From Sideroxydans sp. (GTDB lineage: Bacteria > Pseudomonadota > Gammaproteobacteria > Burkholderiales > Gallionellaceae): DNA of 64,000 bases. The position numbers were made by a program, and so were the translations under genes. The DNA lies in the NCBI GenBank assembly GCA_027310665.1, contig DAIDAJ010000127.1, positions 1-64,000 of the forward strand, given 5' to 3'. The first letter of the stretch is position 1; each line of letters begins with the position of its first letter. The notes beneath the pieces are model-generated. The model was not told where the DNA came from and ran no database searches. It saw only the letters and a program-made list of their open reading frames with translations. Shown here piece after piece: positions 1-64,000 of the stretch.

Positions 1-344
1 CGCGGGCCCTCTCCATGCAGCCCAAAGTATTGCTGATGGACGAGCCGTTCGGTGCACTGGACGCATTGACGCGGGCACATCTGCAGGATGAATTGATGAA
101 GATCGTGAAAGAGACAAACAGCACCGTGGTGATGGTCACGCACGATGTGGACGAAGCAGTGTTGCTGTCCGATCGCATCGTGATGATGACCAACGGGCCG
201 GCGGCGACCATAGGCGAAATCCTGTCCGTCGATCTGCCCAAACCGCGCAATCGCCTGGCATTGGCGAACGATGCGCGCTACCACCAGTTGCGGGGTGCGG
301 TGCTGGAGTTCCTGTATCAGAAGCAAGCGAAGGAAGCGGCCTGA
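1..344 (+). CDS. ABC transporter ATP-binding protein, nitrate/sulfonate (NrtD/SsuB) type, 5'-truncated by window edge
   Basis: Frame open from base 3 (RALSMQPKVLLMDEPFGALDALTRA...); Walker B LLMDEPFGALD and H-loop VTHDVDEA; directly upstream of nirB. Confidence 0.85.
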   Translation, partial: RALSMQPKVLLMDEPFGALDALTRAHLQDELMKIVKETNSTVVMVTHDVDEAVLLSDRIVMMTNGPAATIGEILSVDLPKPRNRLALANDARYHQLRGAVLEFLYQKQAKEAA

Positions 345-380
345 CTTCACCGGCCGAAAGCAGCAGCGACAGATAACGGA

Positions 381-402
381 CGCGGCCCAACGGCGGGTCG
401 TG
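381..402 (+). promoter_or_regulatory. Stem-loop with hexanucleotide loop AACGGC (A1, G4), ANTAR-target-like
   Basis: CGCGGCCC-AACGGC-GGGTCGTG forms 8 pairs (two G-U); lies upstream of a terminator in the nirB leader. Confidence 0.4.
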
Positions 403-423
403 ATCCCGGAAAGTATCAACGAC

Positions 424-465
424 AAAGGCGTCGTTCCGGCTTGCAGCCGGACGGCGTCTTTTTAT
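424..465 (+). terminator. Rho-independent terminator/attenuator immediately upstream of nirB
   Basis: AAAGGCGTCGTTCCGGC-TTGCA-GCCGGACGGCGTCTTTTT: long GC-rich stem with one bulge, then a T run; nirB ATG at 478. Confidence 0.7.
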
Positions 466-477
466 TGAGAGGAGTGC

Positions 478-2925
478 ATGATGAAAAGCAACAAGGTAAG
501 ACTGGTGGTGATCGGCAACGGCATGGCAGGTATCCGCACCATTGAGGAACTGCTCAAGATGTCGGCGGACGAATTCGACATCACGGTGTTCGGCGCCGAG
601 CCGCAGCCCAATTACAACCGCATCCTGCTGTCGCCGGTGCTGTCCGGCGAGATGTCGTTCCAGGACACGATCCTGAACGACTGGAGCTGGTATGAGCAGA
701 ACCATATCACCCTGCATGCGGGGAAAACGGTGACGAAGATCGACCGGATCGGCTGTGCGGTCGAAACGGCAGACGGGTTGACTGTGCCCTACGACCGCCT
801 GCTCATCGCAACGGGCTCCAACCCGATCATGCTGCCGGTTCCCGGCATCGACCTGCCCGGCGTGCTGAGCTACCGCAGCATCGTCGATGTGGAGAGCATG
901 CTGGGCACGGCCAGCGCGGGAAAGCGCGCGGTCGTGGTCGGCGGTGGCCTGCTCGGGTTGGAAGCGGCAAACGGCCTGTCGCTGCGCGGCATGGATGTGT
1001 CGGTGGTACACCTGTGCGAATGGCCGATGGAGCGCCAACTGGACAAGGCCGGCGGCGAGCTGTTGAAGGATGCACTGGAAAAACGCGGGCTGAAGTTCTA
1101 CCTGTCGCGGCAGACCGAGGCCATCCTGGGCGAGACGTCCGTCACCGGCCTGCTCTTCAAGGACGGCGAGGAGATCCCGGCCGACATGGTCGTGATGTCG
1201 GCCGGCATCCGACCCAATATCGCGCTGGCGAAGTCGGCCGGAATCCACTGCGAACGCGGCATCGTGGTCAGCGACACCATGCAGACATACGATCCGAAGA
1301 TCTATTCCGTAGGCGAATGCGTGCAGCATCGCGGGCAAACTTACGGGCTGGTCGCGCCCTTGTTCGAGCAAGCCAAGGTCGCCGCGAATCATCTCGCCCG
1401 TTATGGCGGGATGCGCTACGAAGGCTCCTCGGTATCGACCAAGCTCAAGGTGACGGGCATCGACCTGTTCTCGGCCGGCGACTTCAATCCGGGCGAAGCG
1501 GATGAAGAGATGCTGCTGCAAGATTCCGCACGCGGTGTGTACAAGAAGCTGGTGCTGCGCGACAACAAGTTGCGCGGTGCGGTGATGTACGGCGATACCG
1601 TGGACGGCCCGTGGTATTTCCAGATGATGCGCGACGGAACGGATGTGTCCGAATTGCGTGAGCATCTCCTGTTCGGGCAGGTGCATATGGGCGATTCCGG
1701 TCTCGGCGGCGTATCGAGCGTGGCGAACATGCCGGATACGGCCGAGATCTGCGGATGCAACGGCGTATGCAAGGGCGCGATCGTCAATGCCATCGTCGAC
1801 AAGAAACTGTTTACGCTGGATGAGGTGCGCGCGCACACCAAGGCATCCGCTTCGTGCGGCTCATGCACCGGACTCGTGGAAGCGCTGTTGGCAAACACGG
1901 TGGGCGGCGACTATTCCGCCAAGCCCAGCAAGAAGCCGATCTGCGGCTGCACCGAACATGCGCACCAGGATGTGCAACAGGCCATACGCGAACTCGGCGT
2001 GAAGACCATCCGCGACCTGATGCAGGCATTGAGCTGGAAGACCCCGGACGGCTGCCATGTGTGCCGCCCCGTGCTGAACTACTATCTGCTGGCCGCGTGG
2101 CCGGGCGAATACGAGGACGACAGCCATTCGCGCTTCGTCAACGAACGCGTGCATGCCAACATTCAGAAGGACGGCACGTATTCTGTGATCCCGCGTATCT
2201 GGGGCGGCGTCACTTCGCCCTCCGAGTTGCGCTCTATCGCCGAGATCGCCGAACGCTATGAAGTGCCCACCGTCCATATCACCGGCGGACAGCGCATCGG
2301 CCTGTACGGGATCACCAAGGAGAACCTGCCCAAGATGTGGGGCGAACTGGTCGAGGCCGGATTCGTTTCCGGTCACGCTTACGGCAAGGCTTTGCGCACC
2401 GTGAAGACTTGCGTGGGCTCCGACTGGTGCCGATTCGGCACGCAGGACTCGACCGGTCTGGGCATCAAGGTCGAAAAGATGACCTGGGGTTCCTGGACGC
2501 CGCACAAATTCAAGATCGCCGTTTCCGGCTGCCCGCGCAACTGTGCCGAAGCCACCATCAAGGACTTCGGCGTGGTGTGCGTGGATTCCGGCTACGAGAT
2601 ACATGTGGGCGGGAATGGCGGCGTCAAGGTGCGCGTCACCGACTTCCTGTGCAAGGTCGAGACGGAAGCGGATGTGCTGGAATACTGCGGCGCGTTCATG
2701 CAGCTCTATCGCGAACAAGCCAATTATATGGAGCGCACCGCCCCTTGGATAGAGCGCGTCGGTCTGGCCTACATCAAGCAGCATGTCGTCGAAAACAAGG
2801 CGGAGCGGGGCGAGCTTTACGCGCGCTTCCTGGAGTCGCAACGCTACTCGCAGGACGACCCGTGGAAAGAACGTGCCGAGGGGAAAGACGCGCAGGAATA
2901 TACCCCGCTTGCCACCATCGAATAA
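478..2925 (+). CDS. nirB: Assimilatory nitrite reductase large subunit
   Basis: 815 aa; N-terminal FAD/NAD domain (VVIGNGMAGIRTIEELL), BFD-like cysteines, siroheme/4Fe-4S motif (CVGSDWCRFG...SGCPRNCAEA). Confidence 0.96.
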   Translation: MMKSNKVRLVVIGNGMAGIRTIEELLKMSADEFDITVFGAEPQPNYNRILLSPVLSGEMSFQDTILNDWSWYEQNHITLHAGKTVTKIDRIGCAVETADGLTVPYDRLLIATGSNPIMLPVPGIDLPGVLSYRSIVDVESMLGTASAGKRAVVVGGGLLGLEAANGLSLRGMDVSVVHLCEWPMERQLDKAGGELLKDALEKRGLKFYLSRQTEAILGETSVTGLLFKDGEEIPADMVVMSAGIRPNIALAKSAGIHCERGIVVSDTMQTYDPKIYSVGECVQHRGQTYGLVAPLFEQAKVAANHLARYGGMRYEGSSVSTKLKVTGIDLFSAGDFNPGEADEEMLLQDSARGVYKKLVLRDNKLRGAVMYGDTVDGPWYFQMMRDGTDVSELREHLLFGQVHMGDSGLGGVSSVANMPDTAEICGCNGVCKGAIVNAIVDKKLFTLDEVRAHTKASASCGSCTGLVEALLANTVGGDYSAKPSKKPICGCTEHAHQDVQQAIRELGVKTIRDLMQALSWKTPDGCHVCRPVLNYYLLAAWPGEYEDDSHSRFVNERVHANIQKDGTYSVIPRIWGGVTSPSELRSIAEIAERYEVPTVHITGGQRIGLYGITKENLPKMWGELVEAGFVSGHAYGKALRTVKTCVGSDWCRFGTQDSTGLGIKVEKMTWGSWTPHKFKIAVSGCPRNCAEATIKDFGVVCVDSGYEIHVGGNGGVKVRVTDFLCKVETEADVLEYCGAFMQLYREQANYMERTAPWIERVGLAYIKQHVVENKAERGELYARFLESQRYSQDDPWKERAEGKDAQEYTPLATIE

Positions 2926-2935
2926 GGAGAACGCA

Positions 2936-3262
2936 ATGAACTGGATACAAATCGGCAGGCTGGACGATATCCCCCGTCAGGGTTCGCGCGTGATCAATAC
3001 CGCGTCCGGCGAGATCGCCCTGTTTCGCAGCGTGGACGACCAGGTGTTCGCCCTGAGCAACCGTTGTCCGCACAAGGGCGGGCCGCTGGCGCAGGGCATC
3101 GTGCATGGCAAGCGCGTCACCTGTCCTTTGCACAGCTGGGTGATCGACCTGGAATCGGGTTCCGCCGTCGCACCCGATGTGGGCTGTGCGCAGCGTTACG
3201 AAGTGCGCGTTGCACATGACGTGCTGTTTCTCGAAGCAGAGGCAGGGGTATGCAAAGCGTGA
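2936..3262 (+). CDS. nirD: Nitrite reductase small subunit, Rieske-like
   Basis: ATG at 2936 with AAGGAG upstream; NRCPHKGGPLAQG...TCPLHSW Rieske motif; follows nirB. Confidence 0.93.
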   Translation: MNWIQIGRLDDIPRQGSRVINTASGEIALFRSVDDQVFALSNRCPHKGGPLAQGIVHGKRVTCPLHSWVIDLESGSAVAPDVGCAQRYEVRVAHDVLFLEAEAGVCKA

Positions 3263-5904
3263 ATACGCCGAACGTCACCCGCACCACCTGCCCTTATTGC
3301 GGGGTCGGCTGCGGAGTGGCAGCGAGTGTCACCGCGGCCGGCACGGTGCTTACTGGCGATAAACTCCATCCGGCCAATTTCGGGCACCTGTGCTCCAAAG
3401 GGGCCGCGCTGGCCGAGACGTTGGATCACGATGGGCGACTGCTGCATCCGCTGGCCAACGGACAGCGCGTTTCCTGGGACGAGGCGCTGGATCAGGTCGC
3501 GCACGGATTCGGGAAGGTTATCGCCGAACACGGGCCGGATGCCGTGGCGTTCTATGTTTCTGGCCAGCTCCTGACCGAGGACTATTACGTCGCCAACAAG
3601 CTGATGAAGGGATTCATTGGCAGCGCGAACATCGACACCAACTCGCGCTTGTGCATGTCGTCGGCAGTGGTGGCGCACAAGCGCGCTTTCGGCGCCGATG
3701 TGGTGCCTGTCTGCTACGAGGATATCGAGGCTGCCGATCTCGTCGTCATCACGGGCTCGAACTATGCCTGGGCACATCCCGTACTCTACCAACGGCTGGC
3801 CGCCGCGAAGAAGGCACGACCCGACATGCGGGTCGTGGTCATCGATCCGCGCCGCACGCCGACTTGCGACATTGCCGATCTGCATCTGGCGATCGCACCG
3901 GGATCGGACGCCTGTCTGTTCAACGGCCTGCTGAATTTCATCCGCCGCGAGGATGCACTCGACCTGGCTTATGTCGAGACGCATGTGGAGGGGTTTGCCG
4001 CGGCTTTCGAAGCGGCGCGTGCCGCCGGCTCGATCCCGAAAGTGGCGCAGGTTTGCGGTATTCCGGAGGCCGAGGTCAGCGAGTTCTTCCGCCTGTTTGC
4101 GCGTACCGAACGCGCCGTGACGATCTTCTCGCAGGGCATCAACCAGTCTTCCAGCGGGGTGGACAAAGGCAATGCGATCATCAACGTGCACCTCGCTACC
4201 GGGCGGATCGGACATCCCGGCATGGGGCCATTCTCGGTGACCGGACAGCCCAATGCGATGGGCGGGCGCGAGGTGGGCGGGCTGGCCAACCAACTGGCGG
4301 CTCATCTTGATTTCTCCGATGCGGCAAGTATCGAACTGGTGGCGCGGTTCTGGAATGCGCCACGCATCGCCCAAGCGCCCGGGCTGAAAGCGGTAGATCT
4401 GTTCCAGGCCATCGCATCGGGCAAGATCAAGGCGGTGTGGATCATGGGCACCAATCCGGCAGTCAGCATGCCGGATGCCGATCGCGTACGTGCGGCATTG
4501 CTGGATTGCGAACTGGTCGTGGTATCCGATTGCGTGCAGCACACCGACACGACCGCCTGCGCCGACATCCTGCTGCCGGCCGCGGGCTGGGGCGAAAAGG
4601 ACGGCACGGTGACCAACTCGGAGCGGCGGATTTCGCGGCAGCGATCCTTGCTGGCTATGGCGGGCGAAGCCAGGCCGGACTGGTGGATCATCACCCAGGT
4701 CGCACAGCGCATGGGCTTTGCCGATGCGTTCCCCTACACCCGGCCCGCGCAGATATTCCGGGAGCATGCGAGCCTGTCGAGTTTCGAGAATTCGGGCACG
4801 CGCGCTTTCGACATCAGTGCGCTGGCCGAACTGGACGATGCGGAATATGACGCCCTGCAGCCTGTGCAATGGCCGGTGAATCGCCAGGCGCCTCAGGGTA
4901 CCCCGCGTTTGTTCGATGACGGACATTTCTATACACCGAGCGGCAGGGCACGCATGGTCGCAGTTGCCCCCCGCTTGCCGGCAGTGGCGGCAGATAAGGA
5001 TTTCCCGCTGGTGTTGAACACCGGCCGGATCCGCGATCAATGGCACACCATGACGCGCACCGGAAAAGTGCCGCGCCTGAATGCGCAGGAAGCAGAGCCA
5101 TTCGTGCAAATGCATGCCTCCGATGCACACGTCTATCAACTGCAGCACGGCGGACTGGCGCGTCTGACGAGTCGCAACGGAGCCATGCTGGCACGGGTGC
5201 AAGTCAGCGAGGACCAGCGTCCGGGTTCGGTGTTCGTGCCCATGCACTGGAACGATGCCTACGCGAGATCGGCACGGGTGGATGCACTGGTTGCGCCGAT
5301 CACCGATCCGATCTCCGGGCAGCCGGAATCCAAACATACGCCGGTGCGCGTTGAACCTTATCGGCCCGCCTGGCAGGGGTTCGTGCTCAGTCGTACGCGC
5401 CTGGATTTCATGGATGCCAGTTATTGTGCTTGCACGCAGGGTGCGGGTCACTGGCGCCATGAACTGGCCGGCGATGGCATGCCGGAAGAGTGGCGCGATT
5501 GGGCGCAAGCCGCATTGGAGGATTCGGGAGAATGGCTGGAATATCGCGATGTATCGATGGGGCGTTATCGCGCTGCAAGTCTGCGGGATGGCAAGCTGGA
5601 GGCGGTATTCTTTATCGCAGCCGATCAGCGTCTGCCGGAGCGGGAATGGTTGGGCACCCTGTTCGGCAAGGAACAACTCGAATCCGGCGAGGTTGCTGGC
5701 TTGCTGGCCGCGCGACCGCCCAATGGACCGGCCGACGTCGGGCGCAACGTGTGTGCCTGTTTCAACGTGGGTGAAAAAACAATCCTTAATGCTATTCACA
5801 AAAAGGAATTGAACAGTATCGAAGCGGTTGGGGCCTGCCTGAAAGCGGGTACGGGCTGCGGCTCATGCGTACCGGAAATTCGCCGCATACTTGATCGTGC
5901 CTGA
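3250..5904 (+). CDS. nasA: Assimilatory nitrate reductase catalytic subunit with C-terminal BFD-like [2Fe-2S] domain
   Basis: 884 aa; CPYCGVGCGV 4Fe-4S motif, molybdopterin oxidoreductase body, C-terminal CACFNVGE...GTGCGSCVPE. Confidence 0.94.
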   Translation: MQSVNTPNVTRTTCPYCGVGCGVAASVTAAGTVLTGDKLHPANFGHLCSKGAALAETLDHDGRLLHPLANGQRVSWDEALDQVAHGFGKVIAEHGPDAVAFYVSGQLLTEDYYVANKLMKGFIGSANIDTNSRLCMSSAVVAHKRAFGADVVPVCYEDIEAADLVVITGSNYAWAHPVLYQRLAAAKKARPDMRVVVIDPRRTPTCDIADLHLAIAPGSDACLFNGLLNFIRREDALDLAYVETHVEGFAAAFEAARAAGSIPKVAQVCGIPEAEVSEFFRLFARTERAVTIFSQGINQSSSGVDKGNAIINVHLATGRIGHPGMGPFSVTGQPNAMGGREVGGLANQLAAHLDFSDAASIELVARFWNAPRIAQAPGLKAVDLFQAIASGKIKAVWIMGTNPAVSMPDADRVRAALLDCELVVVSDCVQHTDTTACADILLPAAGWGEKDGTVTNSERRISRQRSLLAMAGEARPDWWIITQVAQRMGFADAFPYTRPAQIFREHASLSSFENSGTRAFDISALAELDDAEYDALQPVQWPVNRQAPQGTPRLFDDGHFYTPSGRARMVAVAPRLPAVAADKDFPLVLNTGRIRDQWHTMTRTGKVPRLNAQEAEPFVQMHASDAHVYQLQHGGLARLTSRNGAMLARVQVSEDQRPGSVFVPMHWNDAYARSARVDALVAPITDPISGQPESKHTPVRVEPYRPAWQGFVLSRTRLDFMDASYCACTQGAGHWRHELAGDGMPEEWRDWAQAALEDSGEWLEYRDVSMGRYRAASLRDGKLEAVFFIAADQRLPEREWLGTLFGKEQLESGEVAGLLAARPPNGPADVGRNVCACFNVGEKTILNAIHKKELNSIEAVGACLKAGTGCGSCVPEIRRILDRA

Positions 5905-6299
5905 GCTTAACTTTCAAGTTGGGTCGAGAGTTTGCTGCGAAGGGCTGCTTTGCGGTGCTGAAAAGATATGGGTAGACTTCCGTTATCGGCCATGAACCGA
6001 CAGTCGAGGTTGAAAACTCGACGCCGGAAAGCCGACCTTCATTATGGACAACAAAGGCCGAGAAGTGTGCTGTCATTGAAATTTTCTTGACGGTCCGCAT
6101 CGGGTCGAGAAGTGAAGGTCAACCTTGAAAATAGACTGCCCGATAGCGGCCACTCGTCACAGACGGCAATGGGTTAATTTTTGCCGGTCGCGATTGTCCG
6201 CTTCCGGGCAATCCAATTTCAAATCGCATTGCGGTCAGGCCGGACAAGCGACTGTAGCAGCCTCCCAGCTTGTGCGAGATAACGTTAGACCTGATACGA

Positions 6300-6752
6300 C
6301 TAATAGGGTGTGTGCGGCGATCCGAAACAATACATCTTGCTGGATGCATTTTTGTCGTAATACTTGATAAGAACCCCGGAAGTGGTCGCTTCCCACTTTT
6401 CAGTGCCTGTCTGCCTGTATTCCATGCCCGTGAAATCTCTTACATTTGCGATGAGCTTTTCCGGGCTGTCCTTGAATGTGGCGCCAATGAAATCCTGGCC
6501 ATATCCCACAAACACATATTCGACGGGAGAGTTGAATATGCTTTCGCTTACCTTCCACCAGTTCGCGCCCCCCGCAAAGAACGCCGGTTTGCCGAAGAAT
6601 GTCTTCATGTAATCGCTGAAATAGTCGACACTGATCTGGTCCCTGCATGTCAGCGCTGAACCTATTACAACCGGGAAGTGGCTCGGCGCGGCCAAGGCTG
6701 CGCTGCAAACGCATAGTGACGTCAACATCGCATTTCTGAAAAGTGAAATCAT
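6300..6752 (-). CDS. Hypothetical secreted protein
   Basis: 150 aa with signal peptide (MISLFRNAMLTSLCVCSAALAA); no family recognised. Confidence 0.6.
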   Translation of the reverse strand: MISLFRNAMLTSLCVCSAALAAPSHFPVVIGSALTCRDQISVDYFSDYMKTFFGKPAFFAGGANWWKVSESIFNSPVEYVFVGYGQDFIGATFKDSPEKLIANVRDFTGMEYRQTGTEKWEATTSGVLIKYYDKNASSKMYCFGSPHTPY

Positions 6753-6764
6753 GTCATCGATCGA

Positions 6765-7118
6765 TCACAACTTTGCGTCGTCCTTCAATTTCATGATCGC
6801 GGCAGCGACTTCATCTGCGGCATTCGTATAGCGTGTTCCATTCCCAAGCATGTTTTCCGCTTCGACATAGTCTTTTGCATTGATGGTTTGGGCCACTTTC
6901 CCCGCTTCCGCATGGAATGCAGCATGGATCGAAATGCAATCGGCGTGAGTGTGCAAGTTTCCGAACTTTGCCTTTCCCTTGCCGTGCAGCCATTTCCCGA
7001 GTTCGCAGTAGTTGTCCTTGGAGATGATGACCGGGTCCAGTGCCTGGTGCTGGGCCATGGCGGAACGGAACTTCATCTTCCATTCCACATGTCTCCGAAT
7101 TGCTGCTTCCAAATCCAT
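6765..7118 (-). CDS. Stand-alone CZB (chemoreceptor zinc-binding) domain protein
   Basis: HVEWKMKFRSAM...YCELGKWLHG...HADCISIHAAFHAEAG matches the CZB His/Cys pattern; start placed at MDLEAAIRRH. Confidence 0.75.
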   Translation of the reverse strand: MDLEAAIRRHVEWKMKFRSAMAQHQALDPVIISKDNYCELGKWLHGKGKAKFGNLHTHADCISIHAAFHAEAGKVAQTINAKDYVEAENMLGNGTRYTNAADEVAAAIMKLKDDAKL

Positions 7119-7385
7119 ATTTGCCTTTATCCTGAAGTTGAGTGTCGCGACACGGCGGGCCGGAACCGGTTGGCCAAGTGAAGAGCCGGATTGTAAACTC
7201 ACAGGGGCAGGATAGGAACCACTGAAGTCCGGACATTCGCGATTCGCCAATATGCGGGGCATAATGCAGTCGGCAAGGGGAGATGGCTCCATTGCTGTTA
7301 CCAATGGACATTCCTGCCGCAGTTGTCATCGCCGGCATAAGACGCCTGAAAAAGGATGACCTGGAATCCGTTAATCTGACGAGAA

Positions 7386-8891
7386 TTGGAAGATGGCGTG
7401 AGTGAGATGCTAAGCCTGACACGTGCCGCACGATTGATCGGTGTCGCGCGCACGGAGCTGCAAAAGAAGATTCAGCGCGGCGAGCTGGTTTCGCACGACG
7501 GGATGGTGACTGTCGAAAATTTGCTGGCCTGCTATCCGGACGCCCAGTTGGAAGATACCGCCGAGTCCAGAAGGGTTGCTCAGATCAAGGAGCGGGCCTT
7601 TGGCAAGCGTGTGTTCGAGAGAGCCTTGCCTGATGCGGAAGTGCTGGCAGCGCGCATCACCGAACTCGGCAAGACACTGGCGACCAGCCAGAGACAAGTG
7701 AAGCAGTTCAATGCGCTGCTAAATGGGCTTTGGGGCAAGCTTGCGGAGGTCGAATCCCGGCTTGAAGCGGAGGCTCGCCCGGCAATGGAAGATTTGAAGA
7801 TATGGATCAGGAAGGAGGTCGAGTTGGCTATGGAACCGGGGGCCGTCAATCCGATGGCAATCAAGGACGCTGTCCTGAGTATCATCACCGCCCAGGTGAC
7901 GGTATTGCCAAGCAAACATGATTTCCTGGTGGAAGGGCACGACTCCCTCCTGGAAGCCGCCATGCGCGCAGGCATACCGCTCAATTACGGCTGCAGTGGC
8001 GGCAATTGCGGTCTGTGCAAGGCCAGGGTGCTGTCGGGGGAGGTCAAGAAGACGCGCCACCATGATTTCGTGATTTCCGAGTCGGAAAAGAATCAGGGCT
8101 ATATTCTCCTGTGCAGCAATACGGCCGTCAGCGATGTGGTGATCGAAGCTGAAGTGGCGGGCAGCGTGCAGGACATTCCTTTCCAGCAGATCGACGCCCG
8201 GGTCAAGACGATGGGGTATATCAACGAAGATATGCTCTTGCTGCATCTCCAGACCCCGCGCACCCAGCGGCTGCGTTTTCTGGCCGGGCAGTCGGTGACT
8301 CTGCGCGTCGGGCAGTCCTTCAGCGCGGAGCTGCCTGTCGCCAGCTGCCCCTGCGACGACCGCAATGTGCTGTTTCACATCAGCAGGCAAAGCGGGAACC
8401 TGTTCTCCGATTACGTTTTTGATCATCTCGACCAGAATGACTTGGTGGAAATGGAGGGGCCGCAGGGGGAATTCATATTGCATGAAAAATCTACCCGGCC
8501 TTTGTACTTTTTTGCGTTCGATACCGGTTTTGCGCCGATCAAGAGCCTGATCGAACACGCGCTATCGCTCGAAGCGGAAACCATCTGTTTGCACTGGTTC
8601 GGATCGGGTCAAAAGAATATCTACCTTCCGAATATCGCCCATGCATGGCGGGACGCATTGGATAATTTCCACTATGAAGAACATGTCGCGGGTTTCGATC
8701 TGCGTTCTGTCAACGACAAGCGCGCAAAGACTCTGTTTGTGCAGCTTGGAAATATCAACTTGAGTGACGCGAACCTGCTTCAGGGCGACATCTATATCGC
8801 CGGTCCGGAAGCTGCAGCGGGGGTGGCTGAACAGTATTTTCTGGACAAAGGTTTGCCCAAGACGCGCATTTCCGTTGCATGCGTTAAATGA
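7386..8891 (+). CDS. Ferredoxin [2Fe-2S]/flavin reductase with an extra N-terminal helical/HTH-like region
   Basis: CSGGNCGLCKARVLSG...CSN plant-type ferredoxin motif followed by FNR-like FAD/NAD domains; N-terminal LTRAARLIGVARTELQKKIQRGEL. Confidence 0.8.
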   Translation: MEDGVSEMLSLTRAARLIGVARTELQKKIQRGELVSHDGMVTVENLLACYPDAQLEDTAESRRVAQIKERAFGKRVFERALPDAEVLAARITELGKTLATSQRQVKQFNALLNGLWGKLAEVESRLEAEARPAMEDLKIWIRKEVELAMEPGAVNPMAIKDAVLSIITAQVTVLPSKHDFLVEGHDSLLEAAMRAGIPLNYGCSGGNCGLCKARVLSGEVKKTRHHDFVISESEKNQGYILLCSNTAVSDVVIEAEVAGSVQDIPFQQIDARVKTMGYINEDMLLLHLQTPRTQRLRFLAGQSVTLRVGQSFSAELPVASCPCDDRNVLFHISRQSGNLFSDYVFDHLDQNDLVEMEGPQGEFILHEKSTRPLYFFAFDTGFAPIKSLIEHALSLEAETICLHWFGSGQKNIYLPNIAHAWRDALDNFHYEEHVAGFDLRSVNDKRAKTLFVQLGNINLSDANLLQGDIYIAGPEAAAGVAEQYFLDKGLPKTRISVACVK

Positions 8892-8901
8892 GTCTCTTGA
8901 A

Positions 8902-9840
8902 ATGTTCGGATGGCTGAGTTCGATGGCTGCACCCAAACGAGTATTCGCAGCTATCCTGTTGATTCTTGCCTGCTGCCTTGCTCCGGGTGTCTTGATGGCC
9001 CAGGAAGCCGGCAGTCAAGTCCATGGACTTTCGGATGGTGGGCGGGAGCGAACCTATCGCCTTTACCGTCCGGCATCCTTGGGCCGCCAGATGCCGGCGC
9101 CTTTGGTGATCGTCATTCACGGCGGATTCGGCTCGGGCAGCCAGGCTGAAGGTTCATATAACTGGGATGCGCAGGCTGACCTGCATGGCTTTGTCGTTGC
9201 TTATCCGGACGGCATCAGGCACAGCTGGAACGCCGGAGGGATATGCTGCGGCCCGGCGTTACGCGAGAATGTCGATGACGTCGGATTCCTCACGAGCCTG
9301 ATCAATGCCGTGTTCCGGTCAGACAATATCGATCCCCGGCGGGTTTACCTGACGGGCATTTCAAACGGCGCCGCGATGGCCTATCGATATGCTTGCGAAG
9401 GAAGCTATCCCGTTGCGGCTATCGGTCCTGTCGCCGGCAGCTTTTCATTCTCTTGTGCCAGCGTCCATCCCATGTCTGTCATGGCGATCCACGGCCTGGA
9501 CGACCGTCATGTGCCATTTGCGGGAGGGCAGGGAACGAAAGGCGTAACAAAAGGATCGTGGAATCCGGTACCGGCCTCGCTTGAACTGTTTCGGACCGGC
9601 GATTCCTGCGAGCCACCGGCAATCAGCAAAGCAGGGCCTGTGAAGACTGAAGTGTCGAAGTGCGCACGCGGCAGGGAAGTCGTCTTGATCACGGTTGAGG
9701 GAGCAGGGCATCAATGGCCGGGCGGGAAAGCGCGCGGAGTCGTGCAAAGAATATTGGGTGCGGATACCCCAAGCACGGCGCTGGATGCCACATCGGCATT
9801 ATGGAGTTTCTTTCAGCAGCATCCGGCTCAACCCCGCTAG
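8902..9840 (+). CDS. PHB depolymerase/feruloyl esterase-like alpha/beta hydrolase, secreted
   Basis: Signal peptide; VIVIHGGFGSG; nucleophile elbow GISNGAAMAYRYAC; GAGHQWPGG. Confidence 0.82.
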   Translation: MFGWLSSMAAPKRVFAAILLILACCLAPGVLMAQEAGSQVHGLSDGGRERTYRLYRPASLGRQMPAPLVIVIHGGFGSGSQAEGSYNWDAQADLHGFVVAYPDGIRHSWNAGGICCGPALRENVDDVGFLTSLINAVFRSDNIDPRRVYLTGISNGAAMAYRYACEGSYPVAAIGPVAGSFSFSCASVHPMSVMAIHGLDDRHVPFAGGQGTKGVTKGSWNPVPASLELFRTGDSCEPPAISKAGPVKTEVSKCARGREVVLITVEGAGHQWPGGKARGVVQRILGADTPSTALDATSALWSFFQQHPAQPR

Positions 9841-9852
9841 GGCCATGCACAG

Positions 9853-10938
9853 CTATTGCCGGGACACCAGCTTGTAATCCTCGGGTACAGTGAAGATGCT
9901 GTCGTGCAGCTGATCGAGTTTCAGCGACTTCACTTCGACGGTGAACGATAGTATCGGTTCGCCTTCGGCCTCTTTCATGGCCTCGTCGGTTTTCTTCTTT
10001 GCGAACATCCCGGTGAGGCTGGAGACCAGCCCGCTTGCGCTGGAAGGGATCGATTCCCGGCTGGAAGATTCGTTTTTCGCTTCCTTGGGGGCGCAGGCGT
10101 TGCCGTCCATATTCCACGCGAGGTGGGTCGAGATCGGGTATCCCTTGATCTTTTCCATTTGCCTGCCGGCATCCAGGAACGCCTTGAGGTCGGCCTGCTT
10201 CAGGGAGCTGGCCATGTAGGCCGAGATCAGTTTGGCGGCATCGGACGGGAGGATCTGCTGCTTGACGGTATTGGCAACAGCTCCTGCATAGGCACGCGCA
10301 TAGCTCTCTTCCATATTCAGCGCATCGCGTATGGATCGCGTCATCGGCGTGGTCCAGATATCCATGTTCATGATGCTGGTTGTGGTTCTTGCGGCATTGT
10401 CGCGCAGCTTGACCACCCACGCGACCTGGTACTCGTCGGTATCAAAGCCGTTGATGGTCTTTTTCTGGCCGGTCGATTTCACGGTGAAGCTGGTGTTCGC
10501 AACCGTCATGGTGCAACCGGACTCATGCCGGGGCTTGGGCTGCTCTGCCGTATCGTTCTGTTTGGGAGGTGCACGCTTCGATGTTTCCGTGCAGCCCTTC
10601 AGGGGGCATTCGGTGTATTCGTGCTTTTCGGTATCGAGCGTCCATTGCAGGTTGCGGTCGATGCGAGAGATTGTCGTTCCGGATTTTTTCCCGATCAGGT
10701 AGCCCGAGAATGTGCCGGTCCCCTTGAACATCGATTCGTCCCGGCGCATGTTGCTGCGGACATAATTCTGCTCAGTGCTTTCGGTCGGGAAGAAGCCCTT
10801 GATCCCGTTGTTGACGACCTGCCGTTCTATGACGGCGGTGGCGTGGAGCGGGGTGTTGTCGACGACCTCGACCGGTTTCGTGGCGCATCCTGCAAGCGCG
10901 GCCGCAACGGCAATGGTGCAAAGGGAATAGCGCAACAT
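9853..10938 (-). CDS. Hypothetical lipoprotein
   Basis: Lipobox (MLRYSLCTIAVAAALAGCATKP); no recognised domain. Confidence 0.65.
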   Translation of the reverse strand: MLRYSLCTIAVAAALAGCATKPVEVVDNTPLHATAVIERQVVNNGIKGFFPTESTEQNYVRSNMRRDESMFKGTGTFSGYLIGKKSGTTISRIDRNLQWTLDTEKHEYTECPLKGCTETSKRAPPKQNDTAEQPKPRHESGCTMTVANTSFTVKSTGQKKTINGFDTDEYQVAWVVKLRDNAARTTTSIMNMDIWTTPMTRSIRDALNMEESYARAYAGAVANTVKQQILPSDAAKLISAYMASSLKQADLKAFLDAGRQMEKIKGYPISTHLAWNMDGNACAPKEAKNESSSRESIPSSASGLVSSLTGMFAKKKTDEAMKEAEGEPILSFTVEVKSLKLDQLHDSIFTVPEDYKLVSRQ

Positions 10939-11085
10939 ATCACCTCCTGCTTTGATTTCCGGTATTTGCCAAGGATCCATTGCGACCGGATGGCCAAAGT
11001 TTAACAAACTTGGGCCGGTTCGTGGTCGAAGCGGGTGGTTGTGCGGGATCGATGCGCAGGGCAGTGCTGGTCGCGTGTGATCACC

Positions 11086-11769
11086 CTAACTTCGACCGGC
11101 GCTGCCGAGCAAGGGCAAGGTGGCGACCAAGTCCGCGAAGCGCTGTCCTTGTACAACGACATGGGCGGTGATTCGTGTCGCCGCAAGGTCGCCATCTTGC
11201 GCGAGGATCGCCTCGACGATGCCGGCATGTTCCGCGAATGAGGAATTCATCCGGTCCCGGACGCGCAGCTGAAGGCGCCGGTACGGCCTCAATCGCTTGC
11301 CCAGGGCGTTCGCCTGTTCTTCCAGAAATCCGTTATGGCTCGCCGCGTACAGCAACTGGTGGAACTGTTCGTTCAAGTGGTAGTAGGAGTCCGGGTCGTT
11401 CGCCTTCTGGGCTGCTTCACAGGCCTGGTGGGCTGCCATCAGTGCCTGTTGTTCGGGGTGCGTGATACGGCGTGCGGCGAGACGTCCGCACATGGCTTCC
11501 AGTTCGGCCATCACTTCGAACATCTCATAGAGCCGGTTCTGCGCGATCTCGGCGACGATCGCGCCGCGCCGCGGCCGTATCTCTACCAGACCCGCGGATG
11601 CCAGCTGGATGAGTGCTTCGCGGATCGGCGTGCGTGACACACCAAAGCTGTTTGCCAATTCGGTCTCGTCAAGACGCATTCCGGGCGGATAGACACCCGT
11701 GACGATGCGTTCCTCGATTTGATCGCCCATTTGCTCCGAGCGCCGTGACGTGCGTTGCTTGCTTTCCAT
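11086..11769 (-). CDS. GntR-family (FCD) transcriptional regulator, divergent from the malonate/TRAP operon
   Basis: N-terminal winged helix (EERIVTGVYPPGMRLDETELANSFGVSRTPIREAL) plus FCD domain. Confidence 0.9.
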   Translation of the reverse strand: MESKQRTSRRSEQMGDQIEERIVTGVYPPGMRLDETELANSFGVSRTPIREALIQLASAGLVEIRPRRGAIVAEIAQNRLYEMFEVMAELEAMCGRLAARRITHPEQQALMAAHQACEAAQKANDPDSYYHLNEQFHQLLYAASHNGFLEEQANALGKRLRPYRRLQLRVRDRMNSSFAEHAGIVEAILAQDGDLAATRITAHVVVQGQRFADLVATLPLLGSAGRS

Positions 11770-11835
11770 GCGGCTCCTGATGCGGCTGCTAAAAAATTAT
11801 GGCATTGACAACAATTACCCAGGCAGTCAATATTG

Positions 11836-11864
11836 CATACATTGTATGATATTTTGTATACAAA
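11836..11864. promoter_or_regulatory. Two palindromic candidate operators for the divergent GntR regulator
   Basis: CATACattGTATG (11836-11848) and TTTGTATACAAA (11853-11864), between the regulator and dctP. Confidence 0.6.
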
Positions 11865-11964
11865 GTAATAAATGATTGATTTTGGGTATTTTAGATAGGG
11901 GCTGTTGCTTCAGTAGATTAACTGCCTGCCTGTGTTTCGTTCATACATCAAAGGGAGATTTCCA

Positions 11965-12990
11965 ATGACCATTACTCGTCGCAGCATCCTTATGTGTTTT
12001 GCAGCAGCCTCACTTTGTGCGTTGTTTACCCGCCCAGCCCTGGCTGCGGACCCGGTGACCCTGAAGATATCCCACCAGTTTCCCGGCGGCACCATCGATG
12101 CAGGCGACTTCCGCGACCGGCTGTGCCGCCGTTTCGCTGCGGAGATCGAGAAGCGCAGTGGTGGCGCACTGAAAGGGACTGTCTATGCCGGTTCTTCGTT
12201 GATGAAGACCAACGCCCAGTTCAGCGCCCTTAGGAAAGGCGCGCTGGACATGTCGCTGGTGCCCCTCAACTACGCGGGAGGCGAAGTGCCGGAAACGAAC
12301 ATCGGACTGATGCCCGGCATGGTCACGTCCTACGAGCAGGCCGCGAAATGGAAGAATGCCGAAGTCGGCAAGGCGTTGTCCGAAGTGCTCGCCAACAAGG
12401 GTGTGATCATCGTCAGCTGGATCTGGCAGGCGGGTGGTGTGGCAAGCCGCACCACGCCCATCGTCGATCCGTCGGATGCCAAGGGACTGAAGATCCGCGG
12501 CGGCAGCAAGGAAATGGATATGGTGCTCAAGGAAGCCGGGGCCGCCGTGCTGGATATGCCCTCGAACGAGATCTATGCCGCGATGCAGACGGGCGCACTG
12601 GACGCCGCGATGACTTCGTCCACCAGCCTGATCTCCTTCCGTCTGGAAGAAGTTGCCAAGCACCTGACCACCGGCCGCGGCAAGACCTACTGGTTCATGC
12701 TGGAGCCGCTGATGATCTCCAAGTCGGTCTTCGACCAGCTTCCCAAAGCCCAGCAGGACCTGATCATGACGGTCGGCGCGGAGATGGAGAAATTCGCGAT
12801 GGAGCAGGCCAAGGCGGACGACCAGGCAGTTGCGGCGGTGTATCAGAAAGCCGGCGGAAAAGCCTATGACCTGTCGGATGCTTCGGTCAAGAAATGGCAG
12901 GCGATCGCACGTGACACGGCATGGAAGAACTATGGCGAGAAGAGCGAGAGCTGTGCACGTATCCTCAAGCTGGCCGAGAAGTTGTTGTGA
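11965..12990 (+). CDS. TRAP transporter solute-binding subunit (DctP family)
   Basis: Signal peptide; LKISHQFPGGTIDAGDFRDRLCRRFAAEIEKRSGG; followed by DctQ and DctM. Confidence 0.9.
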   Translation: MTITRRSILMCFAAASLCALFTRPALAADPVTLKISHQFPGGTIDAGDFRDRLCRRFAAEIEKRSGGALKGTVYAGSSLMKTNAQFSALRKGALDMSLVPLNYAGGEVPETNIGLMPGMVTSYEQAAKWKNAEVGKALSEVLANKGVIIVSWIWQAGGVASRTTPIVDPSDAKGLKIRGGSKEMDMVLKEAGAAVLDMPSNEIYAAMQTGALDAAMTSSTSLISFRLEEVAKHLTTGRGKTYWFMLEPLMISKSVFDQLPKAQQDLIMTVGAEMEKFAMEQAKADDQAVAAVYQKAGGKAYDLSDASVKKWQAIARDTAWKNYGEKSESCARILKLAEKLL

Positions 12991-13544
12991 GTCACGGGGT
13001 TGAACTGGAGGGCACAAAGCCCTCCCTGACCCCGCAAGTCGGCGGTGTGCTGGGGGCGCTGGCCAAGTGGCAGGCGAAGATCAACAGTTACGTGCTGTTC
13101 GTTTCAATGATCGCACTTCTGGCGGCCTGCCTGGTTCTTACGCTGAGTGTGGTGATGCGCTATTTCCTGAAATTGCCCACCGATTGGCAGGATGAGGTTT
13201 CCGTCTTCCTGCTGGTCGGCGCGGTGTTCATGTGCGGTGCATATGTGCAAGCTGAGCGCGGCCATATTGGCATCGGCGCGCTGGAAGGTTTCTTCTCGCC
13301 GGCGGCCAACCGCATACGCCTGCTGTTCTGCGATATCGCTTCCCTGGCATTCTGCTCGTTCTTTACCTACAAGACCTGGAGCATGCTGCATGAGGCGGTC
13401 GTCGAAGGCCAGACGACTTCTTCGACATGGAGCCCGCCCCTGTGGATACCTTACGGCCTGATGGCGGCAGGGATGAGCCTGCTGTGCCTGCAGATGCTGC
13501 TGCAGATATTGATTGCGTTGAAGACCAAAGGAGCGGCAAATTGA
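12987..13544 (+). CDS. TRAP transporter small permease (DctQ family)
   Basis: Four TM segments; MRYFLKLPTDWQDEVSVFLLVGAVFMCGAY; likely GTG start overlapping the dctP stop. Confidence 0.85.
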   Translation: MSHGVELEGTKPSLTPQVGGVLGALAKWQAKINSYVLFVSMIALLAACLVLTLSVVMRYFLKLPTDWQDEVSVFLLVGAVFMCGAYVQAERGHIGIGALEGFFSPAANRIRLLFCDIASLAFCSFFTYKTWSMLHEAVVEGQTTSSTWSPPLWIPYGLMAAGMSLLCLQMLLQILIALKTKGAAN

Positions 13545-14896
13545 GTGTCGGCATCATTGGAGTACTGTACGGACTTGGCACCCTGCTGTTCATGTTTTCG
13601 GGCATGCCGATCGCATTTGCCCTCGGCAGCATCGCTGTGCTGTTCATGTTCATCTTCATGCCGGGGTCGTCGCTGGATACGGTCACGCTGAACGTCTACG
13701 AAGAGATGGCCAACATCACGCTGCTGTCGGTCCCGCTCTTCATCCTCAAGGGAGCGGCCATCGGCAAGTCGCGCGCAGGCGCCGATCTCTACCTGGCCAT
13801 CCATGCCTGGATGCACAAGATCCCGGGCGGACTGGGTATTGCGAACGTGTTCGCCAGCGCCCTGTTCGCCGCCATGTCGGGTTCGAGCCCGGCCACCTGT
13901 TCCGCGATCGGTAGCGCGGGCATTCCGGAGATGCGCGCACGCGGCTATTCGCCGCGCTTCGCGGCCGGCATCATCGCGGCAGGCGGCACGCTCGGCATCC
14001 TGCTGCCGCCGTCCATCGTGATGATCCTGTTCTCTGTCGCGGCCGAGCAATCGCTGGGCAGGCTGTTCCTGGCAGGGATCGGCCCTGGCGTCCTGATGGT
14101 GGCCCTGTTCTCCGGCTATGCCGCATTCCGCTACAAGAAAGAATATAGGGAAGCGCTCGACATCTACAATCAGGGCGGAAAGAAATCGGCGTATCTCGAC
14201 GCGATGACGTTGACGCTCTACGACAAGTTCAGGCTGCTGCCCCGTGTCGTTCCCTTCGTCACTTTGCTGGTCGGTGTCATGGTCGCGCTCTATGGCGGGT
14301 TCGCCACACCGTCCGAAACTGCCGGCCTGGGCGGGCTCCTGGCGCTGTGCCTGATCGCGGTCATCTACAGGATGTGGCGGCCGTCGCAGCTCAAGCCCGT
14401 CCTGTCCAGTACGCTGAAGGAATCAACCATGCTGATGTTCATCATCGGCATGTCGCTGCTCTATTCCTACGTCATGAGCTACCTGCATATCAGCCAGTCC
14501 GCGGCGGAAGCCATCGTTGCGCTGAGCCTGTCCAAGTGGGCGCTGTTGAGCGTGATCCTGCTGATGGTCGTGGTGCTGGGTTTCTTCCTGCCGCCGGTAT
14601 CGATCATCCTGATGACGGCACCGATCATATTGCCGCCGCTCAAGGCCGCCGGCTTCGACCTGATCTGGTTCGGCGTGGTCATGACCATCGTCATGGAGAT
14701 GGGACTGATCCACCCGCCGGTGGGACTCAACATCTTCGTCATCAAGAACATCGCGCCGGACATCCCGCTGAAAGACATCATCTGGGGAGTGATCCCCTTC
14801 GTCGGGCTCATGATGTTTGCGGTGCTGCTGATCTGCATCTTCCCGGGGATCGCCACCTGGTTCCCCGACATGGTCTACGGCATGAGCAATAAATGA
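13541..14896 (+). CDS. TRAP transporter large permease (DctM family)
   Basis: FSGMPIAFALG...GSSPATCSAIGSAGIPEM...GGTLGILLPPSIVMI; likely TTG start overlapping the dctQ stop. Confidence 0.9.
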   Translation: MSVGIIGVLYGLGTLLFMFSGMPIAFALGSIAVLFMFIFMPGSSLDTVTLNVYEEMANITLLSVPLFILKGAAIGKSRAGADLYLAIHAWMHKIPGGLGIANVFASALFAAMSGSSPATCSAIGSAGIPEMRARGYSPRFAAGIIAAGGTLGILLPPSIVMILFSVAAEQSLGRLFLAGIGPGVLMVALFSGYAAFRYKKEYREALDIYNQGGKKSAYLDAMTLTLYDKFRLLPRVVPFVTLLVGVMVALYGGFATPSETAGLGGLLALCLIAVIYRMWRPSQLKPVLSSTLKESTMLMFIIGMSLLYSYVMSYLHISQSAAEAIVALSLSKWALLSVILLMVVVLGFFLPPVSIILMTAPIILPPLKAAGFDLIWFGVVMTIVMEMGLIHPPVGLNIFVIKNIAPDIPLKDIIWGVIPFVGLMMFAVLLICIFPGIATWFPDMVYGMSNK

Positions 14897-14924
14897 TCGC
14901 CATGAACTACAGCAGGCAAACAAC

Positions 14925-16586
14925 ATGAACGCTCCGGACATTTCTGAAAAGCGCTGGGACACACTGGCACGCAGCCGGGCCGCACGGCTGGCGCGGGCGG
15001 GCCATCTGGCCACTGGCTGCATCGTGTCCGCAGACGATATCGTGCAATTGCTCGAGGCCGTGATTGAGCCCGGCGACCGCGTCTGCATCGAGGGCAACAA
15101 CCAGAAACAGGCGGACTTCCTGGCACGCAGCCTGGTCAAGACCGATCCCTCGCGCCTGCGCGACCTGCACCTGGTGCAATCGGTGCTGGCCCTGCCCGAG
15201 CACATCGACCTGATCGAGCGCGGTCAGGTGAGCCGCATCGACTTCTCCTTCTCCGGCCCGCAGGCGGCACGTCTGGCGCGCCTGGTGGAGAGCAGGAAGA
15301 TCGCCATCGGCGCGATCCATACCTACCTCGAATTGTTCGCACGCTATTTCGTCGACCTGACACCGCGTGTCGCACTGATCGCAGCGCAGGCAGCCGACCG
15401 CGAAGGCAACCTGTATACCGGCCCCAACACCGAGGATACGCCGGCCATCGTCGAGGCCACGACCTTCAAGGGCGGCATTGTCATCGCGCAGGTCAACGAG
15501 ATCGTGGACAAGCTGCCGCGCGTGGACATCCCGGCGGACTGGGTGGACTTCGTCGTGAAGGCGCCGACGCCGCATTACATCGAGCCGCTGTTCACCCGCG
15601 ATCCCGCCCAGATCACCGAGATCCAGGTGCTGATGGGGATGATCGCGATCAAGGGGCTGTATGCGGAATACGGCATCAAGCGCCTCAATCACGGCATCGG
15701 CTTCGACACTGCGGCGATCGAATTGCTGCTCCCGACCTACGCCGCAGACCTGGGGCTGAAAGGGAAGATATGCACGCATTGGGCGCTGAACCCGCATCCG
15801 ACGCTGATCCCCGCGATCGAGGCCGGCTTCGTCGAGTCGGTGCATTCCTTCGGATCCGAGGTCGGCATGGAACGCTACACCGCCGCGCGGCCTGACGTCT
15901 TCTTCACCGGGGCGGACGGTTCGATGCGCTCCAACCGCGCCTTCTGCCAGGCCGCCGGCCATTACGCCTGCGACCTGTTCATCGGCTCTACCTTGCAGAT
16001 CGACCTGCACGGCAACAGCTCGACCGCGACCAAGGGGCGCATCGCCGGATTCGGCGGTGCGCCTAACATGGGCGCCGATGCGCGCGGCCGCCGCCACGCA
16101 TCGCCGGCCTGGTTGCGTGCCGGCCGCGAAGGACGCGGGGACATCGCGATGCCGCGCGGACAGAAACTGGTCGTGCAGATCGTGGAGACCTTTCGCGAGC
16201 ATATGGAACCCGCGTTCGTCGAACGCCTCGACGCTTGGGAACTGGCGGCCACCGCGAACATGGAACTGCCGCCGGTGATGATCTACGGCGAGGACCTGAC
16301 GCACATCATTACAGAGGAGGGCATCGCCAACCTGCTGCTGTGCCGGACGCCGCAGGAACGCGAACAGGCCATTCGCGGCGTGGCGGGTTACACGCCGGTC
16401 GGCATGGCGCGCGACCTGCGCATGGTGGAGAACCTGCGCGATCGCGGCATCATCCGCCGCCCGGAAGATATGGGCATCCGCAAGAGCGACGCGACGCGCG
16501 ACCTGCTTGCCGCGCGCAGCGTCAAGGACCTGGTGTATGCCTCTGGCGGTCTGTATGACCCGCCCAGGCAATTCCGCAACTGGTGA
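14925..16586 (+). CDS. mdcA: Malonate decarboxylase alpha subunit (malonate-ACP transferase)
   Basis: 553 aa MdcA-type sequence; operon order mdcA-C-D-E-G-B-H. Confidence 0.94.
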   Translation: MNAPDISEKRWDTLARSRAARLARAGHLATGCIVSADDIVQLLEAVIEPGDRVCIEGNNQKQADFLARSLVKTDPSRLRDLHLVQSVLALPEHIDLIERGQVSRIDFSFSGPQAARLARLVESRKIAIGAIHTYLELFARYFVDLTPRVALIAAQAADREGNLYTGPNTEDTPAIVEATTFKGGIVIAQVNEIVDKLPRVDIPADWVDFVVKAPTPHYIEPLFTRDPAQITEIQVLMGMIAIKGLYAEYGIKRLNHGIGFDTAAIELLLPTYAADLGLKGKICTHWALNPHPTLIPAIEAGFVESVHSFGSEVGMERYTAARPDVFFTGADGSMRSNRAFCQAAGHYACDLFIGSTLQIDLHGNSSTATKGRIAGFGGAPNMGADARGRRHASPAWLRAGREGRGDIAMPRGQKLVVQIVETFREHMEPAFVERLDAWELAATANMELPPVMIYGEDLTHIITEEGIANLLLCRTPQEREQAIRGVAGYTPVGMARDLRMVENLRDRGIIRRPEDMGIRKSDATRDLLAARSVKDLVYASGGLYDPPRQFRNW

Positions 16587-16600
16587 CAGGACAACAGACA

Positions 16601-16918
16601 ATGGAACAATTCTCGCTCACGCTGCCGTCAGACGCTTTACCGCAAAACATCGCAAGTGCCACGCTATGCGGTGTCGTCTCGTCCGGCAATCTGGAGATCC
16701 TGGTTGAGCCGGCTGCGGCTTCCGATGCCTGCCGGATCGTGGTCAATACCTCTGCGCACGGCTTCCGCGACATCTGGGAGGCCGTGCTGAAGGACTTCGC
16801 CCGCCGCCATAGTGTCGGCGGTCTCAGCCTCTCCATCAACGATGCGGGCGCCACACCGGCGGTGGTCAGCCTGCGTCTCGACCAGGCTTTCGAAACGTGC
16901 CGCGGAGAGCTCGCATGA
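16601..16918 (+). CDS. mdcC: Malonate decarboxylase acyl carrier protein (delta subunit)
   Basis: Small ORF between mdcA and mdcD containing VVSSGNLEILVEP...DFARRHSVGGLSLSINDAGATPAVVSLRL. Confidence 0.9.
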   Translation: MEQFSLTLPSDALPQNIASATLCGVVSSGNLEILVEPAAASDACRIVVNTSAHGFRDIWEAVLKDFARRHSVGGLSLSINDAGATPAVVSLRLDQAFETCRGELA

Positions 16919-17811
16919 ACGGCCTTCAGATCAGCTACTTTGAAGCTTCCGCGCGAAAACGCCTGAGCGAGCTGGTCGATGCCGGCTCCCTGGTTGAGTT
17001 TTGCCCCCCGGAGATGAGGCAGACCAGTCCGCATCTGGCAATGCTGGATGCACCGCTGGCATTCGACGACGGCGTGGTGACCGGTCGTGCCTCGCTTTCG
17101 GGGCACAAGGTGCTGATTGCCGCACAGGAAGGTCGCTTCAACGGCGGCGCCGTAGGCGAAGTGCACGGCGCGAAGATACGCGGCCTGCTCGACCGTGCGC
17201 TGAGCGAACGTCCGGCTGCGGTGCTGCTGTTGATCGATTCGGGCGGTGTGCGCCTGCACGAAGCCAACGCAGGGCTGATCGCCATCTCCGAGATCATGCG
17301 CGCCGTGTTGCGCGTCCAGGCTGCGGGCATTCCGGTGTTCGCGCTCGTCGGTGGCTCCTGCGGCGCATTCGGCGGCATGGGGATCGTCACCCGTTTGTGC
17401 ACGGAAGTGGTCATGTCGGAACAGGGCAGGCTCGGCCTGTCCGGACCCGAAGTGATCGAAACGGTCAAAGGCGTGGAAGAGTTCGATTCGCGCGACCGTG
17501 CATTGGTGTGGCGCATCACCGGAGGCAAGCTGCGCCGCGCACTGGGCGAGGCGACGCTGCTGGTCGACGACCTGATCCCGGCATTCCGCACTGCTGCTGC
17601 CAAGCTGATCGAACGCTATCGGGCGCATCCGCCTGTGCCTGCCGATCTCGATGAGCTGCTTGGGGCACAGGCTGAATTGACTGAACGCAGCGTACGATTT
17701 GCCGCTGCGCGTGACGGACGGGAGATATGGCAGGCTGATTTTGCCGAGGCATCCCGTGTCCCTGAAATGACCGTCGCCGAATTCAATGCGCTGCTAGGGG
17801 AGGCCGCATGA
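16915..17811 (+). CDS. mdcD: Malonate decarboxylase beta subunit
   Basis: Carboxyltransferase fold (LLLIDSGGVRLHEANAGLIA...GGSCGAFGGMGI); ATG overlaps the mdcC stop. Confidence 0.93.
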   Translation: MNGLQISYFEASARKRLSELVDAGSLVEFCPPEMRQTSPHLAMLDAPLAFDDGVVTGRASLSGHKVLIAAQEGRFNGGAVGEVHGAKIRGLLDRALSERPAAVLLLIDSGGVRLHEANAGLIAISEIMRAVLRVQAAGIPVFALVGGSCGAFGGMGIVTRLCTEVVMSEQGRLGLSGPEVIETVKGVEEFDSRDRALVWRITGGKLRRALGEATLLVDDLIPAFRTAAAKLIERYRAHPPVPADLDELLGAQAELTERSVRFAAARDGREIWQADFAEASRVPEMTVAEFNALLGEAA

Positions 17812-18530
17812 ACGGGCAGACGATGTACGACCGCCTGTTCGGGGCGGATGCCCACACGCTGGTCGCCGACGGCCTCTTCCTGCACGGAACGGCCAGGATC
17901 GGCACGCAGGAAGTTGCAGTGATCGGGACGCTGGACCATGCCGCGATCGACGTATCCATCGCACTCCGGATCGCGGAGGCGGTACTGCATGTGGTGCGCG
18001 ACGATGCCGCCGACGGCAAGCCGCCGCGTCCTATCGTATTTATGGCGGACACGCAGGGTCAGGCGCTATCGAGACACGAGGAGTTGCTCGGGCTCAACGG
18101 CTATTTCGCCCATATCGTGCGCTGTGTCGATCTGGCGCGCAGGCAGGGGCACCGCTTGCTGACCGTCATCAGCGGCGAGGCCGTCAGCGGAGGCTTCCTT
18201 GCCTATGGACTGATGGCCGACCGCATCTGCGCGCTGCCGAAATCACAGGTACGCGTGATGGACCTGCGCGCGATGTCGCGCGTCACCAAGATCAGCCTCG
18301 AACGGCTTGAGGAACTCGCGAAACAGTCTCCGGTCTTCGCCCCCGGCGCCGAGAATTACTGGCGCATGGGCGGCATCCACGAGCTATGGTCGGAAGACGA
18401 TGACTGGTCTGCATGTCTGGCCGCTGCACTTGGCAAGGTTGCAAGCTCGGATGACCGTGCCGCGATCGGGCTTGAGCGCGGGGGGCGCTTGTTGGCCGCG
18501 CCGACGGCACAGCTCGTGGCGAACCCGTGA
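17808..18530 (+). CDS. mdcE: Malonate decarboxylase gamma subunit
   Basis: MdcE-like (VFMADTQGQALSRHEELLGLNGYFAHIVRCV...SGEAVSGGFLAYGLMADR). Confidence 0.92.
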   Translation: MNGQTMYDRLFGADAHTLVADGLFLHGTARIGTQEVAVIGTLDHAAIDVSIALRIAEAVLHVVRDDAADGKPPRPIVFMADTQGQALSRHEELLGLNGYFAHIVRCVDLARRQGHRLLTVISGEAVSGGFLAYGLMADRICALPKSQVRVMDLRAMSRVTKISLERLEELAKQSPVFAPGAENYWRMGGIHELWSEDDDWSACLAAALGKVASSDDRAAIGLERGGRLLAAPTAQLVANP

Positions 18531-19204
18531 ACCCTTCCAGGCTACGCCGTCACGATCTGGTCTGGCTCGATCCGGCGATCGACGCCGGCCTGTTTGCGGC
18601 TGCCGGGCAGCGCGATCTGGCGCGCGACTGGGTGAGCCGGGCTTTTCCGCTGGTCGTAGCCCGCCAATCCGGTAACCTCATCCAGGAAGCAGAGCAGATC
18701 ATGCTGGGGTTCACGCTGCCGTCTGCGCCGATGCGCACGCGTGTCCTGCTCCGCGCCGACCGTGCGGCGATCATTCGTCACTCGCGTCCATTGCCGTTGT
18801 CGGAAGCGATGCAGCACGCACCGGTCGGATGGCGAGCCGGACTGGAAAACCTGTGCACTCTGCTTGAGAGAACCGGGACGGAAGCCCGTGTATACGGTTC
18901 GCTGTCGTCCGAGATATTCACCCGCATGCGGTATCTCGACGAGGCCAGCGATCTCGACCTGCTGCTGGAATGCGGCGCATCCACAAGACTGCGCGAACTG
19001 CTTGCCGGACTGGAGGATTTTCCGCCGCAGGTTCCGCGCATTGACGGAGAGGTACTGTCGGCATCGGGATGGGCGGTCGCCTGGCGCGAACTGGCGTCGG
19101 CTGTGCGTACTGGCACTCAGCGGCAAGTGCTCGCCAAGTCAGATCGTGAAGCCCGTCTGATCGCTGTCGATGAGTTCACCCAACCGATTCTGCAGCCCGC
19201 CTGA
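18527..19204 (+). CDS. mdcG: Malonate decarboxylase holo-ACP synthase (phosphoribosyl-dephospho-CoA transferase)
   Basis: RLRRHDLVWL start; nucleotidyltransferase-like VYGSLSSEIFTRMRYLDEASDLDLLLE. Confidence 0.9.
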   Translation: MNPSRLRRHDLVWLDPAIDAGLFAAAGQRDLARDWVSRAFPLVVARQSGNLIQEAEQIMLGFTLPSAPMRTRVLLRADRAAIIRHSRPLPLSEAMQHAPVGWRAGLENLCTLLERTGTEARVYGSLSSEIFTRMRYLDEASDLDLLLECGASTRLRELLAGLEDFPPQVPRIDGEVLSASGWAVAWRELASAVRTGTQRQVLAKSDREARLIAVDEFTQPILQPA

Positions 19205-19205
19205 G

Positions 19206-20093
19206 ATGGGAGCCGCAGTCATTCACCTGGCCGGAAACGCGGAAGATTCCGGCAGCCTGGAAGAAGAGCATTCTCGTCTCGACCGTCTGTGCCTGGAGGC
19301 GCTCAGGCACGAGGTGATGGCGTGGCCCAAGCCCGGCTTGGTCTCGCCGGTCGATTCGGGCAGCCATCGCGACATGCATCTGGGCACGTTCTTCGCCAGC
19401 ATCGCCGCGCTGCAGGGCAGCTTTGCCGAACTTGCGCGTGCGGGCGAGGCCGGATCATCCTTCTCCGCGCTGCAGGCGATCGGACTGGAAGCGGAACGAA
19501 AGATGCTGATCGCCACCGGCGGCATCAACACGCATCGCGGTGCGATCTTCAACCTCGGTCTGCTCGCAGCGGCGGCCGCGCGGCGCAAGTCGGACAAGGC
19601 ATCGGCAGGGCTCGCGTGCGGCGATGTCGTCGCGAGGATATGGGGTGCGGAGATTCTCGCGGGCCGCAAGGAATCGCCTGCTTCGCATGGCAACCATGTG
19701 TTCCGGAGATTCGCGGCCGGCGGCGCGCGCGTGGAAGCGGCCGCGGGTTTCCCGACCGTCTACAGCATCGGCCTGCCGGCGTTGCGCCGCCTTCTGCAGG
19801 CCGGGCATGACCGAGAGACGGCACTGATCGGCGCCTTGATGACCTTGATGGAACACCTGCCCGACACCAATGTGCTTTGGCGGGATGGGGAAGGCGGCCT
19901 CGATTTCGTGCGCCGTTCCGCTGCCGGCTTCAATCGTTCGGGCGGAGTGGATGCGCCGGGCTGGCGGGCACGATTGCTGGACCTGCATCGCGCTTTCATT
20001 GCACGCAACCTCAGCCCGGGCGGAAGCGCCGATCTGGTGGCCGCGACCTGGGCGGTGCATCAGATCGAAGCCCTGCGCGCGCAAGTCCATTGA
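19206..20093 (+). CDS. mdcB: Triphosphoribosyl-dephospho-CoA synthase
   Basis: CitG/MdcB motifs: WPKPGLVSPVDSGSHRDMHLGTF, GGINTHRGAIFNLGLL. Confidence 0.9.
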   Translation: MGAAVIHLAGNAEDSGSLEEEHSRLDRLCLEALRHEVMAWPKPGLVSPVDSGSHRDMHLGTFFASIAALQGSFAELARAGEAGSSFSALQAIGLEAERKMLIATGGINTHRGAIFNLGLLAAAAARRKSDKASAGLACGDVVARIWGAEILAGRKESPASHGNHVFRRFAAGGARVEAAAGFPTVYSIGLPALRRLLQAGHDRETALIGALMTLMEHLPDTNVLWRDGEGGLDFVRRSAAGFNRSGGVDAPGWRARLLDLHRAFIARNLSPGGSADLVAATWAVHQIEALRAQVH

Positions 20094-20096
20094 TAT

Positions 20097-21029
20097 ATGC
20101 GGCTCGCCATACTGTGCTCGGGACAGGCAGGCCAGCATCGCAGCATGCTGGACGAGCTGCTTGTCGCACCCGAATGCGAACCGGTCCGCAAGGCGGCAAG
20201 CGCGGCTCTCGGGCAGGATATCGCGCAATGGTGGGGCGCGCTCGATGACAGGCAGATATTCCTCAATTCGAATGCGCAATTCGCCATCGCCTATTACCAG
20301 GTCGCGACCTGGGCGCGGATCGCTCCGCTATTGCCGGAGATCGGTATGGTCGCCGGATATTCGCTGGGCGAGTTGATCGCTTACCACGTTGCCGGTGCGC
20401 TTTCCGCGAGCGAGACTTTCAGGCTGGTGAGGGAGCGGGCACGCCTGATGGATGAGGCGGCGGCCGGCATCAATGCCGGGGATGGATGCATGGTGTTGTG
20501 GCGCGGAAGGGTCTCTCCCGCCGCATTGGCTGCGCGCGATCGCGCGATCGCCGAACATGGCCTGGATGTCGCCATCGAACGCCGGAATGGCGAAGAGGTC
20601 TACGCCGGGCCCGGCGCAGCGATCGCGCGTTTTGTCGCCGACCTGAATGCATTGAATCCGGGGCTGGTGCGGTTGCCCGTCACCGTTCCCGCTCACAGTC
20701 ACTACCTTGCGCAGGCTGCCGCTTCGTTCCGCGACATCCTGGCGGCAAGTTCCATCACCGTGCCGGGAATAGCCGTGCTGGGTGCGGTCGACGCGATGCC
20801 GGTCCGCTCGCGCGAAGCGGCGATCGATGCGCTGTCGCGCCAGATCGTCACGACGATCCGATGGGGCGGATGCATGGAGGCGCTGGCGGAATCCGGTATC
20901 GACAGAGTGATCGAGCTCGGACCGGGGAACGACTTGGCCAAACTGGTCGGGGTCGAGCATCCGCAGATCGCGGCACACGCGGTCGGGGATTTTCGCGATT
21001 ACAGGGCGCTGGCGGATTGGTTGCAGTAG
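20097..21029 (+). CDS. mdcH: Malonate decarboxylase malonyltransferase (epsilon subunit)
   Basis: Acyltransferase motif AGYSLGELIAYHVAGALS; VPAHSHYL; operon context. Confidence 0.9.
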   Translation: MRLAILCSGQAGQHRSMLDELLVAPECEPVRKAASAALGQDIAQWWGALDDRQIFLNSNAQFAIAYYQVATWARIAPLLPEIGMVAGYSLGELIAYHVAGALSASETFRLVRERARLMDEAAAGINAGDGCMVLWRGRVSPAALAARDRAIAEHGLDVAIERRNGEEVYAGPGAAIARFVADLNALNPGLVRLPVTVPAHSHYLAQAAASFRDILAASSITVPGIAVLGAVDAMPVRSREAAIDALSRQIVTTIRWGGCMEALAESGIDRVIELGPGNDLAKLVGVEHPQIAAHAVGDFRDYRALADWLQ

Positions 21030-21094
21030 GGGCCGGGAGATAATTTTGAGTTGCAGATGAACTGTGCAAGTTCCTCTGCACAGGGAGTCAGTCG

Positions 21095-21901
21095 ATGATC
21101 AGTTGGGAATTCATTCTGCTTTATATTGCTGCCGGCAGCGTTGCCGGGTTTCTGGCCGGGCTGTTGGGCGTCGGGGGCGGGGTCGTGATCATACCTATCC
21201 TGATGTTCATCTTTGCAGCACAGCATTTCCCGGCCGACCATATGATCCATATCGCGGTCGGCACCTCGCTTGCCAGCATCATGTTCACGTCGGTGTCCAG
21301 CCTGCGCGTTCACCACGAACACGGGGCGGTCAACTGGCGTATCGTCAAGCGCATCACGCCGGGCATACTGCTGGGCACGCTGATCGGCACCTTTATCGCC
21401 GCGAAACTTCCTGCGGGTCTGCTCAAGGGCTTCTTTATCGTGTTCCTGTTCTACGTGGCAACGCAGTTGCTGCTCAACATCAGGCCCAAGCCCGCGCGCC
21501 AGCTTCCCGGTACCGGCGGCATGGTCGCCGCGGGCGGTGTCATCGGTTTCGTCTCGAGCTTTGTGGGCATCGGCGGCGGCGCCATGTCCGTACCGTTCAT
21601 GACCTGGAGCAACGTCAAGATGCACAATGCCATCGGCACTTCGGCCGCGATAGGTTTTCCCATCGCAGCTGCGGGAACCATGGGCTATGTGCTGAACGGG
21701 TGGTCCACCCGTAATCTGCCGGACTGGTGCTTCGGTTTTGTCCATCTTCCTTCCCTGGCCGGTCTTGTGGTGGCCAGCGTGCTGTTCGCCCCGTTGGGGG
21801 CCAGGGCTGCGCACAAGCTGCCGGTGGCAACGCTCAAGAAGATCTTCGCGGCCTTGCTTTACGTCATCGGCACCAAGATGCTGCTCGGCGCGATGCAGTA
21901 A
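21095..21901 (+). CDS. TauE/SafE family sulfite/anion exporter-like membrane protein
   Basis: GSVAGFLAGLLGVGGGVVIIPIL and GFVSSFVGIGGGAMSVPFM repeats. Confidence 0.88.
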   Translation: MISWEFILLYIAAGSVAGFLAGLLGVGGGVVIIPILMFIFAAQHFPADHMIHIAVGTSLASIMFTSVSSLRVHHEHGAVNWRIVKRITPGILLGTLIGTFIAAKLPAGLLKGFFIVFLFYVATQLLLNIRPKPARQLPGTGGMVAAGGVIGFVSSFVGIGGGAMSVPFMTWSNVKMHNAIGTSAAIGFPIAAAGTMGYVLNGWSTRNLPDWCFGFVHLPSLAGLVVASVLFAPLGARAAHKLPVATLKKIFAALLYVIGTKMLLGAMQ

Positions 21902-21920
21902 ATAGTCATCGGGAGGAGCG

Positions 21921-22181
21921 ATGGGCAGGAAAACCGACTATATAGACCTGGCCGCCACGGAATATTGGCAGGAGACAGGAAGGCCTGAACTGGATTCACT
22001 GTGGATCGCGGAATTCTTTCAGGATTATGGCGAGCTGAACGATTTTCCCCGGCATAACCTGGTCGATTTCTATGCATTGGTGCAGAAAGCGCTGACCATC
22101 AAGATCGAGAAGGCCGAAAAACTGGCCCGGTTGCAGCGTGAAAAAAGCGAGCGTTCCGCGAAGACTCCGCGGAAACCCTGA
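21921..22181 (+). CDS. Hypothetical small protein
   Basis: 86 aa ORF with GGGAGGA upstream; no family recognised. Confidence 0.55.
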   Translation: MGRKTDYIDLAATEYWQETGRPELDSLWIAEFFQDYGELNDFPRHNLVDFYALVQKALTIKIEKAEKLARLQREKSERSAKTPRKP

Positions 22182-22329
22182 CCGGCAATCCATGTTCGCA
22201 TCCGGGCAGGGATTCGATCGCGTCGACCATGCAGTATTTTCTTCGTATCAGGCTTCAATCATTGTAAAGTATGAGTCGCATCGGCGCGTTTCAGGTGTCG
22301 AATAGCCTTACTACACAGATGGCCCACGT

Positions 22330-23217
22330 ATGACGTCTCCTATCATCACTGCCGCAGATCTGGTCAAGCAATACCCCGGCGTCCGGGCCGTGGACGGGAT
22401 CAACCTGTCCATCCCGAAGGGGATCTGCTTTGGTTTGCTCGGCCCCAACGGGGCAGGCAAGACTACGACCATCGAGATACTGGAAGGCATCCATCTCCCG
22501 ACCAGCGGCTCAGTGCTGTACAAAGGCGAGCCGCTGGGCACGCGTTATCGCGAAGAGGTGGGCATCCAGTTCCAGCACACCGCGCTGCAGGAGTTCCTGA
22601 CCGTGCGCGAGACGCTGGAATTGTTCGAGCAGCTCTATCAGCAAACCATGCCCATACCGGAGTTGATCGAACTGTGTTCGCTGGCGGATATCCTGGAGCG
22701 CGACACGCGCAAGATCTCCGGCGGCCAGCGCCAGCGCCTTTTGCTTGCGTTGGCGCTGATCAACGATCCGGACCTGATCTTCCTGGACGAGCCCACGACC
22801 GGGCTGGATCCGCAGGCCAGGCGCAATTTCTGGGAACTGGTCAAACTGGTTAAGTCCCGTGCAAAGACCATCGTGCTGACCACGCACTATATGGAAGAGG
22901 CGTATGCACTGTGCGACGAGATCGCCATCATGGACAAGGGGCGGATCGTCTCCCAAGGCACTCCGGCACAGTTGCTGTCCGAGCATTTTGGCGATGTGGT
23001 GCTGCAGATACCGAATGCCGATTCGGCAGACAGGCTCGGCGAACTGGGGCTGAATGCGGTGCAGGCGGGGGATATGCTGGAGATCAGGACCAATCGCCTG
23101 CACCATACCCTGCAGCAGTTGATGGAGAATGGCATCAATCTGGATCGCTTGCGCATTCGCGCCTGGACCCTGGAAGACCTGTTCATCAATGTGACCGGAA
23201 AGAAGCTCAGTACATGA
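22330..23217 (+). CDS. ABC-2 type transporter ATP-binding protein
   Basis: Walker A GPNGAGKTTT, signature ISGGQRQRL, Walker B LIFLDEPTTGLD. Confidence 0.93.
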   Translation: MTSPIITAADLVKQYPGVRAVDGINLSIPKGICFGLLGPNGAGKTTTIEILEGIHLPTSGSVLYKGEPLGTRYREEVGIQFQHTALQEFLTVRETLELFEQLYQQTMPIPELIELCSLADILERDTRKISGGQRQRLLLALALINDPDLIFLDEPTTGLDPQARRNFWELVKLVKSRAKTIVLTTHYMEEAYALCDEIAIMDKGRIVSQGTPAQLLSEHFGDVVLQIPNADSADRLGELGLNAVQAGDMLEIRTNRLHHTLQQLMENGINLDRLRIRAWTLEDLFINVTGKKLST

Positions 23218-24221
23218 AGAAATTCTTGGCCGTATTGCACGCCCGCAACATGGAGTTCCTGCGCGATCGCTCTGCATTGGCGTGGAACCTCGCGATGCCG
23301 TTCATGCTGGTGATCGGGTTGGCGTTCACTTTTTCCGGCAGCAACAAGGAAATCTACAAGATCGGTGTCGTGGGCGGCAGCGAAAAGTTGCACAGCGCCG
23401 CGCCCGCGCTGCAATCGACAAAATACATTCAGTTCATCCAGTACGATGACCTCGACACGGCCATCGGCAAGGTGAAGCATCATCAGATGGACATGCTGAT
23501 CGATGTCAGCAACGCGCCGAAATACTGGATCAATTCAAGTTCGCCCAATGGCTATCTGCTGGAACGCATCATCTGGGGCGCCGAAGGAAAGCGATTCGAA
23601 AGGCAGACTGTCGAAGGTGCAGAGATACGCTATGTCGACTGGTTCCTGCCCGGAATTCTCGGCATGAACATGATGTTCGCCTGCCTTTTCGGCGTGGGCT
23701 TCGTGATCGTACGCTACCGGAAAAATGGCTTTCTCAAGCGCCTGAAGGCGACGCCGCTGGGGGCGTTCCAGTTCCTGTTTGCCCAACTGGTCTCGCGTTT
23801 GCTGTTGATCATGGTCATCACCGCGATCGTCTATACCGGATGCAATCTCTTCATCGGATTCAACATGCAGGGATCCTATTGGACGCTCCTGTTCGTAACA
23901 ACCCTGGGCGCAATGAGCTTGATCTCCATCGGATTGCTGATCGCGGCACATACTGCCAGCGAGGAACTGGCCGGCGGCATGCTCAATATCGTGACCTGGC
24001 CGATGATGTTGCTGTCTGGTGCGTGGTTTTCACTGGAAGGCGCACAGGTCTGGGTGCAAAAGCTGGCGCTGATCTTTCCGCTGACCCACCTGATTTCGGC
24101 TGCACGGGCGATCATGAATGAAGGCGCTACGCTATCCCAAGTGATGCCTCATGTCTGGGTGCTCGCGCTGACGAGCGCGATCTTCATCGCGATCGGTGCG
24201 TATGTATTCAAATGGGAATGA
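23214..24221 (+). CDS. ABC-2 type transporter permease
   Basis: ATG at 23214 overlaps the ATPase stop; six-TM ABC-2 membrane domain. Confidence 0.88.
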   Translation: MKKFLAVLHARNMEFLRDRSALAWNLAMPFMLVIGLAFTFSGSNKEIYKIGVVGGSEKLHSAAPALQSTKYIQFIQYDDLDTAIGKVKHHQMDMLIDVSNAPKYWINSSSPNGYLLERIIWGAEGKRFERQTVEGAEIRYVDWFLPGILGMNMMFACLFGVGFVIVRYRKNGFLKRLKATPLGAFQFLFAQLVSRLLLIMVITAIVYTGCNLFIGFNMQGSYWTLLFVTTLGAMSLISIGLLIAAHTASEELAGGMLNIVTWPMMLLSGAWFSLEGAQVWVQKLALIFPLTHLISAARAIMNEGATLSQVMPHVWVLALTSAIFIAIGAYVFKWE

Positions 24222-24266
24222 CTTTACGGCAACGATCGGATAGCGCCAACTGATTGACGGCCGATC

Positions 24267-24617
24267 CTACTTGGCCAGGCTCAATACGAACTGGACCAGT
24301 TCCCTGATGTCGGCGTCTTTCACCGCTGGAGCGTTTCCGGGCATGGGCACGGAGCCCCAATTGCCCGAGCCGCCCCGGGAGACTTTCATGAACAGTCCTT
24401 CCTGCAATGGATATTCAGTTCCCTTGTAGGTATAAGTGGTCGCGTTCCTGTATTTCTTTGAAACATCCATCCAGGCTGGCCCGACGATCTTTTTGTCGAC
24501 CGAGTGACAGGCGACGCAGTTGTTCTTCCTGGCCAGGGGGGGCATCTCGGTCGCTATTGCATTGGCTGCAATCACCATTCCTGCCGCGGCCATGCCTGCG
24601 ATCGTCATCGATTTCAT
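24267..24617 (-). CDS. Class I c-type cytochrome (c551/c552 type)
   Basis: Signal peptide, NNCVACHSVDKKIVGPAW heme motif, GGSGNWGSVPMPGN Met ligand. Confidence 0.9.
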   Translation of the reverse strand: MKSMTIAGMAAAGMVIAANAIATEMPPLARKNNCVACHSVDKKIVGPAWMDVSKKYRNATTYTYKGTEYPLQEGLFMKVSRGGSGNWGSVPMPGNAPAVKDADIRELVQFVLSLAK

Positions 24618-24941
24618 ACTTTCCCCTTTTTTGAATATTAACGTTATTTTTATGTTCTCCGGGCGGCCAAGCGTTCCCGTTGGCCGGCGAAGTTCCCATA
24701 GGTCAACAGGGAAGTCAAGCAGGATGCAACGCCATATCCGGTGCAGGATTTCATTTGGATTACAGTCCTGTCATTCGAGGAGGAATATCGGGATATTTCG
24801 TCAAGCCGGCAAGACAATTGGGCGCATTCACGCAACTTGTGTTGGCGTACAATTGTGGCAACAACACTGCCGGAATCATGTATGGTCTGCAGATGAATAT
24901 GACAGAAACCAGGATCTAATCCGCATAGGGATGAACCGCTT

Positions 24942-25187
24942 ATGACAGCAAGCAATCAAGATATGCAAATCGAACCGCCGCTGATCGGGCAGACATACGT
25001 CTCGCGCGCCACACCGGATCTGGTGGTGTACGTCGTGGATGTGGTTGACTCGGATCCGGATGAAGATTTCGCCTTCATCGTCGAAGGTTGCGATCCCGTC
25101 TACAAAGACGACACCACAAACGCCGACGGATATGAGATTACCTCTGACGTGTGGGCGAAGCACGATTTCGCGCTTGTAACCGAATAG
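24942..25187 (+). CDS. Hypothetical small acidic protein
   Basis: 81 aa ORF; no family recognised. Confidence 0.5.
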   Translation: MTASNQDMQIEPPLIGQTYVSRATPDLVVYVVDVVDSDPDEDFAFIVEGCDPVYKDDTTNADGYEITSDVWAKHDFALVTE

Positions 25188-25225
25188 CAATTACCAAGGG
25201 CGGGTGAACCAAAAATGCCCCTGAT

Positions 25226-25789
25226 TCAGTCCTTGTCGGCTTCGATCGGGGAATAGAGCCTGATTTCGTCACCGACCATGGGCACGAATTTCGCCATGCC
25301 GAACTGGGTGCGCGAGATGGTGGCGGTGATGTCCGCGCCGCAGTGCATCTTCCTGGTGAGTGGGAACGGCGCGCAGTGGAAATTATCCACGCGCAGGGTC
25401 AGGGGACGGGTTGTGGCGAGCAGGTTGAATTTTCCTTCGGCCCCGACGACCTTGTCGCCGTCGAAGATCAGCTTGTCGGAAGTGAACCGGATGGTCGGGT
25501 ATTGTGCGACGTTAAAGAACTCCTCCCCCTTCATGTGCTCGTCCCACTTGGCGAAACCCATGTCGAGCGAATTCGCGTCGATGACGATGTCCACGCTGCC
25601 TTGCCTGGCGGCGACATCTAGAGTGATCTTTCCACTGGATTTGTTGAACCGCCCGCGCTGGGTGGAGTAGCCGAGATGGTTCACTTCGAACATCGGCCAG
25701 GTATGTGTCGGATCGATGGTGTAATTGTCCACGGCATAAGCCGGAATGGCGAACAACGTGCCGATAAGGACGAGCAGCGATCTGGTCAT
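25226..25789 (-). CDS. YceI family periplasmic protein
   Basis: Signal peptide; YTIDPTHTWPMFEVNHLGYSTQRGRFNKSSG. Confidence 0.92.
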   Translation of the reverse strand: MTRSLLVLIGTLFAIPAYAVDNYTIDPTHTWPMFEVNHLGYSTQRGRFNKSSGKITLDVAARQGSVDIVIDANSLDMGFAKWDEHMKGEEFFNVAQYPTIRFTSDKLIFDGDKVVGAEGKFNLLATTRPLTLRVDNFHCAPFPLTRKMHCGADITATISRTQFGMAKFVPMVGDEIRLYSPIEADKD

Positions 25790-25841
25790 GGCAGTTTTCC
25801 CTTGCATGTAGTCAATTCGCGGATGAAGGGTGAATTCACCC

Positions 25842-26384
25842 TCACGATTTCCTAGCCAGGAATGGAACCATGCGCGTCAGGATGTCATCGCGTTCGATGA
25901 AATGGTGCTTGACGGCGGCACCGACATGGGCGACCACCAGGCCGAGCATGATGTAGTTGAGCATCTCGTGCACCTCGTGCAGCAAGTCGCCGAGTTCCTT
26001 GTTCTTGCCAACCAGGTCGGGCAGCGGCAGTACGCCAAACCAAACGGTCTGGAATCCTTTCGCGGAACTCATCAGCCAGCCTGTGACGGGAACGACGAAG
26101 ATCAATGCATAAAGCAGGTAATGTACGCTTTCGGCGGCGATCTTTTCCCAGTGCCGCATCGTATCCGGCAGGAGCGGCGGGCGGTGCGTTGATCGCCAGA
26201 ATACGCGTATCAGCGCAAACAGGAACACGGTGACGCCTATCCACTTGTGGTAACTGTATAAGCGTAATTTGGTGGGCGAGAGCGGCAGATCGTGCATGTA
26301 CAGCCCCAGCGGGAACGCGGCGAATATCAGCAGGGCGATAAGCCAATGCAGGACCACAGCGGTTTTTGTGTAGCGATCAGCCAT
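25842..26384 (-). CDS. Cytochrome b561
   Basis: RYTKTAVVLHWLIALLIFAAFPLGLYM...YSYHKWIGV...HEVHEMLNYIMLGLVVAHVGAAVKHHFI. Confidence 0.92.
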   Translation of the reverse strand: MADRYTKTAVVLHWLIALLIFAAFPLGLYMHDLPLSPTKLRLYSYHKWIGVTVFLFALIRVFWRSTHRPPLLPDTMRHWEKIAAESVHYLLYALIFVVPVTGWLMSSAKGFQTVWFGVLPLPDLVGKNKELGDLLHEVHEMLNYIMLGLVVAHVGAAVKHHFIERDDILTRMVPFLARKS

Positions 26385-26651
26385 TTCTGCCTCTTCAATA
26401 TCTGTTCTTCTTATCCCAATCCTAGTGAAGAGGCCTGCTGCGTGTCAATCAAAGTTTTCCGCTTGTACGGACAGGTCCTGTTGAGGACAGGGAGATGCAA
26501 CTTTTTTTGACGGCCACATTCTAAAGGCACGCCCGGCCGGCGTGGCCGGACTTGAAAATTCCGGATTCGCCCGCATCTGGCAGGGAGTGGCCGGGTGTCA
26601 CAATGTCACACTTCGCGCCGCCTTACTTCGTACTTTTGGAGAGTTTACGCA

Positions 26652-27533
26652 ATGAAACGTATATTTCTGTTCATCCTGACCAATCTCGCGGTCCTGGTGG
26701 TTATCAATTTCACGTTGCGCCTGCTCGGCGTAGATCGTGTCCTGGATCAAAGCGGCGGGATCAATTTCAGCTCGCTGATGGTGATGTCTGCAGTGATCGG
26801 CTTTTCCGGTTCCATCATTTCCCTGTTGATGTCGAAGTGGATGGCCAAGATGTCGGTCGGGGCCCAGGTCATCGAGAACCCGCAAGACCCGACCGAGCGC
26901 TGGCTGGTGGAGACCGTGCGCCGTCACGCGCAAGCCGCCGGTATCGGTATGCCGGAGGTGGCGATCTACGACGCGCCCGATGTGAATGCGTTTGCCACCG
27001 GTTGGAACCGGAATGATGCGTTGGTCGCTGTGAGTACCGGCTTGCTGCACAGCATGAGTCGCGATGAAGCGGAGGCCGTGCTCGGTCACGAGATCAGCCA
27101 CGTTGCCAATGGCGACATGGTCACGCTCGCGCTGATCCAGGGCGTGGTCAATACCTTCGTGGTGTTCTTTGCGAAGATCATCGGTATTCTGGTTGACCGC
27201 GTGCTCCTGAAGAACGATCCGCGCAACGGTCCCGGTATAGGTGCATTCGTCGCGGAGATCGCGGCGCAGATCGTGCTGGGCATCCTGGCCAGTATCATCG
27301 TCATGTGGTTCTCGCGCCAGCGCGAGTTCCGTGCCGATGCGGGCGGAGCGAACCTGGCAGGACGGCAGAAGATGATCGCGGCGCTGGAACGCTTGAAGAT
27401 GAACCATGAGCAAGCCGCGATGCCGCAGAATATGGCGGCGATGGCGATCTCAAGCCAGGGCGGATTTTCCAGATTGTTCATGACGCACCCGCCGCTGGAT
27501 GAACGCATCGAAGCCTTGCGCGCAGCGAAATGA
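26652..27533 (+). CDS. htpX: Membrane zinc metalloprotease HtpX
   Basis: [22 protein letters not shown] motif ([14 protein letters not shown]); [14 protein letters not shown]. Confidence 0.95.
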
Positions 27534-27554
27534 TCAAGAACGACGTGTCGTAAG

Positions 27555-27583
27555 AAAAACGGCGGGATTTATCCGCCGTTTTT
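27555..27583. terminator. Bidirectional rho-independent terminator between convergent htpX and mlaA
   Basis: AAAAACGGCGGGATTTATCCGCCGTTTTT near-perfect hairpin with A/T tails. Confidence 0.85.
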
Positions 27584-27586
27584 CAT

Positions 27587-28297
27587 TCAGTCATCGTCAT
27601 CGAATTTCTCGCGCGGCGGGTTGCCGTCATACACCAGGCTTTGTCTGCGCTGCAGATAGGCATCCCGAATGAAGCTGTAACGGTCGATGATCGCATCATC
27701 CAGCACTTTCTCCTGTTCCAGCAGGCCGACGCGCGTGTCCAGCCCCTCGAGAGCCCAGGCGCTGTTGCGCACCGGAACATCCCTGGTATTGCTGATCACG
27801 CTGAAGTAACTATCCGTGTAGAGTCCCGTTCCGTCGCGTATCGTGCTTGGCCCAAGGACCGGCAGCACCAGATACGGGCCGCTGGGAACACCCCAGTAGC
27901 CGAGCGTCTGGCCGAAATCCTCGTTGTGCTTTTCCAGCCGATCGGTGACGTTGATCAGGCCGAAGATGCCGAACGTGGTGTTGAAAGCCACGCGTGCCGC
28001 ATCGCTGGCGGCCTGCCTGAATTTCAACTGCAATATGTCGTTCGCGGTAACCACCACATCGTCCAGATTGGAAAAGAAGTTGCTGACCATGGTCTTTACG
28101 GGGCCGGGCACGACCTTGTTATAGCCCTGGGCAACCGGTTTGACCACGGCCCGGTCCAGCGTGTCGTTGAATTTATAGACGCCGCGGTTGAAGGATTCGA
28201 AGGGATCTTTTTGCTGTACGTATGAACTCAGATTGATCGAGCTGCAACCTGCCAACAGCAGGCTTGCAAGCAACATGGATATTCGCATCAAAAGCAT
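27587..28297 (-). CDS. mlaA: MlaA/VacJ family lipoprotein
   Basis: Lipobox LLLAGCSS; DPFESFNRGVYKFNDTLDRAVVKPVAQGY. Confidence 0.92.
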   Translation of the reverse strand: MLLMRISMLLASLLLAGCSSINLSSYVQQKDPFESFNRGVYKFNDTLDRAVVKPVAQGYNKVVPGPVKTMVSNFFSNLDDVVVTANDILQLKFRQAASDAARVAFNTTFGIFGLINVTDRLEKHNEDFGQTLGYWGVPSGPYLVLPVLGPSTIRDGTGLYTDSYFSVISNTRDVPVRNSAWALEGLDTRVGLLEQEKVLDDAIIDRYSFIRDAYLQRRQSLVYDGNPPREKFDDDD

Positions 28298-28402
28298 GAA
28301 CGTGTGGGAGAGCCAAAAGAATAGTCTTGATTATAGGGGGAAACCAGTGCCCGGTGCATCCGTCTTGTTGCAATCGGGGCAAAGCGTTTAGTATGCGCGG
28401 CT

Positions 28403-30250
28403 ATGGATACATCCTCCCCTGTGAGCAGCCGCCAGACTTCGTTGCGCATCGGCGCCATCTTTCTGATGCTGGCGTTTCTTGAGTTGGCTTGGCTGCATGC
28501 GTTATCCCCGCTGGAAAATCGCCTGTCCGACTGGTTCGTGCGTCAACAGGCGCAGGGACTGGTGCCGGATAAGGACATCGTTATCGTCGATATCGACGAT
28601 GCCAGTCTTGCACGGATGCAGGATACGGCTGGAAGCTGGCCATGGCCGCGCTCGGTGCATGGCGAACTGGTTCAAGGGATCGCCAGACAACAGCCCAAGG
28701 CTATCGTGTTCGATATCCTGTTCAGTGAACGCGACGAATTCAGGCCGGATAGCGACCGCGAGTTCAATCGCTCGCTGCAAGGACTGAACAATGTGTATTT
28801 CCCGATGGTGAGGCGCGATGCGGAGCTGGACAAACAGGGCGCTCCCGCTGTCCAAGTGGCGGCCATGCTCGGCTTGCAGCGCACGGAACATGCGGACGAC
28901 GGTGCTCGCATCGCCGTGTTGCCGCCCCTGGCCGTGGATCCGGCGCACTGGCGCACGGGCACCATCAATTTTGAGGAGGATTCCGACGGCGTCGGACGGC
29001 GCTACCAGCTTTATACCGACGCGTACGGTTGGCTCATTCCGTCATTGCCGGCGAGAGTGGCGCAGGATCTGGGCTATGCGGTGCCAAAACAGCCGGACAT
29101 GGTGCTGGCCTGGCGCGGGGAGCCGGGAGCGTACAAGCACATTTCCTATGTGGATCTGTACGAGGATTTCAATCGCGAGCATGCGCAGCGCCCCGCCGAC
29201 GAATTGAAGGGCAAGATCGTCATCATCGGTACGGCAGCGACGGGTCTGCACGACGTGCGTGTGACGCCGATGGCCAGTCTCTATCCCGGCATGGAGATAT
29301 TGGCGACTGCCATCGACGACCTGAAGAACCAGCGCATGATGCACCGTACTCTCGGCGACTTCGCCCTGTACCTGACGTTCCTGTTGCTGGCCTTGCTGAA
29401 CATCGCCTTCCTGCGCGGCATGAATGCGATCAAGGTGGGTGTCGCTCTGCTCTCGACCAGCCTGCTGGCGCTGCTCGTCAGTTACCTTGCGGTGGCCCGG
29501 CTTTATTTGCTGCCGGTGCTGTCGCCGCTGATGCTGGCGTGGGCATGCTACTTTGTTTTTGCCCTGCGCGAATATCTGCTGGAACGCAAATCACGGGAGC
29601 AGGCGGTGCGGATGTTCAGCCGCTTCGTCAACCCGCACGTGGTCAAAGAACTGGTCGCACATGGCGGCCTGAGTCGCGCGGGCGAGAGCCGCCAGATCAC
29701 CATCCTGTTCTCCGACATACGCGGCTTCACCACCTTGTCGGAAAAACGCACGCCGCAACAGGTAGTCGATCTGCTCAACCGCTATTTCACGCTGCAGGTC
29801 GAGGTGGTGTTCCGTCACGGCGGTTCGCTGGACAAGTTCATCGGCGATGCCATCATGGCGTTCTGGGGCGCTCCGCTGGATGACCCGCACCATGCACGCC
29901 ATGCGGTGGAAGCAGCGATCGAGATGGGCCGGGTGTTGCAGCGGTTCAAGAAGGAATTGGGCGAGGAGGATGCGAACTTCGATGTGGGCATCGGCATCCA
30001 TACCGGCCCGGCCGTGGTCGGGCTGATCGGCTCCGAACAGCGTCGCGAATATACCGCGATCGGCGACACGGTGAATCTCGGCAGCCGCATCGAGGGGCTG
30101 ACCAAGGGAGTGTCGCGCATCCTGGTCTCGCGCGAGACGATGGAAGCCTGTGGCGACGCGTTCGAATTCAAGTCATTCGGGTCGTTTAAAGTCAAGGGGC
30201 GCGAGCAGGAAGTGGAATTGTTTGCGCCAGTCGAAAAGGAAGGAGCTTGA
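28403..30250 (+). CDS. CHASE2 sensor-adenylate/guanylate cyclase
   Basis: N-terminal CHASE2, three TM, class III cyclase domain (ITILFSDIRGFTTLSE...DKFIGDAIMAFWGAP...GIHTGPAVVGLIGS). Confidence 0.92.
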   Translation: MDTSSPVSSRQTSLRIGAIFLMLAFLELAWLHALSPLENRLSDWFVRQQAQGLVPDKDIVIVDIDDASLARMQDTAGSWPWPRSVHGELVQGIARQQPKAIVFDILFSERDEFRPDSDREFNRSLQGLNNVYFPMVRRDAELDKQGAPAVQVAAMLGLQRTEHADDGARIAVLPPLAVDPAHWRTGTINFEEDSDGVGRRYQLYTDAYGWLIPSLPARVAQDLGYAVPKQPDMVLAWRGEPGAYKHISYVDLYEDFNREHAQRPADELKGKIVIIGTAATGLHDVRVTPMASLYPGMEILATAIDDLKNQRMMHRTLGDFALYLTFLLLALLNIAFLRGMNAIKVGVALLSTSLLALLVSYLAVARLYLLPVLSPLMLAWACYFVFALREYLLERKSREQAVRMFSRFVNPHVVKELVAHGGLSRAGESRQITILFSDIRGFTTLSEKRTPQQVVDLLNRYFTLQVEVVFRHGGSLDKFIGDAIMAFWGAPLDDPHHARHAVEAAIEMGRVLQRFKKELGEEDANFDVGIGIHTGPAVVGLIGSEQRREYTAIGDTVNLGSRIEGLTKGVSRILVSRETMEACGDAFEFKSFGSFKVKGREQEVELFAPVEKEGA

Positions 30251-30252
30251 TA

Positions 30253-30747
30253 ATGAAGAACGTCTTTGCATTATGTTTGCTGCTCGGCTTTGTGCCGGCA
30301 GCGTGGGCCGGGGGATACGCCTACACAATACGCGCCAGCGAACTGAAAGCAAAACCCTACACCGACGCGCAGACGTTGACTTCGCTACCCCCCCGCAGCA
30401 AGGTCGAGGTGCTGGGGAGGCAGGCGGGCTGGACCCACGTCAGATCGATCTCTTTCAGCGGCTGGGTGAAGATGCTGAACCTGCAACTGGAAGCGAATGA
30501 CCAGAGCAAGCGCGGAGACAACGGCTTAAGTGCCTTGTTCAATGTTGCCTCCACCGGCAGGAGCAGCAGCACGGTGACTACGGGGATACGGGGTCTTTCG
30601 GAAGAACAGTTGAAGAACACGAAACCCGACCCGCAGGAGCTGCAGGCTGCGAAGCGTTATGCCGTGAGCCGCCAGGAGGCGCAGCGTTTCGCTGCCGCAG
30701 GCAAGCTGCACGCGCAGAGCATGGATTATCTGAGTGGAGGCCAATGA
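30253..30747 (+). CDS. Secreted SH3-like domain protein
   Basis: Signal peptide; bacterial SH3 pattern (LKAKPYTDAQTLTSLPPRSKVEVLGRQAGWTHVRSISFSGWVKMLNLQ). Confidence 0.8.
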   Translation: MKNVFALCLLLGFVPAAWAGGYAYTIRASELKAKPYTDAQTLTSLPPRSKVEVLGRQAGWTHVRSISFSGWVKMLNLQLEANDQSKRGDNGLSALFNVASTGRSSSTVTTGIRGLSEEQLKNTKPDPQELQAAKRYAVSRQEAQRFAAAGKLHAQSMDYLSGGQ

Positions 30748-31598
30748 TGGGAACGAATCGGGCGATGGTCTTGTTGTGCCTGCTGGCTGCGGCGCTGCCC
30801 GCTGCGGCATTCGACTTGGGCAGCATCGACTGGCAAAAAGCGGTCGATACCGTGCAGAAAGTTCAGAAAGCCAATACCGACATCGATGAACCGCAGGAGA
30901 TCGCGCTGGGCGAGGGGATCGCCAGCAACCTGCTGGGCGCGGCCCCTCTGCTGGACAATCCGGCAGCTCAGCAATATGTGAACCGCGTAGGACGCTGGCT
31001 CGCCCTGCAAACGGAACGTCCCGATCTGCCCTGGCAATTCGGGGTGCTGGACGACAACGATGTGAATGCCTTCGCCGCCCCGGGCGGCTATGTGTTCATC
31101 ACCAAGGGACTGTTGGCGCAAATGAACAGTGAAGCGGAACTCGCCGGCGTGCTGGCGCACGAGATATCGCATGTGTTGCGCAAGCATCATCTGCAGGCGA
31201 TCAAAAAGGGAGCACGAACCGAGTTGCTGTCCGACCTTGCGAACGAGGCGCTGAAGGGCAAAGGCGCCAATCCCGCGCTGAACAAGCTGGTCAGCGCGGG
31301 AACGGAGGTATATGCGCGCGGTTTGGACAAGAGCGACGAGTTCGAGGCTGACCGCATGGGGGTGGTGATCGCCGCACGGGGCGGCTACGATCCCTACGGA
31401 TTGCCCGCAGTGCTACAGACGCTGCAATCGATCAATCCCAGTGATTCCAGCGTGGCGTTGATGTTCAAGACTCATCCCGCGCTGGCGGATCGCCTGAGTC
31501 TGCTGGACAAGGAGATGACGGGCCAATTCGGCAAGTTTGACAATCAGCCCGACCTCGCCCCGCGCTTCTTCCAGGCATTGGGTGCGGGAAAGAAATAA
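30744..31598 (+). CDS. M48 family periplasmic metalloprotease
   Basis: HEISH motif (LAGVLAHEISHVLRKHHL), signal peptide; ATG overlaps upstream stop. Confidence 0.9.
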   Translation: MMGTNRAMVLLCLLAAALPAAAFDLGSIDWQKAVDTVQKVQKANTDIDEPQEIALGEGIASNLLGAAPLLDNPAAQQYVNRVGRWLALQTERPDLPWQFGVLDDNDVNAFAAPGGYVFITKGLLAQMNSEAELAGVLAHEISHVLRKHHLQAIKKGARTELLSDLANEALKGKGANPALNKLVSAGTEVYARGLDKSDEFEADRMGVVIAARGGYDPYGLPAVLQTLQSINPSDSSVALMFKTHPALADRLSLLDKEMTGQFGKFDNQPDLAPRFFQALGAGKK

Positions 31599-31674
31599 GG
31601 CGTGCAGGACGAGCGGTCGCCGGCCCCCCGTTTGGCTGGCCGGGGTCGACGCGAGAATGGTTGAGTCCGCCGTA

Positions 31675-32217
31675 TCACAGATCAGACAGGGGTTTGTCGG
31701 CAAGCTTGTCATCCTTGACGCTCAATTGCCCGATGACCTCGACCAGGGACCTGTCCAAAGCAAGCAAAGCCGACTCGGATAACCCCTGCAGCGCTTCCGG
31801 CAGTATTCCTTCCGCGGGCCCCGGTGCATTTTTCAGTATCTTTGAGGCAGCTTCAGTCAGCCGCAAACCAACCCGCCTCTGGTCCTCCTTGCTTCGCTCC
31901 TTGATTACCAGTCCGTGCGCGACAAGCTTCTCGACAAGCTGACTGCAGGTCGATTGGTGTATGGACAGGCGCTCGGCCAGTTCAGAAACGCCGATATCTG
32001 GAGTCTTTGCCACTTCCTGCAGTATCCACAATTGCGAACCGGTGACTCCGCAGCTTTCCTCCACCTCGCGAAAATGCTGGCGAACAGAGCCGAAGATGAT
32101 GCGGAATTTCTTAAGCACCTGAACCGAAAGCTGACTTTTGTTGCGCTTGGCCAATTCAGTGCCTCTTTCCGGGGATCGTGCAGCCCGGTTCGGGATCGTA
32201 TCTCCCCGAAAAAACAT
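31675..32217 (-). CDS. MarR family transcriptional regulator
   Basis: LAERLSIHQSTCSQLVEKLVAHGLVIKERSKEDQRRVGLRLTEA. Confidence 0.88.
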   Translation of the reverse strand: MFFRGDTIPNRAARSPERGTELAKRNKSQLSVQVLKKFRIIFGSVRQHFREVEESCGVTGSQLWILQEVAKTPDIGVSELAERLSIHQSTCSQLVEKLVAHGLVIKERSKEDQRRVGLRLTEAASKILKNAPGPAEGILPEALQGLSESALLALDRSLVEVIGQLSVKDDKLADKPLSDL

Positions 32218-32318
32218 TTATATCATATGTATTCATGTCAACTTAATTCACTCCGATGCGTTTAAGGCAGTGCTTTGACTGGTTTCTGTTTGTTAAATCT
32301 TTGGTAAGGAAATATATC

Positions 32319-32831
32319 ATGAAAAAAATCGCATTCGTTCTGGCGTCATTACTGGTAGCCGCATGCTCGTCCACCCACAAGGCTGATACGGCGGCCGCAC
32401 CGCAAGCTGCGCCGCAAACGACCGCCAGCCCTGCGACGGCTTCGGCAACGCCAGCCGAACTGGCTGCGAGCAAGCTTGCGTCCGAACTGCAGGGGCTTCA
32501 AAAGGAAAGCGTTTATTTTGATTTCGACAAGTATGCCGTAAAACCGGAATATCAGGATGCGATTCAGAAGCAGGCCAGTTTCATCAAGGAGCACAAGAAT
32601 GACGTGGTCACGCTGGAAGGCAATGCGGACGAGCGCGGGAGCGAGAAATACAATCTGGCTTTGGGAAACAGGCGCGCAATTGCTGTCCTGAAAAGCCTGG
32701 AGCGCCTGGGGGTGCCGGCCTCCCAGATCAGGACTGTAAGCCTCGGGAAAGATCATCCGCGCCTCGCGTGCCACGAAGAGAAATGCTGGAAAGAGAATCG
32801 CCGGGTCGATTTCGCGCACAAGCTTAACTAG
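32319..32831 (+). CDS. Pal/OmpA-family peptidoglycan-associated lipoprotein, copy A
   Basis: Lipobox LLVAACSS; YFDFDKYAVKPEYQ...EGNADERGSEKYNLALGNRRA. Confidence 0.9.
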   Translation: MKKIAFVLASLLVAACSSTHKADTAAAPQAAPQTTASPATASATPAELAASKLASELQGLQKESVYFDFDKYAVKPEYQDAIQKQASFIKEHKNDVVTLEGNADERGSEKYNLALGNRRAIAVLKSLERLGVPASQIRTVSLGKDHPRLACHEEKCWKENRRVDFAHKLN

Positions 32832-32979
32832 CAATAGTGGCTGCATTGCCGGCCGGAGATAAGGGAAGCCCGGCTTTGGCCGGGGCAAATGCGGACTCGC
32901 GGTTCGGCCGGGTTTTCCTCATGCCGCGATCCCAGTTTCATTCTTTTATCAAAGTGCGGCAATTCGCGACGGTGGCCCG

Positions 32980-33342
32980 GTGATGGATGAAGGGAAACGC
33001 AAGGTGCTTGTGTTGACCGTCCTTTACGTCGCTTTCCTGTGCGGGTCGTGGCTCTGGTTTCATCCGCACTTCGTAACCCAGCGGATTCGCGGACAGATAT
33101 CCATCGGTGCAAGTGCCCGGGAGGTCGAAAAAGCATTCCACGTACGGACGTACGACTTTCCAGGCTCGGCTTATTGTGAAGCGGACGGTCCGCCTGTCGT
33201 CACCCGGATCGCAATAGACGAAAGCGCAAGGATCCCGATCCTGCCGGTCCCGATGGTCATGGTCACGACGACCGTTTTTTGCTTCGATCACAACGATAAA
33301 TTGGTCGGCATGAAATCCGAGCGGTGGTTCGATGAGTTATAG
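32980..33342 (+). CDS. Hypothetical membrane-anchored protein
   Basis: 120 aa ORF with an N-terminal TM segment; no family recognised. Confidence 0.55.
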   Translation: MMDEGKRKVLVLTVLYVAFLCGSWLWFHPHFVTQRIRGQISIGASAREVEKAFHVRTYDFPGSAYCEADGPPVVTRIAIDESARIPILPVPMVMVTTTVFCFDHNDKLVGMKSERWFDEL

Positions 33343-33578
33343 GATTGCCAATTGCGTATCGAATTGTTTGCAAACACTCCTGTCGGCGCTGGAGGCCTTG
33401 ACTGATCCGGTGAATATCCGCTTAGGGTTCGCTCCAGCTTTCGAGCGCTCATACTGCAATGTCGATGAAGTCGGATTGGCACGAATTCCTGATTTCCAGA
33501 AACTCTTGATTGGCGATGCTGCGCAGAGCTTCGGTCAAGCGGATAAAATATCGAATCATCCCGATTGGTGCACTTGAA

Positions 33579-34091
33579 ATGATAGAAACCCTTACGCTAA
33601 TTACGCTTTGCGTCCTGTTCCTGATCTTCTTCCGTCCCGGCAAAACCCCCCCTCTGGAGAGTCAGCTCGTGATCGAACGGCCGGGGCAGTACAGAATCAT
33701 GCTCGCGCCAAAATTGAATCTGGCTCAACCCTTTATTGAAGCGATCATCGATCGGCTGGCGAAGTCGAACGTTTCGACACAGCGTGGCAGCGCCAGGCAA
33801 TTCTTTGCGGTCAGCGACAGGCAAGTGGCGACTGCCCACGGTGATATCTACCTGCTGGCGATCATCGTTCGTGAAGGAATGATCCATTTTGTCGGGGTGC
33901 AGCCAGTGTCAGGCGATCCCGCAAAGCACCTTGAAACCATCAAAGCCAACGCTAAGGATCTGCTTGAGGACTTCCCGATCAGCGACGAGCGCAGCAGGGC
34001 ACTTGAAGACAGCCTGTTTGGCGCAATTCAGGAAGCATCCAGGGAGAGAGGGATAGTCGTTGATCAATTGAAGGACCAGGCTGATATATAA
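33579..34091 (+). CDS. Hypothetical membrane-anchored protein
   Basis: 171 aa from MIETLTLITLCVLFLIFF (N-terminal TM); no family recognised. Confidence 0.55.
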   Translation: MIETLTLITLCVLFLIFFRPGKTPPLESQLVIERPGQYRIMLAPKLNLAQPFIEAIIDRLAKSNVSTQRGSARQFFAVSDRQVATAHGDIYLLAIIVREGMIHFVGVQPVSGDPAKHLETIKANAKDLLEDFPISDERSRALEDSLFGAIQEASRERGIVVDQLKDQADI

Positions 34092-34115
34092 GTGCCAGCG
34101 GTCGAAACAGTGCCT

Positions 34116-35318
34116 TTAGCGCTTGCCAATGAGATTTCGGGCAAGCGTGTGAAATAGCGGCGCGGGGCACACCAGCTGCGAGCTGAGCTTTGCAATGAAC
34201 GCTGCAGCCATCAAGGGCAATATCATTTCGTGGCTGTCTATCATTTCCATGACGATGACGAACGCAGTGATGGGCGCCTGGGTGACTCCGGAAAAGTAGG
34301 CAACCATCCCTATTATGATCACCGCACTGGCCGGCACGGAAGTGAACAAGTGGGCGATATTGGCGCCGAATCCGGCACCTGCGGAAAGTGTGGGCGCCAT
34401 GAGTCCGCCGGGTATTCCGCTGACGTATGAAACGGCGGTCGCCGCCATCTTCAGCAGCCCATAGCTCTCTGGCAGTACGGTGCTGCCGTCAATGAGCGAT
34501 TTCGCCTCGCTGTAACCGCCGCCGTAAGTCGTATTGCCGGACGCCATTCCCACCAGCGCGAGAAGCAGCCCGCATAATGCAGCAAAGGCAATCGGCTGTG
34601 CCTGCATCCATGCCCCCATCCTTCCTGCCAATCCTTTGTTGATTTCGATCAGCGTGCGGCTAAACACGCCGCCGAGCAGGCCTCCCGCCAGACCGCAGAC
34701 GACAACCATTCCCCACTCGCTGCCGAAGGCGAGCGATTGCGAGGTGTGGCCGAAATAGGAGTAATTTCCGAGCAGCGCAAGCGAGGTTATACCGGCGATG
34801 ATTACGGTCATGAGTATGGTCGAACTGTTATGTTCCTCGAAGGATCGGCTCATTTCCTCAATGGCGAACACGATTCCGGCCAGCGGGGTATTGAACGCCG
34901 CTGCGACTCCGGCTGCGGCGCCTGCAAGGATCAGGCCTTTGTCGAGATCGTGCTTCGGGAAGCGCGCAAACTTGCCCAGGCTGTGCATGATGGACGCACC
35001 GATCTGGACGGATGGCCCCTCGCGTCCTATCGACGCGCCAACCATCAATCCCGCGATGGTGAGAACGATCTTTCCGCTCGTCACCCGCAGGCTGAGCACC
35101 TGCTCGCGGATTCTGCTGGTTTCTTCAGGGTCAAGTGCTGCGATGGTCTGCGGAATGCCGCTGCCCTGTGCACCGGAAAAGAATTTCCTGGTCAAGAAAA
35201 CGATGACCACAAGCCCAAGCGGCGTAAGGAGCAGGGGAAGATACGGTGAAATGGCGAGCAGCCTGTGGAAAACTCCGTTCGCCCACTCGCAGACCACTGC
35301 AAACACAATCGCAACCAA
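34116..35318 (-). CDS. ClC family chloride channel/antiporter
   Basis: GSGIPQTIAAL, GREGPSVQIGASIMH, GGLMAPTLSAGAGFGA. Confidence 0.93.
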   Translation of the reverse strand: MVAIVFAVVCEWANGVFHRLLAISPYLPLLLTPLGLVVIVFLTRKFFSGAQGSGIPQTIAALDPEETSRIREQVLSLRVTSGKIVLTIAGLMVGASIGREGPSVQIGASIMHSLGKFARFPKHDLDKGLILAGAAAGVAAAFNTPLAGIVFAIEEMSRSFEEHNSSTILMTVIIAGITSLALLGNYSYFGHTSQSLAFGSEWGMVVVCGLAGGLLGGVFSRTLIEINKGLAGRMGAWMQAQPIAFAALCGLLLALVGMASGNTTYGGGYSEAKSLIDGSTVLPESYGLLKMAATAVSYVSGIPGGLMAPTLSAGAGFGANIAHLFTSVPASAVIIIGMVAYFSGVTQAPITAFVIVMEMIDSHEMILPLMAAAFIAKLSSQLVCPAPLFHTLARNLIGKR

Positions 35319-35691
35319 TCCGACGCTGATCGCTCCGCACCAGAATACGAGCCTGCGTTTCCACTCCAGTATCAGAATATCCTCCGACAGCTATTTTCAA
35401 TGTTTAAGGCCTGCACTGCCTGCAATCCATCCAGAAGCCGCGACGAAATCATGGACATCGGCGTTCCTTTCATCATGTCCGCTGGCCATGTCGGGCCATT
35501 GTAAAACGCATGGCGATAAGCCGCCGTCTCTTTTTTTGCGTCTTCGCGGGACAGGTTCATTCAGGGCCGCTGGATGTATTATGCATCGTTATTTAATATT
35601 TATATAAATATTATTTATGTAAACCGATCCAGCTGCCATTCGTTAATGGGAAAGCCTCATCCGGTTTCAATCAATTAACAGGAGTTCAGTC

Positions 35692-36207
35692 ATGAAAAGA
35701 ATGACCGTTGTTTTAGCTTCACTGATGGTAGCCGCTTGCGCTTCCTCGCAGAAAACCAATACTGCGCAAACACCGCAACCGGGCGAGAAGAGCGCCACCG
35801 TTGCTGCGAATACGACCGTCAATTCGGCAGCACAAATGGAATTGGACAGATTGAATGCCGAAATTTCGCAACTGCAGAAGCAGAGCGACTATTTTGACTA
35901 TAAGAAATATGCCATCAAGCCCCAGTATCAGAGCGTGATCAAGAAAGAAGCCGAATTCATCAAGGCCCACAAGAATGACTTCATTACGCTGGAAGGAAAT
36001 GCCGACGAGCGCGGAAGCGACGGTTACAACCTGGTTCTGGGTGAAAAGCGCGCAGAGGCTGTTCAAAAGAGCCTGCTAAAGTACGGCGTATCGGCAGCGC
36101 AGATCAAGCTGGTCAGCTTGGGCAAGGGAAAGCCGCGTCTGACCTGCCACGAGGAAAAGTGCTGGAAGGAGAATCGCAGGGTCGATTTTGTGCATAAGCT
36201 TGGGTAG
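35692..36207 (+). CDS. Pal/OmpA-family peptidoglycan-associated lipoprotein, copy B
   Basis: Lipobox LMVAACAS; EGNADERGSDGYNLVLGEKRA; paralogous to 32319-32831. Confidence 0.9.
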   Translation: MKRMTVVLASLMVAACASSQKTNTAQTPQPGEKSATVAANTTVNSAAQMELDRLNAEISQLQKQSDYFDYKKYAIKPQYQSVIKKEAEFIKAHKNDFITLEGNADERGSDGYNLVLGEKRAEAVQKSLLKYGVSAAQIKLVSLGKGKPRLTCHEEKCWKENRRVDFVHKLG

Positions 36208-36295
36208 CAACTTTCCACAGGGGAGGCTGGCCAATAAGTCGGTCTTCCCTTATTCTTGATTCAGAAGCTGGCCTGAGGACAGTTGGAGGTTTGCT

Positions 36296-36430
36296 GTGGA
36301 CGATTGGCTGATCATCGGTGCCCTGGGGCTTCTGTTTCTGATCCTTATCCAGCTAGGACAGCAATCGCTGGATATACCGCCCGGATCGGATGAGTTGATG
36401 ATCTTCAGTTTGCATTCGCTGCAGAACTAA
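36296..36430 (+). CDS. Putative 44-aa single-TM small protein (GTG start)
   Basis: VDDWLIIGALGLLFLILIQLGQQSLDIPPGSDELMIFSLHSLQN*; GGAGG ribosome-binding site 7 nt upstream. Confidence 0.45.
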   Translation: MDDWLIIGALGLLFLILIQLGQQSLDIPPGSDELMIFSLHSLQN

Positions 36431-36477
36431 ATTTGCCATGAGCCCGGGTTTAGGGGATTTCAGACTGCATCTCGCCA

Positions 36478-37020
36478 CTAGCGTGTGGGCGGTTCGAGGT
36501 CGGAGTTGCGGAATGTGAACTGGCCGCGTTTACGGTCGGCAAAGTAGTTTTCCAGCGTGTAGCGTATCGGGCGGAAAGCCAGCGTATCCCAGGGAATCTC
36601 TTCTTCGGCGAAAAGCGCCACTTCCAGACTCTCCACGCCAGGAGAAAAGTCCGGATCGAGCAGCGTGGCACGGTACAGCAGCTGTACCTGGTTGATGTAG
36701 GGAAGGTTGTACATCGCATAAAGATCAAGTATGTCGATGCGCGCATTGGCTTCTTCCAGCGTCTCGCGCGCGGCGGCCTGGCTGGTGGTCTCGCCGTTTT
36801 CCATGAATCCTGCCGGCAATGTCCACAGGCCGTGGCGCGGCTCGATGGCGCGGCGGCAGAGCAGGATGCGTCCATCCCGCCACTCGGGTATGGCACCGAC
36901 GATCAGCTTGGGGTTCTGGTAGTGGATGGTATTGCAGACGGTGCAGACATGTCGCTCGCGGTGATCATCCTGAGGCAAGGAAAGTTCGACCGGTGCACCG
37001 CATTCTGAGCAGAATTTCAC
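36478..37020 (-). CDS. NUDIX hydrolase with N-terminal zinc-ribbon-like region
   Basis: FCSECGAPVEL...HVCTVC; Nudix box GFMENGETTSQAAARETLEEANA. Confidence 0.92.
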   Translation of the reverse strand: MKFCSECGAPVELSLPQDDHRERHVCTVCNTIHYQNPKLIVGAIPEWRDGRILLCRRAIEPRHGLWTLPAGFMENGETTSQAAARETLEEANARIDILDLYAMYNLPYINQVQLLYRATLLDPDFSPGVESLEVALFAEEEIPWDTLAFRPIRYTLENYFADRKRGQFTFRNSDLEPPTR

Positions 37021-37024
37021 GGTA

Positions 37025-37822
37025 TCAGTCCCAGAACTTCCACCACGGTGCCGGATTCAGCGGGGATTCCTTGACCTCGGGTCGCGCACCGTCCTTGGCG
37101 ACGTTCAGGGCAAGTACGCGTTTTGTGTCATCGCGCAGGTCTGTCATCCCCATGGCGTCATAGGCTTGCACCAGGATTTGCAGGGCATCCCGCGTTTGCG
37201 GTGTCTGCGGAAAATCGATCAGTACCCCTTTGGCACGGTTCGCCGCCGCAACGTAGGCACCGCGACGCAGGTAATAGTCCGCTACATGGATTTCCGCACG
37301 TGCCAGCGTGATCAGCAGGAATTGCATGCGTATCCGGGCATCCGGCGTGTATTTGCTGTCCGGGAAGCGTGTGACCAGCTCCTTGAACGAGTTGAATGAG
37401 TCGCGCAAAGCCGCGGGATCGCGTTCGGCCGGATCCTGCTTGAACAGGGTGCCGAAAAGGCTGTTGATATTCTCGTTGAAGTTGATGAGCCCTTTGAGGT
37501 AATACACGTAATCAAGATGGGCGCTCGTGGGGTACATCTTCACGAACTGGTCCAGGGCGCCGAGCGCGGGGGCCGGTTCGCTGTGCTTGTAATAGGCGTA
37601 GGCGATCTCCATTTGCGCCTGCTGAGCGTAACGGCCGTAGGGATAGCGCGATTGCAGCGTCTCGAACTGTTTTACGGCCTTTTCGTAGTTTTCATCCTTC
37701 ATCTGCTCCTGTGCTTTGGCATAAATCTCGTCGGCGGACAGGTTCTTCATTTCGTCCTTGACAGGATCGGAACTGCAAGCAACTAACGTGAGCAAGAGGA
37801 AAACGGCTAAACTATGGCGCAT
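37025..37822 (-). CDS. bamD: Outer membrane assembly lipoprotein BamD
   Basis: Lipobox LVACSS; YAKAQEQMKDENYEKAVKQFETLQSRYPYGRYAQQAQMEIAYAYYK. Confidence 0.94.
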   Translation of the reverse strand: MRHSLAVFLLLTLVACSSDPVKDEMKNLSADEIYAKAQEQMKDENYEKAVKQFETLQSRYPYGRYAQQAQMEIAYAYYKHSEPAPALGALDQFVKMYPTSAHLDYVYYLKGLINFNENINSLFGTLFKQDPAERDPAALRDSFNSFKELVTRFPDSKYTPDARIRMQFLLITLARAEIHVADYYLRRGAYVAAANRAKGVLIDFPQTPQTRDALQILVQAYDAMGMTDLRDDTKRVLALNVAKDGARPEVKESPLNPAPWWKFWD

Positions 37823-38831
37823 GATAAAACCCGAAATGATTAAACCCGAAGAAGATTTACCCGATTATAGCAAAGACGACGACTCCGCCGACCTGCTTGA
37901 GATGCGGGTCCCGATGGAACACGGCGGGCTGCGACTCGACCAGGCGCTTGTCAAATTGTTTCCGGAATACTCGCGCAGCCGATTGCAGGACTGGATAGAA
38001 CAGGGCTTGGTTACGGTCAACGGCACGGCAGGAAGCGTCAAGCAAAAGGTCTGGGGCGGGGAAATGGTCTGCGTGTCGCCGCAGATACATCCTTCCGAAC
38101 AACCTTGCGTCGCCGAGGACATTCCTCTTGACGTCGTCTATGAAGACGATGACATCCTCGTTATCAACAAGCCCGTCGGACTGGTGGTGCATCCCGGCAG
38201 CGGCAACTGGAAGGGCACGCTGCTCAATGCATTGCTGCACCATGCACCGCAGCTTGCCGAGGTACCGCGCGCGGGCATCGTGCACAGGCTGGACAAGGAC
38301 ACCAGTGGCCTGATGGTGGTTGCCAAGACGCTCATTGCGCAGACCGCGCTGGTGCGGCAGATGCAGGCGCGCAGCGTGAAACGCGAATATCTCGCGCTGG
38401 TGTGGGGCGAGCTGGATTACGGCGGCGTCATCGATCTGCCCATCGGACGTCATCCATCGCAGCGCGTCAAGATGGCGGTGATCGAGGGAGGCAAGGAAGC
38501 GGTTACTCATTACAGCGTGGAAGCGAATTTCCCCAGCTGCACTCTATTGCGTTGCAGACTTGAGACCGGGCGCACGCACCAGATCCGCGTGCACCTGACG
38601 CATCTCGGCCATCCCCTGATCGGCGACAGCGTGTACCAGAAGGGCGTGCAGAAATGCGCACTGCCTTTGCGCGAACTGTTGAACAAGTTTCCGCGGCAGG
38701 CACTGCACGCGACGAAACTGGCGCTGAAACACCCGGTTACCGGCGAATCGATGGAATGGGAAGTGCCGTTGCCGGAAGATATGGAACAGCTGCTGGACCA
38801 GATCGACGAGGCGAGCGATGGCATTGCTTGA
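37821..38831 (+). CDS. rluD: 23S rRNA pseudouridine synthase RluD
   Basis: S4 domain plus catalytic VHRLDKDTSGLMVVAKT; divergent to bamD. Confidence 0.94.
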   Translation: MIKPEMIKPEEDLPDYSKDDDSADLLEMRVPMEHGGLRLDQALVKLFPEYSRSRLQDWIEQGLVTVNGTAGSVKQKVWGGEMVCVSPQIHPSEQPCVAEDIPLDVVYEDDDILVINKPVGLVVHPGSGNWKGTLLNALLHHAPQLAEVPRAGIVHRLDKDTSGLMVVAKTLIAQTALVRQMQARSVKREYLALVWGELDYGGVIDLPIGRHPSQRVKMAVIEGGKEAVTHYSVEANFPSCTLLRCRLETGRTHQIRVHLTHLGHPLIGDSVYQKGVQKCALPLRELLNKFPRQALHATKLALKHPVTGESMEWEVPLPEDMEQLLDQIDEASDGIA

Positions 38832-39558
38832 GCATTGCATCGTCCCGGACTGGCCGGCGCCCGCGAACGTGAAAGCGCTGCAAACGACGCGCCACGGTGG
38901 CATCAGTGCCGCCCCGTATGACACATTTAACCTCGGTTCGCATGTCGGCGATAACCCGCAAGCCGTTGCGCGCAACCGCCAACTGCTGGAGCCCCTTGTG
39001 CCGAGTGAGCCCGTGTGGCTGGAGCAAGTGCATGGTACCGTTGTCGCCAATGCAGAGGCCGCATCCTGCCGTGTTCAGGCCGATGCCTGCATCGCGCGCC
39101 ATCGCGGTGCGGTGTGCGTGGTGATGACGGCAGATTGCCTGCCCGTGTTGCTGTGCGACGAGGCGGGTACGGTGGTCGGTGCGGTGCATGCGGGCTGGAA
39201 GGGATTGGCCGCCGGTGTCATCGAAGCCACCGTAAACGCGATGGAAGTCGCACCGCACCAGTTGATGGCATGGTTCGGTCCCGCCATCGGACAGGAAGCG
39301 TTCGAGGTCGGTGCAGAGGTGAGAGCCGCTTTCATTGCGCATCAGGCGCGGGCTGCCGAGGCATTCGTGGCGCATGGCGGGCAGGGTAAATACCTTGCCG
39401 ACATCTACCTGCTGGCCCGCCAGCGGCTTGAAGCGCTGGGCATCAGGAAGGTCAGTGGGGGAAATTACTGCACCTATCACCAGAAGGACAGGTTCTTTTC
39501 CTACCGCCGCGACGGGGTGACCGGACGCATGGGGACGTTTATCTGGCTGGGCGAGTGA
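38818..39558 (+). CDS. pgeF: PgeF/YfiH-type multicopper (laccase-domain) protein
   Basis: VMTADCLPVLLCDEAGTVVGAVHAGWKGLAAGV; follows rluD. Confidence 0.93.
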   Translation: MALLEHCIVPDWPAPANVKALQTTRHGGISAAPYDTFNLGSHVGDNPQAVARNRQLLEPLVPSEPVWLEQVHGTVVANAEAASCRVQADACIARHRGAVCVVMTADCLPVLLCDEAGTVVGAVHAGWKGLAAGVIEATVNAMEVAPHQLMAWFGPAIGQEAFEVGAEVRAAFIAHQARAAEAFVAHGGQGKYLADIYLLARQRLEALGIRKVSGGNYCTYHQKDRFFSYRRDGVTGRMGTFIWLGE

Positions 39559-39579
39559 GTTCTTGCCTCAAGCGACAGA

Positions 39580-39777
39580 ATGGAGAAGGAATTGAACAGG
39601 ATCGTCTTGCTTGCCATCGCACTCTCGCTGCCGCTGTCCGCCGGCGCCTACGATTGCACTGGCATCGCAACTGTGTCCGGGAATAGGCAGGGGAAAACGG
39701 CCTTTCACAAGTTCTACTATGAGCCCGAGTTCAAGGGCGGAAACAATGGCGTGGAAGATTGCGTGAAACGGCAGTGA
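39580..39777 (+). CDS. Small secreted two-cysteine peptide
   Basis: 65 aa; signal peptide then YDCTGIATVSG...VEDCVKRQ. Confidence 0.5.
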   Translation: MEKELNRIVLLAIALSLPLSAGAYDCTGIATVSGNRQGKTAFHKFYYEPEFKGGNNGVEDCVKRQ

Positions 39778-39810
39778 TCGAGATTCCAAAATCAATCGGA
39801 GGCGTGCAGC

Positions 39811-40932
39811 ATGAATAAGGTCTACATCACGGGCAGCGGACTCTGGGTGCCCCCCAACCTCATCACCAACGCGGAACTCGTGGCTTCCTACAACGAGTAT
39901 GTTCGACGCACCAACGAGCGCAATGCTGCCGCCATCGCCAGCGGCGAAGTTGCCGCACTGCCGGAATCGAGCAGCGAGTTCATCGAGAAGGCTTCGGGCA
40001 TCAAGCAGCGCTACGTGGTCGAAAAGACCGGCGTGCTCGATCCCGACCGCATGTGTCCGGTGATCCCGCCGCGCCCGAACGAACAGATCTCGTTGATGGC
40101 GGAGATGGCCGCCGGTGCCGCGCACCAGGCGCTGGCCAATGCGGGACGCCGGGCGGACGAGGTCGACTTGGTCATCGTCGCCTGCTCCAGTTTTCAGCGG
40201 CCCTATCCGGCCATCGCCGTCGAGGTGCAGGGTGCGCTCGGCTGCGGCGGTTACGGCTACGACATGAACGTCGCCTGTTCGTCCGCCACCTTCGGCATCG
40301 AGCAGGCCGCCAACGCCGTGCGATCCGGCAGCGCTCGCTGTGCGCTGGTGATCAGCCCGGAACTGCCCTCGGGCCATCTCGAATGGCGGGACCGCGATTG
40401 CCACTTCATCTTCGGCGATATCGCCACCGCCGTCGTCGTTGAAGCATCTCCCTCGGGCCGGCAGAAGTCTGCATGGGAGATACTCGGCTCCAAAGCCGCA
40501 ACCGTCTTTTCCAACAACATCCGCAACAACAGCGGTTTTCTCGACCGCTGCGACCCGGATTCGCGCGACAACCGCGACAAGCTCTTCATGCAGGAAGGCC
40601 GCAAGGTGTTCAAGGAAGTGTGCCCGATGGCTGCCGACCACATCACCAGCCACCTTGCCGCCAACGGTCTTGCAGCGGGCGATGTCAAACGGTTCTGGTT
40701 GCACCAGGCCAACCTGACCATGAACCACTTGATCGCGAAGCGCATCCTCGGGCGCGATGCCACACTGGATGAAGCGCCCGTCATCCTCGACAAGTTTGCC
40801 AACACGGCCTCGGCCGGTTCCATCATCGCGTTCCATCAGCACAACATCGATCTCGCGGCAGGGAGCGTCGGCGTTATCTGCTCGTTCGGGGCGGGGTATT
40901 CGATCGGGAGTCATATCCTCAAGCGAATTTGA
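39811..40932 (+). CDS. Beta-ketoacyl-ACP synthase III (FabH-like)
   Basis: GYDMNVACSSATFGIEQA active site; C-terminal thiolase-like fold. Confidence 0.9.
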   Translation: MNKVYITGSGLWVPPNLITNAELVASYNEYVRRTNERNAAAIASGEVAALPESSSEFIEKASGIKQRYVVEKTGVLDPDRMCPVIPPRPNEQISLMAEMAAGAAHQALANAGRRADEVDLVIVACSSFQRPYPAIAVEVQGALGCGGYGYDMNVACSSATFGIEQAANAVRSGSARCALVISPELPSGHLEWRDRDCHFIFGDIATAVVVEASPSGRQKSAWEILGSKAATVFSNNIRNNSGFLDRCDPDSRDNRDKLFMQEGRKVFKEVCPMAADHITSHLAANGLAAGDVKRFWLHQANLTMNHLIAKRILGRDATLDEAPVILDKFANTASAGSIIAFHQHNIDLAAGSVGVICSFGAGYSIGSHILKRI

Positions 40933-40963
40933 CGGTATCGATGGCTAACATTCCTGACCTTTC

Positions 40964-42535
40964 ATGCAAGAAATAACCGTCACCCAACGCAAAGTTGTCA
41001 TCGCCGCCTGTTTCGGTACATTCCTCGAGTGGTACGACTTCCTTACCTTTGCGTCCCTGGCGACCTATTTCAGCGTGCTGTTCTTTCCGCCCGAGAATCC
41101 TACCGCGGCGTTGCTGATGAGCCTTGCTACCTTCGGTGTCGGCATGGTGGTGCGGCCATTGGGTTCGGCATTGTTCGGATCGCTGGCGGACAAATACGGC
41201 CGCCGTCCTGTCTTCATCGCCACCATCTCGCTGATGGGCGCGACGACGTTCCTGGTGGGCCTGCTGCCGACCTATGCGCAGATCGGCATATTTGCCCCGT
41301 TATTGCTGCTGCTGTTGCGCCTGCTGCAAGGTTTGGCGGTCGGCGGCGAGATCGGCGGCGTGGCGGTCTATCTGACCGAACACTCGCCGAAAGGCAAGCG
41401 CGGTGTCTATACCAGTGTGCTGCAACTGATGGGTCCGTTGGGCATCCTGGTTTCGACGTTCCAGATCGTGCTGCTGCATCTGTTTCTTGCCGATCCCGCA
41501 TTCAATGCCTGGGGCTGGCGCATCCCGTTCCTGTTTTCCGCCTTGTTGCTGTTCATCTCGATCAAGAGCCGCATGAGCCTGGAGGAATCGCCGGTATTTC
41601 GCCAGTTGCAGGCGGAGGGCACGGTCTCCAAGGCCCCCCTGCGGGAATGCCTGAGCGATCGCCGCACCTTGGGACGCATGGCGCTGCTGTTCTTCTGCAT
41701 TTCTTCAGGCGGTTCGCTGCTGTTCTTCTCTTCGCAGGTGTATGCCAACGTGTTCCTGAAAAGCGTGGTGCGGCTGGATGCAGAGCTCGCCAGCACGCTG
41801 GTCATGACGAGTACCCTGCTGCTGTTTCCGCTCACCATCTTTTGCGGCTGGCTTTCGGACAAGATCGGGCGCAGGCCGGTCTTGCTGGCAGGCCTGATTC
41901 TGGGCGCGATCACGATCCTGCCGGTGTTCAAAGGCTTGCAACATTACGGCAATCCGGCGCTGGAACGTTTCAATCGCGAAGTCGCGGTCGCGCTGTACGG
42001 CAGGGATTGCGACTACAGTCCATTCCGCAAGGCGGCGAACGATTGCGAGCGCAATCAGGAATTTCTCACCAGGAACGGCGTTTCGTATTCCCTGCAGCCG
42101 CAGCGAACCGGGCGGGATGCGATGGTGAGCATAGGTGGCGATGCCGGAATCGACGGTTTCAGTCCGGAAAAACTGACAGAGATGTTAAAAGCCAAAGGCT
42201 GGTCGGAAAGTGCGGACATAAACCAAGTGAACCGCTTCATGCTGTTCCTGTTGCTCATCGTGCCGGTGATCGCCGTCGCACTGATCACCGGCCCGCAGAC
42301 CGCGGTTCTTGCGGAACTGTTCACGGCGCGCACACGTTATACAGCAGCTGCCGTGCCGCATAACCTGAGCGCGGGCTGGATCGGCGGCCTGTCGCCGTTC
42401 ATGGTCACATTGCTCTCGGTCCAGGCAGGCGATGCGCTGGCGGGACTGTGGTATCCGGTGGGCATGCTGATCTTTGCTTCCGTGCTCGGACTGCTGTTCA
42501 TGCCCGAGACGCTCGACGTCCCCTTGGGCGATTAG
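40964..42535 (+). CDS. MFS transporter, metabolite:H+ symporter type
   Basis: GTFLEWYDFLTF...LGSALFGSLADKYGRRPVF. Confidence 0.92.
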   Translation: MQEITVTQRKVVIAACFGTFLEWYDFLTFASLATYFSVLFFPPENPTAALLMSLATFGVGMVVRPLGSALFGSLADKYGRRPVFIATISLMGATTFLVGLLPTYAQIGIFAPLLLLLLRLLQGLAVGGEIGGVAVYLTEHSPKGKRGVYTSVLQLMGPLGILVSTFQIVLLHLFLADPAFNAWGWRIPFLFSALLLFISIKSRMSLEESPVFRQLQAEGTVSKAPLRECLSDRRTLGRMALLFFCISSGGSLLFFSSQVYANVFLKSVVRLDAELASTLVMTSTLLLFPLTIFCGWLSDKIGRRPVLLAGLILGAITILPVFKGLQHYGNPALERFNREVAVALYGRDCDYSPFRKAANDCERNQEFLTRNGVSYSLQPQRTGRDAMVSIGGDAGIDGFSPEKLTEMLKAKGWSESADINQVNRFMLFLLLIVPVIAVALITGPQTAVLAELFTARTRYTAAAVPHNLSAGWIGGLSPFMVTLLSVQAGDALAGLWYPVGMLIFASVLGLLFMPETLDVPLGD

Positions 42536-42647
42536 CGGTAAGGCATAGAATCGCCCATGCGCATTCGGGCCTCAAGTTTTCCCGCCGGATGTCGTCATAG
42601 ACGTGCGCACTACATTTTATAAATGTAGCCCCATTTTGGAGAAATCG

Positions 42648-44291
42648 ATGAACAACTGGTACAACTCGCTCAGCATACGCTGGAAGCTTCAATTCGGCTT
42701 CTTCCTGGTGACGATGGTCACCACTGTCTATAACCGCATGCTTGCCTCGCACGAACTGGCGCAGATGGTCGATATCGCGCGCGAAGGCGGGGTCAGCCAG
42801 CAGGTCATCAGCCAACTCGTGGCAAACCATAATGCCTATATTTTCAACTCGTTCTGGGAGTCCGGGCTGGAATTCATGCTCCAGTTTTTCATTATCGGCT
42901 TTGTTGCCAGCCTGTTCGTCAAGCCGATCAAGGCCCTGTGCAATGCGTTGAAGACGGTGGAGAAGGGCGACCTGACCAAGGGCGTGGAGCATCGTTCGCG
43001 CGACGAGATCGGCGAGCTGGAAAAAAGTTTCAACGATATGCTGTCCAAGCTCAACCACATCATGTGCGAGGTGGATGAGAGCGGAAAGGAAATGGAGCAG
43101 TCTGCATTCCAGATCGCCAAGATATCGCACGAAATTGCGGAGGTGGGGCGCAAGGAGCAAAGCCGCTCGGATGAAGTGAACGGCGCCACGCAGCAGTTGC
43201 ACCAGATTTCGGAAAGCGTGCAGGCACAGGCGACCGAAGCAACCGTAAGGGCGCAAAGGACCGAGTCCCAGGCGCGCGAAGGAATCAGTTTTGTGCAGAA
43301 GAACATCTCCGAGATGGAAAACACGGTGCAGGAAGTGAACCAGGCAGCCACGAAGATCAATGAACTGGAGAGATCGGCGGCGCAGATCCACGACATCATC
43401 TCTACCATTCAGGATATCGCCGGACAGACCAATCTGCTGGCGCTCAATGCCGCTATCGAAGCCGCGCGCGCCGGAGAACAGGGGCGCGGATTCGCCGTGG
43501 TGGCCGATGAAGTGCGCAAATTGGCCGAACGCACGACGCAATCGGCCGGTGAGGTTTCGCGCATCATTTCCCAACTGGGCGGCAAGGTGGAAGAAGTGAC
43601 GACGTCGATGAATGTGGTGGTGGGCAAGGTGCACGAGAACCAGAAGCTGGCTGGCGAGACGGCTGCAGTGATCGAACGCATCTCGGTGGATGTCGCGGAA
43701 ACGGCCAGCGCGAACAACGGCATATCCGAAGCGAGCGTCGCGCAGATACGCAATGTGGACACTCTCCAGAAGACACTCAGGGAACTCTTCGCGACGCTGC
43801 AGGAAAGCTCCGTCAAGGTGGAAACGACGGCAGGCATCGGCGACGGGTTGCATACAGTCACCGGGAAGCTGAACAATCTGATGGCTGAATTCACTTTTAA
43901 CCACATTTCTGCTGTCCAGACGATCCAGCACGAGAAGCGCACTTTTCCGCGTGCCGCCAACCGTCTGCTGGTCCATGTGGCGCAGGGTGGTACCTCCGTC
44001 GAATGCCCTAGCCTGGATTTCAGCATGACCGGCATTCGGCTGCTGATGAGCAAAGAACTGGATCGGGACAAGCCGATCGAAATGGAGATATATCTGCCGC
44101 AGGAAGATATCAGTCATTACGAGGGGCAGAAGCCGGTCAGGTTGCCCGGCAGGATCACCTGGCAACGCAAGGAGCAGGGGAAGTTTGTCTGCGGCGTCGC
44201 CTTCGAGAAGATGTCCGATGAAGCGGCCAAACGTTTGCGCGAAGGTTTCAAGTACTACAACAAGGAACCCGAATTCGGTATCGCCCGTTGA
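42648..44291 (+). CDS. Methyl-accepting chemotaxis protein with C-terminal PilZ domain
   Basis: HAMP region, MCP hairpin [43 protein letters not shown], then PilZ-like [16 protein letters not shown]...[15 protein letters not shown]. Confidence 0.9.
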
Positions 44292-44333
44292 TACTGGGTA
44301 TAATCCGCGCCCTTCTTTTATTTCGGTCATCGC

Positions 44334-45107
44334 ATGAGCATCCTGGCCTGGATCATCATCACCAGCCTTCTGGGCGGCATCCTGAGCGTGATAGCGGCTG
44401 CGCTGTTTGCGCTCAATGCACGGGGCGAATACCTTGGCGGACTGGTGAGCTATGCAATCGGAGCGCTACTGGGCGCCGTATTCCTCGACATCCTGCCCGA
44501 GGCGTTCCAGCAAGGACCCAATCTGCCCGCGGTGAGCGCGACGGTGCTGCTCGGTATCCTGCTGTTCTTCACGCTGGAGAAGGTGTTGATCTGGCGCCAC
44601 TGCCATCACGAACACTGCGAAGCGCATGAGCCTCACGAACAGGCGGGGCACGATCACGGGCGCAGCGGCACGATGGTGATCGTCGGCGATACGTTCCACA
44701 ACTTCATCGATGGCATCATCATCGCAGCGGCCTTCCTGGTCGACGTACATCTGGGGGTCGTGACTTCGCTGGCCATCATTGCCCACGAGATCCCGCAGGA
44801 AGTCGGTGATTTTGCGGTCCTGCTGCATTCCGGCTACAGCAAATTACGCGCCTTTCAACTCAATCTCATTTCCAGTTTCGCGACGCTGGTCGGCGGAGTG
44901 CTGGGGTACGTCGCGCTGAAGGACATGCAATCGCTGGTGCCGTATCTGCTGGCCCTTGCGGCGTCCAGCCTGATCTACATCGCGGTGGCAGACCTGATAC
45001 CCGGTTTGCACAAACGAACGCGCATGCGCGATACCGTGCAGCAGGTCGTGTTGATCCTGTTGGGAGTGGGAACAGTCGCGCTGTTCGGTTCCGTCGTCCC
45101 CGCTTGA
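44334..45107 (+). CDS. ZIP family metal transporter
   Basis: GDTFHNFIDGIIIAAAF, AIIAHEIPQEVGDFAVLLHSG. Confidence 0.92.
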   Translation: MSILAWIIITSLLGGILSVIAAALFALNARGEYLGGLVSYAIGALLGAVFLDILPEAFQQGPNLPAVSATVLLGILLFFTLEKVLIWRHCHHEHCEAHEPHEQAGHDHGRSGTMVIVGDTFHNFIDGIIIAAAFLVDVHLGVVTSLAIIAHEIPQEVGDFAVLLHSGYSKLRAFQLNLISSFATLVGGVLGYVALKDMQSLVPYLLALAASSLIYIAVADLIPGLHKRTRMRDTVQQVVLILLGVGTVALFGSVVPA

Positions 45108-45151
45108 GTTCGTGCGATGACTGGCGCCGGCAGGCTTGAAATGCCACCACC

Positions 45152-45188
45152 GTGCCGGTCAGAAGGTTCTTGCGTATCTGACCGGCAC
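45152..45188. terminator. Perfect 12-bp inverted repeat between convergent ZIP and hsp20 genes, probable terminator
   Basis: GTGCCGGTCAGA-13 nt-TCTGACCGGCAC; no strong T tract. Confidence 0.5.
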
Positions 45189-45198
45189 TACTTTGCTG

Positions 45199-45648
45199 TC
45201 ATGACACGGAGACATTGACCGACTTTGGCTTGGCTTTCTCCGACTTTGGAAGAGTCACATTGAGCATGCCGTCCTTGAATTCGGCTTTTACGGCCGATTC
45301 GTCGGCATCGTCTGGCACCCGGAAACTGCGCACGAAGCTGCCATAAGAACACTCGACGCGGTGGAATTTCTTGTTTTTCTCCTCTTTTTCCTGCTTGCGC
45401 TCGCCCTGGATGGTGAGCATGCCGTCCTGGATGGTGACTTTCACGTCATCTTTGCTTACCCCGGGAATTTCCCCCTTGATGAGGTAGGCGGCGTCCGTTT
45501 CGCTGATGTCGACGGAAGGCATCCAGTCTGCAACAGCCAGCATCTCGTTATCCGATGTGGAACGGCTGGGCATTCGCCCGAATATGCGATTCAAGCGACT
45601 TGAGACGTCATCCAGTTCCCGGAAGGGATCCCATTTGATCAAGTTCAT
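45199..45648 (-). CDS. Hsp20/alpha-crystallin small heat shock protein
   Basis: ACD motif (YLIKGEIPGVSKDDVKVTIQDGMLTIQGERK...FKDGMLNVTLPKSEK). Confidence 0.94.
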   Translation of the reverse strand: MNLIKWDPFRELDDVSSRLNRIFGRMPSRSTSDNEMLAVADWMPSVDISETDAAYLIKGEIPGVSKDDVKVTIQDGMLTIQGERKQEKEEKNKKFHRVECSYGSFVRSFRVPDDADESAVKAEFKDGMLNVTLPKSEKAKPKSVNVSVS

Positions 45649-45784
45649 GATAGTGCTCCTTTTTAAGTTGCGTCAAAGACAAATACCGCTCCGACCCCGC
45701 ATGAAAATAATCAGCCATGGTCAAGCAAAGCTCCAGTTTTAATGCATCCGGTATGAACTACTCCAGCCTGCCAATGTGAGCGGT

Positions 45785-46207
45785 TCATGGCTCCAGCTCC
45801 GGCAGTAACGGATTGATGATCAGCCGCAAAGAGCGCTTGCCGTCAAATTCGACACGGACAAGACTCAGAATGCAGGAAACAATCCTGCCTTGCCGATCTT
45901 GTGCGTCGTAGCGGTGACCGCAATGGCACAGATAATTGAGGAGCGGATTCAAGCGTCCGGCCTGAATCAGGTCGACTCCAGTGAGCTGGGGCAGCAGGCG
46001 CGACACGTGTTGCCAAACCAGATCGCGGCGCTGGAAACCAAACAGGTTTTCAAACGACTTGCTGCAGTCCTGAATCATTCCGCGCTCGTTCAGTGCCAGT
46101 GACGGCGGGTCTTGTGGTTCGATCCAGTACTCATCGCGCCCGTCTCTTGTCCGGCTATTGGAAAAGGGCTGGGCATCACTGGATGAGACACGTCTCTGCA
46201 AGTCCAT
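45785..46207 (-). CDS. PAS domain protein
   Basis: LALNERGMIQDCSKSFENLFGFQRRDLVWQHVSRLLP; start placed at MDLQRRVSSS. Confidence 0.7.
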   Translation of the reverse strand: MDLQRRVSSSDAQPFSNSRTRDGRDEYWIEPQDPPSLALNERGMIQDCSKSFENLFGFQRRDLVWQHVSRLLPQLTGVDLIQAGRLNPLLNYLCHCGHRYDAQDRQGRIVSCILSLVRVEFDGKRSLRLIINPLLPELEP

Positions 46208-46586
46208 TTCTTTTCTCCTTGAGGCTATCTTGAGAAGATGGGGCAATGGGGGATAATTGAATCTACTGCGATGCCGGGATGGAGGAAATACGGGCGAATA
46301 CATATGTATAAATACATATCTGTTTGAGAATATAAGGATTTTCTGTGTACAAGGCTGATTAAAAACGGTATATATCCGGACCATCAAAGGCTGTGTGCTT
46401 TGCAATCAGCAATGGACAAAACGATGCATCCATACACCGGAGGCGGTGCAAAGTGGCATCAGTGAGGAGGCCATGTTACTTTTTTCCGGAATCCGGTTTC
46501 GTGCGGATGCTACTTAGCTATCTGTTTCTGTGATATTTTCGTTACTATTCTGATTAACATCATTGGACGAACCAAGTGAAATCCTG

Positions 46587-47870
46587 ATGCCACCAGCAGA
46601 TGAACCCGTCAGAAAGAAAGCCCAATACGCTCTTCGCGTGGAAGTCGAAGAGCAGCTTTCGCCCGAATCTCCCGTGGAGGAAAATTCTCGTGCCACTTGG
46701 GAGAAGCTGTATGAACTCCAGGCGCACCTGCTCGCACCAAAGTTGCAGGACGATGAGCGGCGGAATACGCAGATTGGGGGGGAGGTGTTCCGTGACCGGT
46801 ACATGGATCTTTATGACTTTTTCCCCATCGGTTATCTCACGCTCGGCAGCGATGGCATCATCAACGAGGTCAATCTTGCCGGAGCTGCGCTGCTGGGCGT
46901 GGAGCGCAGCAAACTGATCCGTCGCCGCTTCGCCCCTTTCGTGGCACCTGATGACAGCGAATCGTGGCACCGGCATTTTTTGCACACGCAAAACAGCAGC
47001 GACAGGCAAAGTTGCGAACTGGCGATCAGACGCCTTGACGGCTCGTCCTTTCAAGCCAAATTGGACAGCATGCGGATGGAAGCAGGGAATGACGCTCCGC
47101 TACGCATCGTCATCTCCGACATCACCGAACGAAAAAGCATGGAAAAGGAAATACAGTATCGGCGAAAGGAAATGGACGATCTGCATATGCTGCATGCAAC
47201 CTCGCAAACGGTTGCCGCCATCGCACACGAGTTGAATCAGCCGCTGCTTGCAATCGCCTCCTATAGCAGCGCTGCGCTCATGCTGCTGGAATCCGGAGAG
47301 CCCAATCTGGACAAGGTCAGGAAAGCGATCGATGGCTGCGAGCGTCAGGCACACCGTGCCGGAAAATCGATCCGGGATCTGCTCGAATTCCTGAACATTC
47401 AGGAGTTCACGACCGAAATATTCGATCTTCATAAAGAAATAGCCGATATTCTCGATGCCGCAAGGTCGGAGCAGGAATTGGCGTTTGAATGTGTTTTCCA
47501 CAAGAGCGAAGAACTCCCCTTGGTTCGGGCCAGTCGTACCCACGTGCAAAAGGTGTTGCTCAATCTGTTACACAACGGTGTGGAGGCCATGCGGGAAGCC
47601 GGCGTCCCGCTGCCGGTCATTTCCGTAACGGTGAAACGAATACCGGACGAAAGCGCTGTTCAAGTGACGATACAGGATAACGGGCCTGGAATCAGGGAAG
47701 AGGACGTATATCGCCTGTTCAAGCCGTTCTTTACCACCAAGGCCAAGGGCATCGGCATGGGGCTCGCAGTCAGCCGCTCCCTGATCGAGACAAACGGGGG
47801 CAAACTGTGGTTTGAGTTACAAGCCGGTGCCGGTGCCATTTTTCACCTGACTTTGCCGCTTGCATCATGA
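46587..47870 (+). CDS. Cytoplasmic PAS-containing sensor histidine kinase
   Basis: PAS, HisKA (AIAHELNQPLLAIASYS), HATPase (DNGPGIREEDVYRLFKPFFTTKAKGIGMGL). Confidence 0.92.
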   Translation: MPPADEPVRKKAQYALRVEVEEQLSPESPVEENSRATWEKLYELQAHLLAPKLQDDERRNTQIGGEVFRDRYMDLYDFFPIGYLTLGSDGIINEVNLAGAALLGVERSKLIRRRFAPFVAPDDSESWHRHFLHTQNSSDRQSCELAIRRLDGSSFQAKLDSMRMEAGNDAPLRIVISDITERKSMEKEIQYRRKEMDDLHMLHATSQTVAAIAHELNQPLLAIASYSSAALMLLESGEPNLDKVRKAIDGCERQAHRAGKSIRDLLEFLNIQEFTTEIFDLHKEIADILDAARSEQELAFECVFHKSEELPLVRASRTHVQKVLLNLLHNGVEAMREAGVPLPVISVTVKRIPDESAVQVTIQDNGPGIREEDVYRLFKPFFTTKAKGIGMGLAVSRSLIETNGGKLWFELQAGAGAIFHLTLPLAS

Positions 47871-48469
47871 GTTACTACGGCTACGTATTTATTGTCGATG
47901 ATGATGCGGTCGTGCTGGACTCGCTGCGAATGCAACTGGAAGCTGCCGGTTATGCCGTTGCCACGTTTCATGGTGCCGAAGATTTCCTTGAAATATGCAC
48001 CCCCGATACCGATGGCTGCATCATTCTGGATGTGAGCATGCCTGACATGGACGGCCCCGCTTTGCAGGAGGAATTGAAGCGGCGGGGCCTGAATCTGCCG
48101 ATCATCTTTCTTTCCGGGCATGGCACCATACCTTTGACGGTACGCGCCCTCAAGGCGGGTGCGATGGACTTTCTGACCAAGCCGGTGAAAGGGGCGGTAT
48201 TGCTGGCCCGTGTCCAGGAGGCGATGGAGCAATGTTCCATTTTGCGGAAGCAGGCCGAGGCTTCCCGATCCGTCGCCTCAAGACTGGCCATGCTGACCGA
48301 TCGCGAGCATGAAATACTCAAACTGGCCGTCGCCGGGCACACCAGCAAGGAAATCGCACAGCGCCTGGGCATCAGCTACAGAACGGTGGAGATACATCGC
48401 GCTCACGTCATGCAGAAGACCGGCGCAACCAATATGCTCGAACTCGCACGCATCACCTCGAACCAGTAA
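47867..48469 (+). CDS. FixJ/NarL-type response regulator
   Basis: Receiver (VFIVDDDAVVLDSL...FLTKPV) plus LuxR HTH (LTDREHEILKLAVAGHTSKEIAQRLGISYRTVEIHR). Confidence 0.94.
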   Translation: MSYYGYVFIVDDDAVVLDSLRMQLEAAGYAVATFHGAEDFLEICTPDTDGCIILDVSMPDMDGPALQEELKRRGLNLPIIFLSGHGTIPLTVRALKAGAMDFLTKPVKGAVLLARVQEAMEQCSILRKQAEASRSVASRLAMLTDREHEILKLAVAGHTSKEIAQRLGISYRTVEIHRAHVMQKTGATNMLELARITSNQ

Positions 48470-48563
48470 GCCGGATAGGTTCTGCGGGCCCATACGTATT
48501 CATACTGATTTTGCCGGTGGTCGTTCGATGTTAGCGTGAGCAACATACGAGGAGGTGCCCATC

Positions 48564-49166
48564 ATGTTGCTGCCAACGATCGAAAAGCCGCGAGGCAAGA
48601 ATATATTCGAGGCCATTCTTGCGCGGCGCACTGTCCGGGCGTATTTGCCGGACAAGATCAGCAAGAACGCCATCCAGACACTGCTGGAAGCCGCTGTGCG
48701 CGCTCCCACTGCCATGCATGAGGAACCTTGGGCGTTTGTTGTGGTACAGAACCAGCAGATACTGAAGCAGCTGTCGGATCGGGCCAAGCCGATATTCATC
48801 GAGGAGATGCGTCACCGCAACGCACAGGGTGTCCGGCATTCGTTCGATCATTTTTCCAGGCCCGATTTCGACATGTTTCATGGAGCCGGCACCATGATCA
48901 TCATCTGTGCAAAACCGACGAGCCCCTTTGTCGTTGCCGATTGCTGGCTGGCAGCCGAAAATCTGATGCTGGCAGCCTGCGATCTTGGTCTCGGCACTTG
49001 CGTCATCGGTTCTTCCGTTTCCGTCCTGAATATACACATGGTGAAAACCGAGCTCGGCATACCCGCTGCCTACACCGTCATTGCGCCCATCATCGTGGGG
49101 GTGCCGATGGGGGAAACTGCAGCGGCTTCAAGAAAGGAACCTTTGGTTCTGTCCTGGAAACAATGA
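48564..49166 (+). CDS. Nitroreductase family protein
   Basis: IFEAILARRTVRAYLPDKISKNAIQTLLEAAVRAPTA. Confidence 0.9.
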   Translation: MLLPTIEKPRGKNIFEAILARRTVRAYLPDKISKNAIQTLLEAAVRAPTAMHEEPWAFVVVQNQQILKQLSDRAKPIFIEEMRHRNAQGVRHSFDHFSRPDFDMFHGAGTMIIICAKPTSPFVVADCWLAAENLMLAACDLGLGTCVIGSSVSVLNIHMVKTELGIPAAYTVIAPIIVGVPMGETAAASRKEPLVLSWKQ

Positions 49167-49409
49167 CCCATTGAGTGGCCAAGTGGCTCAAGTTCGATTT
49201 GACCGCACCGGCTTCATTGCCTGTAACGCCCGATGTCGAAATTCTGTTTCCGGCAGCCTGACAGGCCGGCCCGGACCGCATTTCCAGACATTCATCATGC
49301 CCAGCTTGTGAAACAGTTAGAATAGCGTCCCCTCCGGGAAGGGGCGAAACAGCCTTGCATGTCCCTCCTGGGCATCAACTCATACGACTAAGTGCAGCAC
49401 CGAAACAGC

Positions 49410-50729
49410 ATGAACATTAAAGATAAAACACCCAGGATCGGTTTCGTATCGCTAGGCTGTCCCAAGGCGACGGTGGATTCGGAGCATATCCTCACACGCA
49501 TGCGCGCCGAAGGTTACATCATCACGCCGAGCTACCAGGAAGCCGACCTGGTGGTGGTCAATACTTGCGGCTTCATCGACAGCGCCGTCGCGGAATCGCT
49601 GGAAGCCATCGGCGAAGCGCTGCAGGAGAACGGCAAGGTCATCGTTACCGGATGCCTGGGGGCGAAGGGTGACATCGTGCAAAAGACGCACCCCAAAGTG
49701 CTTTCCGTTACCGGACCGCACGAGACCGACGCGGTGATGAACGCAGTGCATCAGTACCTGCCCAGATTGCACGACCCCTATGTCGACCTGGTACCGCCGC
49801 AAGGCGTGCGCCTTACGCCGCAGCACTTTGCCTACCTGAAGATATCCGAAGGCTGCAATCATCGTTGCACCTTCTGCATCATACCCAGCCTGCGCGGCAA
49901 CCTGGTGAGCCGTCCGGTGGGCGACGTGATGCTGGAGGCCGAGAAGCTGGTCGAGTCCGGCGTGAAAGAGCTGCTGGTGATCTCGCAGGACACCTCGGCC
50001 TACGGCGTGGATGTGAAATACCGCACCGGCTTCTGGGGCGGCAAACCGCTCCGGACGCGCATGACCGATCTGGCGGATGCGCTCGGCAGCCTCGGCGTAT
50101 GGACGCGCCTGCATTACGTCTACCCCTATCCGAGCGTGGACGAGGTCATCCCGTTGATGGCCGAGGGCAAGATCCTGCCGTATCTCGATATTCCGTTCCA
50201 GCATGCCAACGAACGCATCCTGAAGCTGATGAAGCGCCCGGCCAGCAGCGAGAACGTGCTGAATCGGATCCGGCAGTGGCGCAACGTGTGCCCGGACATC
50301 ACCCTGCGCAGCACCTTCATCGTCGGTTTCCCCGGCGAGACGGAAGAGGAGTTCGAAGAGCTGCTCGACTTCATCGAGGAAGCGCAGCTGGACCGCGTCG
50401 GCGCCTTCAAGTATTCGCCGGTGGAAGGCGCGGCAGCGAATGCCCTGCCCGACCACGTCGATCCCGATGTCCAGGAAGACCGCTTGGCACGCCTGATGTA
50501 CCTGCAGGAAGAGATCAGCGCCGGGAAGCTGGCGAGGAAGGTCGGCCAGACCATGACTGTGCTGGTGGACGATGTGGATGAAGGCGGATCGGTCGCGCGC
50601 AGCGCCGCCGATGCGCCGGAAATAGACGGCCTGGTGTACATCGACGGTGAAGAGCTGGAAGTCGGCGAGTTCGTCACGGTAAGAATCACGGATTCCGACG
50701 AACATGACCTGTGGGGTGAAGTGGTCTGA
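49410..50729 (+). CDS. rimO: Ribosomal protein S12 methylthiotransferase RimO
   Basis: [15 protein letters not shown]; radical [18 protein letters not shown] domain. Confidence 0.96.
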
Positions 50730-50731
50730 GC

Positions 50732-51070
50732 ATGAGTGAGGAAAACCCCTGCCTGACTTGCGGCGCGTGTTGCGCTTATTTCCGGGTCTCGTTCTACTGG
50801 GGTGAGTCGAACGAAGCCCCCGGCGGCATCGTTCCCGCCGAGCTGACCGAGCAGGTGCACCAGCACCTGCTTTGCATGAAAGGGACCAACAACCATCCTC
50901 CGCGTTGCGTCGCCCTGCAGGGCGAGGTCGGCAAAAAGGTCTCCTGTTCCATCTACGAACATCGTCCAACGCCTTGCCGCGAGTTCAACGTGTACGAACT
51001 GGACGGCTCGCCAAACATGCGCTGCTTCAAGCTGCGAGGACTGACGCCTCCTGCTACAATCGATTTATGA
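50732..51070 (+). CDS. YkgJ family cysteine-cluster protein
   Basis: [19 protein letters not shown]...[14 protein letters not shown]. Confidence 0.88.
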
Positions 51071-51450
51071 CGCTTTTCGCCTTTTTCGCTGTCGGTCTGG
51101 GTGCTGCCATCGGTGCGTGGCTGCGCTGGGGTCTGGGTATATGGCTGAACCCGGCAGTATCCGAACTGCCATTGGGTACTCTGTCCGCCAATCTTATAGG
51201 CGGTTATCTCGTGGGGCTTGCAGTCGCATTCTTCATGCACTACCCCAGTCTGTCGCCGGAATGGCGCTTGTTCGCCATCACCGGTTTCCTGGGAGGACTC
51301 ACGACATTTTCCACTTTCTCGGCGGAGACTGTTACGCTGCTGATGCGCGGACAATATGCCTGGGGCACGGCGATCGTCGCGGCACACCTCGGAGGTTCGC
51401 TGCTGATGACGGTGCTGGGGATGCAAACGTTCAAATGGGTACAGCAATAG
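51067..51450 (+). CDS. crcB: Fluoride channel CrcB/Fluc
   Basis: [13 protein letters not shown]...[19 protein letters not shown]...[15 protein letters not shown]. Confidence 0.94.
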
Positions 51451-51460
51451 GGGAGAGAAT

Positions 51461-51778
51461 ATGCAATCCGTCGTGCTTAAGTTCTACGTCAGCGAAAAAC
51501 AACATCACCATAACGAACTGATGCACGAGTGGCTGCTGCGCCTGGCGCAACGCCTGGAAATACCCGGTGGCTCGGCCTTCCGCGCCATCGCCGGCTATGG
51601 CAAGCATGGGCGCATGCACGAAGAGACCTTCTTCGAACTGGCGGGGAATCTCGCCGTCGCTGTCGAATTCATCCTCGACATGAACGATGCAGACAGACTG
51701 CTAGCCGCCGTGGTTGCAGAGAAACTGCAACTGCACTACGTGCGTTACGCGGTGGAGTCCGGCACGACCGGAGCCTGA
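51461..51778 (+). CDS. DUF190 family protein
   Basis: VLKFYVSEKQHHHNELMHEWLLRLAQRLEIPGGSAFRAIAGYGKHGRMH. Confidence 0.85.
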   Translation: MQSVVLKFYVSEKQHHHNELMHEWLLRLAQRLEIPGGSAFRAIAGYGKHGRMHEETFFELAGNLAVAVEFILDMNDADRLLAAVVAEKLQLHYVRYAVESGTTGA

Positions 51779-52183
51779 TTACTTCTTTTCCTTGCCGGAC
51801 AACAAAATCGCGATCTCGGCTTCAGCCGCGATCCAGTAGTCCATCGAGCCGGCCTTGAAGCCGTTCTTTTCAGCGATGAAATAGGCTGCGTCCTGAACCA
51901 TCCTGTAGCGTTGTTCCGGCGTGGGTGCAGCGGGCACTTTGGCCGGTGCGGTCTTGGCCGGCGCGGCGGCCTTTTTCTCCGGCATGGCCGGTTTGCTGAT
52001 CGTCCCTGCGGGTTTCTTGACCGTTGTTGCCGGTTTCCCGGCGGCCGCAGTCTTGGTTGTCGTCGCCTTGGCTGTTACCTTTTTAGCGGTCGCTTTCGGT
52101 GTGGCTGTTGCTGCGGTTGTCTTTTTTGCTGCGGGTTTGGTGACGGGGGGCTTTTTTGCGGCGGTGGATTTTGCTGTGGCCAT
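51779..52183 (-). CDS. Ala/Lys-rich histone H1-like tail fused to DUF2934-like domain
   Basis: Low-complexity AAKKPPVTKPAAKKTTAATATPKATAKK, then YRMVQDAAYFIAEKNGFKAGSMDYWIAAEAEI. Confidence 0.8.
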   Translation of the reverse strand: MATAKSTAAKKPPVTKPAAKKTTAATATPKATAKKVTAKATTTKTAAAGKPATTVKKPAGTISKPAMPEKKAAAPAKTAPAKVPAAPTPEQRYRMVQDAAYFIAEKNGFKAGSMDYWIAAEAEIAILLSGKEKK

Positions 52184-52301
52184 GGTAGCTACCTTTCAAA
52201 AATTAAGTTCATCGATCTGCGAAATGAAACTTGTAATTTTATGCATCTTCCTCGCTGCCAATTCTAAACACAAATGACTGGCGGCCCGTGATTTATTTGT
52301 G

Positions 52302-53057
52302 TCAGAGACAGAACACGCCGCCCGGACAAGTCTGCGCTTGCTCGATGCGCGTCAGGGTAGGAAGCAGATTCAACCCGGTATTTTCCTTCAATGTCATCGC
52401 TTGTTCCTTGAGGTCCTCCAGCTCGATGTGGATGGGGGCTCCCGTCGCGGCCAGGGCGATCACGTTGCCGCTTTCGCAGGAAGGAAAGGCCAGCGCGCGC
52501 GTATCGAATGCTTCGCGCAACTTTTCCAGACTGGCGGCATAGCCGCGACTGCGTCCCAGCAGATTGACCACGAGGATGCCGTTGTCGGTAAGGCGCGACC
52601 GGCACATCCGATAGAACGGCAGCGTATCCAGTTCGCCGGGCCGTGCGTTCTCGTCGAAACCGTCGACCAGGATCAGATCGTAAGTCTTGTCGTTCTCGGC
52701 GATGAACTTCGCGCCGTCGCCGATCACAACGTTCAGGCGCAAGGGATCGTCCGGCAGCTTGAAGAATTGCCTGGCCGCGGCCACCACGCGCGGCTCGATC
52801 TCCACCACGGTCAGTTTCGCCAGCGGGCAATTGCGGTAGATGAACTTGGTGAGAGATGCCGCGCCCAGCCCGATCAGCAGCACCTTGCGCGGAAAGCGCG
52901 TGTCGTCGCGCATGAGCAGGCTCGCCATCATCTCCTTGGTGTAGTCGAGCTCCAGATGCCAGGGTCTTGCGATGCGCATCGCGCCCTGTACCCAGGTGGA
53001 ACCGAAGTGCAAATAGCGGATGCCGGATTCTTCGCTGATATCGATGGGAAAACTCAT
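52302..53057 (-). CDS. Spermidine synthase-like methyltransferase-fold protein
   Basis: VLLIGLGAASLTKFIYRNCPLAKLTVVEIEPRVVAAAR...YDLILVDGFD. Confidence 0.85.
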   Translation of the reverse strand: MSFPIDISEESGIRYLHFGSTWVQGAMRIARPWHLELDYTKEMMASLLMRDDTRFPRKVLLIGLGAASLTKFIYRNCPLAKLTVVEIEPRVVAAARQFFKLPDDPLRLNVVIGDGAKFIAENDKTYDLILVDGFDENARPGELDTLPFYRMCRSRLTDNGILVVNLLGRSRGYAASLEKLREAFDTRALAFPSCESGNVIALAATGAPIHIELEDLKEQAMTLKENTGLNLLPTLTRIEQAQTCPGGVFCL

Positions 53058-53584
53058 TGTGTCTGGACGGGGGAAGCTGAACGGAATAATTGTCTGAAGG
53101 CGGGGCGGGCCAGCGCAAGCAGCAACTCTACCCCCAGCAGGACCGAAAGCGCCGCACATGCGCCGAAGACCAGTGCATCCTGGTTCAATGGAACGGCATA
53201 ACTGTACTGCCCCATCGCTTCATCCAGTATTTCCCTGTCGCCGTGCAGCAGGACATGCAACGCCTTCAGCGGCAGGCTGGACTGCAATGCGGCCAGGTCG
53301 GCCTCGAAGCGCAGCTTGCGCGCGACCATCTTCGCGATGGCCAGGCCTTCCTCCTGGAAAGGCTTGAGCTCGCTGTTGCGGTGCAGTTCGATCAGCTTGT
53401 TCAGGTCGCCGTTGAAATACTTGTTGGCGATCTCCTGGTAGGGCTGCAGGTTGATGCTCACCTCGCGCAGATGCGCATCCACGCGTTTCTGGTACTGGTC
53501 GACGAAATTGGGGACCTGCAGACCGATCAGCAACGCGATGCAGGCCAAGATGATCATCAGGTAGCGGTAGAGCACTGCGGTCAT
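53054..53584 (-). CDS. DUF2937-like membrane protein
   Basis: 176 aa, N- and C-terminal TM, VPNFVDQYQKRVDAHL; overlaps downstream start. Confidence 0.7.
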   Translation of the reverse strand: MTAVLYRYLMIILACIALLIGLQVPNFVDQYQKRVDAHLREVSINLQPYQEIANKYFNGDLNKLIELHRNSELKPFQEEGLAIAKMVARKLRFEADLAALQSSLPLKALHVLLHGDREILDEAMGQYSYAVPLNQDALVFGACAALSVLLGVELLLALARPAFRQLFRSASPVQTQ

Positions 53585-53588
53585 GGTG

Positions 53589-54521
53589 TCACTTTGGCAA
53601 CATGCGGTTCAGCAGCCAGCGCGCCCACTCGGTCACTTCCGTCGCACTCATGCCCAGAGTGGCCTGTTGCCCGGCCAATTCGTCGCCCGCGGTACCGTGC
53701 AAGTGCACGGCCAGCAGTAGCGCCTCGTCCGTGTTCAATCCTTGCGCGATGAAGGCGGCGATCATGCCGCTCAGCACGTCGCCCATGCCGGCACTGCTCA
53801 TGCCGGGATTGCCGGTCTGGTTGATGTGCAGCCTGCCGTCCTGCGTGGCGCACAGGCTGCCCGCGCCTTTCAGCACCACGCTGCCGTTCAGGCGCCTGGC
53901 GAGTTCGCGCACCGCCGCGGCACGGTCCTTCTGGATGTCTTCCGTGCTGCAACCCAGCAGGTGAGCGGCCTCGCCAGGATGCGGCGTGAATACGGCCGGT
54001 GCCTTGCGGCCGTGCAGCATGCTGCGCAGGTCGGGGCGCTGGGCGATGAGGTTGAGCGCGTCGGCATCCGCTACCAGCGCCACATCCAGCAGCAGCGCGT
54101 CATACAGCAGCTTTTGCGCGGACAGGCTGCGCCCCAGGCCGCAGCCGATCACCAGCACAGAAGGATTGAAACTGCCCTTCACGTTTTCTCCCTCTCCCTT
54201 TGGGGGAAGTTTGGGGTGAGGGATTCCCTTCAGGGCGTCTCCGGCCGGATGCAGCATCAGTTCCGGTACCCGCATGTCCACCAGAGGCATCTTGTCCGCC
54301 AGCAGGCCGACGTGCACGCATCCCGCGCCCATCTTGAGCGCCGCCCGCCCCGCCAGCAATGCCGCGCCGATCATGCCGTCGGCTCCGCCGATCACCGTGA
54401 CGGTACCGAACATGCCTTTGTGGCTGTCCTTGGGACGGGGCTTGAGGAAGGCGGCGACTTGTTTCCGGGTGATGGTGGCGGGGCGGGCTGTGGGCATAAG
54501 TAGACTTTCAGGTTTCGTCAT
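53589..54521 (-). CDS. nnrD: ADP-dependent NAD(P)H-hydrate dehydratase
   Basis: GMFGTVTVIGGADGMIGAALLAGRAALKMGAG...FTPHPGEAAHLLG...NQTGNPGMSSAGMGDVLSGMI. Confidence 0.92.
   Translation of the reverse strand: MTKPESLLMPTARPATITRKQVAAFLKPRPKDSHKGMFGTVTVIGGADGMIGAALLAGRAALKMGAGCVHVGLLADKMPLVDMRVPELMLHPAGDALKGIPHPKLPPKGEGENVKGSFNPSVLVIGCGLGRSLSAQKLLYDALLLDVALVADADALNLIAQRPDLRSMLHGRKAPAVFTPHPGEAAHLLGCSTEDIQKDRAAAVRELARRLNGSVVLKGAGSLCATQDGRLHINQTGNPGMSSAGMGDVLSGMIAAFIAQGLNTDEALLLAVHLHGTAGDELAGQQATLGMSATEVTEWARWLLNRMLPK
54182..54226. repeat. REP/MITE-like pyrimidine-purine palindromic repeat read in-frame within nnrD
   Basis: CGTTTTCTCCCTCTCCCTTTGGGGGAAGTTTGGGGTGAGGGATTC; translated as IPHPKLPPKGEGENV. 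Confidence 0.6.
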
Positions 54522-54605
54522 GCGGGTTTGGCGTCACTGACGACTTAGGTTAAGCGGATGCGCATAGTATAATCCGGCCTCGTTATTTCATCGCGCTATC
54601 TCGCT

Positions 54606-57600
54606 ATGTTCCGCACCTCGATAGGTAAAGCTGCCCTCTCTTCCTTCCGTCTCGACAAACTGCGCGCCGCGCTGGATGCCACGAAATCCGGCGTCACCCT
54701 CGAGGACACCCGCCACTGCTATTTCGCCGAACTGTCCGCCGAGCTGTCGCCGGCCGAAGCAGGCCTGCTGGACCGACTGCTCGGGCTAGACAAGGGCGCA
54801 GGCGCGCCGCAGACCGAAGGCAAGGTGCAGACCCTGCTGGTCATTCCGCGCCTCGGCACCATCTCGCCCTGGTCGTCCAAGGCTACCGACATCGCGCGTC
54901 ACTGTGCGCTGCCGCAGGTGACGCGCATCGAGCGTGGCGTGTTGTATTACCTCAAGACCAGGAGCGGCAAGCCTCTGAGCGAGTCGGAAAAGCAGGTCGT
55001 TCTGCCGCTGCTGCACGATCGCATGACCGAATCGGTGGTCAGCGACATCGCGGGCCCGTTGACTGAGCTCAAGACAGGCATCGAAGAGAGGATATTCAAG
55101 CACGGTACGCCGCAGCCGCTGTCCACGGTGGACATCCGCGAAGGCGGCAAGGCCGCACTGGAAGCCGCCAACCGCACGCTGGGCCTGGCGCTCTCCGCGG
55201 ACGAGATCGACTATCTGGTGGAGAACTTCACGAGGCTGGAGCGTAACCCCACCGACGTCGAGCTGATGATGTTCGCGCAGGCCAACTCCGAGCATTGCCG
55301 CCACAAGATATTCAACGCCGACTGGATCATCGACGACCAACAGCAGACCATTTCCCTGTTCGGCATGATCCGCAACACGCACAAGTTGCATCCCGAAGGC
55401 ACCGTGGTCGCCTATTCCGACAATTCCTCCGTCATCGAAGGCGCGGAGATCGAGCGTTTCTATCCGCGCAGGGACGGCAGCTACGCGTTCAGCCGCGAAC
55501 TCACGCACACCCTGATGAAGGTCGAGACGCACAACCACCCGACGGCCATCGCACCGTTCGCGGGAGCGGCGACCGGCTCCGGCGGCGAGATCCGCGACGA
55601 AGGCGCGACCGGTACCGGTTCCAAGCCCAAGGCCGGTCTGACCGGGTTCTCGGTTTCCAACCTCAATATTCCGGGGTTCATACAGCCGTGGGAAATATTT
55701 GAGAAGGGGGAAGAGGGAAGGGATAAGGGTAAAACCGCCGCTTCGCTGCTGAATTCACCCTTGAGCGCCGAAGGCGCGCTCCCTTCTCCCTTAAACCCTG
55801 CCCAGACGTACGGCAAGCCGGGACGCATCGCATCACCGCTTCAGATCATGATTGACGGCCCCCTCGGCGGCGCCGCGTTTAACAACGAAGTCGGCCGCCC
55901 CAACCTGGCGGGCTACTTCCGCACCTTCGAAGAGGAGGTCAACGGAGAAGTGCGCGGCTACCACAAGCCCATCATGCTGGCGGGCGGGGTCGGCAACATC
56001 AAGGCCGAGCACACCCACAAGCACGAATTGCCGAATGGCGCGGTACTGATCCAGCTCGGCGGTCCCGGCATGCTGATCGGCCTCGGAGGCGGCGCGGCAT
56101 CCAGCATGGATACCGGCGCCAATGCCGAGAACCTCGATTTCGATTCGGTTCAGCGCGGCAACCCAGAGATGCAGCGCCGTGCGCAGGAAGTCATCGACCG
56201 CTGTTGGCAGATGGGCGACGACAACCCCATTCTCTCCATCCATGACGTCGGTGCTGGCGGTATCTCCAATGCTCTGCCGGAACTGGTGCATGGCGGCGGC
56301 AAAGGCGCGAAGTTCGAATTGCGCTCGGTGCCTTCTGAGGAGCGCGGCATGTCGCCGATGCAGATATGGAGCAACGAGGCGCAGGAGCGCTACGTGCTGG
56401 CGATCCCGGTGGAGCGCGTGCTGGAATTCCAGGCATTGTGCGAACGCGAGCGGTGTCCTTTCGCGGTGCTGGGCACGGCCATCCGCGAAGACCAGCTCGT
56501 GGTGCATGACGAAGAGTTCGGCAACAACGCGGTGGATATGCCGCTCTCCGTGCTGCTTGGCAAGCCGCCGAAGATGACGCGCAAAGTACAGCGCGAACAG
56601 GTGAAACTGCCAAAATTCGATACCGGCAACATCGTGCTGAAAGATGCCATCGAGCGCGTGCTGCGCCTGCCCAGCGTGGCCGACAAGACTTTCCTCATCA
56701 GCATCGGTGACCGCACCGTGGGCGGCATGACCGCGCGCGACCAGATGGTCGGCCCGTGGCAAGTGCCGGTGGCGGATGTCGCCGTCACACTGATGGGCTT
56801 CAATACCTGCCTGGCCGAAGCCTTCGCGCTCGGCGAACGCACCCCCATCGCCGTACTCAACGCCCCGGCCTCGGGCCGCATGGCCATCGGCGAGGCGATC
56901 ACCAACATCGCCGCCGCACAGATCGACAAGATCGGCGACATCAAACTCTCCGCGAACTGGATGGCCGCCGCCGGACATCACGGCGAAGACGCCGCGCTGT
57001 TCGACACCGTCAAGGCTGTGGGCATGGAGTTGTGCCCGCACCTGGGCATCAGCATCCCGGTGGGCAAAGACTCCATGTCGATGAAGACTGCCTGGAAAGA
57101 GGGCGAGCAGAGCAAGGCTGTCACCGCGCCGCTGTCGCTCATCGTTACTGCGTTTGCGCCATGCAGCGATGCGCGCAAGACGCTCACCCCGCAACTCGTG
57201 GCCGACACCGACACCGTCGTGCTGCTGTTCGATCTGGGCGGCGGCAAGAACCGCCTCGGCGGCTCCGCGCTGGCGCAGGTGTACAAGCAAGTCGGCGATG
57301 TGGCGCCGGACGTGGATAGCGCCAAAAAGCTCAAGGCTTTTTTCAACCTCATTCAGCGCTTCAACCGCGAAGGCAGGCTGCTGGCCTACCATGATCGTTC
57401 CGACGGCGGCATGCTGGCAGCCCTGTGCGAGATGAGCTTTGCTTCGCACATCGGCCTGGATATCCGCCTGGACGAATGCAAGGGCGACGACCTCGGCATC
57501 CTGTTCAATGAAGAGCTCGGCGCGCTGGTGCAGGTGCGCCGCGCCGACCTGGCCGACATTTTCGTGCAGTGCGACGACGCGGGCCTTTCCAGCGTGCACG

Positions 57601-58649
57601 AAGTGGCGCGCCTCAACACCAGCGGCACGATCAATATCACGCGCGGCAAGACGCAGTTGTACGGCGAGAACGCGATCACGCTGCGCCGCATCTGGTCCGA
57701 GACAACGTACCAGCTTCAGAAACTGCGCGACAACCCGGCCTGCGCGCAACAGGAATACGACCGCACGCTGGATGCGAAAGACCCGGGCCTGAATGTGAAG
57801 CTGACCTACGATCCGAATGAGGACCCCGCTGCCGCACTCGGCACTCGGCACTCGGCTCTCGGTACCGTTCTTTCCCGTCCCAAAATGGCCATCCTGCGCG
57901 AGCAGGGCGTGAACGGCCACGTCGAGATGGCCGCCGCATTCGACCGCGCCGGTTTCACCGCCGTGGATGTGCATATGAGCGACATCATCAGCGGCCGCGT
58001 GACGCTGGCCGATTTCAAGGGCGTGGTGGCCTGCGGCGGTTTCTCCTACGGCGACGTGCTGGGCGCCGGTGAGGGCTGGGCGAAATCCATCCTGTTCAAC
58101 CCGAGGGCGCGCGACGAGTTCGAGGGATTCTTCAAAAGAAACGATACGTTCGCCGTGGGCGTGTGCAACGGCTGCCAGATGATGAGCAACCTGCACGAGA
58201 TCATCCCCGGCGCCGAGAACTGGGCGCACTTCGCGCGCAACCAGTCGGAACAGTTCGAGGCGCGCTTCGTGATGGTGGAAGTGCAGCAGACGCCGTCCAT
58301 CCTGTTCGACGGCATGGCCGGCAGCCGCATGCCCATCGTCGTGGCACACGGCGAGGGCTATGCAGACTTCGGCAACACCAAGCGCCTGCATGACGCACAA
58401 CCGCTGGTCACGCTGCGCTATGTCGATCACTACGGCAAACCGACGACGACCTATCCGCTCAACCCCAACGGCTCGCCGCAAGGCATCACCGGACTTACCA
58501 CGCCGGACGGGCGCTTCAGCATCATGATGCCGCACCCGGAGCGCGTGTTCCGTGCCGTGCAGAATTCCTGGTATCCGAAGGAGTGGCAGGAGAATGGGGC
58601 ATGGCTGCGCATGTTCCAGAATGCGAGGAAGTGGGTGGCGCAGAGTTGA
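54606..58649 (+). CDS. purL: Phosphoribosylformylglycinamidine synthase
   Basis: 1347 aa; [56 protein letters not shown]. Confidence 0.97.
55693..55809. repeat. In-frame palindromic repeat-like insertion in purL
   Basis: Purine-rich left arm GAAGGGGGAAGAGGGAAGGGATAAGGGT and pyrimidine right arm CTCCCTTCTCCCTTAAACCCTG; encodes ~36 residues not expected between QPWE and YGKP. Confidence 0.6.
57834..57861. repeat. 7-bp tandem repeat (GCACTCG x3 + GCTCTCG) inside purL
   Basis: gcactcg gcactcg gcactcg gctctcg read directly. Confidence 0.95.
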
Positions 58650-58687
58650 CATACCCATATTGGGTAGTAAGATGCCCGCTATGGGCA
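58646..58687 (+). promoter_or_regulatory. Promoter with two tandem 15-bp operators for the downstream HTH gene
   Basis: TTGACA (58646-58651), 16-bp spacer, TAAGAT (58668-58673); operators TACCC-N5-GGGTA (58652-58666) and TGCCC-N5-GGGCA (58673-58687). Confidence 0.6.
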
Positions 58688-59088
58688 TGAAAGCCAAAAC
58701 CTCCGCTGTGGTTCGGCACGTCAGTTTATCCGCTGCGTTGTTTTCCACTACGCAGCAACGCGTGCTGGGATTATTGTTTGGGCAACCGGAGCGCAGTTTT
58801 TTTGCCACCGAACTGATAGGGTTGTCCGGCGGTGGTTCCGGTGCGGTGCAGCGCGAGTTGAAGCGCCTGGACGAAAGCGGCCTGGTGACAGTCAGGCGCG
58901 TGGGAAACCAGAAGCACTACCAAGCGAACCCTCAATCGCCGATTTTTGCCGAACTTTGCGGCATCGTGCATAAGACACTGGGACTGGCCGAGCCGCTGCC
59001 TGCCCACATCCCCCCCACCGAAAAGGTCCGACACGAGAACAGCGCATGGCTGCGCATGTTCCGGAATGCAAAGAAATTGGTGGGATGA
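58687..59088 (+). CDS. Winged-helix HTH regulator with purL-derived C-terminus
   Basis: LFSTTQQRVLGLLFGQPERSFFATELIGLSGGGSGAVQRELKRLDESGLVTVRRVGNQKHY; C-term HENSAWLRMFRNAKKLVG. Other ATGs in frame at 58672 and 58681. Confidence 0.75.
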   Translation: MKAKTSAVVRHVSLSAALFSTTQQRVLGLLFGQPERSFFATELIGLSGGGSGAVQRELKRLDESGLVTVRRVGNQKHYQANPQSPIFAELCGIVHKTLGLAEPLPAHIPPTEKVRHENSAWLRMFRNAKKLVG

Positions 59089-59106
59089 ACGTTTCCCGAA
59101 CCCGAA

Positions 59107-59553
59107 TCATGCAGAGGGCTGCATGATCTCGACGAGCGCTGTGCGCAGGACTTCTGCCTTTACCGGTTTGTAAAGCAAGGGCAAGTTGGCCTCCTGAGCT
59201 GCCACATAGGTTTCCCTGGTCGTGTCGCCGGTGATCAGGAGAGCGGGGAGGTTGGCGCTATAGCGTTGCCGCAATGCGGCAATCGCATCAATGCCGTTGC
59301 TCGAATCGCTCAATCCAAAATCCGAAATGATCGCCGTCACGGGCTCCCGGTCGTGCTCCAGCATGCCCATGATCGCGTCTGTTGAATTGGCTGCGATGAC
59401 ATCGCAGCCCCAGCTTTGCAGAATGCTCTGCATGCCGACGCGGATGTCTTCTTCATTCTCTATGATGGCGATGCGTTGGCCGCGAGTATTGAATTCGGCC
59501 TGACCGCTTTCGGCCGAGGTTGTGTGAAAACCCAATTTCACCGCTTCCGCCAA
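59107..59553 (-). pseudogene. Receiver-domain fragment of an IS-disrupted hybrid histidine kinase (3' part)
   Basis: IAIIENEEDIRVGM...IISDFGLSD...LLITGD...LLYKPV; first 14 codons read out of the IS end and target duplication, with only TTG/GTG starts. Confidence 0.85.
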
Positions 59554-61211
59554 ACCATCTTTTCTTTGCCGAGCAGTTTATTCATATGACCCCGCTTTGC
59601 GCTGTAAAACTCGAACTGAGCATTCTGGGCGCCGCCTAGGGGACCCATGGGCCGTTAATAAAGCGCACAACCGCTCACGCGGCAATGACCCGCATCATTT
59701 TCAGCATTTCTGAAATGCCCAAAATATTCATGACACGCCTCAGGTTGTATGCAAGGACGTGCAAGCTCATTTCCGTGCTGACGTGCTCAAGCGTTTTCAT
59801 CAAGAAGTGCGCGGAACCCATCCGGAATTTTAGTGTTCCGAAGACATGCTCCACGGTGCACCGCCGTTGCTTCATTTTTTCCGGATTGTTGTCCAGGCGA
59901 TTTTGCATGGCATCCAGTACATCCTCATGCTCCCAGCGCCTTACACGCCGCTCTTTGCCGGTCGTACACAGCTCTTTGCGCGTGCATCTTTGGCAGCCTG
60001 CGGTGGTCCAGTAAGCGTTGAGTTTCATGCCATCTTCTATCGAGAAACCGTGATAGGTCAGTCGTTCTCCTGCCGGGCATTGATACTCGTTATCTTGCGC
60101 GATATAGATGAAATCACGTTTGTCATATCGCCCCAGAGCCCTGTTGTTGGATGTCATGGTTCTCGGCACAAAAGCAGTAATACCAGCCTGCTCGCACGCC
60201 AATATTTCCGGGCCCTTGTAGTACCCTCTGTCCGCAATGACTTCCAACGCCTCGCAGCCGAGTGCTTCCCGTGATTTCAATGCCATGTTGGAAAGCTGCG
60301 TACGGTCATGTCCAACATTGGTAACTTCATGCGCAACGATCAAGTGGTTCTGAGTATCAACTGCCGCTTGTACATTGTAGCCAACCATGCCAGTACCACG
60401 TCCGCTGGTTGCCATTGAGCGTGCGTCTGGATCGGTCAGGGATAATTGCTTATCCGGTTGCTGCTGCAAGAGAACCTCGGTTTCTTTGAGGCATTGCATG
60501 TGATCTTTGAGTTTTGCCAGCTTCTCCTTCAGTCGCTCCGCTGTCGCTTCGGTCTCGGTTGCCTGCGCTCTGTCTGCACTGTCCAGCGCATTCATGTAGC
60601 GCTCGATACTTTCATCGATCTGCTTCATCCGTTGTTCAAGTTTGTGCGGTGTAAAATTCTTGTCACGGTTGTTGACCGCTTTGAACTTGCTGCCATCAAC
60701 GGCAACGATGGCTTGGGTGAATAGGTTGAGTTGACGACACATTGAAACAAAGCGCCGACAAACATTACGAATGCCTTTGCCGTTGTCGCGGCGAAAGTCG
60801 GCGATAGTCTTGAAATCCGGCTTAAGACGTTCAGTGAGCCACATCAGTTCGACGTTTCGTTCCGCTTCACGTTCCAAGCGTCGGCTCGATTGAATGCGAT
60901 TCAGGTAGCCGTATATGTATATCTTCAAGAGCGTGGATGGATGATAGCCAGGCCGTCCGGTTACCGCTGGTGACATGCCCGAAAAACCAAGCTCGATCAG
61001 GTTCAGTTCATCGACAAATGCATCAACCACTCTGACCGGGTTGTCTTCGCCGATGTAATCATCGAGGCACTCCGGTAGCAAAGTAACTTGATTCCGCCCC
61101 TCGCCCTGAATGTATCGCTTCATCTGCTCGCCTCCGCCAATGTTCGTACATCAGCATTAACGCGCGATAGGAATTTTTCGTGCACAGGATGAGGTGTTTT
61201 CACACAACCTC
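59516..61211 (-). mobile_element. IS1182-family-like insertion sequence, 1,696 bp
   Basis: 16-bp perfect TIRs GAGGTTGTGTGAAAAC...GTTTTCACACAACCTC, flanking GGCC duplication (59512-59515 and 61212-61215), intact transposase. Confidence 0.9.
59675..61123 (-). CDS. IS1182-family-like DDE transposase
   Basis: 482 aa; MKRYIQGEGRNQVTLLPECLDDYIGEDNPVRVVDAFVDEL...GRPGYHPSTLLKIYIYGYLNRIQSSRRLE. Confidence 0.92.
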   Translation of the reverse strand: MKRYIQGEGRNQVTLLPECLDDYIGEDNPVRVVDAFVDELNLIELGFSGMSPAVTGRPGYHPSTLLKIYIYGYLNRIQSSRRLEREAERNVELMWLTERLKPDFKTIADFRRDNGKGIRNVCRRFVSMCRQLNLFTQAIVAVDGSKFKAVNNRDKNFTPHKLEQRMKQIDESIERYMNALDSADRAQATETEATAERLKEKLAKLKDHMQCLKETEVLLQQQPDKQLSLTDPDARSMATSGRGTGMVGYNVQAAVDTQNHLIVAHEVTNVGHDRTQLSNMALKSREALGCEALEVIADRGYYKGPEILACEQAGITAFVPRTMTSNNRALGRYDKRDFIYIAQDNEYQCPAGERLTYHGFSIEDGMKLNAYWTTAGCQRCTRKELCTTGKERRVRRWEHEDVLDAMQNRLDNNPEKMKQRRCTVEHVFGTLKFRMGSAHFLMKTLEHVSTEMSLHVLAYNLRRVMNILGISEMLKMMRVIAA

Positions 61212-62570
61212 GGCCCTGAACGGCAGTGTGCCTTCATTCATGAAATCCTGCGCCATCGGTACGGTGACGGCAAAACAGGAGCCGTTGCCGGGCCAGGACC
61301 GCAAGCTGATTCCATGTCCGAGCAGTTGTACGGTACGTTTGACGATCGCCAGCCCCAGCCCCAGTCCCTTTTGCCGGTCGCGTTCCTTGTTTCCGATCTG
61401 GTAGAACTCCCTGAAGATGGCCTCGTGCTGATGGGACGGGATGCCGATACCGGTATCGTGCACTTCAATCGACAGGATGTCGCGCTTGTGGCGGCACCCC
61501 ACCACGATTCGTCCGGAATCGGTATAGCGCAGTGCATTCGAAATCAGGTTGCGCAGGATCTGTCCCAGCAACACGGGATCGCTGTCGATCAGCGCCGAAC
61601 TGAACACGAAGGACAATTGAATGCCCTTGTTCTGTGCGACCGGCAAAAACTCGTTCTCCAGTTCCTTGAACAGTAGCTGCACGGCAAAAGTACAACGATT
61701 CGGCTTGACGATGCTGGCATCCAGCTTCGAGATATCCAGCAAGGTCATCAGCAGTCCGCTCAGGGAGTTTGCCGCCTGGTGCGCGCGCAGCACCATGCTC
61801 TGGCTCTGGCTGGACAACTGTCTGTCTGCGCCCAGCAAGTCGAGGAACAGTACCAGCGCGGACAGGGGCTGGCGCAGGTCATGGCTGGCGGAAGCCAGGA
61901 AGCGCGTCTTGTCCCTGCTGGCCTGTTCCACGAGGTCGCGCTGCTGTATCAACTCCTTGACCAGCAACTCATTCTGCAGACGCAGTTCCACCGCATGGGC
62001 AAAGATATGGTTTCTTTTGAAGCTCAGCCACAGCGTCATCGGGAGAAAGATCAGCAACAGGACAAAAAGGATCGTGTGCAGCCGGTCCCCCACCGTTGCC
62101 AGCCAGATGATCTGCGGAACGAGCGTGGCAATTGTAAACATGCGCGATGGCCAGACGTAGGAGAAGCCTTCCGAGACTGAAGACGCCGAAGAGACCGCGC
62201 TGACGGCCACGATGAGCAACTGATATTCGGGAGGCAGGGATGGCAACATCAAGGTAAAGCCTATCCCCCAGCCCAGTCCTGCCAGGGCTGAATACCAGGT
62301 TTGAAGTTTCCCCCATTGATCGGCGCTCCTGAGTTCGGGTGCGCGGTGATAGCGGCGGATGTAATAGCTGCGCATGATGGTCGCCAGATAGACCATCGCC
62401 AGCGGTGGCGCATATTTCCAGGGAGACACGAATTGGTAGACCGCGATCACGACCAGTGAGAAGACCACTGCACCAGCCAGATTCTGGATATCGGATTCAG
62501 CGTAAAAGGCCATGACCTGCTCGGCCCTGATCGCATCGATTTTTGATTCCTGCAGAAAATGTTCACTCAT
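61200..62570 (-). pseudogene. Membrane histidine kinase part (5' part) of the IS-disrupted hybrid kinase
   Basis: N-terminal TM segments, HisKA (FLASASHDLRQPLSALVLFLDLL), HATPase (DTGIGIPSHQHEAIFREFYQ...GLGLGLAIVKR); stop codon lies inside the IS end. Confidence 0.88.
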
Positions 62571-62771
62571 GAAGTCTATGCCCCGCCAGGGTAGGGATCG
62601 TTATCGAACAGCTTCTGCCCACAGTCCCCTGATATTGGGGGCTGGGATGCAGGCCTGTCAAACAGATGCCGCAGGAAATGTCCGTTCAATCCCGCTGAGG
62701 ATATGTCGCGCGGGCAGATGATCGGGCGACCCTCCGCTCGCCTGATTATCTTGAAGCCTTCTGTTGCCGGC

Positions 62772-64000
62772 CTACCTGATCCACACTGTCTTCGCGTTCA
62801 CGAATTCATGGATTCCCAGTCTGGACAGTTCGCGCCCGTAGCCCGAAGACTTGATGCCGCCAAACGGTAAACGCGGATCAGATTTGACCATGCCGTTGAT
62901 GAAGCTGCATCCGGCCTGGATGTGCGTCGCCAGTTGCTCGGCCCGTGCAACGTCCTTGCTCCAGATCGATGAACCAAGCCCGAATCTGGTCTCGTTTGCG
63001 ATGTGCAGCGCATCCTCTTCGTTCGCGGCGCGGATCACGATGGCGACCGGACCGAACAGCTCTTCGTGGTAAGCGCAGGCCCCGGAGGTGACGCGATCCA
63101 GAATGGATGGCTGGTAGAAGAACCCTTCGCGCTCGACCGGCTTGCACCCGGTCACTGCGATCGCCCCGTGGGCAATCGATTCGGTGATCTGGCGGTGCAG
63201 GTTGTCGCGCAGGTCGAGGCGGGCCATGGGGCCGATCTGCGTGGTCTCGTCCATCGGGTCGCCGAGCTTGAGCGCTTCCACTTTCGTTTTGAGGCGGCGC
63301 AAAAATTCCTCCGCGATCTGCGGTACGAGGATGAACCGCTTCGCCGCGATGCACGATTGCCCGCCATTGAGGTAGCGCGAGGCAACGGCCATATTGACTG
63401 CCAATTCGAGATCGGCATCGTGCAGCACGATGAACGGGTCGGAGCCGCCCAATTCCAGTACGCATTTCTTCAGGTGCTGGCCGGCACACGCCGCCACTTT
63501 GCGTCCTGCAGCCTCCGATCCGGTGAGCGTCACGGCGTGGATATGCGGGCTGGCGATCACCCCGGCGACGTGCTCGACCTCGATCATCAGGTTCGTGAAC
63601 ACCCCCTCCGGCAAACCGCTGTCGCGAAAGATCGCCGCAATCGCAAGCGCGCACTGCGGAACGTTGGGTGCATGCTTCAACGCTACTGCGTTCCCTGCCA
63701 TCAAGGCTGGCGCGGCTGCGCGGAACACTTGCCAGAAAGGAAAGTTCCACGGCATGACGGCCAGCACCACGCCGAGCGGGTAATGCGCGACATAACTTTT
63801 GCCGGCATCCGATGCAATCGCTTCGTCACGCAGAAAACCCTCGGCCTGTTCGGCGTAAAAGTCGCAAGCACCCGCGCATTTTTCGACTTCAGCGCGCGCC
63901 TCGCGCAGCGGCTTGCCCATCTCCAGCGTGATGAGCGCCGCATATTGCCCAAGCTGCGCACGCAACAGGGCCGCTGCATTGCGCAGTATTCCGGCGCGCC
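62772..64000 (-). CDS. NAD(P)-dependent aldehyde dehydrogenase (succinate-semialdehyde dehydrogenase type), 5' end beyond window
   Basis: MPWNFPFWQVFRAAAPALMAGN, LELGGSDPFIVLHDADLE, GGQSCIAAKRF; frame open to window edge. Confidence 0.92.
   Translation of the reverse strand, partial: RAGILRNAAALLRAQLGQYAALITLEMGKPLREARAEVEKCAGACDFYAEQAEGFLRDEAIASDAGKSYVAHYPLGVVLAVMPWNFPFWQVFRAAAPALMAGNAVALKHAPNVPQCALAIAAIFRDSGLPEGVFTNLMIEVEHVAGVIASPHIHAVTLTGSEAAGRKVAACAGQHLKKCVLELGGSDPFIVLHDADLELAVNMAVASRYLNGGQSCIAAKRFILVPQIAEEFLRRLKTKVEALKLGDPMDETTQIGPMARLDLRDNLHRQITESIAHGAIAVTGCKPVEREGFFYQPSILDRVTSGACAYHEELFGPVAIVIRAANEEDALHIANETRFGLGSSIWSKDVARAEQLATHIQAGCSFINGMVKSDPRLPFGGIKSSGYGRELSRLGIHEFVNAKTVWIR

Follow-up and report, generated by a model that had tools for sequence, protein, structure and literature searches.

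A dyad-matched insertion of an IS1182-family element splits a hybrid histidine kinase gene in Sideroxydans sp.

The window analyzed here, a stretch of 64,000 nucleotides from a Sideroxydans draft genome, contains a complete IS1182-family insertion sequence of 1,696 bp (59516 to 61211), in which one transposase open reading frame (ORF) lies between terminal inverted repeats. The element is oriented on the minus strand, as is the hybrid histidine kinase gene that it splits. The two terminal repeats are perfect over 16 bp: the one at the downstream end with respect to the transposase (GAGGTTGTGTGAAAAC, 59516 to 59531, plus strand) is near-identical in related copies, and the one at the upstream end (61196 to 61211, minus strand) contains the TGA at which the kinase ORF now stops. 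When the flanking GGCC is counted, the inverted repeat grows to a perfect 20 bp (59512 to 59531 and 61196 to 61215). The transposase gene (59675 to 61123, minus strand) is intact, and its product of 482 amino acids scored 441.8 bits on the NCBIfam IS1182 profile (NF033551; cut-off, 270), over positions 4 to 487 of 488. Residues D143, D298, and E425, invariant in 79 to 80 related copies, are a candidate DDE catalytic triad judged by this conservation, several further acidic residues being likewise invariant. Taken as a whole, the element is supported by its terminal repeats, the transposase profile, the empty orthologous sites of relatives, and its being the sole copy in the assembly (see below).

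On either side of the insertion sequence lies one piece of the interrupted gene. The truncated kinase fragment (61200 to 62570, minus strand; 456 amino acids) has a membrane N terminus and complete HisKA (residues 221 to 285) and HATPase_c (residues 331 to 440) domains according to Pfam; its ORF now ends in FRAEVV, where EVV is encoded by the insertion sequence and the stop is the TGA within the terminal repeat. The severed receiver-domain fragment (59107 to 59511, minus strand; Pfam Response_reg) belongs to a frame that extends without a stop from a TTG at 59553, within the insertion sequence, to 59107. Deleting 59512 to 61211 gives a single frame of 587 amino acids, in which NEGTLPFRA is joined to ESGQAEFNTRGQRIAIIENEED, that is, a hybrid histidine kinase with a membrane N terminus, a HisKA and HATPase_c core, and a receiver in one frame. 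This joined protein most resembles the C-terminal half of the NahK/ErcS' group, with NF041832 covering 369 of its 370 profile positions across the junction at 376.7 bits, compared to 277.1 and 92.2 bits for the separate pieces. Since these scores are under the curated cut-offs (376.7 versus 400 for NF041832 and 314.9 versus 1500 for NF041831, the NahK profile), we did not file the joined kinase as NahK/ErcS'. A first-pass annotation of the same DNA had proposed an IS1182-like element, placed its perfect 16-bp repeats at 59516 to 59531 and 61196 to 61211, restored a 587-residue membrane kinase-receiver by removing 59512 to 61211, and seen the kinase stop without its receiver at a TGA in the repeat; the family now stands above a curated cut-off, the coordinates are exact, and the restored frame and the premature stop were reproduced.

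Elsewhere in the window, purL and the neighboring small HTH-regulator-like ORF (58552 to 59088, ending in SAWLRMFRNAKKLVG) have in common, at their 3' ends, a 52-bp stretch (58587 to 58638 and 59032 to 59083, ca. 80% identity, same reading). The same pair was also found between the joined window and L002 and L003. Judged by this similarity, a second copy of the purL tail seems to have been fused to the regulator ORF.

A search with the joined protein covered 61 genomes from the same genus, family, and order. In two members of the genus, the orthologue is uninterrupted, in one frame and with no stop, at 96% identity over residues 1 to 587 (587 of 587 amino acids) in G018 and 91% over residues 1 to 586 in G023. 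The joined DNA aligned with both in one piece, unbroken across the junction (94% identity over 2,000 bp in G018 and 88% over 1,944 bp in G023), so that colinearity of the locus extends to either side of the junction in the two relatives. Given that these relatives carry the gene uninterrupted, the in-frame reconstruction is not a product of chance. Dozens of remoter hybrid kinases (31 to 52% identity) also have the kinase and the receiver fused in one frame. Full-length homologues of the 587-residue sequence therefore exist, and the possibility raised earlier that relatives might encode kinase and receiver separately fails, because they have the fused form.

GGCC flanks the insertion sequence at both ends, with the left copy at 59512 to 59515 and the right copy at 61212 to 61215. 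As GGCC is palindromic, a part of the repeat and a target-site duplication look alike when only the window is considered. In both orthologues the 4-bp site is single, being GGCC in G023 and GGTC in G018 (plus strand of the window), and the junction codons read TTC AGG GCC GAA AGC in the window and in G023 and TTC AGG ACC GAA AGC in G018. The single copy in these empty sites, together with the GGTC, GACC, and GGCC flanks of related elements elsewhere, identifies the GGCC noted at first sight on both sides as a 4-bp target duplication. A 20-bp terminal repeat that includes GGCC, with no duplication, was ruled out by the same empty sites and by the GGTC and GACC flanks. Apart from the duplication, nothing was gained or lost at the insertion site compared to G018 and G023.

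The event had also been called recent, and the absence of decay backs this view, with the split from G018 as the only reference point. With G023 as the outgroup, the lineage of the window has accumulated 3 nonsynonymous and 26 synonymous changes since that split in both pieces together (3 and 22 in the kinase, 0 and 4 in the receiver); an early loss of function in both pieces should have given ca. 3 nonsynonymous changes per synonymous change. A simple Poisson bound, which is rough with counts this small, limited the part of the branch that evolved without constraint to at most 8% for a background omega of 0.02 to 0.08. This dating presumes that selection has acted on neither fragment since the insertion. 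The lack of decay means that either the insertion is recent relative to the G018 split (dS of ca. 0.2) or the pieces are still selected, and recency would be the simpler explanation than continued selection.

The host assembly (3.19 Mb in 127 contigs) contains one copy of the element. We found no element ends elsewhere in this assembly, even allowing two mismatches, and no further copies or short non-autonomous derivatives, the sole other match to the family being a 20-bit fragment below the cut-off; the element is also absent from G018 and G023. As the genome is a draft (127 contigs, 92.6% complete), extra copies may have been lost at contig breaks, or the population may be mixed. The closest copy (L052), in a Nitrosomonadales metagenome-assembled genome, has 95.4% DNA identity over 1,320 bp and is cut by a contig end, and the next closest (G063) has 77%. 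Among plasmids, the nearest named relative is an annotated ISPa7 copy, with ca. 66% DNA identity over the transposase gene. These comparisons would fit a recent horizontal arrival of the element.

The first-pass annotation had pointed to further copies flanked by 4-bp duplications in the same genome; there were none there, and such copies were found in other genomes. Among 84 distinct insertion sites of related elements, taken from genome contigs, order-level genomes, and plasmids, 73 had identical 4-bp flanks, and 65 of those 73 were GRYC (GGTC in 29, GGCC in 22, and GACC in 14), with ca. 1 expected by chance. The flanking sequences form a dyad of ca. 28 bp around the duplication, which can be written as approximately GNC-N-GCNTTTS-GRYC followed by the mirror image of the first half. 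Reading inward, the half-site has G at -10 (85%), C at -8 (90%), G at -6 (78%), and C at -5 (67%), and near the center it prefers T at -4 and -2 and C or G at -1. In the window, the left arm of the dyad is CTGACCGCTTTC (59500 to 59511) and the right arm is CTGAACGGCAGT (61216 to 61227), the latter departing at one base from the GC preferred in the half-site.

We then scored the joined window with a target matrix (17.5 bits) derived from 50 sites, all from other genomes and with the window site left out. The actual site, CTGACCGCTTTC GGCC CTGAACGGCAGT, ranked first among 62,273 positions, with 20.5 bits, followed by the next position with 15.4. None of 500 control matrices with permuted arm columns ranked the actual site first. 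In third-order Markov sequence, 0.006 positions per 62 kb reached its score, a null that is too lenient given that 4 positions did so in 191 kb of real DNA around other IS1182 copies; the first rank, with its gap of 5 bits, is independent of the Markov figure. The orthologous sites scored lower (15.7 in G018 and 11.2 in G023), so that the high score of the window site comes partly from bases particular to this lineage. Copies held out from the matrix mostly agreed with it: plasmid copies scored 17 to 28 (L138, L139, L143, and L144) or 10 to 11 (L140 and L142), two others (L141 and L145) failing as whole sites because one side was another insertion sequence end or was rearranged, and most order-level copies scored above 10. 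The insertion site is not random: it is the best match in the window to the dyad preferred by the element. This gene rather than another was hit because its coding sequence contains a strong match to that dyad.

Some related elements showed variants of this arrangement. In one sub-branch (L026, L028, L030, and L032), CGGC was duplicated instead of GRYC within a similar dyad, as if the cut had shifted by one base. In the Polaromonas plasmid pPNAP05 (L142), a CAGC duplication sits in nearly perfect inverted arms, CTGACTGCAATG-CAGC-GATTGCAGTCAG, the arms being conserved while the center differs. An Aromatoleum plasmid (L082, 1246 to 4603) carries two complete related IS1182 copies that are arranged head to tail and separated by one 4-bp GGTC, and in a Variovorax plasmid (L141, 2648 to 2690), one GGCC forms the joint between a first and a second set of insertion sequence ends. 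These two arrangements could reflect targeting of the element's own end or a tandem-dimer intermediate.

Given that the targets are dyads and that hairpins are the insertion sites of IS1272 and TnSha1 (PMC5678879, PMC4923244), we considered whether the element recognizes structure, that is, hairpins or cruciforms as in IS1272, with the sequence pattern as a by-product. Both papers refer to the 2015 review by Siguier et al. as mentioning that some members of the IS1182 family target palindromes, and one of the two describes the review as giving no detailed data on it. However, the arms within sites were complementary at 5.14 of 12 positions, compared to 5.34 ± 0.18 when arms were shuffled between sites, and those of the window site were complementary at 4 of 12, where 3 are expected at random. 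The elements studied here also show a fixed sequence consensus and 4-bp duplications, neither of which IS1272 has. Hairpin targeting was rejected on the grounds that the arms show no covariation beyond column composition, and we regard it as unlikely. Because the arms do not covary, the target appears to be a sequence dyad rather than a hairpin, presumably read by a symmetric transposase complex.

Together, we consider it very probable that the locus records a dyad-guided IS1182 insertion into a hybrid kinase gene, in which GGCC was duplicated, the receiver was severed, and the phosphorelay was most likely lost. The element would have used staggered cuts with 4-bp overhangs to enter the gene of a membrane-bound hybrid histidine kinase, at a match within the coding sequence to the dyad that its transposase clade appears to prefer (half-site, ca. 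GNC-N-GCNTTTS; center, GRYC). The insertion would have duplicated GGCC and parted the kinase core from the C-terminal receiver. As the predicted products are now a receiver-less membrane kinase and a stranded receiver fragment, phosphorelay within the protein has most likely been lost, and a loss of signaling function is likely. The receiver could be produced only via readthrough and re-initiation. The host genome has at least 22 related hybrid-kinase matches among those listed, the nearest paralogue being 48% identical, and these many relatives may soften the loss of the split kinase.

The two fragments might instead form an established two-piece system, in which the kinase and a separately translated receiver are still made and working and the insertion sequence is a mere spacer. 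Such a system would agree with the complete HisKA and HATPase_c domains of the kinase fragment, with the receiver frame that is open into the insertion sequence and has a possible TTG start after an A/G-rich stretch, and with the lack of decay in either fragment, but recency explains this last point equally well and relatives carry the kinase and the receiver fused. Moreover, a sigma-70 consensus scan found no promoter-like site in 59400 to 61400, and the receiver would need readthrough of 482 transposase codons and of the weak terminator-like stem that follows them (59664 to 59681), all of which makes this reading very improbable. An assembly artefact, with the insertion sequence misplaced or the contig chimeric, is hardly credible: insertion sequences are a usual cause of misassembly, and the sole copy in this draft of 127 contigs is the one in the split kinase, but a single-copy element normally does not confuse assembly, both flanks form one colinear locus in G018 and G023, the exact 4-bp duplication is predicted by transposition and not by misjoining, and the site matches the target dyad of the element.

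The insertion is, as an event, an ordinary insertional gene disruption, and its added value lies in the target rule. The combination of empty orthologues, a duplication, and many related copies turns vague palindrome targeting by IS1182 elements into a specific and testable rule, which lets one say why the split kinase gene, and not another, was hit. If a transposase reads a 28-bp dyad, one could forecast its insertion sites from sequence. The interruption also indicates that one sensor kinase among many related hybrid kinases was lost recently, possibly at the level of the strain.

Compared to known systems, the joined protein has the kinase and receiver architecture of NahK/ErcS'-type hybrid histidine kinases (NF041831/NF041832), but it differs from them in its membrane-spanning N terminus and scores below their cut-offs. 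The element itself shares with ISPa7 the transposase family (NF033551), similar terminal repeats (CAGACCGTGTAAAAAC), and a GGCC 4-bp duplication in a similar dyad; by these sequence features, it falls in the same broad group, although the divergence is large enough for a separate element name. A preference for palindromic targets is also found in insertion sequences that target REP elements (e.g., ISPpu9; PMC1525189, PMC8450116); unlike in those, the target dyad here is no abundant repeat. In 11 genomes, its strict pattern was found 0 to 1 times each, no more commonly than a reversed control, and a REP-like genomic repeat as the target was rejected on this basis. In the window, matches to a relaxed pattern were at chance level (16 found versus 14.1 expected), and in the host genus, a looser pattern was moderately above the control, the matches being mostly recurrent, coding-like sequences.

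IS1272 of Staphylococcus, the best-studied member of the same transposase family, enters hairpins with no target duplication and no sequence consensus (PMC5678879, PMC4923244). IS1272 and TnSha1 resemble the element described here in this family and in their dyad-symmetric targets (PMC5678879, PMC4923244), but IS1272 replaces or trims the hairpin and leaves no duplication. Here, a 4-bp duplication is present, the empty sites lose nothing, the consensus is clear, with 17.5 bits, and the arms do not covary. In the literature searched, which did not extend to ISfinder, we found no published 4-bp target rule of such a form for IS1182. On balance, we favor sequence-specific dyad targeting (ca. 28 bp with a GRYC center, ca. 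17.5 bits) with a 4-bp stagger and few, predictable sites per genome as a property of the ISPa7-like branch of IS1182. If this is true, targeting by this branch differs in kind from that of the hairpin-targeting, duplication-free IS1272 within the same family.
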